A stretch of 51,209 nucleotides of DNA, taken from the NCBI GenBank assembly GCA_022841365.1, contig JALHRP010000024.1, positions 1-51,209 of the forward strand, in the 5' to 3' direction. Positions 1-51,209 of the stretch are shown here, one piece after another; within the stretch, counting starts at the first letter, position 1, and every line of letters starts with the position of its first letter. Both the position numbers and the translations under genes were made by a program. The notes under the pieces were generated by a model. It was not told where the DNA came from. It searched no databases and worked only from the letters and a program-made list of their open reading frames with translations. Origin of the DNA: Chitinophagaceae bacterium. Its GTDB lineage: Bacteria > Bacteroidota > Bacteroidia > Chitinophagales > Chitinophagaceae.

Positions 1-162
1 TATTAAATACTTGCGCCCTTTTTTTTTTGTCTTATTCAATAAATATTATAAAAAATAAAATGTGAAAAAAACTAACCAATGCTATTAGTTTTTATATGTA
101 GTTTAGTTAAATAATCATTAATTATAAAAATTATTAATGCAATCATTTAAAATCGATCGACC
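1..162. other. Non-coding left edge upstream of amt
   Basis: This is an AT-rich leader with no open frame. The first 20 or so bases (ending in a cttgcgcc motif followed by a T-run) resemble the tail of the dispersed repeat described at 14528 and 16061, so the contig may begin inside another copy. A promoter for the ammonium channel is expected here, but I see no perfect TAnnTTTG box. Confidence 0.4.
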
Positions 163-1569
163 ATGATTAAAAAAGTAACTCCAAGACAAATTGCCCCCTT
201 CCTTATTCTGGCGGCCGTTGCTATCGCCTCCCTGTTTATACCGGCTTTACCCAACTTTGAGGATAAAGCCGGCGCCTATAATCCCGCAGATATTGCGTGG
301 ATCATTGTTGCTACTGCACTTGTTTTTTTAATGACACCGGGTCTGGCCTTTTTCTATGGTGGTATGGTACACCGTAAAAATGTGATTTCAACCATGATTA
401 AAAGTGTGGTTGCTGCAGGTATTGTTGGTGTGTTATGGGTAGTTATAGGTTTTAGTCTGGCCTTTGGTGATTCTATTGGCGGTGTAATTGGTAACCCGGG
501 TACTTTTTTATTTTTTAAGAACGTGGCTTCTGGTGAGCCCTGGAGTTTAGCACCAACTATTCCGCTTTCATTGTTTGCGTTGTTTCAAATGATGTTTGCG
601 GTCATAACACCCGGCCTGGTAGTGGGTGCGGTTGCAGAGCGTATCCGCTTTACTTCTTATGTATTGTTTACTGTTCTGTTTTGTTTATTGGTATATGCAC
701 CACTTGCACACTGGAGCTGGCATCCAAAAGGTTTTCTTGCGTTGATGGGCGCTTGGGATTTTGCCGGTGGTACTGTGGTACATATTTCTGCCGGTTGCGC
801 TGCTTTAGCAGGTGCTTTGGTATTAAAACGCAGAAAAGTGCATATGGAAAACAGAGAAATTCCACCTGCCAATGTACCGTACGTTTTAATTGGTACCGGT
901 TTACTTTGGTTTGGTTGGTTTGGTTTTAATGCAGGATCTGCACTGGGTGCAAATGCATTGGCCGTATCTGCTTTTGCTACAACAAATACTGCTGCAGCTG
1001 CTGCTGGTTTAAGCTGGATGTTTTTTGATGTGCTGCGTGGTAAAAAACCTTCTGTACTTGGTTTCTGTATTGGTGCCGTTGTTGGTCTGGTTGCCATTAC
1101 ACCGGGTGCCGGTTATGTAGGTATACCGCAAAGTATTTTTATTGGTGTATTATCTGCTATCATTTCAAATATTGCAGTGTACTATAAACAAAAATCAAGA
1201 CTCGATGATACACTCGATGTATTTCCCTGTCATGGTGTGGGTGGTATTGTAGGTATGTTGTTAACCGGTGTATTTGCTAATTCAACAGTACATGGAATAG
1301 CCGGCGGACCACAAGGTTTATTTTACGGAAACCCTGCTTTCTTTATTACACAGGTGAAAGCATTGGGCATAGTGGTTGGTTACAGCTTTACGGTTTCTTT
1401 CCTCATCTTCAAATTCATCAATTTTATTTTACCGATGCGTGTAACAGAAGAAGAAGAAGAACTTGGGTTGGATGCTTCTCAACACGATGAAAAATATCTG
1501 CAGGGTACACTGCTGGTATCAAAGAACGGACAAATGAAAGAAGAAGAATTAGCAGAGTCCATTCATTAA
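163..1569 (+). CDS. amt: Ammonium transporter (Amt/MEP/Rh family)
   Basis: This is an inner-membrane channel that takes up ammonium. The 468 residues contain about eleven hydrophobic segments after a short N-terminal one. Family hallmarks are visible: a glycine-rich AFFYGGMVHRKN segment after the first core helix, a pore histidine in APLAHWSWHPKG, and a second pore histidine in CHGVGGIVGML. The C-terminal tail is cytosolic, acidic (EEEEELGLD) and about 45 residues long, the usual docking surface for PII proteins, although no glnK gene is in the window. The start is ATG at 163. It is followed by a strong hairpin and then a porin gene in the same direction, a pairing that suggests co-use in nitrogen uptake. 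Family assignment is secure; the exact substrate range is inferred. Confidence 0.95.
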   Translation: MIKKVTPRQIAPFLILAAVAIASLFIPALPNFEDKAGAYNPADIAWIIVATALVFLMTPGLAFFYGGMVHRKNVISTMIKSVVAAGIVGVLWVVIGFSLAFGDSIGGVIGNPGTFLFFKNVASGEPWSLAPTIPLSLFALFQMMFAVITPGLVVGAVAERIRFTSYVLFTVLFCLLVYAPLAHWSWHPKGFLALMGAWDFAGGTVVHISAGCAALAGALVLKRRKVHMENREIPPANVPYVLIGTGLLWFGWFGFNAGSALGANALAVSAFATTNTAAAAAGLSWMFFDVLRGKKPSVLGFCIGAVVGLVAITPGAGYVGIPQSIFIGVLSAIISNIAVYYKQKSRLDDTLDVFPCHGVGGIVGMLLTGVFANSTVHGIAGGPQGLFYGNPAFFITQVKALGIVVGYSFTVSFLIFKFINFILPMRVTEEEEELGLDASQHDEKYLQGTLLVSKNGQMKEEELAESIH

Positions 1570-1597
1570 TTCACAGTTCTTATTACGACATAAAAAA

Positions 1598-1643
1598 GGT
1601 ACAGCTGTATGATGTGTTGTTGACGCAACACATCAGCTGTACC
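1598..1643. terminator. Hairpin between amt and porin genes
   Basis: An 18-bp stem (GGTACAGCTG then ATGTGTTG, interrupted by a TATG bulge) closes a six-base loop. On the plus strand only a weak T-tract follows (CTTATT). On the minus strand six Ts follow, although no minus-strand gene ends here. It could act as a partial terminator, attenuator or processing site that lowers porin expression relative to amt. Confidence 0.6.
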
Positions 1644-1669
1644 CTTATTAACACTTAAAATCTTATACA

Positions 1670-2773
1670 ATGTTACGAAAATTATTTGCAACAGGTTTGC
1701 TCCTGCAGGCCACACTATGTGCTTTCTCTCAGGTAAATTCATCCATCGAAGTTATTGTTCCTCCTGCCGATTCTGTAACAGCAGAAGCTCCGGAAAAGAA
1801 ACCGGCATTGATCATCAGTGGTTCTGCTGATGCGTATTTTAAATACGATTTTAAAAAACAGGGATCTAACAGCAAAACCAGCTTTACAAATTCTAACAAT
1901 GCATTTGCATTTGGTATGGCTTCTGTAAAGCTTGAACATGCAGGCGAAAAAGTAGGCATGGTGGCCGATCTCGGCTTTGGTACCAGAGCTGCAGAATTTT
2001 CTTACAACGATCAGGGAATTCTGGCTGCAGTAAAACAATTATACATTACCTATTCACCGGTTGCAAATCTGAAATTAACTGCCGGTACATGGGCTACGCA
2101 TGTAGGTTATGAGTTGGTTGATCCGCAACTGAACCGCAACTACAGTATGAGTTATATGTTTACCAACGGACCCTTCACACATACAGGTATAAAAGCAGAT
2201 TATACACTCGGCAAAAGTGGTTTCATGATTGGCATCAGTAACCCAACCGATTACCGGTTGTTGCCTGCAGGCCAAATTGAAAAGAAGTTTGTACTGGCGC
2301 AATACAGTCTGGCAGTAACGGATGGTATTAAAGTGTACGCCAATTATGTGGGTGGTAAAAATCCGGATACATCTATCGTAAATCAATTTGATTTAACTGC
2401 AGCAATTACAGTAACCAAGAAATTTAATATTGGTTTAAACACAACTGTTAACAGCAGCAAAGCATGGGATGGGGCAAAAAATGTAGAGGCGAAAAGTTGG
2501 TGGGGAGCAGCAGCTTATCTCAACTTAGATCCAACCGATGTGTTTGGATTAACACTGCGCAGTGAGTTGTTTGATGATAAAGCAGGTGTTAAAGGATTTG
2601 GTACATCCATTTTTGCCAATACAGTTTCTGCAAATTTCAGAGTGGAAGGATTTACGTTTATTCCTGAATTACGTTTTGAGAATGCAGTACTTCCTATTTA
2701 CAGTGATGCCAATGCGGTTGTCAATCAAAAATCGGCTGTAAGCTTTGTACTGGCGGCAGTATATCGTTTTTAA
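1670..2773 (+). CDS. Outer-membrane beta-barrel protein (porin, OmpL-like)
   Basis: This 367-residue protein is predicted to be exported. It has a Sec signal peptide (MLRKLFATGLLLQATLCAFSQ), a short linker and then alternating amphipathic strands ending in the typical barrel C-terminus (VLAAVYRF, last residue Phe). It resembles the putative beta-barrel porin family (bbp2/OmpL-like) of Bacteroidota. The barrel is predicted from residue 45 onward, with aromatic girdle residues such as YFKYDF, YITYSP and SYMFTNGPF. It lies 100 bp downstream of amt on the same strand, and the pairing suggests a route for small nitrogen compounds across the outer membrane; that role is inference. A clear intrinsic terminator follows it. 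Confidence 0.8.
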   Translation: MLRKLFATGLLLQATLCAFSQVNSSIEVIVPPADSVTAEAPEKKPALIISGSADAYFKYDFKKQGSNSKTSFTNSNNAFAFGMASVKLEHAGEKVGMVADLGFGTRAAEFSYNDQGILAAVKQLYITYSPVANLKLTAGTWATHVGYELVDPQLNRNYSMSYMFTNGPFTHTGIKADYTLGKSGFMIGISNPTDYRLLPAGQIEKKFVLAQYSLAVTDGIKVYANYVGGKNPDTSIVNQFDLTAAITVTKKFNIGLNTTVNSSKAWDGAKNVEAKSWWGAAAYLNLDPTDVFGLTLRSELFDDKAGVKGFGTSIFANTVSANFRVEGFTFIPELRFENAVLPIYSDANAVVNQKSAVSFVLAAVYRF

Positions 2774-2851
2774 AAAACTTTCAATAGCCATTTAGTCTCC
2801 TTTTTTATATATGGCACGCACACCCGTTTTCGATACGGGAAAGCGATCGAG

Positions 2852-2880
2852 AACCTCTTGTTTTTACAGGAGGTTTTTTG
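2852..2880 (+). terminator. Intrinsic terminator after the porin gene
   Basis: A nine-base-pair stem (AACCTCTTG with CAGGAGGTT, one G-U pair) with a six-base loop is followed by a run of Ts. It is 78 bp after the porin stop codon and oriented to stop plus-strand transcription. Confidence 0.8.
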
Positions 2881-2893
2881 TTTGATGACTTTT

Positions 2894-3052
2894 CAGCTGA
2901 TAGCTGACTGCTCATCAACCAAAACCTTAGCTGGGCATGTTGTACAGTCACCTTGCAGGTGAGCAGACAAAAAGAATCTGTATACAGAATGTATTTCTGT
3001 GTTCATCCGTGTCATCTGTGAGCAAAAATGAATCTTGCAGGTGAACAGACAA
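2894..3052. repeat. Heptad fragment and 82-bp-spaced direct repeats
   Basis: Three 7-base units (CAGCTGA, TAGCTGA, CTGCTCA) lie at 2894-2914. Further on, a 19-base word (CTTGCAGGTGAGCAGACAA) at 2952-2970 recurs with one change at 3034-3052, giving an 82-bp offset. Between them is a ttcatccgtgtcatctgtg stretch of the kind scattered through many Bacteroidota genomes. No gene is present in this gap. Confidence 0.6.
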
Positions 3053-3054
3053 CA

Positions 3055-4146
3055 CTACACCGCCGGTTCCTGCTGACTTAAACAATGGAAACTTCCCAGT
3101 CCCCAAATGATTTCTGTAGAATCAATACCAACTACCTCACGTTCAGGAAAGCATTGTTGTATAATCTGTAATGCTTTATCATCTTTTGAAGAACGGAATG
3201 TTGGTACAATCACATGCCTGTTTGAAATATAAAAATTAGCATAAGAGCAGGGGAGACGTTGATCTTCATAAATCAATTCATCGGGCATGGGCAGTTCAAC
3301 AATGTTCAACTGTTTGCCATTGATTAAACGCATTTGCTGCAACTGTTTTAAATTATGTTGCAACAGATCATAATTCTCATCGGCTTTATTTTCTTCAATC
3401 ACTGTTAATACCGTGTCTTCATTTACAAAACGAACGGTATCATCAATATGTCCATCCGTATCATCACCCACAATGCCTTCATCAATCCAGAGAATTTGCT
3501 CCACACCATAATAGTTCATCAGATATGCTTCAATCTGTTGTTGATTCAAATGCGGATTACGATTGGGATTCAGCAAACAGGCAGTTGAAGTCATCAAAGT
3601 TCCGTTGCCGTTAAATTCAACTGAACCACCTTCCATTACAATACCCGGATTGAACACAGGAATATTGAAATGCTTTCCAATTAATGTTGGAATCACATCA
3701 TCCAGATCAAAGGGAGGATACTTACCGCCCCATGCATTATAACCCCAGTCAACAATTACTTTTTTCTGTTCTGCGTTTGGGTTAATGAGAAATGCAGGTC
3801 CGTGATCTCTGCACCATGCATCGTTGGTGGGATGAAAAAAGAATTCAACCTTATTCAAATCCACTTCCGCTTTTTGTAAATGACCGAGTGCAAAATTCTT
3901 CATCGCTTCATCAGCAACATTGATACGCACCTGCTCACTTAATGCAAGTGTTTTTACAAACTGTGCATAATAAGGAAATATGCTGTTGATCTTTCCCGGC
4001 CAGGATGCTTCTTTGTGTGGCCAGCTTAACCAGGTGGCTTCATGTTTTGCAAATTCTGCAGGAAAGTAGTAGCCGAGTTCTTTGGGGGTTTTGCCCCCAT
4101 CCCCTAAAGGGGAGTTATATATAGCGTTTGATTGATTGCTAAGCAT
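3055..4146 (-). CDS. aguA: Agmatine deiminase
   Basis: This cytosolic enzyme hydrolyses agmatine to N-carbamoylputrescine and ammonia, the second-last step of the arginine-to-putrescine route. The 363 residues belong to the porphyromonas-type peptidyl-arginine deiminase/AguA family. Visible family motifs are TWLSWPHKEASWPG, the NDAWCRDHGPAF substrate pocket, GGSVEFNGNG, DGHIDDTVRFV and the C-terminal catalytic cysteine (Cys355) in GLGSFHCLSQQEP. The first 20 or so residues (MLSNQSNAIYNSPLGDGGK) do not look like the family. They are encoded by a palindromic repeat element, and family-like sequence starts at about TPKELGYYFPAEF. It lies 62 bp downstream of the amidase of the next step, on the same strand, and is probably co-transcribed with it. 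Function is well supported. Confidence 0.95.
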   Translation of the reverse strand: MLSNQSNAIYNSPLGDGGKTPKELGYYFPAEFAKHEATWLSWPHKEASWPGKINSIFPYYAQFVKTLALSEQVRINVADEAMKNFALGHLQKAEVDLNKVEFFFHPTNDAWCRDHGPAFLINPNAEQKKVIVDWGYNAWGGKYPPFDLDDVIPTLIGKHFNIPVFNPGIVMEGGSVEFNGNGTLMTSTACLLNPNRNPHLNQQQIEAYLMNYYGVEQILWIDEGIVGDDTDGHIDDTVRFVNEDTVLTVIEENKADENYDLLQHNLKQLQQMRLINGKQLNIVELPMPDELIYEDQRLPCSYANFYISNRHVIVPTFRSSKDDKALQIIQQCFPEREVVGIDSTEIIWGLGSFHCLSQQEPAV

Positions 4147-4208
4147 GTTGAATTTTAATCTGTAATTATTTTATAACGATGTGAATTGCTCCCTTTAGGG
4201 CTGGGGCA
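4092..4208. repeat. REP-like element with inverted ends, overlapping the aguA start
   Basis: The left end (4092-4114) reads TGCCCCCATCCCCTAAAGG plus GGAG, and the right end (4189-4208) reads CTCCCTTTAGGGCTGGGGCA. They are imperfect reverse complements about 75 bp apart. Each end carries its own small CCC-TTTA-GGG hairpin, a shape common in Bacteroidota interspersed repeats. The right end abuts the stop codon of the upstream amidase gene; the left end lies within the aguA reading frame, and the aguA ATG is inside the element. Confidence 0.75.
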
Positions 4209-5084
4209 TTACTCTTCGTCAATGTAGCGTTTCGTAATCGGCTGATACGAATCAATTCTTCTGTCACGTAAAAAAGGCCAGTGTGTTCTGTACTGATCTG
4301 TTTTTTTGAGATCCAGTTCCTGTACATGCACTTCCTCTTCGTCATGTGTGGCCTTGTATAATAATGTTCCAAACGGATTGCTTACGAACGAACCGCCCCA
4401 GAATTGCATGGCACCATTCTGTTCAAGGCCAACGCGGTTTACACTCACCACATGTATGCCGTTTGCAACTGCATGACTCCGTTGCATTGTTTGCCATGCA
4501 TTGTATTGTTCGGTATTCGTTGCTTCATCTTGTGAAGTGGCCCAGCCAATAGCTGTTGGATAAAATAAAATTTCTGCACCCATCAAAGCAGTGATACGTG
4601 CTGCTTCAGGATACCACTGATCCCAGCAGATGAGGATACCGATGCTGGCAAATTTAGTTTTGAAAATTTTATAACCAAGATCACCGGGAGTGAAATAAAA
4701 TTTCTCATAATACGCCGGATCATCCGGGATATGCATTTTGCGGTACTTACCGAGGTAGGTTCCATCAGCATCTAACACAGCAGTGGTATTATGATACAAA
4801 CCCTGTGTGCGTTTTTCAAACAAAGAAGCAATGATCACCACACCGAGTTCTTTTGCAACAACACTCAATGCTTCTGTGGATGGACCGGGAATGGCTTCGG
4901 CCAGCAGAAAATTATCATAGTTCTCTTCATCGCAGAAATAAAGCGATGTAAACAGCTCCTGCAAACAAACAATCTGTGCACCCTTAGCTGCAGCTTCTCT
5001 TGTTTTGGCAATGGCCTTTTGCAGATTTTCTTCTTTATTAGCCGTGCAACTCATTTGCACCAAACCTACTTGTACTTTGCTCAT
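4209..5084 (-). CDS. aguB: N-carbamoylputrescine amidase
   Basis: This nitrilase-superfamily enzyme converts N-carbamoylputrescine to putrescine, CO2 and ammonia. It is 291 residues, the normal family length. The Glu-Lys-Cys triad is visible: Glu43 in CLQELF, Lys116 in KYRKMHIPDD and Cys153 in LICWDQWYPE. The KMHIPDDPAYYEKFYF segment and the C-terminal DLKKTDQYRTHWPFLRDRR are typical of the AguB branch rather than of generic amidases. The ATG at 5084 is the only sensible start. It is the first gene of an aguB-aguA pair, so both steps from agmatine are encoded together. Arginine decarboxylase is not in the window. Confidence 0.95.
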   Translation of the reverse strand: MSKVQVGLVQMSCTANKEENLQKAIAKTREAAAKGAQIVCLQELFTSLYFCDEENYDNFLLAEAIPGPSTEALSVVAKELGVVIIASLFEKRTQGLYHNTTAVLDADGTYLGKYRKMHIPDDPAYYEKFYFTPGDLGYKIFKTKFASIGILICWDQWYPEAARITALMGAEILFYPTAIGWATSQDEATNTEQYNAWQTMQRSHAVANGIHVVSVNRVGLEQNGAMQFWGGSFVSNPFGTLLYKATHDEEEVHVQELDLKKTDQYRTHWPFLRDRRIDSYQPITKRYIDEE

Positions 5085-5103
5085 AATACTTTTTTAAGAC
5101 GGG

Positions 5104-5111
5104 CAAAAATA
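5104..5111 (-). promoter_or_regulatory. Candidate -7 box of aguB
   Basis: The minus strand reads TATTTTTG, a perfect TAnnTTTG match, ending 19 bases before the aguB start codon. No clear TTG lies at the usual upstream distance, so the call is moderate. Confidence 0.5.
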
Positions 5112-5208
5112 CAGAATTAGTTGGGTGGGATGGCGGCTGAATTTTTAGCGTGTCAATAGCTGATGAACAGGTATGTAACAGTACAACCTAAACAGACTAA
5201 CTGCAATA

Positions 5209-5250
5209 AAAACAAAGTGAGGAAAACCATGGTTTTCCTCACTTTGTTTT
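5209..5250 (-). terminator. 42-bp perfect palindrome, terminator of the 5286 gene
   Basis: Two exact 20-base arms (AAAACAAAGTGAGGAAAACC and its reverse complement) surround a two-base centre. The outer part of each arm is A- or T-rich, so it would end transcripts in both directions. It is 35 bp past the stop codon of the minus-strand lipoprotein gene and insulates the aguBA operon. Confidence 0.75.
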
Positions 5251-5285
5251 CAGGACATACTGATTCCCGTTATATCTTCTGCCAA

Positions 5286-5714
5286 TTAATAAGTAAATAC
5301 CGGTTTGTTGTTTTCACATACAACAGCTTTTGGCTGTGCAGGAACAGAGCAGTCAGATAATAATTGATATTTCTGATTGTAAACTGCCACCTGATCGTTG
5401 TAATAGGCAAGCTTTATTAAAAAACAGGCTTCATCAATCGTTGATTTGTAGGCAATATATCCACTGGGGCCGCCGCATGGTTTGGCACCCATTGGGGCAA
5501 TCTTCCAGTTATCTCTGTTTGTACAGCTTGATGAACCGGAGAGTTGATACAACTCTTCTGCCAGTTGTTTTAATACCGCATTGTCTTCTTCTCTTGAACC
5601 GGTGCTGCCGATAGATAAAGATGATTCAGCATTGCAGACAGGGTTTACTTTTTCACAACCACCGGCTGTCACCAAATAAAAGGGAAGTAAGAGAATGAAA
5701 AATAATTTGTTCAT
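5286..5714 (-). CDS. Hypothetical lipoprotein
   Basis: I do not recognise this 142-residue protein. It starts with a short SPII signal peptide (MNKLFFILLLPFYLVTAGGC) whose lipobox-like TAGGC predicts lipid attachment at Cys20. The mature part holds several further cysteines (VCN, SCTN, KPCGG, ACFL, DCSV, VCEN), which could form disulfides in the periplasm or on the cell surface. The region KIAPMGAKPCGGPSGYIAYK is the most motif-like part. It is monocistronic, bounded by the 42-bp palindrome on its 3' side and by a -7 box 8 bases before the ATG. Confidence 0.75.
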   Translation of the reverse strand: MNKLFFILLLPFYLVTAGGCEKVNPVCNAESSLSIGSTGSREEDNAVLKQLAEELYQLSGSSSCTNRDNWKIAPMGAKPCGGPSGYIAYKSTIDEACFLIKLAYYNDQVAVYNQKYQLLSDCSVPAQPKAVVCENNKPVFTY

Positions 5715-5722
5715 ATTTTTTA

Positions 5723-5730
5723 CAAATTTA
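5723..5730 (-). promoter_or_regulatory. -7 box directly upstream of the lipoprotein start
   Basis: The minus strand reads TAAATTTG (perfect TAnnTTTG), with only 8 bases to the ATG at 5714. The transcript would have almost no 5' leader. No convincing TTG is seen upstream. Confidence 0.5.
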
Positions 5731-5898
5731 TAATATTCGTATGCAGATGAAAATATCGTCCGTATCTGTTATTTGATCAATTGACAGCACGGCTTCCTGA
5801 ATCGTTGCACTCCCGCAAAATTTTTTTAATCATTGGATGATGCATGAAGCATGTTACAATGAAACTGCCATGATCATTAACAGATGCTTAGCGCAACT

Positions 5899-8478
5899 TT
5901 AATCAACAGATTGTTTTACCTGTCTTCTTCTGATGATTTTTTCTATCTCAACTGCAAAAAATACCAATGAAGAGGCTGCGCCCACCAACACAAATTCAAA
6001 CAACGTTAAAGCTTCTGTCTTAAACAAGGGTTGCAGAAAGGGAATATAAGTGATGGCCAGCTGCAGCAGTAACGCTAAAACAACAGCACCTGTAAGTGGT
6101 TTGTTGGAAAATATTCCTGTACTGAACAGCGATTGATAATCGGACCGGATTGCTAAAACATGCCCCAGTTGACAAAGACATAATACATTAAACACAATTG
6201 TTTGCCAGTGTAACCCGTGAGCCATGGCCCAACCCTGTAACGATAATGCAATCCCTGCCATTAACATACCAACCCAAATCATGTGCAGGCCTCTGCCATT
6301 GCTGAATACAGATTGCTTTGGTTCACGGGGTTTCCGGTTCATGATATTTTTTTCTGCTTTTTCATATGATAAGGCAATAGCAGGCAACCCATCCGATACA
6401 AGGTTGATCCATAAAATATGTATCGGTAACAATGCAACTGGTAAACCAATAATGGGCCCGAGTAATAAGGTCCATAATTCACCTGCATTGGTCGTCATCA
6501 TGTATTTAACAAACTTCAGGATGTTATCATAAATCCGGCGCCCTTCTTTTACTGCTTTGATGATGGTGGAAAAATTATCGTCCAGTAAAATCATATGTGC
6601 TGCTTCTTTCGACACATCCGATCCCGTTATGCCCATGGCAATACCAATATTGGCTCTCTTTAAAGAAGGGGCATCGTTTACACCATCACCCGTCATGGCA
6701 ACAAAATGACCTTTTTGTTGAAGTGTTTTTACAATTCTCAATTTCTGTTCAGGCGATACCCGTGCATATACTTTTATCTTTTCAGCATGTACTAAAAACG
6801 TATCATCATCCATAGCTGCCAGTTCCTGACCCGTAATGATCCGGTCTTTTTCGCTGTTGATGATTCCGATGCGTTCTGCAATGGCTTTTGCAGTAAGCGG
6901 ATGATCTCCTGTTATCATCACCGGCACTATACCGGCTGTTTTACATTGAGCAACAGCATCAGCCACTTCTTCACGTGGCGGATCTATCATACTCACCAAA
7001 CCTAAAAACTGTAAGTCTCTTTCATGTATTTCATTTTCCGGATTTTGCGGCAACGCATCCCAGTACCGAATCCCATAGCCCAATACACGCTGACCCTTAC
7101 GGGCCATTTCATTGATTGTGTTATGCAGCTGTTCTGTTTCCACATCTGTACATTTTAACAACACAATATCAGGAGCACCTTTTGTAATGGAGAGGATCTT
7201 GTTTTCATGTGTGTGAAAAGTGGTCATCAGTTTTCTGTCAGAATCAAATGCAATTTCAGCAACACGTTTCCATTGGGATGTTTGTATATTATTTTCTATT
7301 GCCACTTCCATCAGAGCAATTTCTGTACTGTCGCCTTTTAAATTTTTATCACTGTCTGTAATCACATCATTGTTTAATGCAAGTGCCTGCAGGAGTAATG
7401 TAACCTGCTCGTCGTTTATTTCAGTCAATGCGTTTCGCCGGTATAATGTTCCATTTGTAAACAGCTCTTCTACCTGCATTTTATTTTTTGTAAGCGTACC
7501 GGTTTTATCGGTGCAGATATACGTAACAGAACCCAGTGTTTCAACAGCAGGTAGTTTTCTGATGAGGCTGTTGAGCTTTATCATTCTTCTTGCAGCCAAG
7601 GCAAGTGATATAGTAATCACTGCCGGTAATGCTTCGGGTATGGCTGCTACTGCCAGTGAAATACTGGTGAGTACCATTTTCGTAATGTCTTCGCCCCTCA
7701 GCCATCCTGCAACAAAAAAAAGAATACATAAAAACAAAACCAGCAGCGAAAGTTTTTTTCCAAATGATGCCATGCGTTGCTGCAACGGAGTGGTGGTTTC
7801 TTCTTCCTGTAACATTTTTGCAATGCGGCCCAGCTCTGTTTGCATTCCCGTAGCAATCACAACTGCAGTACCTCTGCCGTAGGTAACAGCCGTACCTTTA
7901 AACGCCAGATTTTTTTTATCGCCAATACTTAATTCATCTGCGGTAAGTGCATCGGTTATTTTATCAACTGGCTGCGATTCGCCTGTTAAGGCAGCTTCTT
8001 CTGTTTTTAAATTTTTCGACTCAATCATCCGCAAATCAGCAGGAATCACATTGCCTGCTTCAAGCAAAACAATATCGCCCGGTACTAATTCGGTTGCAGG
8101 CAAATCGTTCAATACTCCGTTACGCAACACCCTGGTTTGTGTAACCGCCATTTGTTTTAAAGCCTGCATGGCTTTTTCTGCACGGTATTCCTGTACAAAA
8201 CCAAGAACGGCATTTAATAAAACAATCATGAGGATAACAATGCTGTCGGTGATGTCTCCCGCAAAACCGGCTATGACTGCTGCTGCCAGTAAAATCAGAA
8301 TCATGACATCTTTAAACTGTGAAAGAAAGAGCAGCAACGCACTTTTCTTTTTTCCTTCCTGCAGTTTGTTGGGGCCTGTTTGCTCCAGTTTTTCAGCAGC
8401 AGCAGCGTTGCTTAATCCCTGTTCACTTGTGCCAAGCAGTTGAAGCGTTTCGGAAATACTCAGTTGATGCCAGTTCAT
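5899..8478 (-). CDS. Cation-translocating P-type ATPase (Ca2+-type, P2)
   Basis: This 859-residue inner-membrane pump is most like bacterial SERCA/PMCA-type calcium ATPases. Its parts in order are: an N-terminal cation-ATPase domain (residues 1-60), helices 1 and 2, the actuator domain with TGES (165-168), a helix with the ion-binding PEALP motif (281-285), the phosphorylation site DKTGTLT with Asp324, the hinge TGDGVNDAPSL, and a six-helix C-terminal region carrying a WINLVSDGLPAIALS segment. All catalytic motifs are intact. No metal-binding CxxC domain is present at the N-terminus, which argues against a heavy-metal pump. It appears to be a single-gene unit. Calcium as the ion is inferred from family; other cations are possible. 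Confidence 0.93.
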   Translation of the reverse strand: MNWHQLSISETLQLLGTSEQGLSNAAAAEKLEQTGPNKLQEGKKKSALLLFLSQFKDVMILILLAAAVIAGFAGDITDSIVILMIVLLNAVLGFVQEYRAEKAMQALKQMAVTQTRVLRNGVLNDLPATELVPGDIVLLEAGNVIPADLRMIESKNLKTEEAALTGESQPVDKITDALTADELSIGDKKNLAFKGTAVTYGRGTAVVIATGMQTELGRIAKMLQEEETTTPLQQRMASFGKKLSLLVLFLCILFFVAGWLRGEDITKMVLTSISLAVAAIPEALPAVITISLALAARRMIKLNSLIRKLPAVETLGSVTYICTDKTGTLTKNKMQVEELFTNGTLYRRNALTEINDEQVTLLLQALALNNDVITDSDKNLKGDSTEIALMEVAIENNIQTSQWKRVAEIAFDSDRKLMTTFHTHENKILSITKGAPDIVLLKCTDVETEQLHNTINEMARKGQRVLGYGIRYWDALPQNPENEIHERDLQFLGLVSMIDPPREEVADAVAQCKTAGIVPVMITGDHPLTAKAIAERIGIINSEKDRIITGQELAAMDDDTFLVHAEKIKVYARVSPEQKLRIVKTLQQKGHFVAMTGDGVNDAPSLKRANIGIAMGITGSDVSKEAAHMILLDDNFSTIIKAVKEGRRIYDNILKFVKYMMTTNAGELWTLLLGPIIGLPVALLPIHILWINLVSDGLPAIALSYEKAEKNIMNRKPREPKQSVFSNGRGLHMIWVGMLMAGIALSLQGWAMAHGLHWQTIVFNVLCLCQLGHVLAIRSDYQSLFSTGIFSNKPLTGAVVLALLLQLAITYIPFLQPLFKTEALTLFEFVLVGAASSLVFFAVEIEKIIRRRQVKQSVD

Positions 8479-8534
8479 GATTGTATCATTCGTTCGTTAG
8501 CAATGAATCATAAATTTACGAAAGGATGTTTGTA

Positions 8535-9404
8535 TTAATTCAGCAACTCCTCCTGATGATCTTTGATGAACTGCTTAAAAGAGATGGGTTGATGGCCTGT
8601 TAATTTTTCAACCCAACCGGAGAGGGGAGGTGGCTGTTGAAATCCCGGTAAGTAGTGGAGCATGATCATTACCAGAATAAACATCACCGGCATATTTTCT
8701 TTTCGTTTGGTTAGGAAAAATGAAAGAAGCGAAGGAGATGTATACCTGATTGGTACATCCAACTGATTACTCAATGCATCGGCCATTTGTGCAAAGGTCA
8801 TCCTGTCGTTTGAAGTGAGATCATATGCCTGGTTCATATGGTTGGCATGATTCATCAAAACTGCTGCAGCAACTGTGCCCACATCACGCACATCAATAAG
8901 TGTAAACGGAGCTTTGCCTGCAGGTAAATATATTCTTCTCTTTTGTACCAAATCCTGTTTCAGTGTGGTTGTAAAGTTTTGCATAAAATAAGCCGGACGT
9001 AAAAACGTATACGGAATATTGCTGTTTACAATCAACTGCTCAATTTTATGATGGGGGATGAGCTTGCTTTTTTCAACACCCTGTACAGAGAGGAAAACAA
9101 TGTGTTTTACACCTGTTACAATGCAGGTGTCAATGATGGGTTTAAAATGTTTTTTTACATCCGCAATTTGCGGTGGCCGTAACAGGAACAGGATGTCGCA
9201 GTTTTTCAGTGCAGGTGCATACGTGCTGCTGTCTGTAAAGTTGAACGCCACATAGTTCAACGGGTTGTTGGGTAGATCTGTTGCATCTTTTTGAATATTT
9301 TTTACAGCTGCTGAGATTTGCAGTGTATGCTTTTGCTTTGCTAAGGCTTCAATCACTGCTCTTCCAACATTACCCGTAGCACCTGTTATTAAAACCTTGG
9401 TCAT
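8535..9404 (-). CDS. NmrA-like NAD(P)-binding protein
   Basis: This 289-residue Rossmann-fold protein belongs to the NmrA/HSCARG branch of atypical SDRs. The N-terminus MTKVLITGATGNVGRAVIEAL has the GxxGxxG dinucleotide site. The segments LLRPPQIADVKKHF, HIVFLSVQGVEKSKLIPHHKIEQLI and PYTFLRPAYFMQNF are typical of the family. Members act as NAD(P)H-dependent reductases or redox sensors, and the substrate cannot be told from sequence. It lies 56 bp upstream of the P-type ATPase gene on the same strand, and co-transcription is possible but not shown. Confidence 0.88.
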   Translation of the reverse strand: MTKVLITGATGNVGRAVIEALAKQKHTLQISAAVKNIQKDATDLPNNPLNYVAFNFTDSSTYAPALKNCDILFLLRPPQIADVKKHFKPIIDTCIVTGVKHIVFLSVQGVEKSKLIPHHKIEQLIVNSNIPYTFLRPAYFMQNFTTTLKQDLVQKRRIYLPAGKAPFTLIDVRDVGTVAAAVLMNHANHMNQAYDLTSNDRMTFAQMADALSNQLDVPIRYTSPSLLSFFLTKRKENMPVMFILVMIMLHYLPGFQQPPPLSGWVEKLTGHQPISFKQFIKDHQEELLN

Positions 9405-9717
9405 TGATGACTGTTTTTTGTGAAGGCCGTTTTGTTTGATGTTGTAAAATTAAGCGGGGGCGATTTGTAGTTTTATGATTAAACGCAGTTAAAAATTCCT
9501 GTAATCTATTGTTGAAGCCTTTGTTCCTTATTAGAAAGATTGAAAGGCAGAGATATTTTGCTCGGTTAGAATTAGGATCCATGTTGTTAAACTTGTCATT
9601 GCAAAATGGTTCCCGTCGCTATAAATGGAGTGATTATTAACTTGTGAATAAACAGCAGTTAAGTGATTGCAGATTTTAATTAGAGTGAGTTTATCTGGTT
9701 CAGATGAATAGCAGCCG
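9405..9717. other. Non-coding gap, nothing recognised
   Basis: These 313 bp between two minus-strand genes contain no convincing gene, hairpin terminator or repeat. A short open frame overlaps it on the minus strand but has no family-like sequence. Confidence 0.5.
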
Positions 9718-10173
9718 TTATTCTTTCAGAGCTTTTGCCGAATGATCAATTGCTTTATAAATTTTCCAATCGTTTCCAACCCGTTTCCAGATATTAATAT
9801 ATTCAGAAGAATAGTTCTCTCCTTTTGTTGTGGTTGAAGTGAATACTCCAAATTCAAACGCTGTGTCATCGGCTAGTTTTTCCACTGATACAGGATTACT
9901 TTCAATGGTTATTCTCGATGTGGCAACATTCTTATAAAACAGACTTAGCTCTTTTATTCCTGAAACTTCTGTACCGTCTGCCTTGAACAAAACGGCATCA
10001 TTTGTATGCATAGAGAGAACATAGGACGGATCTCCGTTTTGCAACGTGACTTTAAGTTTTGCATACTTCTCAATGATCAGTTTTTTTAGCTCATCAGCAG
10101 TGGTTTGCCGTGACGATTTACAAGCCGTTGATAGAATAAAAACCATACTAAGCAAAATCAGGCCCTGTTTCAT
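9718..10173 (-). CDS. SnoaL/DUF4440-like lipoprotein
   Basis: This 151-residue protein begins with an SPII signal (MKQGLILLSMVFILSTAC), predicting lipidation at Cys18. The rest matches the NTF2-like cone fold of DUF4440/SnoaL proteins: helix LKKLIIEKYAKLKVTLQNGDPSYVLSM, a short TNDAVLFKADG strand, the GIKELSLFYKNV helix, and a C-terminal sheet ending YINIWKRVGNDWKIYKAIDHS. Such proteins bind or isomerise small hydrophobic ligands, and many have no known function. It is 12 bp downstream of an AraC regulator gene and almost certainly in the same operon. It may be the regulator's target or its partner in sensing. Confidence 0.85.
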   Translation of the reverse strand: MKQGLILLSMVFILSTACKSSRQTTADELKKLIIEKYAKLKVTLQNGDPSYVLSMHTNDAVLFKADGTEVSGIKELSLFYKNVATSRITIESNPVSVEKLADDTAFEFGVFTSTTTKGENYSSEYINIWKRVGNDWKIYKAIDHSAKALKE

Positions 10174-10185
10174 GATATGAATTGT

Positions 10186-11103
10186 TTAATTAAAGGAACT
10201 TCTGTACTCCAGTGGCGTCAGATCAGTTTTATTTTTAAAAAGTTTACTGAACGATTGTGGATATTCAAACCCCAACTGGTAAGCAATTTCACTGACAGTT
10301 AAATTGGTAGTTGTTAAGATTTCTTTTGCCTTTTCTATCAGTTTATTATGTATGTGCTGTTGCGTATTTTGCCCTGTTACACTTCGTAACATATCGCTGA
10401 GATAGGATGATGAAACATGTAACTCTGCCGCCAGTTTTTCTACAGTTGGTAACACAAGTTCTGATTGATTAGTAAAATGCTTGTCTAAAATATTCTCGAA
10501 ATTGATAAGCAAATCGTTAGTTGCCATTTTTCTTGTAAGAAACTGTCTGCTGTAAAACCGGTTACAATAGCTCAACAGCAGTTCAAGATTTGATACGATA
10601 ACATCCTGGCTGAAATGATCTAATCTTGAGCTTATTTCTTTTTGTATATTCTGTACAATGGCTTCAATTGTTTTTTCTTCTTCATCAGAAAGGTGTAACG
10701 CCTCATTCACTGCATAAGAAAAGAAGCCGTAATTTTTAATTATTTTACCCAGCGGATATTGTCTGATTAAGTCTGGGTGAAAAAGCAAAGACCATCCGTC
10801 TTTATTTCTGTCTTCTTCGGTATCAACACTGATGATTTGGTTTGGTGCAATCAGGGACATAATTCCTTCATCAAAATCATAATAATTTTTGCCATACTTT
10901 AATTTTCCTTTGAAACTTCTTTTAATTGAAATATCATAAAATGCTAAAAGCATTTTTTCATGTAAGGGTTGGTGCTGATGCGTAATCACAGAATGATCAA
11001 TTATTGTAATTAAAGGATTTAACGGGCTTTGCAAACCCATCATAGAATGTAAATCTTTAACCGAATTGATTTTTTTAATCTGTTGATCTCTATTTTTCAT
11101 CAT
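10186..11103 (-). CDS. AraC-family transcriptional regulator
   Basis: This 305-residue cytosolic regulator has a cupin-like N-terminal sensor half (about residues 1-190, with PLHEKMLLAFYDISIKRSFKG and PNQIISVDTEEDRN) and a C-terminal AraC double helix-turn-helix. The first HTH is VEKLAAELHVSSSYLSDMLRS; the second is in LTVSEIAYQLGFEYPQSFSKLFKNKTDLTPLEYR. Two adjacent ATG codons (11103 and 11100) could serve as the start. The gene sits between an aldo/keto reductase (upstream, separated by a hairpin) and the DUF4440-like lipoprotein 12 bp downstream. The ligand is unknown. Confidence 0.92.
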   Translation of the reverse strand: MMKNRDQQIKKINSVKDLHSMMGLQSPLNPLITIIDHSVITHQHQPLHEKMLLAFYDISIKRSFKGKLKYGKNYYDFDEGIMSLIAPNQIISVDTEEDRNKDGWSLLFHPDLIRQYPLGKIIKNYGFFSYAVNEALHLSDEEEKTIEAIVQNIQKEISSRLDHFSQDVIVSNLELLLSYCNRFYSRQFLTRKMATNDLLINFENILDKHFTNQSELVLPTVEKLAAELHVSSSYLSDMLRSVTGQNTQQHIHNKLIEKAKEILTTTNLTVSEIAYQLGFEYPQSFSKLFKNKTDLTPLEYRSSFN

Positions 11104-11109
11104 TAATAG

Positions 11110-11138
11110 AAGCAGGCAGCTTCTGAAACTGCCTGCTT
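11110..11138 (-). terminator. Hairpin between aldo/keto reductase and araC-type gene
   Basis: A ten-base-pair perfect stem (AAGCAGGCAG with CTGCCTGCTT) with a nine-base loop lies 13 bp after the reductase stop codon. The T-tract on the minus strand is poor (CTATTA), so it may be leaky and allow read-through into the regulator gene. Confidence 0.65.
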
Positions 11139-11151
11139 GTTTAGTTGTAAA

Positions 11152-12189
11152 TTACGCATTTAAAAAGTCAACACCGTTACTCCTGTCCATTGTCATGATT
11201 TCAAGTACATTGGCAGGATATTCCGCAGGCAGCTTGCTTACATCATTCAGCCGGTTTAATTCATCTGCGGTAAGCAGAACATCCACAGCTTGCAAATTGT
11301 CCTGTAGTTGGTTTAGTTTGGTAGCACCAATAATAATGCTGCTTACAACAGGTTGATGTAACAGCCAGGCTAATGCCAGGCGTGCAACCGGAATTTCTTT
11401 TTGCTTTGCCATTGGCGTAAGCACATCTAAAACATCATATGCCCTTTCTTCATGAAAAGGCGGGAAAGGGAATTCATTTAAACGGCCTTCATCTTTTTGA
11501 CCGTTTCTTTTATACTTTCCTGAAAGTAAACCGCCGCTTAACGGACTCCAAACCATCATTCCCACTTTTTGGTCCAGCAGTAACGGAACAATTTCTCTCT
11601 CTGCATCTCTTACATCTAATGAATAGTTTGCCTGCAGCGAAGCAAATCTGTCTAAATGATTGTATTGTGAGTAAGCAAGGCTTTTCATCAGTTGCCATGC
11701 TGCAATATTACTGGCGCCAAAATATCTTATTTTCCCGCTTCTTACCAGATCGTTTAATGTTTTGATTGTTTCCTCAATTGGTGTTAAAGGGTCTGCTGTA
11801 TGAATCTGGTATAGATCAATGTAATCTGTACCAAGTCGTTTTAAACTGGCTTCAACCTGTTGAATAATGTGTTTTTTTGAAAGCCCTCTGTCATTTTCAC
11901 TTTTTCCCATTGAACCCCTCACTTTTGTTGCCAGAACCAAATCATCTCTGTTGATCGAAAGATTTTTGATGGCTTTTCCAATCATCACCTCCGAAAGCCC
12001 TTCGGAATAAATATTGGCAGTGTCAATAAAATTTACACCTGCCTCTGTTACAGTTTTAATCTGTTCATCAACTGCAGCTTGGTCAAGAGTACCCATATAG
12101 CTAAAAAAACCTTTTCCGCCATAGTTCATGGTGCCTAAACAAAGTGTTGACACTTTCAAACCTGTATTTCCTAAAATCTTGTACTTCAT
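11152..12189 (-). CDS. Aldo/keto reductase
   Basis: This cytosolic NADPH-dependent oxidoreductase of 345 residues has the (beta/alpha)8 AKR fold. The catalytic tetrad is visible: Asp in FIDTANIYSEG, Tyr in the same motif, Lys in DLVLATKVRG and His in DLYQIHTADPLTPIEET. The C-terminal cofactor-binding loop reads SSIIIGATKLNQLQDNL. The closest general type is the bacterial general-stress or YajO/Tas-like group; the substrate is not predictable. The 257 bp upstream up to the SDR gene contains nothing clear. Confidence 0.93.
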   Translation of the reverse strand: MKYKILGNTGLKVSTLCLGTMNYGGKGFFSYMGTLDQAAVDEQIKTVTEAGVNFIDTANIYSEGLSEVMIGKAIKNLSINRDDLVLATKVRGSMGKSENDRGLSKKHIIQQVEASLKRLGTDYIDLYQIHTADPLTPIEETIKTLNDLVRSGKIRYFGASNIAAWQLMKSLAYSQYNHLDRFASLQANYSLDVRDAEREIVPLLLDQKVGMMVWSPLSGGLLSGKYKRNGQKDEGRLNEFPFPPFHEERAYDVLDVLTPMAKQKEIPVARLALAWLLHQPVVSSIIIGATKLNQLQDNLQAVDVLLTADELNRLNDVSKLPAEYPANVLEIMTMDRSNGVDFLNA

Positions 12190-12446
12190 CAGTCATTTTT
12201 AATGGTGAAGTACAAATGTCAAAAGTCTTCAGTATGCAGCTGTGTCCTGAATGCAGTTGTTTGTGTTCAAAACGGGTGTGGATGTAAATGATTATAGCGG
12301 GCTTAGGAGGATAGCTTTTTTTGCTGCAACATATAAGTGTATAAGTAATTGTTTTTGGTAGTCTGTTTTAAAAGGGAAATTAAAAGTTTACAGATGACTT
12401 TTGAAGACATAAACCATGGGGTGATAGTTACAAACAACGGAATTGT

Positions 12447-13208
12447 TTAATGCCCTTTAATCCAACCGCCATCTACCGCCAGCGACTGCCCCGTAATATA
12501 CCCTGCACGGTCTCTTACTAAAAACGCAGCAGCTGCAGCAAATTCTTCGGGGGTGCCGAAGCGTTTCATAGGGATGGTTTCTTTTACGTTGTTCACGGAA
12601 GGATTTTTTTCAATCAATCCCTGCAAGCGGTTGGTGCTGGTATAACCCGGCATTAAATTATTAACCGTAATGCCGTAAGACGCTACTTCGTTCGATAAAC
12701 TTTTTACCAAGCCCAGTAAACTTGTACGTACAGCATTGGATGAAATTAAATTATCGGCCGGTTGTTTTACAGCAACAGAAGTAATGGTGAGGATGCGGCC
12801 AAAACGGTTTGCTTTCATAGCAGGCAACACCTGCTGTATAATATCTACTGCACTTAAAAATAACAGGTTGAAGATGTTGTTCCAATCAGCAATATCAAAC
12901 TGTTCAAACGGACCGGCAGCAGGACCGCCTGTATTGGTGACTAAAATATCAATGGACCCAAATGCGCCTACACTTTGCGCCACTAAATTTTTTCGTTGGG
13001 CCTCATCTGTAATATCGCATACAACCGACAATACATTTCCCGGCGCCACTGCTTCTATCTCTGCTTTAGTTGCTGCCAGTGCTGCAGCATCAGTGCCGCA
13101 AATAATTACGTTGGCACCTTCTTTTGCCAGCTCCATAGCTACTGCTTTACCAAGTCCTTTGCTCGATGCCAGCACCAGCGCTGTTTTATGTTGTATGCCT
13201 AAATCCAT
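12447..13208 (-). CDS. SDR-family protein lacking the canonical YxxxK site
   Basis: This 253-residue protein has the overall short-chain dehydrogenase fold, with a Rossmann N-terminus ALVLASSKGLGKAVA (the usual TGxxxGxG is replaced by ASSKGLG), a TNTGGP loop in place of NNAG, Ser144 in ILTITSVAV and a C-terminal GYITGQSLAVDGG. At the position of the catalytic Tyr-x-x-x-Lys it reads S157-N-A-V-R161. The NAD motif and tetrad are therefore both imperfect, as described for the BKR-like atypical SDR subgroup (cd05344 type). Activity may rely on other residues or be absent. The gene is 11 bp downstream of a cupin gene and probably co-transcribed with it. Confidence 0.88.
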   Translation of the reverse strand: MDLGIQHKTALVLASSKGLGKAVAMELAKEGANVIICGTDAAALAATKAEIEAVAPGNVLSVVCDITDEAQRKNLVAQSVGAFGSIDILVTNTGGPAAGPFEQFDIADWNNIFNLLFLSAVDIIQQVLPAMKANRFGRILTITSVAVKQPADNLISSNAVRTSLLGLVKSLSNEVASYGITVNNLMPGYTSTNRLQGLIEKNPSVNNVKETIPMKRFGTPEEFAAAAAFLVRDRAGYITGQSLAVDGGWIKGH

Positions 13209-13219
13209 TGCAGATGTTT

Positions 13220-13576
13220 TTATTTCCGTAAATAATTATCTGTACCGTCAATCCAGTCTTGCCGAGGCGGAGCAAATGTATCCGTTTCTATTACCTTGCC
13301 AATCATGAGTGCTTTGTGCCTGCGGTTCGATGGTATAATCATTACATCACCTGCTGTTAAATCAACACTGTTGGTTTCATCATCATCAAACCAAAAGCGG
13401 AGTGTGCCTTCCTGTACTTCTGTGATCTGTTCGTTTTCATGTGAATGCCAGGGAACAGTAAAGCCATCTTCAAATTCCATCCGGGCAATCATAATTTTTT
13501 CGCCGTGTACAAACTGCCGTTTCATTTTTTCATTTACCTGTTCGGTGGGGACGCTGTTCCAGTTGATTTTTTGCAT
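13220..13576 (-). CDS. Cupin-domain protein
   Basis: This 118-residue single-domain cupin has both conserved motifs. Motif 1 is VPWHSHENEQITEVQEGTLRFW, giving the metal ligands His, His and Glu. Motif 2 is LTAGDVMIIPSNRRHKALM, giving the last His. Small cupins of this kind are dioxygenase-like or ligand-binding; the function here is unknown. It is transcribed just upstream of the atypical SDR (11-bp gap), suggesting that the two act on the same small molecule. The Bro-N gene lies 15 bp further upstream on the same strand. Confidence 0.9.
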   Translation of the reverse strand: MQKINWNSVPTEQVNEKMKRQFVHGEKIMIARMEFEDGFTVPWHSHENEQITEVQEGTLRFWFDDDETNSVDLTAGDVMIIPSNRRHKALMIGKVIETDTFAPPRQDWIDGTDNYLRK

Positions 13577-13591
13577 GTGGTGGAGTTTTAT

Positions 13592-14443
13592 TTATTTTTT
13601 AGTCATCTTTTTCTGATCAGTATTTTCGATGCCTAACGCTTTTTTTGCATTAAGTGCACTTACAACTTTTTTACCTGTTTTAGATTCTAATTCTTTAAGT
13701 GCAACCTTTGCTACATGACCGCCTTGGTTGGCTACTTTTTTACTTTCTTCAAAATCTTTAGGCTTTACTGCCTGTGAAATATCTTTTGTTGAAGCTTCGG
13801 CAAGCATATTTAAAATAAGCTCAGTATTGGTCATATTATCACGCAGGTTTTCTTTTTTTAAGCCTTTCAATACTTTGTATTCTTTGGTTGTTTTACCGGC
13901 CCAGGCTTTAGTGATAATATCGGTTAAGCTGGCAAATTGCTGCCCTTCTTTTAAACCTCTGTTTTTCCATTCTTCTGTCAAATCCTTTCGTATTTCAATA
14001 CTTTTCAAACGTTGATTGATCCAGCTTTCACTATACCCCAGTTTTTGATACTGCTCTAATGCCCTGTCTATGCTGAGCTCGGGGTCCTGCATTTCATCTA
14101 ACCTTTCGCTGGCTACTTGTGCCAGCCAAAGTTTAAAGGGTTCTGCCTTTGGGGATGGGATAGATTGAATTAACCGGAAAAGCTGCTCTGTATCCGCTAC
14201 ATCTGTTTTATAATATTTACCATCTGACGACTGCATTTTCAGTTGACTACAATTTGTAGCCAACTGACTGCCCTCTGCTTTTAGCCTTGTTTTAAGTACA
14301 CTCCAGTATTTACGGGGATTGGGACTGTTAGTTAATACAGCAATTACGTCTATGATAGATATATACCATTTTTCCTCTTCCGCATCCCACACCGTACGCA
14401 CCTGTTTGTCTTCAAAAATTTGTATGGCTTCTTTTGTATGCAT
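13592..14443 (-). CDS. Bro-N domain protein (phage-antirepressor-like)
   Basis: This 283-residue protein begins with a BRO N-terminal domain (IQIFEDKQVRTVWDAEEEKWYISIIDVIAVL, then a SPNPRKYWSVLKTRLKAEG segment), as found in phage antirepressors and many Bacteroidota chromosomal proteins. The middle part (LFRLIQSIPSPKAEPFKLWLAQVASERLDE) and the charged C-terminal helix region (about residues 130-283, including FASLTDIITKAWAGKTTKEYK) match the chromosomal form that occurs outside prophages. DNA binding is probable; a biological role is unknown. No other phage genes are nearby. A dispersed repeat copy lies directly upstream. Confidence 0.85.
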   Translation of the reverse strand: MHTKEAIQIFEDKQVRTVWDAEEEKWYISIIDVIAVLTNSPNPRKYWSVLKTRLKAEGSQLATNCSQLKMQSSDGKYYKTDVADTEQLFRLIQSIPSPKAEPFKLWLAQVASERLDEMQDPELSIDRALEQYQKLGYSESWINQRLKSIEIRKDLTEEWKNRGLKEGQQFASLTDIITKAWAGKTTKEYKVLKGLKKENLRDNMTNTELILNMLAEASTKDISQAVKPKDFEESKKVANQGGHVAKVALKELESKTGKKVVSALNAKKALGIENTDQKKMTKK

Positions 14444-14527
14444 TGGCGTCGGTTATTAGTGGTTGGTAAAGCTACAGAACCACAACATTTTTCTGTAAGC
14501 AAATTTACCAACAACGGAAACAGCGGT

Positions 14528-14690
14528 AAGAGCGGCGTGTTCTTTTCTTTAGGATACCAACAAAGGCGCATGTTCTTGTCCTAACAGTTAAAGTGTTTGC
14601 AATTTAGGTACAAGAAGCAAACGCTCATTGCTGTTGTACAATTCTTGCGCCAGACCTCTGATTATATAATTATGTAGATACTTGCCATTA
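14528..14690. repeat. Dispersed repeat, copy 1
   Basis: About 160 bp align with 16061-16239. Shared words include gcggcg near the left end, taaagtgtttgca / taagtgtttgca, an acaagaagc word, aacgctcattgctgttg, a cctctga word and taattatgtaga. It fills most of the 306-bp gap between the Bro-N gene and the oxidoreductase gene. It lacks the perfect palindrome found in copy 2. No gene is seen in it. Confidence 0.75.
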
Positions 14691-14749
14691 GGGGTCTTCA
14701 GGTGTCATGATAACTTTTTCAAAATCTTTCCTGTATCAGCAGGTCGTTC

Positions 14750-15850
14750 CTATTTCAATAGCACTGCTTTTCCTTTTTTTGCAGATAACCTTGCAGCATC
14801 AAGTATTTCAATTACAATGAGATTGTTTTCAAGAGAGGAAAGATCATAAGGCAGTAAAGTAATCTCTTTTCTAATGACTGCAGCAAAGAATGTAAATGGG
14901 TCGTTATAAGGAGATGGTCGTTCAGTTAATTTTTTTTTGCTTTCCTGAAATCCGTCATAACCCTCCGCTATTCTTACTCTGAGGTCATTTCTGTTATCAG
15001 CATAGATCACACCGTTCTTACCATACAGTTCCAGATCTTTTCTGCCTATTGGCCAATTCCAGGAAGCCTGAATGGTGGCCTTTGTGTTTTTATAAGTGAG
15101 TATAATGGTACACTCGTCATCAACCTTCGGGTTGTTTTCTTTTTGTAATTGTTGTGTTACCGCTACTACCGATAGGGGCTTTTCTCCATTCAACATCCAG
15201 GTAGCGATATTTACACCATAACACCCAAAGTCAGTGATAGCACCACCTCCGTTTTGAACAGGGTCGGTAAGCCATTCTAAAAATTCTTTATTCACGCCTA
15301 TCTTCAAAGGCCCTTTATGTCCATCTCTGATAATCAGTTGACTCATGCTGCCAATACGATCACTTTTCAATAGTTCATAAGCAGCATACACGGTAGGGTA
15401 CCAGGTTGTTTCATAGTTTGTAAGAAGCTGAATGCCGTGTTTCCTTGCCAGCAATGCCATTTTATTTGCATGATCCATACTCACCGCCAATGGTTTTTCA
15501 ACCATTACATGAATACCTAACGGGGCAAATTTTTCAACGATTTCCAGATGTTCATAGATAGTACCGAATGCAGCTACAGCTTCCGGTTTTGCTTTTTCAA
15601 TCAGCTCGTCCATGGAAGCATAAACTAAATCCATCGAAAGGCCATGCTGTTGTGTATAGCGTTTTGCTAAATCCAGATTGGTTTCCACAATACCTGCAAT
15701 CACAACGTTGCCGTCGGCAGGTCTTCCTAAAATCCAGTGAACATGAGTATGTGTAAGGCCAATCACTCCAATCCTCAATGGTTTGGTTTGCGCCATTGCT
15801 GTGGTTGTAAGCAAGCAAATACATACAAGTAAAGGAATAAATAACTTCAT
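14750..15850 (-). CDS. Secreted Gfo/Idh/MocA-family oxidoreductase
   Basis: This 366-residue protein is an NAD(P)-dependent dehydrogenase of the Gfo/Idh/MocA family, exported to the periplasm. A Sec signal peptide (MKLFIPLLVCICLLTTTAMAQ) is followed by the Rossmann site LRIGVIGLTHTHVH. The conserved EKPLAVSMDHA motif contributes the catalytic-site lysine. The C-terminal domain includes GGGAITDFGCYGVNIATWML, with the usual Gly-rich and Asp/His-type region. The ATG at 15850 is preferred to an upstream TTG because it begins the signal peptide. Periplasmic members act on sugars or cyclitols; the substrate is unknown. It stands alone between the two repeat copies. Confidence 0.9.
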   Translation of the reverse strand: MKLFIPLLVCICLLTTTAMAQTKPLRIGVIGLTHTHVHWILGRPADGNVVIAGIVETNLDLAKRYTQQHGLSMDLVYASMDELIEKAKPEAVAAFGTIYEHLEIVEKFAPLGIHVMVEKPLAVSMDHANKMALLARKHGIQLLTNYETTWYPTVYAAYELLKSDRIGSMSQLIIRDGHKGPLKIGVNKEFLEWLTDPVQNGGGAITDFGCYGVNIATWMLNGEKPLSVVAVTQQLQKENNPKVDDECTIILTYKNTKATIQASWNWPIGRKDLELYGKNGVIYADNRNDLRVRIAEGYDGFQESKKKLTERPSPYNDPFTFFAAVIRKEITLLPYDLSSLENNLIVIEILDAARLSAKKGKAVLLK

Positions 15851-16060
15851 AATCAACCTGTTTATGTGTTTACCCGAAAATGATTCACTGCAAAGTCATA
15901 AAAAAAACCGGTTCGTTGTAGTTTTTTTTCTTTTACAGTTGATTGGCATTGCAAATATGAACGGCAGCATGCCCGGCAATGTCTCCGCTCTGCGCTCTGC
16001 TTATGATGAAGTTAAGAATGAATGATTGAACAGAAAACCTTGCTGCTGAAAAACACAAGC

Positions 16061-16239
16061 AAGGGCGGCGAGTTTTTTCATTAGATTACCAACAGGGACT
16101 CAGGTTATTGTTTTAACAATTTAAGTGTTTGCAGTTAAGGCACAAGAAGCCAACGCTCATTGCTGTTGCACAATCCGATAGCTATCGGATTGTGCAACAG
16201 CCCTCTGAATATTTAATTATGTAGATTCTTGCGCCATTA
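16061..16239. repeat. Dispersed repeat, copy 2, beside the defence-like cassette
   Basis: This is the second copy of the repeat at 14528, about 179 bp and in the same orientation. It differs mainly in the central part, where a 38-bp palindrome replaces a shorter sequence in copy 1. It ends 37 bp before the stop codon of the DUF3883 gene and occupies the 425-bp gap between the oxidoreductase start and the cassette. The rest of the gap (15851-16060) holds nothing I recognise. Confidence 0.75.
16163..16200. repeat. 38-bp perfect palindrome inside repeat copy 2
   Basis: Two exact 19-base arms (CTGTTGCACAATCCGATAG and its reverse complement) meet without a loop. The core CCGATAGCTATCGG is a palindrome often seen in Bacteroidota intergenic DNA. 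It could form a cruciform or a strong RNA hairpin after the cassette's last gene. Confidence 0.85.
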
Positions 16240-16275
16240 AGAGACACATAGCTAACCTTACACTTATGTATTGAT

Positions 16276-17100
16276 TTAGATTACTGATCGAAACGGGATT
16301 TCGACTGATTCCCAATCTCCATCTCCTTTATCCGATGGCACATGATCATTAATTTTATTTATTGAAACCGTATAAAGAGTTGGAGTCTTTTCAATATGCC
16401 ATAAATGAAAAACGTAATTTATACTTGCAAGGGCAGTATTCCATTCGTTTTTGGTGATATGAAATTTAGCATATGCGATATTTGAAGTGGTAGTCTTAAC
16501 TTCAATTTTTAGTTTTTGTGAATTGGTTGTATCGACTATTGATAAAAGATCAAATCCAGCTAAATTGGATTCGATAGCTTGCCATAAAGGTTGCTTTCCT
16601 GTTCTACTTAATTCATGGTCAAAACTTAGTTTTTCCCCTGTTCTTCCAATCTCTGTCATTTTTATTTGTGAATAGTTTCTATACGCTAGGGATAATTTAT
16701 CCCAAAATTTAATTAATTCATCTGTTAAATCGCCGAATAAGCCACACTCTTTAAAACATTGCAGAGCATCAGGCGGTAAGAAATTCTTGGCTTCAGTTCT
16801 TCCCTTCAATAATAAAGAAGCCCATGTCGGATTAAAATTTAATATAAGATCTTCAAGTTGGATCAGTAATGCTGTTTCATATTCCAAAGTGGAAATAACT
16901 TGTCCTCTATCTGTAAGTTCTATCATTCCTTGTTGATTGACTTTAGCCCAACCACATTTAAATGAAACGGTTAAAATTTTATCGGCAGTTGAATACTTAA
17001 AAGATTTGAAATACGACTCAAATGTTTCTGGCATCATGCCAGAAACCGAATTGAGTTTTAGGAAATCTCTTACTGAATATAATAGTCCCACTGAAAACAT
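16276..17100 (-). CDS. DUF3883 (NO VEIN C-terminal-like) protein
   Basis: This 274-residue protein has two parts. Residues 1-130 are helical and resemble the leader regions found before DUF3883 (MIELTDRGQVISTLEYETALLIQLEDLI is winged-helix-like). Residues 150-274 match DUF3883, with ESNLAGFDLLSI, KLKIEVKTTTS and FHITKNEWNTALASINYVFHLWHI. DUF3883 has a nuclease-like fold related to PD-(D/E)xK enzymes and is common in anti-phage and restriction systems; EVKT is the candidate active-site strand. It begins 2 bp after the half-helicase gene, so it is the last gene of the cassette. A role in DNA recognition or cleavage is inferred from context. Confidence 0.85.
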   Translation of the reverse strand: MFSVGLLYSVRDFLKLNSVSGMMPETFESYFKSFKYSTADKILTVSFKCGWAKVNQQGMIELTDRGQVISTLEYETALLIQLEDLILNFNPTWASLLLKGRTEAKNFLPPDALQCFKECGLFGDLTDELIKFWDKLSLAYRNYSQIKMTEIGRTGEKLSFDHELSRTGKQPLWQAIESNLAGFDLLSIVDTTNSQKLKIEVKTTTSNIAYAKFHITKNEWNTALASINYVFHLWHIEKTPTLYTVSINKINDHVPSDKGDGDWESVEIPFRSVI

Positions 17101-17102
17101 AA

Positions 17103-17951
17103 TTAAAGTAGCCCTTTCAAATGTTTTAATAATTGTTTTGCATCCTCAGCATCAAACCCGTCTTCATCAAGTTCAATTGTAACAGGCTCTACTCTTAATG
17201 AATCATCTTCTAAGACTTCAGACATTCTTCGAATTTTGTCATTTAATCTACTATCAACTAAATCGTCTATTGAATTAGGAGAATGAACTATTTCGATTAT
17301 TGTTTCAGTGCCCTTTGGTAAGCCTAATCGGTGAATCCTGTCCATTGATTGTAAAAATTGAGCAGAATTGTAATTTCTATCTAAGTATATTGCATGATGA
17401 CAAACAGTATGAAGGCTTATGCCCTCAGAGCAAGCTGCAGGGTTTGCAACTAAAGCAAACATATTAGGGTCATCATGAAAATCTTTTACTATTCTTTCCC
17501 TTGTATTTTCTTCCTCCTCACTGCCAGCTTCAACTCCACCATGAATACATTTAGCTCCTAAATCCGAAAGCATTTGCGTAATTGATTCAACATTTTCAAC
17601 AAAGCCAGACCATATTATTACTTTCTTGCCCTCTTTGGCAAGTTGCCTTGCTTTAATTGCAACATACTTAATCTTATTTCCATCGCCGTATTCTATCGCT
17701 TCTCTTAAAGCATCTGGAAACGAAGAAGCGGTTTTTAGTAATAGAGAGGGGTTACTTACAACTTGCAATAATCTCATGTAGCTTTTACCCAATTGGCGAT
17801 AAAATTTTCTATCATTATTGCCTAGTCCTGAAAGTTGTCGTAATTCTTCAGAACGTATTAAATCATATAGATTTTTTTGCGGCTCATTTAATGGTATTGG
17901 AGTTGTAATAATTTTCGGTTTGTCAAGTCCTGATTCATTGTTCGTAGTCAT
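17103..17951 (-). CDS. SNF2-type helicase, C-terminal lobe only
   Basis: The 282 residues correspond to the second RecA lobe of SNF2-family DNA translocases. KKVIIWSGFVENVESI is motif IV-like, CIHGGV and ERIVKDFHDDPNMFALVANPAACSEGISL cover motif V, and FLQSMDRIHRLGLPKGTETII is motif VI with its arginine finger. The first lobe, with Walker A and the DEAH box, is missing. The N-terminus (LDKPKIITTPIPLNEPQKNLYDLI) starts where the linker between lobes usually begins, and an in-frame TAA stands directly before the ATG. On its own it cannot be a complete ATPase. It may be a degraded remnant or may need a partner. It overlaps functionally with the methyltransferase and nuclease genes upstream. Confidence 0.85.
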   Translation of the reverse strand: MTTNNESGLDKPKIITTPIPLNEPQKNLYDLIRSEELRQLSGLGNNDRKFYRQLGKSYMRLLQVVSNPSLLLKTASSFPDALREAIEYGDGNKIKYVAIKARQLAKEGKKVIIWSGFVENVESITQMLSDLGAKCIHGGVEAGSEEEENTRERIVKDFHDDPNMFALVANPAACSEGISLHTVCHHAIYLDRNYNSAQFLQSMDRIHRLGLPKGTETIIEIVHSPNSIDDLVDSRLNDKIRRMSEVLEDDSLRVEPVTIELDEDGFDAEDAKQLLKHLKGLL

Positions 17952-17966
17952 TTATAAATTTTTATG

Positions 17967-18000
17967 AACCAGACTTAAGTACTACTATTAAGCTCTGGTT
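17967..18000 (-). terminator. Hairpin between nuclease-like and half-helicase genes
   Basis: The stem AACCAGA-CTTAA pairs with TTAAG-CTCTGGTT with one bulged base and a nine-base loop. On the minus strand it is followed by CATAAAAATTT, so a weak terminator or processing site is possible. It is the only structured piece in the 90 bp where the missing first helicase lobe would have been expected to lie. Confidence 0.4.
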
Positions 18001-18041
18001 GCGTCGCACTCTTGTACGTTCAGTAATTCTATTCAGCTATA

Positions 18042-18944
18042 TCATTTCGAATTCCTTTTAAACCAAGCAAAAACGTCTTTGTATTCAAGAAAATTACAAT
18101 GATCAATTAAACCACTCATTTTAAAGGTTGGTCTACTTATTTGTCGAAGAAAAAGGGCTTTTCTTATTTCATTTGAAACAATACTAAATTTTGGTAACAG
18201 TTTTGGCTCAATCAGATGGAGGTCATTAAATCTAAGCAACCCTGAATAAATCGACGTTGAATGCTCAACTTCAAACATTGCTTTAAGATCGCTTGATCCT
18301 CTTTGAAGCCATATCACATCAATTTCGGTAATTACATTATGAATTCGTTCATAACGATTAGGAAATTCTACTTTGCAAGAAAATTTTTGCGTAAGGTTCC
18401 AATCTAATTTTATTCTATCACTTTGAGGGATCCAAATATCATATCCTTTTGCAATTCCTATTGAACCAATTAATGTTTGAATTTGTGAGTGTGAAAAGTC
18501 CGGAATTTCGGTTAGCTTACTTTTATCTATTAATTGATTTAGTTGTTCCCAACCAAAGAAGCCTTCTATATTAACTCTGCCACATCCGGGTAGATATAAT
18601 TCAGTTTCTTCACCAAGAAATACTGAAGCTTTAATTTGGCCATCTGATGCGGCTTCAATATTATTTAAAATTTCTTCGTAATCAGAAAATGGAATGAATA
18701 GCGGCTCTCTTTGAGTATCCCATGAAAAACAGATAACAGAATTACTGCCATCAAGAAGTTTAAGATCTTCTTTTCTTAATCCATAAAATGTTTGATTTCT
18801 CCCATGGATTTTTGAATATCTGTAATAAATTCTAAGTTGTCCTTCACAAACATCAAATAGAGATAAACTATTGGGTAGTCTTTTTATTTTTCCGAATCTA
18901 TTTTCTAATTCTTTTAAGAAATTTTGTTTTACAAGGTTGGGCAT
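18042..18944 (-). CDS. Restriction-endonuclease-like protein (EVEH type)
   Basis: I recognise the type but not a named family. The C-terminal part (residues 150-300) reads SHSQIQTLIGSIGIAKGYDIW, then ITEIDVIWLQ, then KAMFEVEHSTSIYSGLLRFNDL. The spacing D209 ... E225-V-E227 after a strand-helix pair resembles a PD-(D/E)xK nuclease core with the lysine replaced. The first 140 residues may bind DNA or be structural. The ATG at 18944 is preferred to an upstream TTG. It starts 13 bp after the methyltransferase stop codon, as in type II restriction pairs. Cleavage activity and specificity are inferred. Confidence 0.7.
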   Translation of the reverse strand: MPNLVKQNFLKELENRFGKIKRLPNSLSLFDVCEGQLRIYYRYSKIHGRNQTFYGLRKEDLKLLDGSNSVICFSWDTQREPLFIPFSDYEEILNNIEAASDGQIKASVFLGEETELYLPGCGRVNIEGFFGWEQLNQLIDKSKLTEIPDFSHSQIQTLIGSIGIAKGYDIWIPQSDRIKLDWNLTQKFSCKVEFPNRYERIHNVITEIDVIWLQRGSSDLKAMFEVEHSTSIYSGLLRFNDLHLIEPKLLPKFSIVSNEIRKALFLRQISRPTFKMSGLIDHCNFLEYKDVFAWFKRNSK

Positions 18945-18957
18945 AAGCAATAATCAG

Positions 18958-19746
18958 TTAAGCTGCTAAGCGAATTTGGTTTTCAATTCCCACCACATTT
19001 CTATTATTTTTTAAAGATGCTAAGACTGTAGAACCAACGCCAGCAAAAGGATCTAGAACCCAATCAAATTCGTCAGTTAATGCTAGTAAACATCTTTCAA
19101 CAAGTTCTATCGGGTATTGACATGGATGATCGGATTTTTCAACATGATTTGCTTTTACGTTTGGTATATTCCAGATTTCATTTTCCCAATCATTTAAAAC
19201 AATTTCCCAAATGTCCGAAGGATTCTTCCCATTTGGATTACTGGAAAATTCACCTTTCTTTGGTCCTTTAAAATGTTTCTTGCCAGGATATTTTGATGGT
19301 ACTCTAACTAAATCCAAATTGAAAGTGTAATTGTCCCCTTTTGTGAACCATAAAATGGTTTCGTATCTGCCAGAGAACCTTTTTGAAGAATGTAGCCCAT
19401 GCCCAAATTGCCAGATAATTCTATTCCTTAATTTAAGTCCATGAGATTTGAAAATGTTGTAATAGAAAATATCAAGCGGAAATACTTCACCTTTGTCTAT
19501 AAAATTCCCAACCTGCCAACATATACTACCTGACGGATGAAGTGTTCTTATTAATTCGGCAATAATAGCATCTTGCTCAGAAAGATACTTTTCAATTGAT
19601 TTTTTTACCTCATATTCTTTGCCGACGTTATATGGGGGTGAAGTAATAATTAACTTGAATTTGCCATCTTCAAATTCCTTTAATTTTTTTAGACAATCTC
19701 CCAATATATATTGATAATCACTTTTTTGATTTTCATTCCTAATCAT
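18958..19746 (-). CDS. DNA adenine/cytosine-N4 methyltransferase (beta class)
   Basis: This 262-residue enzyme transfers a methyl group from S-adenosylmethionine to an exocyclic amino group of DNA. The catalytic motif IV (TSPPYN, residues 35-40) comes before the AdoMet-binding motif I (DPFAGVGST, 232-240), which is the order of beta-class N4/N6 methyltransferases. The middle part holds a target-recognition region (about 120-190). It is the first gene of the cassette and would protect host sites if the EVEH protein is a nuclease. A perfect -7 box lies 4 bases before its ATG. Sequence composition from here to 16276 looks more AT-rich than the flanking genes. Confidence 0.93.
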   Translation of the reverse strand: MIRNENQKSDYQYILGDCLKKLKEFEDGKFKLIITSPPYNVGKEYEVKKSIEKYLSEQDAIIAELIRTLHPSGSICWQVGNFIDKGEVFPLDIFYYNIFKSHGLKLRNRIIWQFGHGLHSSKRFSGRYETILWFTKGDNYTFNLDLVRVPSKYPGKKHFKGPKKGEFSSNPNGKNPSDIWEIVLNDWENEIWNIPNVKANHVEKSDHPCQYPIELVERCLLALTDEFDWVLDPFAGVGSTVLASLKNNRNVVGIENQIRLAA

Positions 19747-19750
19747 GGAT

Positions 19751-19758
19751 CAAATTTA
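19751..19758 (-). promoter_or_regulatory. -7 box of the methyltransferase cassette
   Basis: The minus strand reads TAAATTTG, a perfect TAnnTTTG match, with only 4 bases to the ATG at 19746. This predicts a leaderless or near-leaderless transcript. The rest of the gap up to 20061 contains the ppc terminator and nothing else I recognise. Confidence 0.55.
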
Positions 19759-20009
19759 GGTGTTTCTCTATTTGTAATATAGATATGATTTTAGGTGTCG
19801 AACAAATGTTTATGGATATACTTCAGAGGGGGTTGGGCATGGTCATTGTTAATATCCTGCGGTTCGATACAAAATAGTTCAAAAAGATATTTCGCCATAG
19901 TAGTTGCTTTTAACTGGCAACACACTAATATACATAACTCCTCTTAAAATCAATATCTCACACAATCTAATTTAAATGCTTGCTCTTTATATTTAATAGT
20001 CCCCACAAA

Positions 20010-20038
20010 AAATCCGTGCATCATCTATACACGGATTT
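20010..20038 (-). terminator. Intrinsic terminator of ppc
   Basis: A nine-base-pair stem (AAATCCGTG with CACGGATTT) has an eleven-base loop and is followed on the minus strand by a T-run. It lies 24 bp past the carboxylase stop codon. Confidence 0.8.
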
Positions 20039-20061
20039 CAACATCTTTCTAAACAACCCCT

Positions 20062-22605
20062 TTACGCCGAGTTCCTCGCCGCATTAATAATTCCAAACGA
20101 GCTGCGGATGATGAGCTTTTCATACACTTCTTTATAAGCAGTTGGCATACCGGGTTCGTTCATTTGCCTGCACTTGGCAATAGCGTATTGCTGGATGGTA
20201 ATGAGCGGCATTACAATCCGCTCACGCATTTGGATGGAGAGCTGATCAATGGGATAGTTTTCCATGAGCTCTGTTTTGCCACTCAGCTTGAGCACATATT
20301 TTTTGGTGAGTTCGTACTCGTTGTAAATCATCTGCCATATAACACCATACACGGGATGGTTGGCTAAATGTTCGGTTGCGGGAAAAAAACATTTCTTCAT
20401 GGCCATTTCACAATTATCCATGAGCGTTTTTATAAACAGTGAATTTTTATACAGCTCTTTTATTTCTACAAAACGTCCCTGATCGTCGAGGTCTTTGAGT
20501 GCTGTGCCCACACCATAGTAACCGGTTACGTTTTGTTTTAACTGGCTCCATGCACCTACATACGGAATGGCACGCAGATCTTTGAGTTCAATACGTGCCG
20601 ATGCACCACGTTTGGTGGGGCGGCTGGCAATATTGGTATCGCTGTAATATTTCAACGGACTTGTATCTACGAGGTACTGCATAAAGTACGGATGCGTTTT
20701 TAAACTTTTATAAGCATCAAAGCTTTTTTGCGACACTTCGATAATCAATGCTTCTTCGGCTTTGCTGATATTTATTTTTGATGCGCCAAACAAATCGTTA
20801 CTGATGCCTGCGTTGAGCAGTTGTTCGATGTTAAACTGTGCAGCATCATGTGTTCCGAAATTTGAACTCACGGTTTGTCCCTGGATGGTTAACTGAATTT
20901 CTTTGTTGGAAATATCGTTCCCCATCGAAGCATAAAATTTATGTGTTTTACCACCGCCTCTTGCAGGAGGGCCGCCACGTCCATCAAAAAAAACCACCTC
21001 TGCATCATATTCTTTAGAGATACGTGAAAGCTCTTCTTTTGCTTTGTAAATACTCCAGTTGGCCATGAGGTAACCGCCGTCTTTTGTACCATCGCTAAAG
21101 CCAAGCATAATGGTTTGCCGGTTGCCTCTCTGTTGTAAATGTTGTTTGTAAACAGGGTGCTGATAGAGTTCTTTCATTACTGCAGAAGCGCTTTGTAAAT
21201 CTTCTACTGTTTCAAACAAAGGCACAATATCAATCTGCATACTGTTCTCATCCCATCCGCTGAGAATCAGTAACTGAAATACTTCCATTACATGCTGTGC
21301 ACTGGTACACTGGCTGATGATGTAACGGTTACATCCTTCTGCACCATTGCTCTGCTGAATGATTTTTATTTGCCGCATCATCTGCATGGTATCGTTTACC
21401 AGATCGGCAGATGCGGCATTATCTGTATCTGCAGCATATGAAGGAAGATAGTTTAATGAAAGATCAGGTTGTTCTTTGATCATAGCCGCCAAAACTTTTC
21501 CGTGCACAGAACTGTCTTGACGTATATCCAATGTTGCAAAATGCAAACCGAATAACTGTACACGGTTAATGAGCTGATCAACTGATTGCTGAAACAATCC
21601 ATTGTGCTGATGAATCAGTATGCTCCTTATTTCAAACAGTGTGGCAAGTATTTCTTCTTTGCTGAGGTTGGTGGTATGGCCGGGAATAAATATGTTATCG
21701 TATAATTTTTTTTCAAGACCCGCCAGCAGTGTATCCACTCCCTGAAATGTTAAACGTCGTTTCAGTTTACGTACATCCAGGTAATAGCATTTAATAATCG
21801 AGCCTCGCAGCAACTCGGCAACTTTTACTGTAATATCTGTGGTTACAAAGGGATTGCCGTCTCTGTCGCCCCCGGGCCAAAAGCCCATGCGTATGAGCGG
21901 TTGATTAAAATTGATGCCTAACTGCAGTTGATTTTTGATGGATGAATAAATTTTTCCGGCGGCTGTATAAAATACATTTTCCAGATACCAGATTAAACTC
22001 ACCGCTTCATCATATGGTGTTGGTTTTTGTTTTTTGAGAAAAGCAGTTTTACCTAATTGCTGCAGATAACTGTTGATGAGCGCTGCATTGTTTTCTGCCA
22101 GTGCTTTCGAGAGATCATGAATGATACCCAATACCGAACCGGGATAAAACTGTGTAGGGTGTGCTGTCAAAACAAGACGTACACAGTAATTCGATAATTT
22201 TTCTGCCAGTGCTTCTTCTTTGTTGTGTTGCTGCACTTCATTGAGCAATTGTTTTAGCGTGCCGCTTCCCTGCATATCATTCACTGCACGAAAAGATGCA
22301 TCTTCCAATGCATCAAACAACACAATCTGCCGCTCTACATATTGTACAAAACGAAACAGCAGATCAATCTGCTCCTGTTCTTTTTGATAATTGGTGTGCC
22401 GTTTAAAAAAGTCGTTCAGAATTTCAACAGGACTCAGCTTGTGTTTGTAACCATCTTCGCAATTGGTTAACAACAGCGACAGCATGATGCCCGTACGTTC
22501 AATACGATGAAAGGGGAGGGATGTAAACAGACTGTTGTACAGCTGAAATTTGATCCCGACTAAATTCTTAAATTCCTGCAGACCGGCTGCTTGTGATAAT
22601 GACAT
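20062..22605 (-). CDS. ppc: Phosphoenolpyruvate carboxylase
   Basis: This cytosolic enzyme makes oxaloacetate from phosphoenolpyruvate and bicarbonate to refill the TCA cycle. It is 847 residues, typical for bacterial PEPC. Motifs in order are VLTAHPTQ with the catalytic histidine, GGDRDGNPFVT, MLGFSDGTKDGGYLMANW with the allosteric/active-site Lys region, and FDGRGGPPARGGGKTH, the glycine-rich loop in a variant form (the canonical form is FHGRGGS). The C-terminus ends in INAARNSA. I chose the ATG at 22605 because AAGGAG lies four bases upstream of it (22610-22615); the upstream GTG at 22641 has no such support. A near-match -7 box (TACCTTTC) lies further upstream, giving a leader of about 40 bases. 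Confidence 0.95.
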   Translation of the reverse strand: MSLSQAAGLQEFKNLVGIKFQLYNSLFTSLPFHRIERTGIMLSLLLTNCEDGYKHKLSPVEILNDFFKRHTNYQKEQEQIDLLFRFVQYVERQIVLFDALEDASFRAVNDMQGSGTLKQLLNEVQQHNKEEALAEKLSNYCVRLVLTAHPTQFYPGSVLGIIHDLSKALAENNAALINSYLQQLGKTAFLKKQKPTPYDEAVSLIWYLENVFYTAAGKIYSSIKNQLQLGINFNQPLIRMGFWPGGDRDGNPFVTTDITVKVAELLRGSIIKCYYLDVRKLKRRLTFQGVDTLLAGLEKKLYDNIFIPGHTTNLSKEEILATLFEIRSILIHQHNGLFQQSVDQLINRVQLFGLHFATLDIRQDSSVHGKVLAAMIKEQPDLSLNYLPSYAADTDNAASADLVNDTMQMMRQIKIIQQSNGAEGCNRYIISQCTSAQHVMEVFQLLILSGWDENSMQIDIVPLFETVEDLQSASAVMKELYQHPVYKQHLQQRGNRQTIMLGFSDGTKDGGYLMANWSIYKAKEELSRISKEYDAEVVFFDGRGGPPARGGGKTHKFYASMGNDISNKEIQLTIQGQTVSSNFGTHDAAQFNIEQLLNAGISNDLFGASKINISKAEEALIIEVSQKSFDAYKSLKTHPYFMQYLVDTSPLKYYSDTNIASRPTKRGASARIELKDLRAIPYVGAWSQLKQNVTGYYGVGTALKDLDDQGRFVEIKELYKNSLFIKTLMDNCEMAMKKCFFPATEHLANHPVYGVIWQMIYNEYELTKKYVLKLSGKTELMENYPIDQLSIQMRERIVMPLITIQQYAIAKCRQMNEPGMPTAYKEVYEKLIIRSSFGIINAARNSA

Positions 22606-22958
22606 AGTACTCCTTATTTTAAAAGCAGGCAACCGTAGCACGAAAGGTAAAAAGAAATGAAGTGTTCACGAAATTTGTTTGCAGGCAAACGAATGTATGT
22701 TTTCTGTGTTATTCTTTTTTGATGGGTGATGTGCAGTTATTTTCCTTCAATGTTCCCCGTTTTTTTGGTAGAACGGAACAGCAGCGGGGCTGGCTATACA
22801 AATCCGGCTAAAGTTTAAATACGTTTATGATCTATGTAAACTTATTCTATGAACGATTTAATCTGCCCGCAAATTTACGTGTATGAGTCAGGTGCTGAAA
22901 TGCATTACCTGCTCATTGCCTGCACGGGGAATCCTGATAATAATTAACTGTTGAACGG
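22606..22958. other. Non-coding gap upstream of ppc
   Basis: The 353 bp contain the ppc ribosome binding site and a near-consensus -7 box on the minus strand close to its right-hand neighbour region. I see no gene and no clear terminator for the large lipoprotein gene that ends at 22959. Confidence 0.5.
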
Positions 22959-25900
22959 TTATTTATTTTTTACTGCAAATAATTTCAATGCAGCATTGTT
23001 TTGCGATGCTGCAATAACCATACGGTTACCCATGGAGAACTGCACTACTGTTTTTGCATTGCCCGGAATAAAAATGCCGCTTTCAAGTATGGAAAGTGTT
23101 TTAAAGTTTCCTTTGCCATCACCTTTTAATACCAATCCGTTGCCTGCATCATAACGGCCAATAAACGGATGCATCCCGAATTCATTTCCGCTCAATAAAA
23201 TATCTGCAGCTCCATCTCCATTAAAATCATTCACTGCAATACCATATACCGGCGACCATTGTGCAGCAGCGGGGAGCGGATGAAATACAAACTCAAAGTT
23301 TCCTTTATTTTCAAACCATCCGGTTTCAAATGTATTGGCTGTTAACCGCAGTTCATTATCACGGTTAAAATTTTTCAGCATGGTTTGCATATCTGTTTTT
23401 GCATAGCTGGTATAATCGGGAAATTGTTTTTTAATGGAAGGTATTTCTTCTGCTACCTGATCTCTGTAAGCAACGGGGAACTCCTGTTTTATTCCATGTG
23501 CTGTTGCAGGTTTCCATATGCTCAGCAGTGCATCCCAACGGCTGTTGTTATCGTAATCTTTTGCATACACAGATACTGGTTGTTTTTCTGTTCCTGTATA
23601 ATAACCGTTGGTTCCGTAATTGCCTGCAACAAGATCCATGTCGCCATCGTTGTCTAAATCTGCTACAGCAATTTTATTCCACCAGCCTTTTAACTGATCG
23701 GTAGCTGATGTTTGTTTTACCAGTTTGCCCTGTTCATTTTTAAACATGTAAATGCCCATCCATTCACCGGTTACAATCAGATCAGGATCCTTGTCTTTAT
23801 CTATATCCATCCATACTGCATCGGTTATCATACCAAGCTCTTTCAGTTGGGGCGCAACCGTTTCTGTGACCAATGTAAATTTGATGTTGCCGTTTTTTGT
23901 TTCGTTCCGCAGCAAATAACCGCTTTCAGGTTTCGGATATTCATTGGGCACCATTCTGCCGCCTACAAACAGATCCTGATCACCATCGTTATCATAATCA
24001 GCTGCTGTAACAACACTCTTGCTTGCGTAAATGACAGGTATCATTGAACTGTCGGTAATAAAATTTCCTTTACCATCATTGATGTACAACCGATCGGCAT
24101 AGCCAACAAAGCTTTTCATTAATTCATTGCCACCACTTGTTATATATACATCAAGGTCTTTGTCGTTATCTGCATCAAACAAACAGATACCACCATCATC
24201 GGTCATTTTTTTTGCCGATGCCAGTAAGGGTTGTTGTAGAAATGTTTCATTGGGCTGTTGTAAAAAAACGGTAGCCCGTTGATCGGGGTTTCCTCCTGCA
24301 ATAAGATCGGTTAAACCGTCGCCGTTCAGATCGCCTGCTGCAAGTGCCGGTCCGTATTGTGAAAACTTATGGGGCAGTTGCCGTTGTACATTGAAATCAG
24401 AAAAATCAAATTCTTCATGCTTGTAGGTGATGCCTGCTTTTGATGTGATGTTGGTAAACCAGTTACCTGTTGCAATGAGCGGCGATTGATCATTTCGCAG
24501 AACAGCCGATGCAGATTCTGAAATAAGCATGGTTTGATTGGTAACCACATTGCTGAGCACTTCTTTTTTTCCATTGGGCCAGTTGATGACAATGGAGTCA
24601 ATAAGCGAAACCGTATCTAATCCAAAATGTAAAATGTTTTCGACGCTGCTCATATAACCACGGTAGGGTGTATGCTCGGCCACCTGCATTCCTCCTTTAT
24701 AATACAGATGCGCAATGGTTCCAATACCATTGATGTTAGAAGTGTCGCCACGAAAACGAATGCGTAAAAAATTCTTTTTGTCTGCTTGTTTGTTCTGCTG
24801 ATTTTCCAGCAATGTAGCTTCCATATTGGTGTTGTTGATCACTACATCCAGATCACCATCTAAATCAAAGTCGGCGGTTGCTATACCAGCCGAGTAGGTA
24901 GGAAAATCCCAGCCCCATTCTGTTGTTTTATCTGTAAATGTTAAGTTGCGGTTGTTGTGATAAATGTAATTGCTGATTTGCACCGGTGGTAATTTTTGCA
25001 ATACATCCTGTATTGCATTCCCTTGGTACTGGCTGCGGTAAGCAATAAAATCCAGATCAGTTACATCTTTGGGTAAACCATTGGTGGTCATTAAATCTTT
25101 ATATCCATCATTATCTGCATCAACCAGCAATGCAGCCCAGCTCCAGTCGGTATGCGGTACGCCTGCATAGTATGCTATTTCACTAAAGACGGGTGCAGCA
25201 ATACTATCGTTCTCTCCAACAACCGGTCCACGGTTTAACTGCAAGGTATTGCGGACTGTTTGATAAGGGAAACCGAATTTAGCCGAATATAAATACCAAT
25301 TGTAATCAACCGGGTTCAACATCATTTTCTGCCGGTAATTATCTTCGGGCATCATATCCATTTCAATAATATCAATCAAGCCGTCATTATTAATATCACC
25401 TGCATCATTCCCCATTGCATTTAAGCTGCCGTGTTTAAAATATTCTGCATTGCGGTTGGTAAATGTTCCGTTTTTATTGTTGATGTAAAGCAGATTGCCG
25501 CTTAAATAATCATTGCTTACATAAATATCTTTCCAGCCGTCGCTGTTAATATCTACTATTGAAATACCCAGTCCGTTGCCTTCCCATGTAATACCTGCTT
25601 CCATAGTAACGTTGGTAAAAACGGGTTGCTGCAATGCACTGTTCCAATCGTTGCGGTATAAAATATCATTGGTAAAACCTGTGCCGTTTGTTCTTGGCTG
25701 ACGGAATGTGTTGGGAAATTCCTGATTGAGATCATTCACCACCAGATACAAATCAAGGTCGCCATCATTATCATAATCAAAAAAAGCAGCCATTTGTGTA
25801 CTTACGGTATCAACCAGTCCGTATTGCGCTGCACTTTCTTTAAACTTTGGAATGCCTGTTGACGGATCAATTCCTTTATTAACATACAGTATATCTTTTT

Positions 25901-26318
25901 TTAATTCTGCATTTTGCCAGGTAGATGCACATACATACATGTCCAGCAGTCCATCGTTATTAATATCTACCACACTAACACCACGACTCCATTTTTTTTC
26001 ACCGCTTACACCGGCAATATCAGTTACATCTTCAAACTTCATCTTGCCACGGTTGAGGTATAATTTATTAGGCAGAATAGAAGAAGTAAAATAAATATCG
26101 GGCAGGCTGTCGTTATTAAAATCGCCGATGCCCACACCACCTCCGTTATAGAGGTATTGATAATTAATCATGTTGAGCATTTCATTTTCCTGCAGCACAT
26201 TGCTGAATGTAATTCCACTTTCTGTGCTTTTTATTTCACGGAACAAGGGTGTGTTTTTTTGTTTGCAGGAAGAAAAGAAAACAATGGCTGTAATGAACGC
26301 AGCATAGAATCGGTACAT
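22959..26318 (-). CDS. FG-GAP/VCBS repeat and ASPIC/UnbV-domain lipoprotein
   Basis: This very large (1119-residue) surface or periplasmic lipoprotein has an SPII signal MYRFYAAFITAIVFFSSC with lipidation predicted at Cys18. The body is a set of FG-GAP/VCBS beta-propeller repeats with calcium-loop motifs of the DxDxDGxxD type, for example GDFNNDSLPD, VDINNDGLLD, FDYDNDGDLD, VDADNDGYKD and ADLDNDGDMD. Near the middle (about residues 530-590) lies an ASPIC/UnbV domain (INGIGTIAHLYYKGGMQ, INWPNGKKE). Two propellers are likely, one on each side of that domain. Such proteins often accompany SusCD-type surface systems, but none is adjacent here. The function is unknown; carbohydrate or protein binding is a guess. 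Confidence 0.9.
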   Translation of the reverse strand: MYRFYAAFITAIVFFSSCKQKNTPLFREIKSTESGITFSNVLQENEMLNMINYQYLYNGGGVGIGDFNNDSLPDIYFTSSILPNKLYLNRGKMKFEDVTDIAGVSGEKKWSRGVSVVDINNDGLLDMYVCASTWQNAELKKDILYVNKGIDPSTGIPKFKESAAQYGLVDTVSTQMAAFFDYDNDGDLDLYLVVNDLNQEFPNTFRQPRTNGTGFTNDILYRNDWNSALQQPVFTNVTMEAGITWEGNGLGISIVDINSDGWKDIYVSNDYLSGNLLYINNKNGTFTNRNAEYFKHGSLNAMGNDAGDINNDGLIDIIEMDMMPEDNYRQKMMLNPVDYNWYLYSAKFGFPYQTVRNTLQLNRGPVVGENDSIAAPVFSEIAYYAGVPHTDWSWAALLVDADNDGYKDLMTTNGLPKDVTDLDFIAYRSQYQGNAIQDVLQKLPPVQISNYIYHNNRNLTFTDKTTEWGWDFPTYSAGIATADFDLDGDLDVVINNTNMEATLLENQQNKQADKKNFLRIRFRGDTSNINGIGTIAHLYYKGGMQVAEHTPYRGYMSSVENILHFGLDTVSLIDSIVINWPNGKKEVLSNVVTNQTMLISESASAVLRNDQSPLIATGNWFTNITSKAGITYKHEEFDFSDFNVQRQLPHKFSQYGPALAAGDLNGDGLTDLIAGGNPDQRATVFLQQPNETFLQQPLLASAKKMTDDGGICLFDADNDKDLDVYITSGGNELMKSFVGYADRLYINDGKGNFITDSSMIPVIYASKSVVTAADYDNDGDQDLFVGGRMVPNEYPKPESGYLLRNETKNGNIKFTLVTETVAPQLKELGMITDAVWMDIDKDKDPDLIVTGEWMGIYMFKNEQGKLVKQTSATDQLKGWWNKIAVADLDNDGDMDLVAGNYGTNGYYTGTEKQPVSVYAKDYDNNSRWDALLSIWKPATAHGIKQEFPVAYRDQVAEEIPSIKKQFPDYTSYAKTDMQTMLKNFNRDNELRLTANTFETGWFENKGNFEFVFHPLPAAAQWSPVYGIAVNDFNGDGAADILLSGNEFGMHPFIGRYDAGNGLVLKGDGKGNFKTLSILESGIFIPGNAKTVVQFSMGNRMVIAASQNNAALKLFAVKNK

Positions 26319-26377
26319 GTGCTTTATTTAGCTGACTAAATTAAGGTAAAATGTAAAGCTGAAAACGTTCTGTTGTT

Positions 26378-27604
26378 TCAGGTGGTAAGAGGGGCAATGT
26401 GCTGCTTTTTTTGACCGATGCAGAGTAACAGTAAACCGACAAACATTACAACTGCAGCAGCCAGCAGCAGATATCCGTTGTATGGTAGATTGGTTGACTG
26501 CATGGCGGCAATTCCCTGCAGCATCAACAGCACTTCATTACTGATTGCTGCACAAGCAAAAAGCCACAAGCCGGTTTTGGATTGTTTTTTTTCAACTGTA
26601 ATCAGTTGATGTTGTATGAGAAACCCCAGTAAAAAAAAGGAAACAAAAAGCAGCAACACTAAATGTAAAAAAGCAACCACAATGGCCCGTATGCCAAAAG
26701 CATAGGTATTCAGTTCAGGTATTGCAGAGAAAGCCTGCAATATAATTTTAAGGATAAATGCAGCACAAGCTATCAGCCACAACCATTTTACCTGTGATGG
26801 CAGTTGCAACTGTTTGCGTAATTGCAGAATTATTTTAAGCAGAAAACCTGCAGCAATTAATTGAATCATGGCTGCAGCATCGGCTGCAAGCAACATCCAG
26901 CGGGGCAGTCTCATCCACATCATAGATAAAAATAAAGCCGGTACAGCTGTGATCAGTAACAAAATGAATCCTCTGTTCACTTGCTGTTGCAATACAGGTG
27001 TAAGCCATTGTTTGACGGATGCAATAAACAGAAAAGCTATTGCAAATAAAAACCAGCCATTGTACTGAAAATGCAGATAAAAGTAAATGGCCCCGAAATA
27101 GAAGTCCTGCTGTACGCTTTTCTGCATCATTAAATAAGCGAGTGTAAATGTGCCGAGGGCTGAAAGCATGTTCCAGCACAATGCGGCGTACAACCATTTC
27201 TTTTCATTTGTAAGATGCCTGCTGTTTGCTGTCAGTTTAAAAGCAACAGATGCAAAAACAAATGAGACCAAAATTGAAATGGTAGAGAAAGCAATGGAAG
27301 GCGCTGCATATCCCATCAATGGAAAAGTGAACAACATGCCATAACTGCTCCATAGCTGCAGATGCAGTATCTTGTTCAGCTGCTTTTTTTGTTTCTCTGT
27401 TAGTTGTATAAGATGAATGATACCAATAAACAATACCAGCGATACCCAGCCTGCAAATGCAAAATGAGAGTGGGCATGCAGCAAATGTTTCTGATCAAAA
27501 AACGGAAGTGGAAATAAAATTTTATAACGCAGTATTACACCCACTGCTGCCAGAACAGTAAAATTAATAATTGCAATGAGTGACCATTTTTGCAGAAACC
27601 TCAT
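26378..27604 (-). CDS. Multipass membrane protein, heme-copper-oxidase-like
   Basis: This 408-residue protein has about twelve hydrophobic segments and no soluble domain. The first loop/helix carries LLHAHSHFAFAGWVS, a His-rich motif resembling the low-spin heme helix of heme-copper oxidase subunit I proteins. Later come YLHFQYNGWFLFAIAFLF and VAFLHLVLLLFVSFFLLG, each with a potential ligand histidine. I do not find the full set of active-site histidines and cannot assign it to a NO or cytochrome oxidase family. It is transcribed divergently from the nos genes and stands next to the Crp/Fnr gene, so a role in heme-based N-oxide metabolism or copper/heme supply is plausible but inferred. Its ATG at 27604 is 44 bp past the regulator's stop codon. 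Confidence 0.7.
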   Translation of the reverse strand: MRFLQKWSLIAIINFTVLAAVGVILRYKILFPLPFFDQKHLLHAHSHFAFAGWVSLVLFIGIIHLIQLTEKQKKQLNKILHLQLWSSYGMLFTFPLMGYAAPSIAFSTISILVSFVFASVAFKLTANSRHLTNEKKWLYAALCWNMLSALGTFTLAYLMMQKSVQQDFYFGAIYFYLHFQYNGWFLFAIAFLFIASVKQWLTPVLQQQVNRGFILLLITAVPALFLSMMWMRLPRWMLLAADAAAMIQLIAAGFLLKIILQLRKQLQLPSQVKWLWLIACAAFILKIILQAFSAIPELNTYAFGIRAIVVAFLHLVLLLFVSFFLLGFLIQHQLITVEKKQSKTGLWLFACAAISNEVLLMLQGIAAMQSTNLPYNGYLLLAAAVVMFVGLLLLCIGQKKQHIAPLTT

Positions 27605-27648
27605 ACATCTTATACATTAATTTGGTTGATGGGAGTACTTAAAAATTA

Positions 27649-28263
27649 TCAGCAATACACTTTTCCTTTTTCAATTTTAAGCACACCTTTTTCCTGCATT
27701 TGACGTATAGAACGTATAACGGTTTCAACCCGCAGACCCGTCATGTCGGCAATTTGCTGTCTGGTAAGATCTATCTTAAACAATTCATTGTTTAAAAAAC
27801 CATTTTCTTTTTTATACTCCCGCAGCAAGGTTGCAACACGATGCAGGGGGCCGTATGAAGAAATTTCTTTTAAGATCAGCGATTTTGCCCGCAGTCTTTT
27901 CGCCAGCATTTGTGTAAATCCGGCATGCAGATGATAATGCTCTTTCAGCAATTGCAGAAACGATTCTTTACGTAAACGGATAATGGTGCTTTCTTCATCT
28001 GCCACTGCACTTGCAGGATAATTGCCGCCATCAAACAGAGGAGGTTCGCCAAAACTCTCACCTGCACCAAAAAAACCCTGAATAAATTCTTTCCCGTCTT
28101 CATTGCAGTTACACATTTTTATCCGTCCGTCTACAACCTGGTAATAAAAATGCACACGGTCCTCTTCACAAAAAAGCACTTGTCCTTTTCTTACATTATG
28201 AAACGTGGCGCCCCATGCAAGCAGGAGGTTTACATCAATCATGGATAGATCAGTTTTTTGCAT
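27649..28263 (-). CDS. Crp/Fnr-family transcriptional regulator
   Basis: This 204-residue regulator has an N-terminal cyclic-nucleotide-binding fold (residues 15-120; VRKGQVLFCEEDR, GAGESFGEPPLFDGGNYPASA) and a C-terminal winged helix with DLTRQQIADMTGLRVETVIRSIRQM, where the E-x-x-R recognition residues match the FNR/NNR type. It lacks the four-cysteine cluster of oxygen-sensing FNR; the few cysteines (FCEED, CNCNED) do not match that pattern. It could sense NO, heme or another signal. It is divergent from the cytochrome-nosZ genes, with a TGAT-N4-ATCA palindrome in between, suggesting autoregulation and control of N2O respiration. Confidence 0.92.
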   Translation of the reverse strand: MQKTDLSMIDVNLLLAWGATFHNVRKGQVLFCEEDRVHFYYQVVDGRIKMCNCNEDGKEFIQGFFGAGESFGEPPLFDGGNYPASAVADEESTIIRLRKESFLQLLKEHYHLHAGFTQMLAKRLRAKSLILKEISSYGPLHRVATLLREYKKENGFLNNELFKIDLTRQQIADMTGLRVETVIRSIRQMQEKGVLKIEKGKVYC

Positions 28264-28320
28264 TGTGGCGGCAAAATAAATCTGATCAGAAATCCGGGTG
28301 CTGATGAATAGTAGTCATAA

Positions 28321-28338
28321 ATATGATTGTAATCATAT
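28321..28338. promoter_or_regulatory. FNR/NNR-type operator in the nos divergent promoter
   Basis: The 18 bases ATATGATTGTAATCATAT form an 8+2+8 inverted repeat, with TGAT-N4-ATCA at the core. It lies about 58 bp from the regulator gene and about 147 bp from the cytochrome gene. A -7-like CTTTTTTG at 28358-28365 would place a plus-strand start near 28371, about 42 bases from the operator centre, the distance of a class II activator. Position-based logic is inference. Confidence 0.7.
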
Positions 28339-28484
28339 GCTGCCGTTTACAAATCAACTTTTTTGCAGCCTTAATGAGTGTATACAGGTTGGCAGTGAAT
28401 ATCATCCTCTATGCGTTCAGTCATAAAGTTCTTTTTTTTCTCACAGTAACGTTGCATAAATGTTTCAAATAAAAATTTAAAAGC

Positions 28485-28967
28485 ATGAAAAAAATTCTGA
28501 TTGCACTTAGTCTCAGTCTGGTTGTATTGTTTTATTCCTGCGGAGGAAATTCAGCAGAGAGTAAAAATGAAACAACAAGTGAACAAACCACAGCGCCTGC
28601 TGATAACGGCAACCCATCTTATGATCCCGAAAGAGGCGCAGGAAAATTTACAAATGTTGAAGTAAAACCTGAGTTGGATAAAGTAATGGCAGGCGCAGGC
28701 ATGATTGTGTATGATGTGAAATGTGCAAGCTGTCACAAATTAACAGATGAAAAACTGGTTGGCCCGGGATGGCAGGGAGTAACTACCCGTCATAAACCTG
28801 AGTGGATCATGAATTTTATTACCAACCCCGACGAAATGCTGAGCAAAGATCCCAAAGCAATGGCGCAGCTTGAACTGTGTCTGGTGCGTATGCCCAATCA
28901 GAATTTAACGGATGATGATGCACGCAATGTGTATGAGTATATGCGTAAAAATGATGGCATTAAATAA
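28485..28967 (+). CDS. Monoheme cytochrome c lipoprotein (nos-linked)
   Basis: This 160-residue periplasmic electron carrier has a lipoprotein-like N-terminus (MKKILIALSLSLVVLFYSC, lipidation predicted at Cys19), an acidic/Thr-rich linker and a class I cytochrome c domain. The heme site is C80-A-S-C-H84, with the axial methionine probably Met136 in LVRMPNQNL. It is 32 bp upstream of nosZ, so it is the obvious electron donor to the reductase; that is inferred from the neighbourhood and from known clade II clusters. It is the first gene of the plus-strand nos run. Confidence 0.93.
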   Translation: MKKILIALSLSLVVLFYSCGGNSAESKNETTSEQTTAPADNGNPSYDPERGAGKFTNVEVKPELDKVMAGAGMIVYDVKCASCHKLTDEKLVGPGWQGVTTRHKPEWIMNFITNPDEMLSKDPKAMAQLELCLVRMPNQNLTDDDARNVYEYMRKNDGIK

Positions 28968-28999
28968 ACAGCAATTCATTAAACCCACAATTATATAGT

Positions 29000-30994
29000 A
29001 TGAAATATTCAAAACTAATACTGTTCATCCTGCTGTCAGGATCAGTATTGCACATGATGTCCTGTAAACCGAAAGGTGCTTCAGGAGCAGTAGCTACAGG
29101 CTCTGCAGAAAAAGCTTATGTAGCGCCCGGTAAGTACGATGAGTTTTACAATTTTGTATCAGGCGGTTTCAGCGGACAAATGAGTGTATACGGATTGCCG
29201 AGCGGCCGTTTGTTTCGTGTCATTCCTGTTTTTTCGGTTGATCCGGAAAAAGGATATGGCTACAGCGAAGAAACCAAACCGATGTTAATGACTTCCGGTG
29301 GTTTTGTTCCATGGGATGATTTACACCATGTATCTTTTTCACAAACCAATGGTGAAATTGACGGACGATGGGCATTCGGAAACGGAAATAACACACCACG
29401 TGTTGCACGTATTGATTTAAAAACGTTCCGCACATCCGAAATACTTGAGCTGCCCAACAGCGCAGGTAATCACTCTTCTCCTTTTATTACTGAGAACTCT
29501 GAATACATTGTTGCAGGTACCCGTTTCAGCGTACCCGTTGGTAACAATACTGATGTACCCATTGCATCATACAAACAAAACTTTAAAGGAACCATCAGCT
29601 TCATCAGTGTTGGTAAAGAAGGCGAACTGGATATTGCTTTTCAATTATTGTTACCGGGTGTAAATTTTGATTTAAGCCGTGCAGGTAAAGGCCCAAGCAA
29701 CGGTTGGTTTTTCTTCAGTTGCTATAACAGCGAGCAGGCAAATACCTTGCTGGAAGTAAATGCATCGCAAAGGGATAAAGATTTTATTCTTGCTGTTAAC
29801 TGGAAAAAAGCCGAAGAATATCTCAAAGCCGGTAAAGGAACCAAACAACAGGTGCGTTACGCTCATAATAAATACAATGAGCAAACACATACTGCTACAT
29901 CTCAAATTAAAACAGAAGTAACGGTACTTGATCCTGCTATATTAAAAGACATCTGTTATTTTATTCCCTGTCCAAAATCACCTCACGGTTGCGATACAGA
30001 TCCTACCGGTGAATATATTGTTGGCAGCGGAAAACTGGCAGCTCTTATTCCTGTTTTCTCGTTCAGTAAAATTCAAAAAGCCATTGCAGATAAAACTTAT
30101 GATGGCGACTTTGGCGGTATTCCTGTAATTAAATACGAAGCTGCTTTGTATGGTGAAGTAAAAAAGCCGGGCCTGGGGCCATTGCATACAGAGTTTGATG
30201 CCAACGGTAACGCCTACACGTCTTTTTTTGTAAGCAGTGAAATTGTAAAGTGGAATATTAAAGATTTAAAAGTGTTGGACAGAGTTCCTACTTATTATTC
30301 CATTGGTCACTTAAGTATTCCCGGTGGTGATACAAAAAAACCATACGGTAAATATGTGGTGGCGTATAATAAAATTACCAAAGACCGTTACCTGCCAACA
30401 GGTCCGGAGTTAACTCAAAGTGCACAGATCTTCGATATCAGCGGAGATAAAATGCAGTTGATACTTGATTTTCCGACCATTGGTGAACCGCACTATGCAG
30501 GTTCTATGCCGGCCGATCTCATTAAGAAAAACAGTTTAAAGATTTATAAAATTGATGAGAACAAACATGCGTATGCAGCCAAAGGAGAGAAGGAAACCAA
30601 AGTAGTACGTGAAGGAAATAAAGTACACATTTATGGTACTGCCATCCGCTCACACTTTGCACCGGATAATATTGAAGGGATTAAAGTAGGTGATGAAGTG
30701 TACTTCCATATCACTAACCTGGAACAGGATTGGGATGTGCCGCATGGCTTTGCTATTAAAGGTGCGCCCACGGCAGAGTTACTGATCATGCCGGGTGAAA
30801 CACAAACATTGAAATGGATTCCTGAGAAACCCGGAATGTATCCCATTTACTGTACAGATTTTTGCAGTGCCTTACACCAGGAAATGCAGGGATATGTGCG
30901 TGTATCACCTGCAGGAAGCAGTATGCCGCTTTCATTCAGTTTAGGTAAGCAGGGTGCAGCAGCAGCCGATACAACAAAACCGGCAGGCAAATAA
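29000..30994 (+). CDS. nosZ: Nitrous oxide reductase, clade II (Sec-type)
   Basis: This periplasmic enzyme reduces N2O to N2. It is 664 residues. The N-terminus (MKYSKLILFILLSGSVLHMMSC) has no twin-arginine motif, so export is by Sec, the mark of clade II, and Cys22 may be lipidated. The seven-bladed propeller carries CuZ ligands visible as DDLHH (His109, His110), the NSAGNHSSP loop, CPKSPHGCDTDPTGEY, GLGPLHTEFD and IGHLSIPGGD. The C-terminal cupredoxin has the CuA site C618-x3-C622-x3-H626-x2-M629. All metal ligands appear intact, so it should be active. It is followed by an intra-operon hairpin. Confidence 0.97.
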   Translation: MKYSKLILFILLSGSVLHMMSCKPKGASGAVATGSAEKAYVAPGKYDEFYNFVSGGFSGQMSVYGLPSGRLFRVIPVFSVDPEKGYGYSEETKPMLMTSGGFVPWDDLHHVSFSQTNGEIDGRWAFGNGNNTPRVARIDLKTFRTSEILELPNSAGNHSSPFITENSEYIVAGTRFSVPVGNNTDVPIASYKQNFKGTISFISVGKEGELDIAFQLLLPGVNFDLSRAGKGPSNGWFFFSCYNSEQANTLLEVNASQRDKDFILAVNWKKAEEYLKAGKGTKQQVRYAHNKYNEQTHTATSQIKTEVTVLDPAILKDICYFIPCPKSPHGCDTDPTGEYIVGSGKLAALIPVFSFSKIQKAIADKTYDGDFGGIPVIKYEAALYGEVKKPGLGPLHTEFDANGNAYTSFFVSSEIVKWNIKDLKVLDRVPTYYSIGHLSIPGGDTKKPYGKYVVAYNKITKDRYLPTGPELTQSAQIFDISGDKMQLILDFPTIGEPHYAGSMPADLIKKNSLKIYKIDENKHAYAAKGEKETKVVREGNKVHIYGTAIRSHFAPDNIEGIKVGDEVYFHITNLEQDWDVPHGFAIKGAPTAELLIMPGETQTLKWIPEKPGMYPIYCTDFCSALHQEMQGYVRVSPAGSSMPLSFSLGKQGAAAADTTKPAGK

Positions 30995-31015
30995 AGTACA
31001 AAGGATCATTATCAC

Positions 31016-31056
31016 AAACAGCCCCGTGCTCATGTGCATAAGAGGCGGGGCTGTTT
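31016..31056 (+). terminator. Hairpin after nosZ (intra-operon)
   Basis: An 11-bp perfect stem (AAACAGCCCCG with CGGGGCTGTTT) and a 19-base loop lie 21 bp after the nosZ stop, followed by a short TTT-AA tract. It could be a partial terminator that makes nosZ mRNA more abundant than that of the assembly genes. Confidence 0.7.
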
Positions 31057-31094
31057 AATTACATGTCATACGAAATGATACAAACTATAAAAGG

Positions 31095-32108
31095 ATGAAT
31101 ACGCATTTATCACCCATGGCAAGAATTGCATCGTTGATCTGTGCAGTGGGGTTGGCCATAGTCATTTTTGTACCTATGTGGCGTATAGATTTAACCGCAC
31201 CACAATATCCCGAAGGCCTGGGTTTAAAAATTTATCCCAATAAACTTGCCGGTGATATTGATATCATTAACGGGTTGAATCATTACATAGGTATGGCTAA
31301 ACTGGAGACCGACGATTTTATTGAGTTTACCATCCTGCCTTATATCATTGCAGCATTTTCATTGTTTGGAATCATAACTGCCTTGGTTAACCGCCGTTGG
31401 TTTTTTTATGTTTGGATGATTTTATACATCCTGTTTGGCGTTGTAGCCATGTTCGATTTTTACAGATGGGAATATCACTATGGTCACAATCTGGATCCAA
31501 CAGCAGCCATTGTAGTGCCGGGTATGGCTTATCAGCCGCCATTAATTGGCTTTAAACAACTGCTCAACTTCGGTGCTTATTCGTTTCCTGATGTGGGTGG
31601 ATATATTTTCATAGCTGTTGGTCTTATACTGGTAACAGTTGCGTTTCTGGAATGGAAAAAAATAAAAGCCATGTACAGACCTGTACATGCAGCAATAGCA
31701 TTCCTGTTCATTTGCCTGTTGCAAAGTTGTTCTACCGCTCCACAACCAATTCATTATGGAAAAGATATTTGTGCGTTTTGTAAAATGGTTATCAGCGATC
31801 ATCGTTTTGGTGCTGAACTGATCACAACCAAATACAAAGTATACAAGTTTGATGATACACATTGTGCTGTTTCGTTTTTATCGTCTGTAGAAAAAACCGG
31901 ACAGCAGATAGCGGCTGTTTATCTGGCCGATTTTTCACAAAAAGGAAAACTGGTAAAAGCTGAAGAAAGTTTTTTATTGAAAAGTGCGGATCTGAAAAGT
32001 CCCATGGGGGGCAATATTGCTGCATTTGCAAGTGAAGACAGTATGAACAGTTTTAAGCAATCATTCAATGCAACAGTTGTTAAATGGAATGAAATAAATC
32101 TCAAATGA
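31095..32108 (+). CDS. nosL: Fusion of a NosB-like membrane domain and NosL copper chaperone
   Basis: One unbroken frame of 337 residues encodes two parts. Residues 1-190 hold four predicted helices and sit at the position of NosB, the unknown-function membrane protein that follows nosZ in clade II clusters. Residues 195-337 are NosL, which delivers Cu(I) to NosZ: the copper motif is C226-x2-C229-x-M231 (DICAFCKMVIS), followed by KYKVYKFDDTHCAV and KSPMGGNIAAF. At the junction a hydrophobic stretch ends in LLQSC (Cys212), the normal NosL lipobox, now internal and serving as a fifth membrane segment or a cleavage site. The start ATG at 31095 is clear. It overlaps nosD by four bases (ATGA). Confidence 0.9.
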   Translation: MNTHLSPMARIASLICAVGLAIVIFVPMWRIDLTAPQYPEGLGLKIYPNKLAGDIDIINGLNHYIGMAKLETDDFIEFTILPYIIAAFSLFGIITALVNRRWFFYVWMILYILFGVVAMFDFYRWEYHYGHNLDPTAAIVVPGMAYQPPLIGFKQLLNFGAYSFPDVGGYIFIAVGLILVTVAFLEWKKIKAMYRPVHAAIAFLFICLLQSCSTAPQPIHYGKDICAFCKMVISDHRFGAELITTKYKVYKFDDTHCAVSFLSSVEKTGQQIAAVYLADFSQKGKLVKAEESFLLKSADLKSPMGGNIAAFASEDSMNSFKQSFNATVVKWNEINLK

Positions 32109-33337
32109 AAATCTGTATTACCATACTGTTTCTCTTCTTGTTTACAGATGCAACGGCAAAGCTGTGGCGGGTAGGTGCAGGTCAGCAGGAGCGAAGCATC
32201 AGGGCAACGATCAATAAAGCAACCGATGGCGATACCATCTTTATTTATCCCGGTATATATAAAGAAGGTCAACTGATTATCACCAAAAAATTATTTCTCA
32301 AGGGCATTCAATATCCTGTTCTCGATGGAGAACAGAAAGTAGAGATACTCACTATCCGTTGCGATGGAGTAGTAGTGGAAGGACTTTTTTTTAAACGTTC
32401 AGGTCGCAGCAGTTATAATGATATTGCTGCGCTGCGTATTGCAGATTGCCGCAATGCAGTTGTAAAGAACAATCGGTTTGAATCGGGCTATTTTGGAATT
32501 TATTCGCAACATGCAACAGCAGCCATCATTACAGGAAATCGTTTACAGTCTGATGCAAAAGATGAAGTGTCATCGGGCAACGGTATTCATTGCTGGAAGA
32601 GCGACAGTATGCACATCAGCAGTAACACTGTAACAGGTTACAGAGATGGATTGTATTTTGAGTTTGTTACAAACTCATACATAAAAAGCAATACCAGTTA
32701 TGGTAACGTAAGGTATGGTCTGCATTTTATGTTCTCAGGGAATAACAGTTATATCTCCAATGTATTTCGGGATAATGGTGCAGGTGTTGCGGTGATGTAT
32801 TCAAAAAACATCCGCATACAAAACAATCTGTTTGCAGATAACTGGGGAGGTGCAGCCTATGGCATCTTAATGAAAGAAATCACAGACAGCCGTGTTGAAG
32901 GCAACCGTTTTCAAAAAAATTCAGTAGGTGTTATGCTCGAAGGCAGTAACCGTATTCAACTCCTCAAAAACGTTTTCATTCAAAATGGATGGGCCATTAA
33001 AATGCAGGCCAGTTGTATGGATAACAGCATTGAGCAAAATAATTTTTCTGCCAACTCTTTTGATATGGCTACCAATGGTGAGCTGGTACTGAACAGTTTT
33101 AAAAAAAATTACTGGGATAAATACGAAGGATACGATTTAAACAGAGATGGTATTGGCGATGTGCCTTATCATCCTGTGAGTATGTTTTCTATGATGGGTG
33201 AACGCAATGCATCCAGTATGATGTTGTTCCGGAGTTTTATTGTTGGCCTGCTGGATAAAGCAGAAAAAATGCTGCCTGTTCTTACACCTGTTGATCTCAA
33301 AGATCATCAGCCACTAATGAAACCGCTAAAACTGTAA
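32105..33337 (+). CDS. nosD: NosD, periplasmic copper-site assembly protein
   Basis: This 410-residue protein has a Sec signal peptide (MKICITILFLFLFTDATAK) and a parallel right-handed beta-helix made of short repeats with asparagine ladders (for example NNSYISNVFRDN, NNLFADNWGG). NosD works with NosF and NosY to load copper or sulfur into the CuZ site of nitrous oxide reductase. The C-terminal region (YWDKYEGYDLNRDGIGDVPYHP) is the conserved NosD end. The start overlaps the nosL stop (ATGA), so translation is coupled; it stops three bases before nosF. Confidence 0.95.
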   Translation: MKICITILFLFLFTDATAKLWRVGAGQQERSIRATINKATDGDTIFIYPGIYKEGQLIITKKLFLKGIQYPVLDGEQKVEILTIRCDGVVVEGLFFKRSGRSSYNDIAALRIADCRNAVVKNNRFESGYFGIYSQHATAAIITGNRLQSDAKDEVSSGNGIHCWKSDSMHISSNTVTGYRDGLYFEFVTNSYIKSNTSYGNVRYGLHFMFSGNNSYISNVFRDNGAGVAVMYSKNIRIQNNLFADNWGGAAYGILMKEITDSRVEGNRFQKNSVGVMLEGSNRIQLLKNVFIQNGWAIKMQASCMDNSIEQNNFSANSFDMATNGELVLNSFKKNYWDKYEGYDLNRDGIGDVPYHPVSMFSMMGERNASSMMLFRSFIVGLLDKAEKMLPVLTPVDLKDHQPLMKPLKL

Positions 33338-33340
33338 CGT

Positions 33341-34042
33341 ATGATTATTGCAAGTAACGTAACAAAAACATTTGGAAAACTGAAAGCACTGGATAACGTA
33401 AGTGTTATGTGCAGTAAGGGACAAACCATTGCATTAATAGGTCCTAACGGCAGTGGTAAAACAACACTAATTAAATCCATGCTGGGTATGGTGGTGCCCG
33501 ACAGTGGTTTCATCACTTTTGATGAACATAATATTCTGCACAACTGGAACTACCGGAGCCGTATAGGTTATATGCCGCAAATTGGCCGTTATCCGGATAA
33601 CATGCGCATCGGCCATGTGTTTGAAATGATGAAAGACCTGCGTAAAAATTCAACCGCCTCAACAGATGAAGAATTGATTACTGCATTTGGGTTGGATAAG
33701 CTGATGCACAAAAAAATGCAGACACTCAGCGGAGGAACGAGGCAAAAAGTTAGTGCATCACTCGCCTTTTTATTTAACCCCGATGTGTTGATCCTTGATG
33801 AACCAACTGCGGGACTTGATCCCGTTGCTTCTGAAATACTGAAACAGAAAATGATCCAGGAAAAAGAAAAGGGCAAACTGATTTTAATAACATCGCATGT
33901 TTTGAGTGAACTGGATGATGTAGTGAGCGAAATCATTTATATGCAGGATGGTCAGTTGAAATTTCATAAATCACTTGAACAGTTACAGGAAGATACCGGT
34001 CAGCAAAAACTGGCCAAAGCCATTGCACAAATAATGAAATAA
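33341..34042 (+). CDS. nosF: NosF, ABC transporter ATPase
   Basis: This 233-residue cytosolic ATPase powers the NosDFY assembly complex. Visible motifs are Walker A GPNGSGKTT (residues 34-42), the signature LSGGTRQK (129-136), Walker B VLILDEPTAGLDP (D153, E154) and the switch His in TSHVLSEL. It begins three bases after nosD and ends 39 bp before nosY. No fused membrane domain is present. Confidence 0.96.
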   Translation: MIIASNVTKTFGKLKALDNVSVMCSKGQTIALIGPNGSGKTTLIKSMLGMVVPDSGFITFDEHNILHNWNYRSRIGYMPQIGRYPDNMRIGHVFEMMKDLRKNSTASTDEELITAFGLDKLMHKKMQTLSGGTRQKVSASLAFLFNPDVLILDEPTAGLDPVASEILKQKMIQEKEKGKLILITSHVLSELDDVVSEIIYMQDGQLKFHKSLEQLQEDTGQQKLAKAIAQIMK

Positions 34043-34081
34043 CTCCGGGCTGATAAACAGCTCAGAATAAAATAGAATCGT

Positions 34082-34852
34082 ATGATGCAGACGATGATTA
34101 AATATGTGGTGCTTGATCTGATCAAAAACAGGATTATTCTTGTGTACACATTTTTTTTGTTGCTGATGTCTGTAGGGATGTTCAGCATGGATGAAAACAC
34201 CACCAAAGGAATTATGAGTTTAATGAACCTTGTGCTCATCATTATTCCGCTGGTGAGTATTATTTTTTCAACCATTTACGTGTATAATTCATCCGAATTT
34301 ATTGAGCTGCTTGCAGCGCAGCCGCTGAAACGAAAATCGCTGTGGCTCAGTATTTACAGTGGTTTAGCGCTGTCGTTATCGCTGGCTTTTATGATCGGTG
34401 TTGGTATTCCGGTGTTATTGTTTGATGGTACGCTTACCGGATGGGTGCTTGTGTTATCCGGTCTTTTTCAAACAATCATTTTTACAGGTATTGCTTTGCT
34501 TGCTGCTGTAAAAACAAGAGATAAAGCAAAAGGAATTGGTGTGGCTATTTTTCTCTGGTTCTTCTTTACACTTATTTATGATGGGTTGGTGCTGCTGCTG
34601 TTATTCCAGTTCAGCGATTATCCATTAGAGAAACCGATGATTGCTTTGAGTATGCTCAATCCTGTAGATTTATCACGGATTTTGATTTTGCTCAAGCTGG
34701 ATATATCTGCATTGATGGGTTATACAGGTGCGGTTTTCAGCAATTTTTTTGGCAGCGGATTCGGAATGCTGCTTTCTGTCCTTATTTTATTTCTCTGGTC
34801 TGCAGTGCCGGTTTGGTTTTCGTTAAAACAATTTCAACGTAAAGATTTATAA
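34082..34852 (+). CDS. nosY: NosY, ABC transporter permease
   Basis: This 256-residue membrane subunit has six predicted helices (starting VVLDLIKNRIILVYTFFLLLMSVGM) and belongs to the ABC-2 permease type. It pairs with NosF and connects to NosD in the periplasm during CuZ maturation. Two adjacent ATGs (34082 and 34085) could start it. SEFIELLAAQPLKRKSLWLS is the family-like cytosolic loop. It is the last of the classical nos genes here. Confidence 0.95.
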   Translation: MMQTMIKYVVLDLIKNRIILVYTFFLLLMSVGMFSMDENTTKGIMSLMNLVLIIIPLVSIIFSTIYVYNSSEFIELLAAQPLKRKSLWLSIYSGLALSLSLAFMIGVGIPVLLFDGTLTGWVLVLSGLFQTIIFTGIALLAAVKTRDKAKGIGVAIFLWFFFTLIYDGLVLLLLFQFSDYPLEKPMIALSMLNPVDLSRILILLKLDISALMGYTGAVFSNFFGSGFGMLLSVLILFLWSAVPVWFSLKQFQRKDL

Positions 34853-34861
34853 TTTATTCTT

Positions 34862-35152
34862 ATGTTCCACATAAATATCAATGATCTGTCAGCAAACGAA
34901 AAAGTAACAAAAAGAGCAGTGTATAAAGATGAACGTTTTCATGTAATGCTGTTACATTTACCGGAAGGGGAAGGGTTAAAACCACACAAGTCTAAAACCG
35001 ATGCCTGCTGTGTTGTACAAAAAGGTGAAGTGGAGTTTATACTGGAAGAGGAATCGTTTCATTACCGGAAAGGTGATACGTTTTCTTTTAAAGCAGGTGA
35101 GCTGCATGCATTAAAAGCCATCACCGATTTCAGTATGCTGATCATTAAATAA
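34862..35152 (+). CDS. Small cupin protein
   Basis: This 96-residue cupin has KPHKSKTDACCVVQKGEVEFIL in place of the first motif and ELHAL at the second, so only part of the usual metal ligands is kept. It lies 9 bp after nosY and 6 bp before the haemoglobin gene, hence the same operon. Cupins of this type occur at the end of nos or NO-related clusters in Bacteroidota, but the role is unknown. It may bind a metal or a nitrogen-oxide-related ligand. Confidence 0.85.
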   Translation: MFHININDLSANEKVTKRAVYKDERFHVMLLHLPEGEGLKPHKSKTDACCVVQKGEVEFILEEESFHYRKGDTFSFKAGELHALKAITDFSMLIIK

Positions 35153-35158
35153 AGACAC

Positions 35159-35557
35159 ATGAAAAAAGAAATTGAAAACCGAAGCGATATTGAACAACTC
35201 GTGAATACGTTTTATGAAAAGGTAAAAAGAGATGAAGTGATCGGTGATTTTTTTACCCGTGTAACAGTTATTGACTGGGACAAGCATTTGCCGGTGATGT
35301 ATGATTTTTGGGAGAATATTATTTTTCATGTGGGTGGGTACACCGGCAACCCCATGAAACATCATGAAGCATTGCATCGCAAAGAACCTTTACGAGCCGT
35401 TCATTTTAACAGGTGGACAGCTTTATTTAATGAAACGGTTGATGAATTGTTTCAGGGACAAAAAGCAGAGCAGGCCAAACAACGGGCCTTATCTATTGCA
35501 ACAGTTATGCGTATAAATATTATTGGTTTGCCAAACCAGGAAGAATCAATTTATTAA
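35159..35557 (+). CDS. Group III truncated haemoglobin
   Basis: This 132-residue 2-over-2 globin has the group III pattern: IEQLVNTFYEKVKRDEVIGDFF, WDKHLPVMYDFWENIIF with distal-site aromatic residues, and the proximal histidine in RAVHFNRWTALF, followed by AKQRALSIATVMRINI. Truncated globins of this group often bind O2 or NO and are linked to NO protection. As the last gene of the nos run, it may remove NO that would damage the copper sites. It ends before a bidirectional terminator. Confidence 0.92.
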   Translation: MKKEIENRSDIEQLVNTFYEKVKRDEVIGDFFTRVTVIDWDKHLPVMYDFWENIIFHVGGYTGNPMKHHEALHRKEPLRAVHFNRWTALFNETVDELFQGQKAEQAKQRALSIATVMRINIIGLPNQEESIY

Positions 35558-35563
35558 CAGCAC

Positions 35564-35592
35564 AAAAAAAGCATCAATCAGATGCTTTTTTT
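35564..35592. terminator. Bidirectional terminator after trHb and fasciclin genes
   Basis: A 12-base-pair stem (seven A then GCATC, pairing with GATGC then seven T) and a five-base loop lie between convergent genes and can stop both. Confidence 0.85.
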
Positions 35593-35612
35593 TATGTGAG
35601 TTATCGAAAGGG

Positions 35613-36170
35613 TTATTTAGCAGGAGCAAGTAATACAGCATCAACCACATGAATAATTCCATTGGTTGCGGGTATAGAAGCAACAATGTTGGCGCCGTTT
35701 ACAGTGAGTTTACCATCTTTATTTCCTATTGTAATGTTTTCTCCACTGGCCATGCCATACACCATCCCATCGCCAAGCAACGCATCTTTCAACACGCCTA
35801 CATATACATGGTATTCGAGCACACTGCGGAGTTTATCTTTGTTTTCAGGTTTTAATAAATCGGCCAATACTTCTTTTGGCAGTTTATCAAAAGCTGCATT
35901 CACAGGAGCAAATACAGTAAACGGTCCTGCATTACTGATCACATCAACATAAGCGGCAGCTTTAAGTGTCGCAACCAGTGTGGTATGATCTTTACTGCCT
36001 ACGGCAATTTTTACAATATCTTTTCCTGATTCATCATCCTGCACGGCCGACTGGCCTGCGCCGGTGGTTTGTTCTTCACCTGTTGTTACAGAAGCTCCTG
36101 CGGTTTCACCTGCATTGTTACAGGCCGTAAAGCAGAAAAGAAGCGAAGCAATGAGCGCTAAATTCTTCAT
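35613..36170 (-). CDS. Fasciclin-domain lipoprotein
   Basis: This 185-residue protein has a lipoprotein signal (MKNLALIASLLFCFTAC, Cys17) followed by a Thr/Glu/Gln-rich spacer (about residues 20-50) and one FAS1 domain. FAS1 motifs are visible: H1-like FTVFAPVNAAFDKLPKEVL, VLEYHVYVG and the C-terminal NGIIHVVDAVLLAP. Such proteins act in adhesion or matrix binding at the cell surface. It converges with the nos operon across the shared terminator. Confidence 0.92.
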   Translation of the reverse strand: MKNLALIASLLFCFTACNNAGETAGASVTTGEEQTTGAGQSAVQDDESGKDIVKIAVGSKDHTTLVATLKAAAYVDVISNAGPFTVFAPVNAAFDKLPKEVLADLLKPENKDKLRSVLEYHVYVGVLKDALLGDGMVYGMASGENITIGNKDGKLTVNGANIVASIPATNGIIHVVDAVLLAPAK

Positions 36171-36303
36171 ATTAAATTCGTTTTTTGTTGAACGGTTTTT
36201 TTATTATCAGGATCGAAAATAGAACAGCCTGAACAAGGAAACTATGATTGAAATCATAAGTGCCGAACATTTCTTTAACTTGCATTGTTACAATAAAAAA
36301 GTC

Positions 36304-36480
36304 ATGGGAATTCTCCGCCAGGTAGCCGAATATTTATACATCAAAAAGCCTGATCCTTCACGTGAAAAAACACAGTGGATGAAATACATGCACGGCATTA
36401 ACCGTATTTCAATTTTCCTGTTTTTGTTTGCGTTAATTGTGATTATAACAAGACTGGTTATTTTACCACTGTTCAGATAA
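36304..36480 (+). CDS. Small single-helix membrane protein
   Basis: The 58-residue protein MGILRQVAEYLYIKKPD...RLVILPLFR has a soluble N-terminus and one C-terminal membrane segment (ISIFLFLFALIVIITRLVIL). It resembles a short conserved Bacteroidota family (DUF6728-like, from memory). The ATG at 36304 is preferred because the conserved part begins there; an in-frame ATG at 36244 would add 20 residues. It lies 12 bp from the stop of lpxB, which converges with it. The function is unknown. Confidence 0.7.
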   Translation: MGILRQVAEYLYIKKPDPSREKTQWMKYMHGINRISIFLFLFALIVIITRLVILPLFR

Positions 36481-36492
36481 CCGCTGCAGGCA

Positions 36493-37611
36493 TCACATTT
36501 TCTGTAAAAAAGTTAGTATCAGTTGTGCTGCTGTTGCAGATGCATTGCCGCCTGCAGATAAAACAGAAGCTAATTGTTTGTACTGCTGAAGTACCTCTTC
36601 ACGTTGTGTACTGCCGGGTAATATTTTTTTGAGTTCAGAGAGCAGATTGGCTGCATTCATTTCGTGCTGTATCAATTCTTTCACCACTTCACGGTCCATA
36701 ATTAAGTTCACCAGTGAAATGTATTTGATGTTTACCAGTCGTTTGGCAATCTGGTAACTGATTTCGTTTCCTTTGTAACAAACTACCTGCGGTACATGAA
36801 ACAGGGCTGTTTCAAGAGTTGCTGTACCCGATGTTACCAGTGCTGCTGTTGATTGTTGCAATAACGAATAGGTTTGATTGCTCACTGCAGATACATTGCT
36901 GTAGCTGCTGATTAATCCGTTGTAAAATGTTTCCTCCACACCGGGTGCCTTTGCAATAACAAACTGATAATCGGGTAAGGATTGACTGACCTGCAACATT
37001 ACCGGGAGTTTTTTTAAGATTTCCTGTTTACGGCTGCCAGGTAATAATGCAATGATGGGTTTTGCAGATATGGATGGTTGCTGCAACTTTTGTTGCGCTT
37101 TTGAACGTGCTACTTCTTCCAGCAAAGGATGACCTACATAATGTACCTGCCAGTTCCATTTGTGTTGATAATAATCTTTTTCAAACGGAAGAATCACCAG
37201 CATCAGATCAATACACTGTTTCATCATCTTTACACGGTTTTCTTTCCATGCCCATACCTGTGGCGAAATGTAATAGATCACTTTGATCTGTTGTTCTTTG
37301 GCCCATTTGGCAATCCGTAAATTAAAACCGGGATAATCTATCAGAATAATTACATCGGGTTTGTGTGCAAGAATATCCTCTTTGCAAAACGACAGATTTT
37401 TAAAAATGGTGCGGAGGTTGGCAATCACTTCTGCAAAACCCATAAACGCCAGTTCACGATAATGTTTAACCAGTGTGGCACCTGCCTCCTGCATTTTATC
37501 ACCACCCCAGCAACGTATTGTTGCAGAAGTATCTGTTTGATGGATGGCTTTGATGAGATTACTTCCATGCAAATCGCCGCTTGCTTCACCTGCTAAAATG
37601 TAATAGTTCAT
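36493..37611 (-). CDS. lpxB: Lipid-A-disaccharide synthase
   Basis: This peripheral membrane glycosyltransferase joins UDP-diacylglucosamine and lipid X to lipid-A disaccharide. The 372 residues have the N-terminal LAGEASGDLHGSNLI, the YYISPQVWAWKENRVKMMK stretch and the C-terminal GTATLETAL site of the family. The ATG at 37611 begins the conserved MNYYILAGEASGD; the TTG further upstream is rejected. It is monocistronic here, away from other lpx genes. Confidence 0.95.
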   Translation of the reverse strand: MNYYILAGEASGDLHGSNLIKAIHQTDTSATIRCWGGDKMQEAGATLVKHYRELAFMGFAEVIANLRTIFKNLSFCKEDILAHKPDVIILIDYPGFNLRIAKWAKEQQIKVIYYISPQVWAWKENRVKMMKQCIDLMLVILPFEKDYYQHKWNWQVHYVGHPLLEEVARSKAQQKLQQPSISAKPIIALLPGSRKQEILKKLPVMLQVSQSLPDYQFVIAKAPGVEETFYNGLISSYSNVSAVSNQTYSLLQQSTAALVTSGTATLETALFHVPQVVCYKGNEISYQIAKRLVNIKYISLVNLIMDREVVKELIQHEMNAANLLSELKKILPGSTQREEVLQQYKQLASVLSAGGNASATAAQLILTFLQKM

Positions 37612-37820
37612 TGAGATCTGTAAGGATTCTTTTGTATGAAACAAAGATAATCATCTGCAAACGGTCTTTTAAAGGTTCTGTTTTATAAGTGTAAACCTGC
37701 ATTTTTAATGCCTGTAACGGTTGTTGGAGATCATGCGATTTTTTTTCTGAAACCCTTGTGCAGAAAGGGTTTTAAAAAACAGAGTTTCAATTTAAGGCCA
37801 TAAAAATGATCAAATGATGG

Positions 37821-37852
37821 TTTGTGTCAACTCCAAAACGGGTCTACTTTTG
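37821..37852 (+). promoter_or_regulatory. Full TTG-N20-TAnnTTTG promoter
   Basis: TTTG at 37821-37824 and TACTTTTG at 37845-37852, separated by 20 bases, match the Bacteroidota housekeeping consensus. It would start near 37859 and serve the secreted protein at 38084, leaving a leader of about 225 bases. Two small hairpins (37871-37887 and 38017-38033) lie within that leader. The rest of the gap 37612-37820 contains a stem of AAACCCTT and AAGGGTTT at 37750-37772 and no gene. Confidence 0.7.
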
Positions 37853-38083
37853 CCTTGTCATTCGATCAGCAACTGTTTCACACAGTTCTATACTCCGGAA
37901 GTCAATTGACCCGCCTTGCTTGCTCCAGCGATACTTGCACATTGAAAAAAGGACGTTTTTAGAAAAACTATTTTAAACTTTTTTGAAACATCGTTCCGTT
38001 GTCCCAAACAAAAAAACATTCTGTTGTAGAATGCCTCAGACAGCCAACGTTGAATCAAAGACAAACAATAAAACAAAAGACAA

Positions 38084-38461
38084 ATGAAAAAGACAATGAA
38101 AAGTGCAGCAATTGGTTTATTAACCCTGGTAGCATCTGTAACAACGTTTACTGCTTCAGCAGCTGATGCAGAATTAAAAGCAGCAGGAAAAATTAACAAT
38201 CAACCGGTATTTCAGCTCGATCTCAATAATACAAATAACAGCCGGTTTTTGATTGTGGTAAAAGATGAATACGGTGTTATCCTTCATCAGGAAACCATCA
38301 GCGGTGTAAACATTTCACGCAGGTATCAGTTAAACACCGAAGAGTTAGGTGGTGTTGATGTGCGCATTGAAATTCTCAATATCAACAATGAGAAAGTGTC
38401 AGTGTTCCAAATCAAAAACAACATCCGTGTTGAAAACGAAACCTCAATTGTAAAAAAATAA
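38084..38461 (+). CDS. Secreted hypothetical protein
   Basis: This 125-residue protein has a Sec signal peptide (MKKTMKSAAIGLLTLVASVTTFTASA) and a mature part of about 100 residues that alternates strand-like segments (VFQLDLNNTNNSRFLIVVKDEYGVILHQETI) in a beta-sandwich-like way. It resembles the small exported proteins common in Chitinophagaceae, and no enzymatic motif is visible. A strong promoter, a long leader and a strong terminator suggest high or regulated expression. Confidence 0.75.
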   Translation: MKKTMKSAAIGLLTLVASVTTFTASAADAELKAAGKINNQPVFQLDLNNTNNSRFLIVVKDEYGVILHQETISGVNISRRYQLNTEELGGVDVRIEILNINNEKVSVFQIKNNIRVENETSIVKK

Positions 38462-38489
38462 CCAATTTCATTAACCAAACAGACGGGTT

Positions 38490-38520
38490 AAGGGTTGCCT
38501 TTTCAGGCAGCCCTTTTTTA
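38490..38520 (+). terminator. Intrinsic terminator of the 38084 gene
   Basis: A ten-base-pair stem (AAGGGTTGCC with GGCAGCCCTT, one G-U pair) and a six-base loop are followed by a T-run. Confidence 0.85.
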
Positions 38521-38556
38521 ATACAAAACCATTTATTAAAATACGAACGACTGTTC

Positions 38557-38584
38557 TTGTTTTTAAATTCTTTCAGTAGTTTTG
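38557..38584 (+). promoter_or_regulatory. Promoter overlapping the start of the MORN-like gene
   Basis: TTG at 38557-38559 and TAGTTTTG at 38577-38584 are 17 bases apart. The ATG at 38591 is only 6 bases after the -7 box, so the mRNA would begin at or very near the start codon. Confidence 0.65.
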
Positions 38585-38590
38585 CAAGTG

Positions 38591-39442
38591 ATGACTTGCA
38601 GGCCTTACATACAATTTACTCTTGCAGTTTTTGGAACACTGTTTTTTATTCCTTTGGTTACAGCGCAGCCTAAAACTCCCTTTGTTGAGCCTGTATCAAA
38701 TGAGCAGCAGTTTAAAGCAGTCATCTACAACAATCATTCTTTTTTATCTGCTTATCCGTTTCAATTGCAGCAAAATGGTGCCATTACAGCAGCAAAAGGA
38801 ACGCAACAACTTTTTACAGCTGTTGTAAAAAATCATAAACTGCATGGTAGCTGGCAGAGCTGGTATGTAAACGGACAATTGCTGGATGAAGGAATTCTGA
38901 AGAGGGGCATTCCACATGGCACCTGGAAAGTATGGGATACTGCGGGGAATCTCATTGCCATCCGCACATATGATGCAGATCTGTTTCACCGTGTGAAAGA
39001 TGAGTTGCTGTTAAACCATCCACGCCGCTCACTTTATCCGCTCACTGATAAGTATAAAAAAGAAGGCAGGAGAGTGGCTGGTTATTTAGCAGCGGCCTAT
39101 TCATTTCAACTGCAGCAAGCTCATGTAACAGATAACCTGCAGCAACTGGTTGAAAAAAATGCAGCACAGGCTCATCCTTATCAACCCGTATTTCAGCAAT
39201 GTTTGCATCATGGGCTGTATGTAAATTATTATGCAAACGGACAGGTAAAAGATTCAGGTTATTATAAAGCCGGTTTACGTAATGGAGTATGGCTGCACCG
39301 CAGAGCCGAAGGTATCTGGAAAGGTGCATATAAAAACAGTACACCCGTTCATGAATGGAAGTTATACAATGCTGCCGGTAAACTCTCTTACATCATCTTT
39401 TACAACAAGAATGGTAAAGAAGAACGGAGAAAGTACATGTAA
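38591..39442 (+). CDS. Exported MORN/YwqK-type repeat protein
   Basis: This 283-residue protein has a signal peptide (MTCRPYIQFTLAVFGTLFFIPLVTAQ) and MORN-variant repeats such as GSWQSWYVNGQLLDEGILKRGIPHGTWKVWDTAGNL and GLYVNYYANGQVKDSGYYKAGLRNGVWLHRR. The YwqK-type name comes from a toxin-antitoxin annotation of this repeat and does not prove a toxin function. A surface or envelope scaffold role is more likely. The ATG at 38591 is chosen over a TTG at 38582. Confidence 0.8.
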   Translation: MTCRPYIQFTLAVFGTLFFIPLVTAQPKTPFVEPVSNEQQFKAVIYNNHSFLSAYPFQLQQNGAITAAKGTQQLFTAVVKNHKLHGSWQSWYVNGQLLDEGILKRGIPHGTWKVWDTAGNLIAIRTYDADLFHRVKDELLLNHPRRSLYPLTDKYKKEGRRVAGYLAAAYSFQLQQAHVTDNLQQLVEKNAAQAHPYQPVFQQCLHHGLYVNYYANGQVKDSGYYKAGLRNGVWLHRRAEGIWKGAYKNSTPVHEWKLYNAAGKLSYIIFYNKNGKEERRKYM

Positions 39443-39529
39443 ACACTTAGTTTTTTTTCATCCGAAATGCTTGTATCTGCAAAAAATAAAAATTACTCCA
39501 CAGTTCATTTCTTCAATTCTGTTTTCAGG

Positions 39530-39537
39530 TATGTTTG
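39530..39537 (+). promoter_or_regulatory. -7 box just before the 39544 gene
   Basis: TATGTTTG (perfect TAnnTTTG) ends 6 bases before the ATG at 39544, so the transcript would be leaderless or have a very short leader. No good TTG is found upstream. Confidence 0.5.
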
Positions 39538-39543
39538 CTGCAA

Positions 39544-40800
39544 ATGAACCGAATGAAAAAAATAACCGCTTTCATTTCTCTGTTAATCAGCACAACAGCT
39601 TTTACTCAATCAAATAAATTTGAAGCGTACATTATTAAACCCGGTGCAGATACTGTGCGTGGACAGGCTTTGTACTATTACAGCTCCGTTACACCATCTT
39701 ATATTGAGTTTATTGAAGGTGCAGATGTTAAACGCTATTATCCATCCAACCTTGAGGGTTTTTATATTGAAAACGTTGGCACATTTAAAACGGCTACCAT
39801 CAGCTATCACCCCGGTTCATTGGATATGACGTTGATTCCGGAAGAATATGCAGAAGAGTTGATAACACAGCAGGTGTTTCTGGAACTGGTAACAAAAGGA
39901 AACTTTAATTTATACCGTTACGAAAAAGAAAGCAGACGTTATTTTTTTATACAAAAGGGCGATGGAGAAATAGAAGAGCTCCTGTATCGTTTAAAAATGA
40001 AAAACCGGCAACTGCAGGAAGACAAAAGTTATCAATCGCAGTTAGCAAAAATGATTGCACTCAACAATCTGCCGCAAACAAGAGCTGCAGGATTGGAAAA
40101 TCTGGCCTATGATAAAAAATCGCTTGGCGATTTTGTGAACCGTTTAAATGGAACTCAAACCAAAACAATCAGCCGAAAAACCGAAGGTTTTTATTTTAAT
40201 GCAGAAGCAGGTGCTGGTGTAAATCTGAATACCTATGCAACCAAAGGCGATTTGATTAATGCGCCCATTAATTCAGCTTCGTTTTCTCCTGTTGCTGCTC
40301 CATCATTTCATTTGGGGCTTGTGATGTCAAGAGACCCGGAAGTTAGTTTTGTACGATATGTTGCATCTGCAGGGTATCATCGTAACCGTTTTCAGGGGCG
40401 TTCACAAACTTTAAAACTGCCGGGCTTGTCTTACTACGAGGCTTATGATTTTGATCTCAACTTCATTACACTTTCTGCGGGTGCATTTGTGATCATCAGG
40501 TCGCAAAGTAAACTGAAGTATTATGTTGGGTTAAAAACAGGTATTGTGATCATCAATAACCGACAGCCCGATACAAAGTTAATTGAAGATCCCAGCGGAA
40601 ATGTTTATGCTGTTTATAAAAATTATCCTGTTCTAAAAAAGACGGCTGTATATGGTTCTGTATTTACAGGAGTTACATACAACCGTTTCAGGATTGAATT
40701 GTTTGGTCAAACTCCTGTAGAAATGCATAAAGATTCCAAAGCAAATTTTTCAACCACCTCTTTTGGCATAACAGGAAAAATTTCTTTACACAAATACTGA
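39544..40800 (+). CDS. Outer-membrane barrel protein, unknown
   Basis: The 418 residues start with a Sec signal peptide (MKKITAFISLLISTTAFTQ after one of two nearby ATGs, 39544 or 39553). The first third (residues 20-170) is a globular region with no recognisable family, including GQALYYYSSVTPSYIEFIEG. A helical link follows (about 120-180), and the last 200 residues look like a transmembrane barrel that ends in aromatic/basic residues. It is a typical unnamed Chitinophagaceae envelope protein. It converges with the small membrane gene after 6 bp. Confidence 0.7.
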   Translation: MNRMKKITAFISLLISTTAFTQSNKFEAYIIKPGADTVRGQALYYYSSVTPSYIEFIEGADVKRYYPSNLEGFYIENVGTFKTATISYHPGSLDMTLIPEEYAEELITQQVFLELVTKGNFNLYRYEKESRRYFFIQKGDGEIEELLYRLKMKNRQLQEDKSYQSQLAKMIALNNLPQTRAAGLENLAYDKKSLGDFVNRLNGTQTKTISRKTEGFYFNAEAGAGVNLNTYATKGDLINAPINSASFSPVAAPSFHLGLVMSRDPEVSFVRYVASAGYHRNRFQGRSQTLKLPGLSYYEAYDFDLNFITLSAGAFVIIRSQSKLKYYVGLKTGIVIINNRQPDTKLIEDPSGNVYAVYKNYPVLKKTAVYGSVFTGVTYNRFRIELFGQTPVEMHKDSKANFSTTSFGITGKISLHKY

Positions 40801-40806
40801 GAACGG

Positions 40807-41100
40807 TTACATAAAAAACTTTGCATAAAGGATCATCAGCCCGTACATCACCGTCATTACAAAAATGCCGATGGCGGTTTTATCCCGTCGGCCGTTAATG
40901 AATAATGTAAACAGAATAATGTTGGCAATTAAACAGAGGCTGCCTACTGCCGTTAGCATGGCTTTTGTTTTAAAAAAATATTCAACAAATTCGCTAAAGC
41001 TGATAGAAGGTGCTTTGATGAGGTAGTAAATTACAAGGCCAAGGATGGGAGCAAGTGCACCCAGTACAATTCCAAAAGGGAGTTTATCGAGTTTAAGCAT
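40807..41100 (-). CDS. Small three-helix membrane protein coupled to surE
   Basis: The 97 residues starting MLKLDKLPFGIVLGALAPILG hold three hydrophobic helices (PFGIVLGALAPILGLVIYYLI, AMLTAVGSLCLIANIILFTLFI, IGIFVMTVMYGLMILYAKF). The ATG at 41100 overlaps the surE stop (TGATG), which is why this start is preferred over a longer upstream option and implies translational coupling. I do not recognise a family. Confidence 0.75.
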   Translation of the reverse strand: MLKLDKLPFGIVLGALAPILGLVIYYLIKAPSISFSEFVEYFFKTKAMLTAVGSLCLIANIILFTLFINGRRDKTAIGIFVMTVMYGLMILYAKFFM

Positions 41101-41921
41101 CAGAATTTGAGTTTGGTTTCGAGTTGTTTTTTTAGTTCGTAGTTGGTTAAGTCGAATTGAACGGGAACAACACTCACAAAATTGTGTTCCAGCGCCCAAA
41201 CATCGGTATCTTTTCCTTTATCAAAATTTTTAAACTCACCGGTGAGCCAGTAATATTTTTTTCCGGTAGGGTCTTTACGTTCATCAAAATCTTCTACATA
41301 CTTGGCATAAGCCTGGCGGCAAACCTTTACACCTTTAATTAAGTCTGCATCAACCGACGGGATGTTTACATTTAAACAAAGATGGCGGTCTTGTTTTTTG
41401 TGGAGAATTTGCTCTACAATCATCCGTGCATATTTTCTGGCGCCGGTAAAATCGGCTTCCATGCTGTAGTTCAATAAAGAAAAACCAATGGATGGAATAC
41501 TTTCAATACTTGCCTCTATAGCAGCACTCATGGTACCGCTGTAAATAACGTTGATGCTGTGGTTGGCGCCGTGATTAATACCGCTTAGGCAGATATCGGG
41601 TTTGCGGTGCAGCACTTTATCAACTGCCAGTTTTACACAATCTGCCGGTGTACCGCTGGTTTGCCAGGTTTCAACACCTTCCATGATATCCAGTTTCTGC
41701 ATGCGTAAAGGGAAGCCAATGGTAATGGCATGTCCCATACCGCTCTGCGGTTTATCGGGTGCTACCACCACAACTTTTCCCAGATCTTTTACAGCTTCCA
41801 CTAAGTTGCGGATGCCGGGTGCGGTTACACCATCATCGTTGGTAATAAGGATGATGGGTTTTTCTTTTACGGAGCTCTTCTTTTTTATGGTTGATGAAGC
41901 TGTTTTTTTTGTTGCAGGCAT
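41100..41921 (-). CDS. surE: 5'/3'-nucleotidase SurE
   Basis: This cytosolic nucleotidase/phosphatase dephosphorylates nucleoside monophosphates. The 273 residues include a lysine-rich 20-residue N-terminal extension (MPATKKTASSTIKKKSSVK) before the catalytic ILITNDDGVTAPGI, with the metal-binding Asp pair. Other motifs are VVVAPDKPQSGMGHAIT and LSGINHGANHSINVIYSGTMSAAIEA. The extension is odd; the rest is typical. Its stop overlaps the next gene, an unrecognised membrane protein. Confidence 0.95.
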   Translation of the reverse strand: MPATKKTASSTIKKKSSVKEKPIILITNDDGVTAPGIRNLVEAVKDLGKVVVVAPDKPQSGMGHAITIGFPLRMQKLDIMEGVETWQTSGTPADCVKLAVDKVLHRKPDICLSGINHGANHSINVIYSGTMSAAIEASIESIPSIGFSLLNYSMEADFTGARKYARMIVEQILHKKQDRHLCLNVNIPSVDADLIKGVKVCRQAYAKYVEDFDERKDPTGKKYYWLTGEFKNFDKGKDTDVWALEHNFVSVVPVQFDLTNYELKKQLETKLKF

Positions 41922-42042
41922 AGTGTGTTCGTTTTCTTCTTTTGTTTGCCGGGTTTGGTTGATCTCTTTTTATTCTTCGGTAAAAGTCTGATTTATTGAG
42001 GAGTTGGCAAAATGGAAGTTGCTGTTTGATATAATGAAGTGG

Positions 42043-42074
42043 TTGTAAAACCTTGAAGCTTTCGCATACTTTTG
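42043..42074 (+). promoter_or_regulatory. Promoter of the 42087 lipoprotein gene
   Basis: TTG (42043-42045) and TACTTTTG (42067-42074) are 21 bases apart. The ATG follows 12 bases after the -7 box, again with a very short leader. Confidence 0.65.
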
Positions 42075-42086
42075 AGCTAGTATACT

Positions 42087-42554
42087 ATGTTTAATAAACC
42101 GACCATGATAAGAAAAACGCTAAATGGAATATTATTTCTGCAAATAGTTTGGATTTGTGCATGCTCAACAACGAATCAGCATTTGTATAGTGATGCGATT
42201 TTAGTGGAAAATCAAACAGAGGAAGAATTAAAATTATTAGTTGGTAAGAAGATAGTTGTAACAGGGAAAACAGTCAATATGAAGCTTGGTGCTGCATTGC
42301 ACTTAAAAAACGAACGTTTCATCTGGATGGATGAATTGTTTAGTTGGCCTGATGGTTTTTATATCAGCGAAAAAAAGAGTAAAACAGTGAAAGTAACAGG
42401 TGTTTTAACAGAAAGAAACGACTTGCCTGTTTTTATTCACAATGAAAATGACTCACTCGTGCAACAGGGAATCCCTGTGCCGAAAGGAACTGATCTCAAA
42501 AAAGCAAGTCATAGATTTCTATTGAAAGAATATAAATGGGTTCAAATGAATTAA
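42087..42554 (+). CDS. Hypothetical lipoprotein, OB-fold-like
   Basis: This 155-residue protein has an SPII signal (MFNKPTMIRKTLNGILFLQIVWICAC) and a mature part with LVGKKIVVTGKTVNMKLGAALHL and KTVKVTGVLTERNDLPVFI, which suggest an OB-type beta fold. An internal ATG at 42105 would also give a signal peptide. The function is unknown; an uncharacterised Bacteroidota lipoprotein group is likely. Confidence 0.65.
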   Translation: MFNKPTMIRKTLNGILFLQIVWICACSTTNQHLYSDAILVENQTEEELKLLVGKKIVVTGKTVNMKLGAALHLKNERFIWMDELFSWPDGFYISEKKSKTVKVTGVLTERNDLPVFIHNENDSLVQQGIPVPKGTDLKKASHRFLLKEYKWVQMN

Positions 42555-42609
42555 AAAAATAATTACGTTATTTTATCTGTTGTTTTCACCAACCGAAACT
42601 ATTTCAATT

Positions 42610-43341
42610 TTACTTCCTGAACTCTTCAATCAAATCTCTCAAAACCACACTTGCTGTTGCAGCACCAAACACTGCAGGCAAATAAGAAATAGTTCCGTAA
42701 GCAGACTTCTTATAATTCTTTCCATCTGTGAGCATCAAACTTTCTTTCATTGGTTCTTCAGGTGAAAAGACCACTTTAATTCCTTTACGGATACCCAATC
42801 GTTTTAAGTTTTTGCGTATCTGTTGTGCAAAGGGGCAATTGTATGTTTTTGAAATATCCACCACCTGCAGTTTGGTTGGGTCAAGTTTGGCACCGGCACC
42901 CATACTGCTTACCAGCTTTAATTTTTTTTCATAAGCTGTTTGAATGAATGTAATCTTAGGTGTAATGCTGTCAATGGCATCAATGATGTAATCGGGCGAA
43001 TGGCTGAGATGGTTGAGTACCATTTCAGGATTTACAAATTCTTTAATTACATGCAGCTTCAATTCCGGATTAATGGCTTTTAAACGCTCTTCCATAATTA
43101 AGGCTTTACTTACACCATGGTTGGTGGCAAGTGCAGGAAGCTGTCGGTTGCGGTTGGTGGGGTCTACCACATCGCCGTCTATAATCGTCATTTCGCCAAT
43201 ACCACTGCGTGCAATAAACTCAGCAGCAAAGGAGCCTACGCCACCCATACCCACTACCATTACATGTTTGGTAGTAAGGTAACGAACCGTTTCTTCGCCA
43301 ATTAATAAACTGGTGCGACCCAGCCAGGAAATATCATTCAT
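42610..43341 (-). CDS. tcdA: tRNA threonylcarbamoyladenosine dehydratase
   Basis: This ATP-dependent E1-like enzyme cyclises t6A37 in tRNA to ct6A. The 243 residues of the ThiF/MoeB fold carry the nucleotide site VVGMGGVGSFAAEFIARSGIG and IIDGDVVDPTNRNRQ, plus the conserved C-terminal SYLPAVFGAATASVVLRDL. A CPFAQQIRK region is the likely active-site cysteine area. A -7 box lies 4 bases before the ATG, and the repeat element at 43362 sits directly behind it. Confidence 0.93.
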   Translation of the reverse strand: MNDISWLGRTSLLIGEETVRYLTTKHVMVVGMGGVGSFAAEFIARSGIGEMTIIDGDVVDPTNRNRQLPALATNHGVSKALIMEERLKAINPELKLHVIKEFVNPEMVLNHLSHSPDYIIDAIDSITPKITFIQTAYEKKLKLVSSMGAGAKLDPTKLQVVDISKTYNCPFAQQIRKNLKRLGIRKGIKVVFSPEEPMKESLMLTDGKNYKKSAYGTISYLPAVFGAATASVVLRDLIEEFRK

Positions 43342-43345
43342 ACGT

Positions 43346-43353
43346 CAAATTTA
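43346..43353 (-). promoter_or_regulatory. -7 box of tcdA
   Basis: The minus strand reads TAAATTTG, ending 4 bases before the ATG at 43341, another near-leaderless arrangement. The region where a -33 box would lie is inside the repeat element. Confidence 0.5.
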
Positions 43354-43361
43354 TTTTTTGT

Positions 43362-43465
43362 AACCCCATCGGGGTGAATATGTCAGTAGAAAAATCAAAC
43401 GATATTACGCCAAGCTCCGTAGGAGCGTCATATTTTTGAAATATGACATGCCGCCCCGATGGCGC
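43362..43465. repeat. Interspersed palindromic repeat upstream of tcdA
   Basis: About 104 bp contain three hairpins (ACCCC-GGGGT at 43363-43375, GCTCC-GGAGC at 43414-43426, GTCATATTT-AAATATGAC at 43427-43447). The outer ends pair as CCATCGGGG (43366-43374) with CCCCGATGG (43454-43462). This type of compact nested element is common in Bacteroidota and differs from the one at 4092. The remaining bases up to 43563 hold nothing recognisable. Confidence 0.75.
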
Positions 43466-43563
43466 TAATTTCCTTTTGCTTAATTCGTTCTACTTACATT
43501 GCGCCTTTCTAAGGCTAATTCAATCATTTATGAAAATGCTTTAGTAAGATGAAGGGAGATTTT

Positions 43564-44205
43564 TTAAAACTCCGCTTTAAAAACCTTCGCTGCATTTTTT
43601 TGAAGCTGCAAACTAAGCGAATCTTCATCAATTGAAAAAACCTTAGCTGCCAGAGTATAAATTGTCTGGATTGGGAGTTCCGAATCATCGGTTTCTAAAA
43701 ATAGTTTTTGCAACGGGAGCGAAGCGGCAATTTGCTGTATGTGCTCCTGCAGTAATGCTTTGCCAAAACTGATGAAATGCCCCGCTTTTATAATTTGACG
43801 GGCCAGTTGTTCACTTTTATTAAAGCCATGAAACACTGCCGGTACGTTGCTTTGTTTTAATAGTTGTAATACTTCATCATATGCTTTTACGCAATGGATG
43901 ATGAGTGGTTTATGTAAATTGTTTGCCCATTTAATTTGCAGGGCAAATACTTCCTGCTGTAATGTAAAATCAATGACAGACAGTTTATCCAAGCCACATT
44001 CGCCTATTGCTTTTACATAGTTTTTGGTAGCCAGTTTTTGAAGGATTATAAAATCTACTTTCCAGTTTTCAGAAATATACCGGGGATGCAAACCAATGGA
44101 GTAATTACCTGTTATCTGTACCTGTTCAAAATCCATATGTATGTTTTGAATTGCCCATTCATTAGCTTGCGGTGGATGATGTGTATGGATGTTGAAGTAT
44201 TGCAT
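43564..44205 (-). CDS. TatD-family metal-dependent hydrolase
   Basis: This 213-residue protein of the TatD/YcfH amidohydrolase type has the metal-binding HTHHP motif near the N-terminus (FNIHTHHPPQANEW), GECGLDKLS, the LIIHCVKAYDE His, FHGFNKSEQLA and LETDDSELPI. It is shorter than typical TatD (about 260 residues), mainly around the region after the first motif. The ATG at 44205 begins the motif-bearing part; an earlier ATG at 44238 or TTG at 44271 is also possible. Likely DNase or other phosphodiesterase activity. Confidence 0.85.
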   Translation of the reverse strand: MQYFNIHTHHPPQANEWAIQNIHMDFEQVQITGNYSIGLHPRYISENWKVDFIILQKLATKNYVKAIGECGLDKLSVIDFTLQQEVFALQIKWANNLHKPLIIHCVKAYDEVLQLLKQSNVPAVFHGFNKSEQLARQIIKAGHFISFGKALLQEHIQQIAASLPLQKLFLETDDSELPIQTIYTLAAKVFSIDEDSLSLQLQKNAAKVFKAEF

Positions 44206-44452
44206 GCAGCTCTCCGAATTTGATACAAGATGATTCATTATTACTGATATAAAAAGTACAATTCGCTGCAAAGTAAAAGACCTGCTTTAATGCAGGCCTT
44301 TCAAATAAAAGAATGTGTTTCATGTGGCATGCGTTTACACATACAAACATACTTGGTGCAATCATTTATGCAAATACCCCAAAAGCAGTAATTAAAATCA
44401 TCCTCAGCTGTTACAAACATGAACGGCCAGTTAAAAAATAAATCATAAAAAA

Positions 44453-44482
44453 TTGCTCAAACTAAAATAATTAGTATCTTAG
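44453..44482 (+). promoter_or_regulatory. Promoter of the XRE-S24 gene
   Basis: TTG at 44453-44455 and TATCTTAG at 44475-44482 (one mismatch from TAnnTTTG) with a 19-base spacer. The ATG lies 21 bases downstream. Confidence 0.55.
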
Positions 44483-44503
44483 CTCCAATAAAATTAGCAT
44501 CTT

Positions 44504-45253
44504 ATGGCAATGGCCAATCAAAACATGAAATATCTCCGCAAACTGCGTGGATTAACTCAGGATGAGTTTGCTCAAAAAATCGGCATCAAACGTTCGCTCG
44601 TTGGTGCCTATGAAGAAGAGCGGGCAGAACCCAATTATGAAGTGCTTGAAACCGTAAGTGACCTCTTTAAAGTAAGCATTGATGATTTGCTGCGCAAAGA
44701 TCTCAGCGAAACAAAGGGCAGCTATTTATCAAAACGCCGGCAAATGAAAATGCTGGCCGATTTAAATGTCATTCACTTTGTTCCGGTAAAAGCAGCTGCA
44801 GGTTATCTCAATGGTTATGCCGATCCTGAATTTTTAGACGAACTCAATACGTTTACACTCCCCATGCTTACCAGTGGCAGTTACCGTGCTTTTGAAATTG
44901 TAGGAGACAGTATGTTGCCCACACCCAGCGGCAGTGTAATAGTAGCAGAGAAAGTAAACAACCTGGATGAAGTAAAAAATAACAACGCCTATATTGTAGT
45001 AAGCCGTACCGAAGGTGTGGTGTACAAGCGTGTATTAAAAAGTAACCGCAGTAAAAATAAACTCACTTTGCTCAGTGATAATCCGGCTTATCAGCCTTAT
45101 CAGGTTAATGCAGAAGATGTGCTGGAGTTCTGGACTGCACAACTGGTGATAGGAAAAGTGGCGCAGGGCCAGCGCTGGGATGTAACCAATCTGGCTTCAA
45201 TGGTAAGCAACCTGCAAGACCAGGTGAACAACCTGAAAAAGAAAATGAATTAA
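44504..45253 (+). CDS. XRE-type regulator with S24 (LexA/CI-like) domain
   Basis: This 249-residue protein has an N-terminal XRE helix-turn-helix (MKYLRKLRGLTQDEFAQKIGIKRSLVGAYEEER) and a C-terminal S24 peptidase-like domain with FEIVGDSMLPTPSG (the nucleophile Ser) and VVYKRVLK (the base Lys). The candidate cleavage site is the Ala-Gly in KAAAGYLNGY. Such repressors can self-cleave in response to RecA filaments. The C-terminal coiled-coil (VSNLQDQVNNLKKKMN) is unusual. It may control a stress regulon; no prophage genes are nearby. Confidence 0.88.
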   Translation: MAMANQNMKYLRKLRGLTQDEFAQKIGIKRSLVGAYEEERAEPNYEVLETVSDLFKVSIDDLLRKDLSETKGSYLSKRRQMKMLADLNVIHFVPVKAAAGYLNGYADPEFLDELNTFTLPMLTSGSYRAFEIVGDSMLPTPSGSVIVAEKVNNLDEVKNNNAYIVVSRTEGVVYKRVLKSNRSKNKLTLLSDNPAYQPYQVNAEDVLEFWTAQLVIGKVAQGQRWDVTNLASMVSNLQDQVNNLKKKMN

Positions 45254-45288
45254 TTGTTTACAGCTCCCTGTTTTACACAGGGCATTGC

Positions 45289-45330
45289 AAAAAACCGCTC
45301 ATACAAATTGAACCGTATGGGCGGTTTTTT
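45289..45330 (+). terminator. Terminator after the XRE-S24 gene
   Basis: The stem AAAAAACCGC + TCATAC pairs with GTATGG + GCGGTTTTTT, with a ten-base loop and a T-run. A second small hairpin, CCCTG-CAGGG, lies at 45266-45282. Confidence 0.85.
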
Positions 45331-45351
45331 TACGATAGCTTGCACCCTCTT

Positions 45352-47811
45352 ATGAAATGGATTTTCACTTGTTTATGTGTAGGTATGGGTTTGATTGGTT
45401 TTGCGGGAAATCAACCGGAACGTGTATTACAGGCCAGTAAAGTGGTAAAAGCACCCGTTATAGATGGTGTATTAAATGAAACCATCTGGCAAACCGCTCC
45501 TGTTGCACAGAATTTTACCGTTAACAGCCCCAACTACGGCGAAGCATCTGCTCATGCAACCAAAGTGTACATTGTATACGATAACTCATCCATTTACATC
45601 GGCGCTTATTTGTACGACGATCCTGAAAAAGTACGTACACAGTTAACTGCAAGAGATGGCGAAAGCAGACAGGATGTAGATTATTTTTCTGTTTTTTTTG
45701 ATACCTATAACGATGATCAAAACGGTTTTCAGTTTGTTGTAACCAGCAGAAATGTGCAGAGCGATGGCAGGCTGAGCCCTAACCGTACTTCACAATTTGG
45801 TCCGCCGAGTGATTACAGCTGGGATGCAGTTTGGGAAAGTAAAGTAACGATGCAGAAAGATGGATGGGTTGTTGAAATGAAGATTCCTTATTATTCTCTT
45901 CGCTTTGCAAAAAAAGAAAAACAGGACTGGGGACTCAACTTTCAGCGTTATGTGCGCAGAAGTAATGAAAGTTCTTACTGGAACAATATCAACCCCAATG
46001 AAAATGGATTTGTAAACCAGTTTGGAAAACTGAGTGGTCTTGAAAATCTTGAACCGCCGCTTCGTTTATCTTTTCTGCCTTACATCACTGCCGGTTACAG
46101 AACCACACCAACATCAAAAGGAAGAGTGAATGAATTTTTACGTAACGGTGGTATGGATGTTAAGTATGGAGTGAACGAAAGTTTTACGTTGGATATGACG
46201 CTGATCCCCGACTTTGGTCAGGTGATTTCTGATAATGTCATCAACAATCTATCTCCTTTTGAAGTACAGTTTCAGGAAAACCGTCCGTTCTTTACCGAAG
46301 GCACAGAAATTTTTAATAAAGCCGGTTTGTTTTATTCAAGAAGAGTGGGAGCCACACCATCCGGATATTTTAAAGTGAGGGCCATGGGGTCTACAGACAG
46401 TACAAGAATTATTTCGAACCCCGGCGTTGTACAGTTATTTAACGCTACGAAGTTTTCAGGAAGAACAAAACAAAAAACAGGCATTGGTATTTTTAATGCC
46501 ATTGGTGCACAAATGTTTGGTGAAATTGAAAATATCAATACCAAAGAAAGGCAACGCATACAAACCGAACCTTTCACCAATTACAACCTAATAGTCATTG
46601 ATCAGGCATTAAAAGGACGCTCATCCATTACGTTAACCAATGCCAATGTAACAAGAAGTGGTGCAGCAAGAGATGCAAACGTAACCGGACTGGATGTGTT
46701 TTTGTTTGATAAAAGTAACCGGCATGGTTTGCAGACCAAATTCGATTACAGCAAGATCATGGGCGTAAATCCATATCAGGGATTTAAAAGTATTGTAAGT
46801 GTTGGCAAAATCAGCGGTAAAATTCAATACAATCTGTTGAATAATATTGAGAGCGACCGTTACGATCCCAACGATCTGGGAATTCTGCAGGCGCCCAATG
46901 AAGTAATGACCATGTTCAGAATGAGTTATAACCAGCTTACACCAACCAAAAAATTCAATGCATGGAATGTTGGTTTTAGTGTGCGTCATGAAATGCTGTA
47001 CAAACCGTTTGTGTTTACAAATATCCGCTATGGTGCAAGTGCATTCTGGTTTTTGAAAAATTTTTGGGATCTGAGTGTAGCTCTGGAAACACAACCGCTC
47101 TGGCAAAAAGATTATTTTGAATTACGTACACCCGGAAAGTTTATGCGTAAAGTACCATGGGCTTTTATGCGCATCAGCGGAAGTACCGACAGCAGAAAAA
47201 AATTGTTTGCACGGTTTACACTGGGTTTTGCAGAATCGGTTGATATTAAAAATGATGCGTTCATTATCATTCATCCGGGTATCCGTTATCGCTTTGGAGA
47301 CCGGTTGAGTATGGAAGTTGATTTACGGATGAATGACGACCGTGGACAATTTGGATATGCATTTCTCCGTGAAACCAATGGCGATCCGATTATAGGCCGC
47401 AGAAGAAACCGTGATGTTACAACACTTATCACCGGTATTTACAATTTCACCAGCCGTATGAATATTACATTGCGTGCAAGACATTACTGGAGCAGGGTAG
47501 AGTACAACAGTTTCTATAATGCAGATGCCGGCGGATGGTGGGTGAGCAGAACATTTATACCTGGGCAGGATCAGAATTTTAATGTGTGGAACATGGATGT
47601 GTTTTACACCTGGGATTTTAATTACGGCAGCCGTTTTATTATTGGCTGGAAAAACTGGCTGGCCAATGATTTTCCTGTTGATGGTAATCGCTACAAAAAT
47701 TATTTTGGCAATGCAACACGTATGCTTGCTTCACCTCATGGCAACGAGTTTACAGCACGGATGATCTTTTTCCTTGATTCACAAAAATTGAAACGAAAGA
47801 GAAATCAGTGA
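45352..47811 (+). CDS. DUF5916 outer-membrane protein with CBM9-like N-terminus
   Basis: This 819-residue protein has a signal peptide (MKWIFTCLCVGMGLIGFAG). Residues 20-230 look like a carbohydrate-binding (CBM9-type) domain, with APVIDGVLNETIWQTAP, YIVYDNSSIYIGAYLYD and YFSVFFDTYNDDQNGFQF; the DUF5916 barrel follows to the C-terminus. The ATG at 45352 is used instead of a TTG at 45340. The last codons lead straight into a heptad repeat array that contains the stop codon. Its role may be polysaccharide uptake, but this is not established. Confidence 0.88.
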   Translation: MKWIFTCLCVGMGLIGFAGNQPERVLQASKVVKAPVIDGVLNETIWQTAPVAQNFTVNSPNYGEASAHATKVYIVYDNSSIYIGAYLYDDPEKVRTQLTARDGESRQDVDYFSVFFDTYNDDQNGFQFVVTSRNVQSDGRLSPNRTSQFGPPSDYSWDAVWESKVTMQKDGWVVEMKIPYYSLRFAKKEKQDWGLNFQRYVRRSNESSYWNNINPNENGFVNQFGKLSGLENLEPPLRLSFLPYITAGYRTTPTSKGRVNEFLRNGGMDVKYGVNESFTLDMTLIPDFGQVISDNVINNLSPFEVQFQENRPFFTEGTEIFNKAGLFYSRRVGATPSGYFKVRAMGSTDSTRIISNPGVVQLFNATKFSGRTKQKTGIGIFNAIGAQMFGEIENINTKERQRIQTEPFTNYNLIVIDQALKGRSSITLTNANVTRSGAARDANVTGLDVFLFDKSNRHGLQTKFDYSKIMGVNPYQGFKSIVSVGKISGKIQYNLLNNIESDRYDPNDLGILQAPNEVMTMFRMSYNQLTPTKKFNAWNVGFSVRHEMLYKPFVFTNIRYGASAFWFLKNFWDLSVALETQPLWQKDYFELRTPGKFMRKVPWAFMRISGSTDSRKKLFARFTLGFAESVDIKNDAFIIIHPGIRYRFGDRLSMEVDLRMNDDRGQFGYAFLRETNGDPIIGRRRNRDVTTLITGIYNFTSRMNITLRARHYWSRVEYNSFYNADAGGWWVSRTFIPGQDQNFNVWNMDVFYTWDFNYGSRFIIGWKNWLANDFPVDGNRYKNYFGNATRMLASPHGNEFTARMIFFLDSQKLKRKRNQ

Positions 47812-47850
47812 TGAGTGATGAGTAATCAGTGATGAGTAGTGAGTGATGAG
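47802..47850. repeat. Heptad array of TGATGAG-like units
   Basis: Seven 7-base units in register: AAATCAG, TGATGAG, TGATGAG, TAATCAG, TGATGAG, TAGTGAG, TGATGAG. The first two overlap the end of the DUF5916 gene, whose TGA stop is the start of the second unit. Because 7 is one more than a multiple of three, successive TGA codons fall in all three frames. Confidence 0.85.
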
Positions 47851-47868
47851 TTGCAGGAGATCTGCAAT

Positions 47869-47896
47869 CTTGTATCTTGTTCCTTGAACCTTGTGC
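47869..47896. repeat. Heptad array of CTTGnnn units
   Basis: Four CTTG words at 47869, 47876, 47883 and 47890, each 7 bases apart, followed by a degenerate fifth unit (CTTTGTC). It lies between the previous array and the stop codon of the minus-strand amidohydrolase gene. Confidence 0.85.
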
Positions 47897-47902
47897 CTTT
47901 GT

Positions 47903-48811
47903 CTAATTTAATCCATATATTTCTTTCGCCAAACGAAAAGTATTGCAATGCGCTTCAGCAATCGTTTTAATATCAGGTGAGTAGCCTCCACCCATTGCAA
48001 CCGTACAGGGTATTTGATGTTTCAGCAAAGCAGAGAATACAATTTCATCCCGTTGTTTACAACCTTCCATGCTTACGTTCAGTTTGCCGAATTTGTCCGT
48101 TGAAAGAATATCAACACCGGAGAGATAAAAAACAAAATCCGGTTTTACTTTTTCAATCAGCATATACAAATTGTTTTTCAGCAGCGGAAGATAAACACTG
48201 TCGTCGGTGCCATCACTTAACCCAATGTCCAGATCACTGGTTTCTTTATGAAAAGGATAATTGTGTGCGCCATGCATACTGAACGTAAATACCTTGTTGT
48301 TGCCCTCAAACAACTTAGCCGTTCCGTTTCCCTGATGCACATCCAGATCTACAATGAGAATTTGTTTTACAAGTTTTTGATGCAATAAGTAATTAGCAGC
48401 TGTGGCAAAATCGTTTAACAAACAAAAACCTTCGCCTCTGTCTGCAAATGCATGATGCGTGCCGCCGGCAATATTCATTGCTACGCCGTTTTCAAAAGCA
48501 AATCTGCAACAGTCAATAGTTCCCTGTGTAATGATCAGTTCCCGTTCAGTTAGAGCAGGTGATTGCGGAAAACCAATGTGCCGTTGCTCTTTTGCAGAAA
48601 GTGTTTGATGCTTCAGTTTGTTGAGATACTCTTCTGTATGCGTAAGCAAAATAATTTCATCTGCACAAACAGTTGGTGCAAAAAGGTTATCAACTGTAAT
48701 ACTTCCTTCGTGTAACAATTGCTCCGGTATCAATTCATACTTCAGCATCGGAAAGCGATGCCCTTCCGGTAGCGGATGCGCATAAATGGGCGCATGGGCA
48801 ATATGAAGCAT
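47903..48811 (-). CDS. Histone-deacetylase-like amidohydrolase
   Basis: This 302-residue zinc enzyme is of the HDAC/AcuC/APAH superfamily. Visible motifs are GGTHHAFADRGEGFCLLND (catalytic His pair), ILIVDLDVHQGNGTAKLF (Zn ligands Asp and His), FSMHGAHNYPF, LSGVDILSTDKFGKL (third Zn Asp) and AMGGGYSPD (near the transition-state Tyr). The start ATG at 48811 begins the typical MLHIAHAPIYAHPLPEGHRFP; an upstream TTG is rejected. It is 22 bp downstream of pdeM on the same strand. Acetylpolyamine or acetyl-lysine deacetylation is likely. Confidence 0.92.
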   Translation of the reverse strand: MLHIAHAPIYAHPLPEGHRFPMLKYELIPEQLLHEGSITVDNLFAPTVCADEIILLTHTEEYLNKLKHQTLSAKEQRHIGFPQSPALTERELIITQGTIDCCRFAFENGVAMNIAGGTHHAFADRGEGFCLLNDFATAANYLLHQKLVKQILIVDLDVHQGNGTAKLFEGNNKVFTFSMHGAHNYPFHKETSDLDIGLSDGTDDSVYLPLLKNNLYMLIEKVKPDFVFYLSGVDILSTDKFGKLNVSMEGCKQRDEIVFSALLKHQIPCTVAMGGGYSPDIKTIAEAHCNTFRLAKEIYGLN

Positions 48812-48833
48812 GTTTGAGTTGATGGAAGAATGA

Positions 48834-49493
48834 CTATTGAAGTTCAAGGATGGTTTTGTTTACTATAGCAAATACTTTGTCCCGCTTTTTTGGTTTTACT
48901 GTATGCAAACCGGTGAAGCGTCCAAACGCAGGCAACACGGCAAATGTTTCATTAAAATAAAAACAAGGAAACCGCAGCGATTGTTTACTGATGCCGCTCA
49001 CCTGCACACCCGGATGCAGATGTCCTGAAAATGCATAGCCCGAAGCAGATGTTTTTGCGTTTGTTACCGGTTCATGTATAAATGTAAACGGAGCAATCAC
49101 TAATTCCGGTTGATGCACTTCAATCTCATGTTCTTTATACCATGAAAGGTTTAGTATATCGTGGTTGCCAAGTACAAGATGAATGGGTAAGGAAGAAAGG
49201 TCTCTTCTCCATTTTTCAAACAACTGCATTTCTTTATTCATGCTGCTGTGAAAAAAATCGCCAACAACAAGTAAGCGGCTTGGTTTAAACAATTGTATTT
49301 GTGCAAACAACCGTTGCAGATCTTCTTTAAAAACTGTTTGAGGAATACCGATGCCTGCTTTTCTGAAATGCCCGGTTTTGCCAAAGTGAATATCAGAAAC
49401 AATTAATACCTGCTCTTCTTCCCAGAACAAACAACGTTCTGCGGACAGCCAGAGAGTTTGTTCTTTCAATTTATATGGTACCGGTGGTTGCAT
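48834..49493 (-). CDS. pdeM: Ligase-associated DNA damage response endonuclease PdeM
   Basis: This 219-residue calcineurin-type metallophosphoesterase has the motifs LIVSDIHFGKTGHFRKAGIGIP, LLVVGDFFHS, HLVLGNHDIL and AFSGHLHPGV. The pattern matches PdeM, one of the DNA-repair partners of the ligase-associated operon, whose helicase end lies further upstream on the same strand. A TACATTTG box is 8 bases before its ATG, so it has its own promoter. Confidence 0.93.
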   Translation of the reverse strand: MQPPVPYKLKEQTLWLSAERCLFWEEEQVLIVSDIHFGKTGHFRKAGIGIPQTVFKEDLQRLFAQIQLFKPSRLLVVGDFFHSSMNKEMQLFEKWRRDLSSLPIHLVLGNHDILNLSWYKEHEIEVHQPELVIAPFTFIHEPVTNAKTSASGYAFSGHLHPGVQVSGISKQSLRFPCFYFNETFAVLPAFGRFTGLHTVKPKKRDKVFAIVNKTILELQ

Positions 49494-49501
49494 CAGCGCT
49501 G

Positions 49502-49509
49502 CAAATGTA
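49502..49509 (-). promoter_or_regulatory. -7 box of pdeM
   Basis: The minus strand reads TACATTTG (perfect TAnnTTTG), 8 bases before the ATG at 49493. No clean TTG is seen upstream. Confidence 0.5.
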
Positions 49510-49582
49510 AGTGCAGATCAGGAATAACAGGATGGAACTGTTGCTGCAGCCTGTGTAATCAGAACAATGGATCGTCAAAAAA

Positions 49583-49607
49583 AACAGCCCCTGATTGAGG
49601 GGCTGTT
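49583..49607 (-). terminator. Terminator of the heme-binding protein gene
   Basis: A nine-base-pair perfect stem (AACAGCCCC with GGGGCTGTT) and a seven-base loop are followed on the minus strand by a T-run, four bases past the stop codon. Confidence 0.85.
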
Positions 49608-49610
49608 GAA

Positions 49611-50111
49611 TTATTTTTTTTCAGCTGCTTTTGTTTTGTCTGTTTGGTCAGCAGGATCAGGAGGAGGAAGTGTTGCCAGACTTTCTGCACACCATTTTTT
49701 GATGGCTGCTTTTTGATCTGCATTTAATTTCGTTTTCCGATGAATAAATGTGTAGCTCTCCAGCGGCATTTCGCCGGCTGATACTTCTTCTTCTATTTCA
49801 ACAAATTTTTTGCGCTGTCTTTTTACTGTGTAGCTGCCGAACTCAGAAAAATTCAATTCTTTTTTTCCTTCATCAATATGATCCTGTAACCACCAGGTTA
49901 CCGGTTGTATGTTAGAATACCATGGGTAATTAGTGTTGTTACTGTGGCAATCGTAACAGGAAGTTTTAAGAATAACAGCCACATCATCACTTACAGCAAA
50001 CTTGCTTGTTATATCATTGGGGAAAGGTCCTGCCGAACTGTTTTGTTTGGGACGAATAAATTGTATAACGATAAATGCTGCCAGTAAAACGTATAAAATC
50101 TTTTTGATCAT
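49611..50111 (-). CDS. Heme-binding (cytochrome c-like) protein
   Basis: This 166-residue protein is anchored by one N-terminal helix (MIKKILYVLLAAFIVIQF) or exported by it. The heme site is C-Y-D-C-H (TSCYDCHSNNTNYPWYSNI), and a possible Met ligand is in EEVSAGEMPLESYTFIHR, as in the haem_bd family of Bacteroidota. The ATG at 50111 is preferred; 24 more residues upstream look random. It sits between the helicase and pdeM genes, which is unusual for the repair operon. The function is unknown; periplasmic electron transfer is likely. Confidence 0.88.
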   Translation of the reverse strand: MIKKILYVLLAAFIVIQFIRPKQNSSAGPFPNDITSKFAVSDDVAVILKTSCYDCHSNNTNYPWYSNIQPVTWWLQDHIDEGKKELNFSEFGSYTVKRQRKKFVEIEEEVSAGEMPLESYTFIHRKTKLNADQKAAIKKWCAESLATLPPPDPADQTDKTKAAEKK

Positions 50112-50217
50112 GTTGGGTGGTTTTGATAAAAATAGAAAGAATTTTATTTCTGCAACCACATTAATATTTAAATGGAAAAACAACTGACTTTTTTTACAGT
50201 TGCATTACTGTACCCGA

Positions 50218-51194
50218 TCACCATTTGTTCAGTTGGGCCTGCATTCGCCTGATCCTGTCTTCCAGCTTTTCGCTGGAAAGGTTATTGCGGTTTAAACCGT
50301 CGGCTATAATGGGGAAGCTGAGCGGAGTAAACCGTTCAGGAAAAGTGAGAATGATCCTGCTGTTCTGAATCCGTTCAAATGCATTCCGTAATCTCACCTC
50401 TTCCATTTGCTGATCAAACACTTCCTGATAGGCTTGCCGCAGCAATACATTTTTCGAGTCATATTCACTAAACACATTAAACAGTAAACTGGCAGAGGCT
50501 TGCAGATGTCTGGCTTTGGTTCGTTCTCCCGGAGCAGATTGAATAATCAATCCGCCAATGACAGCAATATCTCTGAATTTACGACGGGCCATTTCAGTTG
50601 CATTAACGCTGCGTTGTATATCGGCTGTGAGCCCATCCATTGTAAACAATTCATTTGCATTTGTATCATCTACAGGTATGGGTTGATCTGATAATAATTC
50701 AAACCCGTAATCATTCATAGCAATAGAAAAAGTAAGCGGAGCAATTTTTCCAATACGATAGGCAATGATAGCACTCATGGCTTCATGCACCTGCCGGCCT
50801 TCGAAAGGGTAGACCAGCAAATGAAATCCATCTTTGCTTTCATGCTGTTCAATCAACAACTCATCATCTTTCGGGATATGCGAAAGCTGTTGTTGCAGTT
50901 GAAATAATGCAGAGAGATGTTGCAATTCAGGAACCTGATCGGCCAACGCTTTGTCGTGGTCTGATCCGGTATAATCAACCACATCATTAAATGTTTCTCT
51001 TAATTTTTTTCCGAGGTTGGCAGTTAAACTCATTCGTCCGCCGTTCCAGCTGGGTACAATGGTTTTTTTAGAAGTTGATTTGCGTACAAAGGCCGTCATG
51101 TCTTTGATCTGCACCAGTTCAAGGTTTCTTCCAGCCAGTGTAAATGAATCACCCGGATCTAACCGGCTGATAAAATATTCTTCAATCACTCCTA
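50218..51194 (-). CDS. Ligase-associated DEXH-box helicase, C-terminal part (cut by contig end)
   Basis: Only the last 325 or so residues are present; the first two thirds (both RecA lobes) lie beyond the right edge. The visible part reads VIEEYFISRLDPGDSFTLAGRNLELVQIKDM, then VPSWNGGRMSLTANLGKKLRETFNDV, then HLLVYPFEGRQVHEAMSAIIAYRIGKIAP, matching the C-terminal domains of the Lhr-like ligase-associated helicase. A GTG at 51189 is an internal valine, not a start. Together with pdeM it belongs to the DNA damage response set (helicase, ligase, exonuclease, PdeM); the other members would be upstream, off the contig. Confidence 0.9.
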
Positions 51195-51209
51195 AGATCG
51201 GAAGAGCAC
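51195..51209. other. Illumina adapter sequence at contig end
   Basis: The last 15 bases, AGATCGGAAGAGCAC, are identical to the start of the Illumina TruSeq adapter. This is not genomic DNA but read-through left in the assembly. Confidence 0.93.

Follow-up and report, generated by a model that had tools for sequence, protein, structure and literature searches.

Organization of the nos locus

The window, i.e. the whole stretch of DNA that was analysed (51,209 nucleotides from a Chitinophagaceae bacterium), carries a clade II nitrous oxide reductase cluster in which the genes follow each other in the order c-type cytochrome, nosZ, nosBL, nosD, ABC ATPase and ABC permease. The gene designated nosBL is a single open reading frame of 337 amino acids in which a NosB domain is joined to a NosL domain. 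The following features were located, all of them on the forward strand:

28485..28967, +, c-type cytochrome (PF00034, 6.9e-8)
29000..30994, +, clade II Sec-type nosZ, upstream of nosBL (TIGR04246, 923 bits, cut-off 625)
31095..32108, +, nosBL fusion gene (337 aa, stop included; a single frame here, in locus L032 and in other relatives)
31095..31655, +, NosB domain, residues 1-187 (16-sequence alignment, helices of a low-confidence model, motifs LNHYIGM and YGHN)
31656..31682, +, basic linker KKIKAMYRP, residues 188-196 (sequence; net charge of the comparable stretch in fusions)
31671..31673, +, in-frame ATG (Met193), 19 residues before Cys212, a possible internal start in this genome
31683..31727, +, fifth hydrophobic helix, residues 197-211, a putative retained lipoprotein signal sequence (sequence, model, charge)
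31716..31730, +, lipobox LLQSC, with the Cys212 codon at 31728-31730 (sequence; conservation in fusions)
31731..32105, +, NosL copper-chaperone domain, residues 213-337 (PF05573, 1.2e-14)
31770..31787, +, CAFCKM (C226, C229, M231), the CXXCXM motif of clade II NosL (sequence)
32105..33337, +, nosD, downstream of nosBL (TIGR04247, 413 bits, cut-off 300)
33341..34042, +, ABC ATPase at the nosF position (PF00005, 4.4e-28)
34082..34852, +, ABC-2 permease at the nosY position (PF12679, 3.6e-7)

The junction of the two domains contains no stop codon, the calculated mass is 37.8 kDa for the full-length product and 13.9 kDa for the part that begins with Cys212, and the ATG of nosD overlaps the TGA stop of nosBL (ATGA). 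The c-type cytochrome may possibly act as the electron donor. Lgt (two matches) and LspA (one match) are encoded in the same genome. The region 34862-35557 (+), located after nosY, contains a cupin together with a bacterial-type globin of marginal score (21.1 bits, cut-off 21). A hydrophobic protein of 408 aa containing AHSHFAFAGW is encoded at 26378-27604 (-) and has no Pfam match above cut-off; it is adjoined by an FNR/CRP-type regulator (27649-28263, -).

The initial annotation had described one frame made of a four-helix NosB-like domain and NosL, with the lipobox LLQSC and its Cys212 retained inside the polypeptide. Both statements proved correct: the open reading frame, the Pfam and NCBIfam matches and the motifs agree on a NosB-NosL fusion placed between clade II nosZ and nosD. 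Loss of a junction stop codon through a sequencing error, an objection raised in the same annotation, is excluded in practice since the two domains share one stop-free frame in L032, a 94% identical locus of a named assembly, and in 95 further distinct loci; no sign of such a loss was seen. The other objection, an unrelated N-terminal family without nos linkage, is ruled out by the surrounding nos cluster and by the NosB motifs.

Domains and membrane topology

The N-terminal part of nosBL gave no Pfam or NCBIfam match above cut-off, the Pfam search with 16 NosB members yielded no consistent family, and a sequence search of the PDB with NosB retrieved no relative (best E 0.77). The domain was assigned from its position in a clade II nos cluster, adjoining nosZ and nosD, and from the presence of LNHYIGM (residues 61-67) and YGHN (residues 129-132), both named as NosB motifs in PMC9697520. 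The alignment of 16 sequences displays 40 invariant columns. These include H63 and M67, which are possible copper ligands.

NosB has been described with 4 or 6 membrane helices (PMC11388526). In the present protein four hydrophobic helices, at about residues 10-30, 78-98, 102-122 and 167-187 (limits set by eye), precede the helix that carries the lipobox, as would befit a polytopic protein; the charge pattern and a low-confidence model agree. This AlphaFold2 model, based on only 7 sequences, is poor (mean pLDDT 51.6), too poor for use, and contains five long helices (7-34, 72-98, 101-129, 151-188 and 194-213), the fifth of which ends at the lipobox. The four-helix domain of the initial annotation is therefore correct, the lipobox helix being a fifth one at the low confidence of the model.

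The fraction of K and R residues, computed over the 208 loci of the tree described below, amounts to 0.385 in the short loop between the second and third helices and to 0.06 in each of the two long loops. The 12 residues that lead up to the uncharged run have a mean net charge of +3.7 in 97 fusions versus +2.6 in separate NosL proteins, the uncharged run before the cysteine has a median length of 16 residues in fusions and 14 in separate NosL, and the 10 residues after the cysteine have a net charge of about 0 in fusions. According to the positive-inside rule, the K/R-rich loop and the basic stretch before the fifth helix would place both ends of NosB inside and orient the lipobox helix N-in/C-out, with the lipobox outside, as lipoprotein processing needs. 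The linker 188-196 is probably cytoplasmic and would represent the tail of NosB merged with the n-region of the NosL signal peptide.

The NosL domain is matched by PF05573 at residues 223-335 (1.2e-14, 55.2 bits, cut-off 24) and weakly by the solved NosL 7osf_H (E 0.073). NosL serves CuZ as a Cu(I) chaperone and is predicted to carry a lipid anchor, and the CXXCXM motif was described for its clade II members (PMC6530538). C229 and M231 are kept in 96 of the 97 fusions and C226 in 90. All six fused NosL of one family code, f30 (L147, L166, L167, L172, L181, L184), have the first cysteine replaced and show no CxxCxM at the measured place.

Distribution of the fusion

Loci were counted as fused when both domains lie in one stop-to-stop frame, L037 included despite a NosL that is cut short. 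NosB was found in 95 of 195 sampled genomes of the same family, and the proposed comparison of nos clusters with separate or fused genes could be carried out on these 95: 71 are fused, 23 are separate and one (L006) is interrupted. The fusion is thus not rare in itself: it is commonplace in its family and predominates among the genomes sampled there. Lacibacter cauensis and L. luteus are among its carriers. A sample of the phylum contained NosB in 132 of 395 genomes, 123 of them outside the family of the window, and the 122 of these that were fetched comprise 22 fused and 100 other loci. G342, which has a NosB match, was not fetched, and second NosB matches in G110, G141 and G253 were left uncounted. 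Nine loci are exact NosB duplicates and are removed from all distinct counts.

Of the 97 distinct fusions, 70 have the family code of the window (f1), 22 come from the rest of the phylum and 5 from named contigs. Those outside the family belong to 15 family codes, and one named contig is unplaced. A candidate outside the phylum, Gemmatirosa, appeared fused by tblastn (one piece) and was rejected, as it consists of two genes that share a frame but are separated by a single stop.

A NosB domain stands beside NosL in the 97 fused loci and in 112 of 124 separate distinct loci. The 12 others contain no NosL in the fetched stretch and were excluded from the lipobox counts; each of these NosB relatives (L208, L210, L216, L218, L220, L222, L225, L228-L232) scores below 180 bits against the NosB profile. 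Both the lipobox counts and the tree omit L006, in which a stop interrupts the frame after the lipobox. The separate NosL proteins whose signal could be read number 120, as nine separate loci yielded two each. In these loci (L150, L157, L160, L178, L182, L185, L190, L193, L201) two NosL-like genes lie near one NosB, and the second starts 0.5-0.8 kb past the NosB stop.

Conservation of the internal lipobox

The lipobox cysteine is present in 97 of 97 distinct fusions, a conservation that partly reflects shared ancestry within one family (of the 97 rows, 70 carry the code f1 and a further 4 are named Chitinophagaceae). It lies 12-15 residues before the CxxC motif, the distance being taken to an approximate place in the 10 rows where this motif is not at the measured place. 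Its codon is TGC in 61 fusions and TGT in 36. The preceding residue (-1) is S in 67 cases, G in 26, A in 3 and N in 1; G, A or S therefore occupies this position in 96 of 97 fusions versus 27% at positions -12 to -5. The adjacent hydrophobic stretch varies almost like chance, with a pairwise identity between fusions of 0.155 at positions -14 to -4 versus 0.133 expected from composition. Separate NosL proteins behave similarly, with the cysteine in 120 of 120 and G, A or S at -1 in 116 of 120, and within the family of the window the make-up of the -1 residue is similar in fused and separate proteins.

The consensus among fusions is loose. Among fusions, 43 of 97 contain the textbook, PROSITE-like pattern [LVI][ASTVI][GAS]C; among separate NosL, 50 of 120 do. 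A looser lipobox pattern is present in 89 of 97 and 99 of 120, respectively. The NosB cores of the same fusions, 18,070 residues in all, served as a control and contain the loose pattern 10 times, spread over 10 loci.

A quick tree of 208 loci, 97 of them fused, was built from the NosB and NosL cores under LG+G4 without a mixture model. The state changes between fused and separate 24 times on this tree and likewise 24 times with FastTree, and at least 21 times once branches with support under 80 are collapsed. With a midpoint root the 24 changes are divided into 11 fusions and 13 splits, counts that depend on the position of the root. The NosL frame directly follows the NosB stop in the same frame in 13 separate loci, L006 included, and one form may therefore easily turn into the other. 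In L006 (G179) the NosB-lipobox frame stops just after the lipobox and NosL continues in the same frame; the stop reflects either a recent break or an error in sequencing.

After pruning to the 97 fused rows, the tree has a length of 37.1, of which branches inferred to be fused at both ends account for 30.2 substitutions per site. Parsimony requires 0 changes at the cysteine and 18 at -1; the columns between -14 and -4, both included, change 52-65 times each. Such a contrast, accumulated over this length of fused branches, argues that the lipobox is kept by selection and not by lack of time. An internal lipobox that follows a membrane domain and appears to be maintained by selection is the arrangement expected of a hypothetical class of LspA-processed polyproteins.

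Proposed processing of the fusion protein

These observations are best accommodated by a polyprotein, and NosB-NosL of the clade II nitrous oxide reductase cluster is probably one that yields free NosL after lipidation by Lgt and cleavage by LspA. The proposed processing can be summarized as follows. NosB would insert with four helices and both ends in the cytoplasm. The old signal peptide of NosL, now a fifth helix oriented N-in/C-out, would export NosL and place the lipobox on the outward side of the membrane. Lgt would then lipidate Cys212 and LspA would cut before it, leaving NosB with a short tail and the spent signal helix, plus a separate lipidated NosL able to deliver Cu(I) for CuZ assembly. 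FbcH of Bradyrhizobium, the cytochrome b/c1 polyprotein, comprises a polytopic membrane protein and a periplasmic one that are synthesized as a single chain and separated by a cut within it, at an internal signal sequence. FbcH is cut by signal peptidase I, whereas the lipoprotein peptidase LspA would act on NosB-NosL. The question raised by the initial annotation, whether signal peptidase II cuts the fusion in two, receives indirect support from the lipobox maintained across 97 fusions. The fusion, its distribution, the topology signals and the persistence of the lipobox are observed here; lipidation, cleavage and an interchangeability of the fused and separate forms are inferred.

Since the lipobox is read by Lgt as well, its persistence could reflect lipidation that is not followed by cleavage. 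In an alternative reading, the fusion would stay whole as a five-helix protein that tethers NosL to NosB, with Cys212 lipidated or not, and the copper chaperone would be kept beside NosB and NosDFY. The prevalence of the single chain among the NosB-bearing genomes sampled from the family (71 of 95) is in keeping with such a tether, as are the slightly longer helices of the fused proteins and the more basic stretch before them. A tether, however, has no need of the cysteine or of a small residue in front of it; both persist, whereas the helix changes freely. The frequent return to separate genes, in 13 of the 24 changes (midpoint root), likewise suggests that tethering is not essential; we consider an uncut chain clearly less likely than cleavage. 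Far less credible, and close to negligible, is a role of the lipobox cysteine as a copper ligand in place of lipid attachment. Full conservation in 97 fusions of a copper chaperone would suit such a ligand, but the small -1 residue is kept too, and a soluble Paracoccus NosL that lacks this cysteine binds one Cu(I) with attomolar affinity (PMC6530538).

Free NosL could also arise besides the fusion if ribosomes began a second time before the signal sequence, here at Met193. An A-rich stretch lies upstream of this codon, a plausible signal peptide would be left, and an ATG followed by K or R precedes the helix in 33 of 97 fusions. The arrangement is nevertheless poorly shared: in 25 of the 97 the interval from -34 to -13 contains no ATG, GTG or TTG and in 53 it contains no ATG, the same-genus relatives L003 and L004 have no ATG in that interval, and L032, with 94% identity, is the one other locus with an ATG at the place of Met193. 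As a general mechanism, a conserved internal start was therefore rejected as unlikely, and initiation at such a site is a very improbable origin of NosL. Returning to cleavage by LspA, we incline to the view that fusions in Bacteroidota arose and split many times since release at the internal lipobox would make them about equal to separate genes.

Relation to published work

The NosB-NosL fusion and its hint at copper handling were known before. The NosB of Dyadobacter fermentans was reported as fused to NosL in PMC9697520, which cites van Spanning 2011 and Hein 2017, proposes the name NosB-L for the protein of part of the flavobacteria, with two genes in others, and takes the fusion as a hint of a copper role for NosB. 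The reading of the initial annotation that ties NosB to the copper chaperone by fusion was accordingly right, but both the fusion and the hint had already been published there. The proteins of Flavobacterium azooxidireducens and Dyadobacter fermentans have the same two domains, in the same order and with the same LNHYIGM and YGHN motifs, and the Flavobacterium gene is located between nosZ and nosD as in the window; the present fusion differs in its origin from another family, the Chitinophagaceae. Separate clade II NosB and NosL are the same two proteins, with the lipobox cysteine and CXXCXM of NosL as in the fusion, encoded by two genes.

The evidence on the buried lipobox is the new part of the present analysis. 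The words lipobox, lipoprotein, signal peptidase and cleaved are all absent from the main text of PMC9697520, nothing on processing of the fusion was found in passages of PMC10924467 and PMC13274427, and the term 'fused' in PMC11388526 refers to nitric oxide reductase. No publication on lipobox processing of NosB-L was found in the open-licence literature searched.

According to PMC9697520, Wolinella needs NosB for its clade II N2O respiration, and the fusion bears on the role of this protein. If the chain is cut, the fusion would speak for equal dosage of the two proteins and not for a lasting complex, and copper handling by NosB could not be deduced from it alone; in an uncut chain the chaperone would be held at NosB. 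Cleavage by LspA at such an internal site, if true, would be out of the ordinary.
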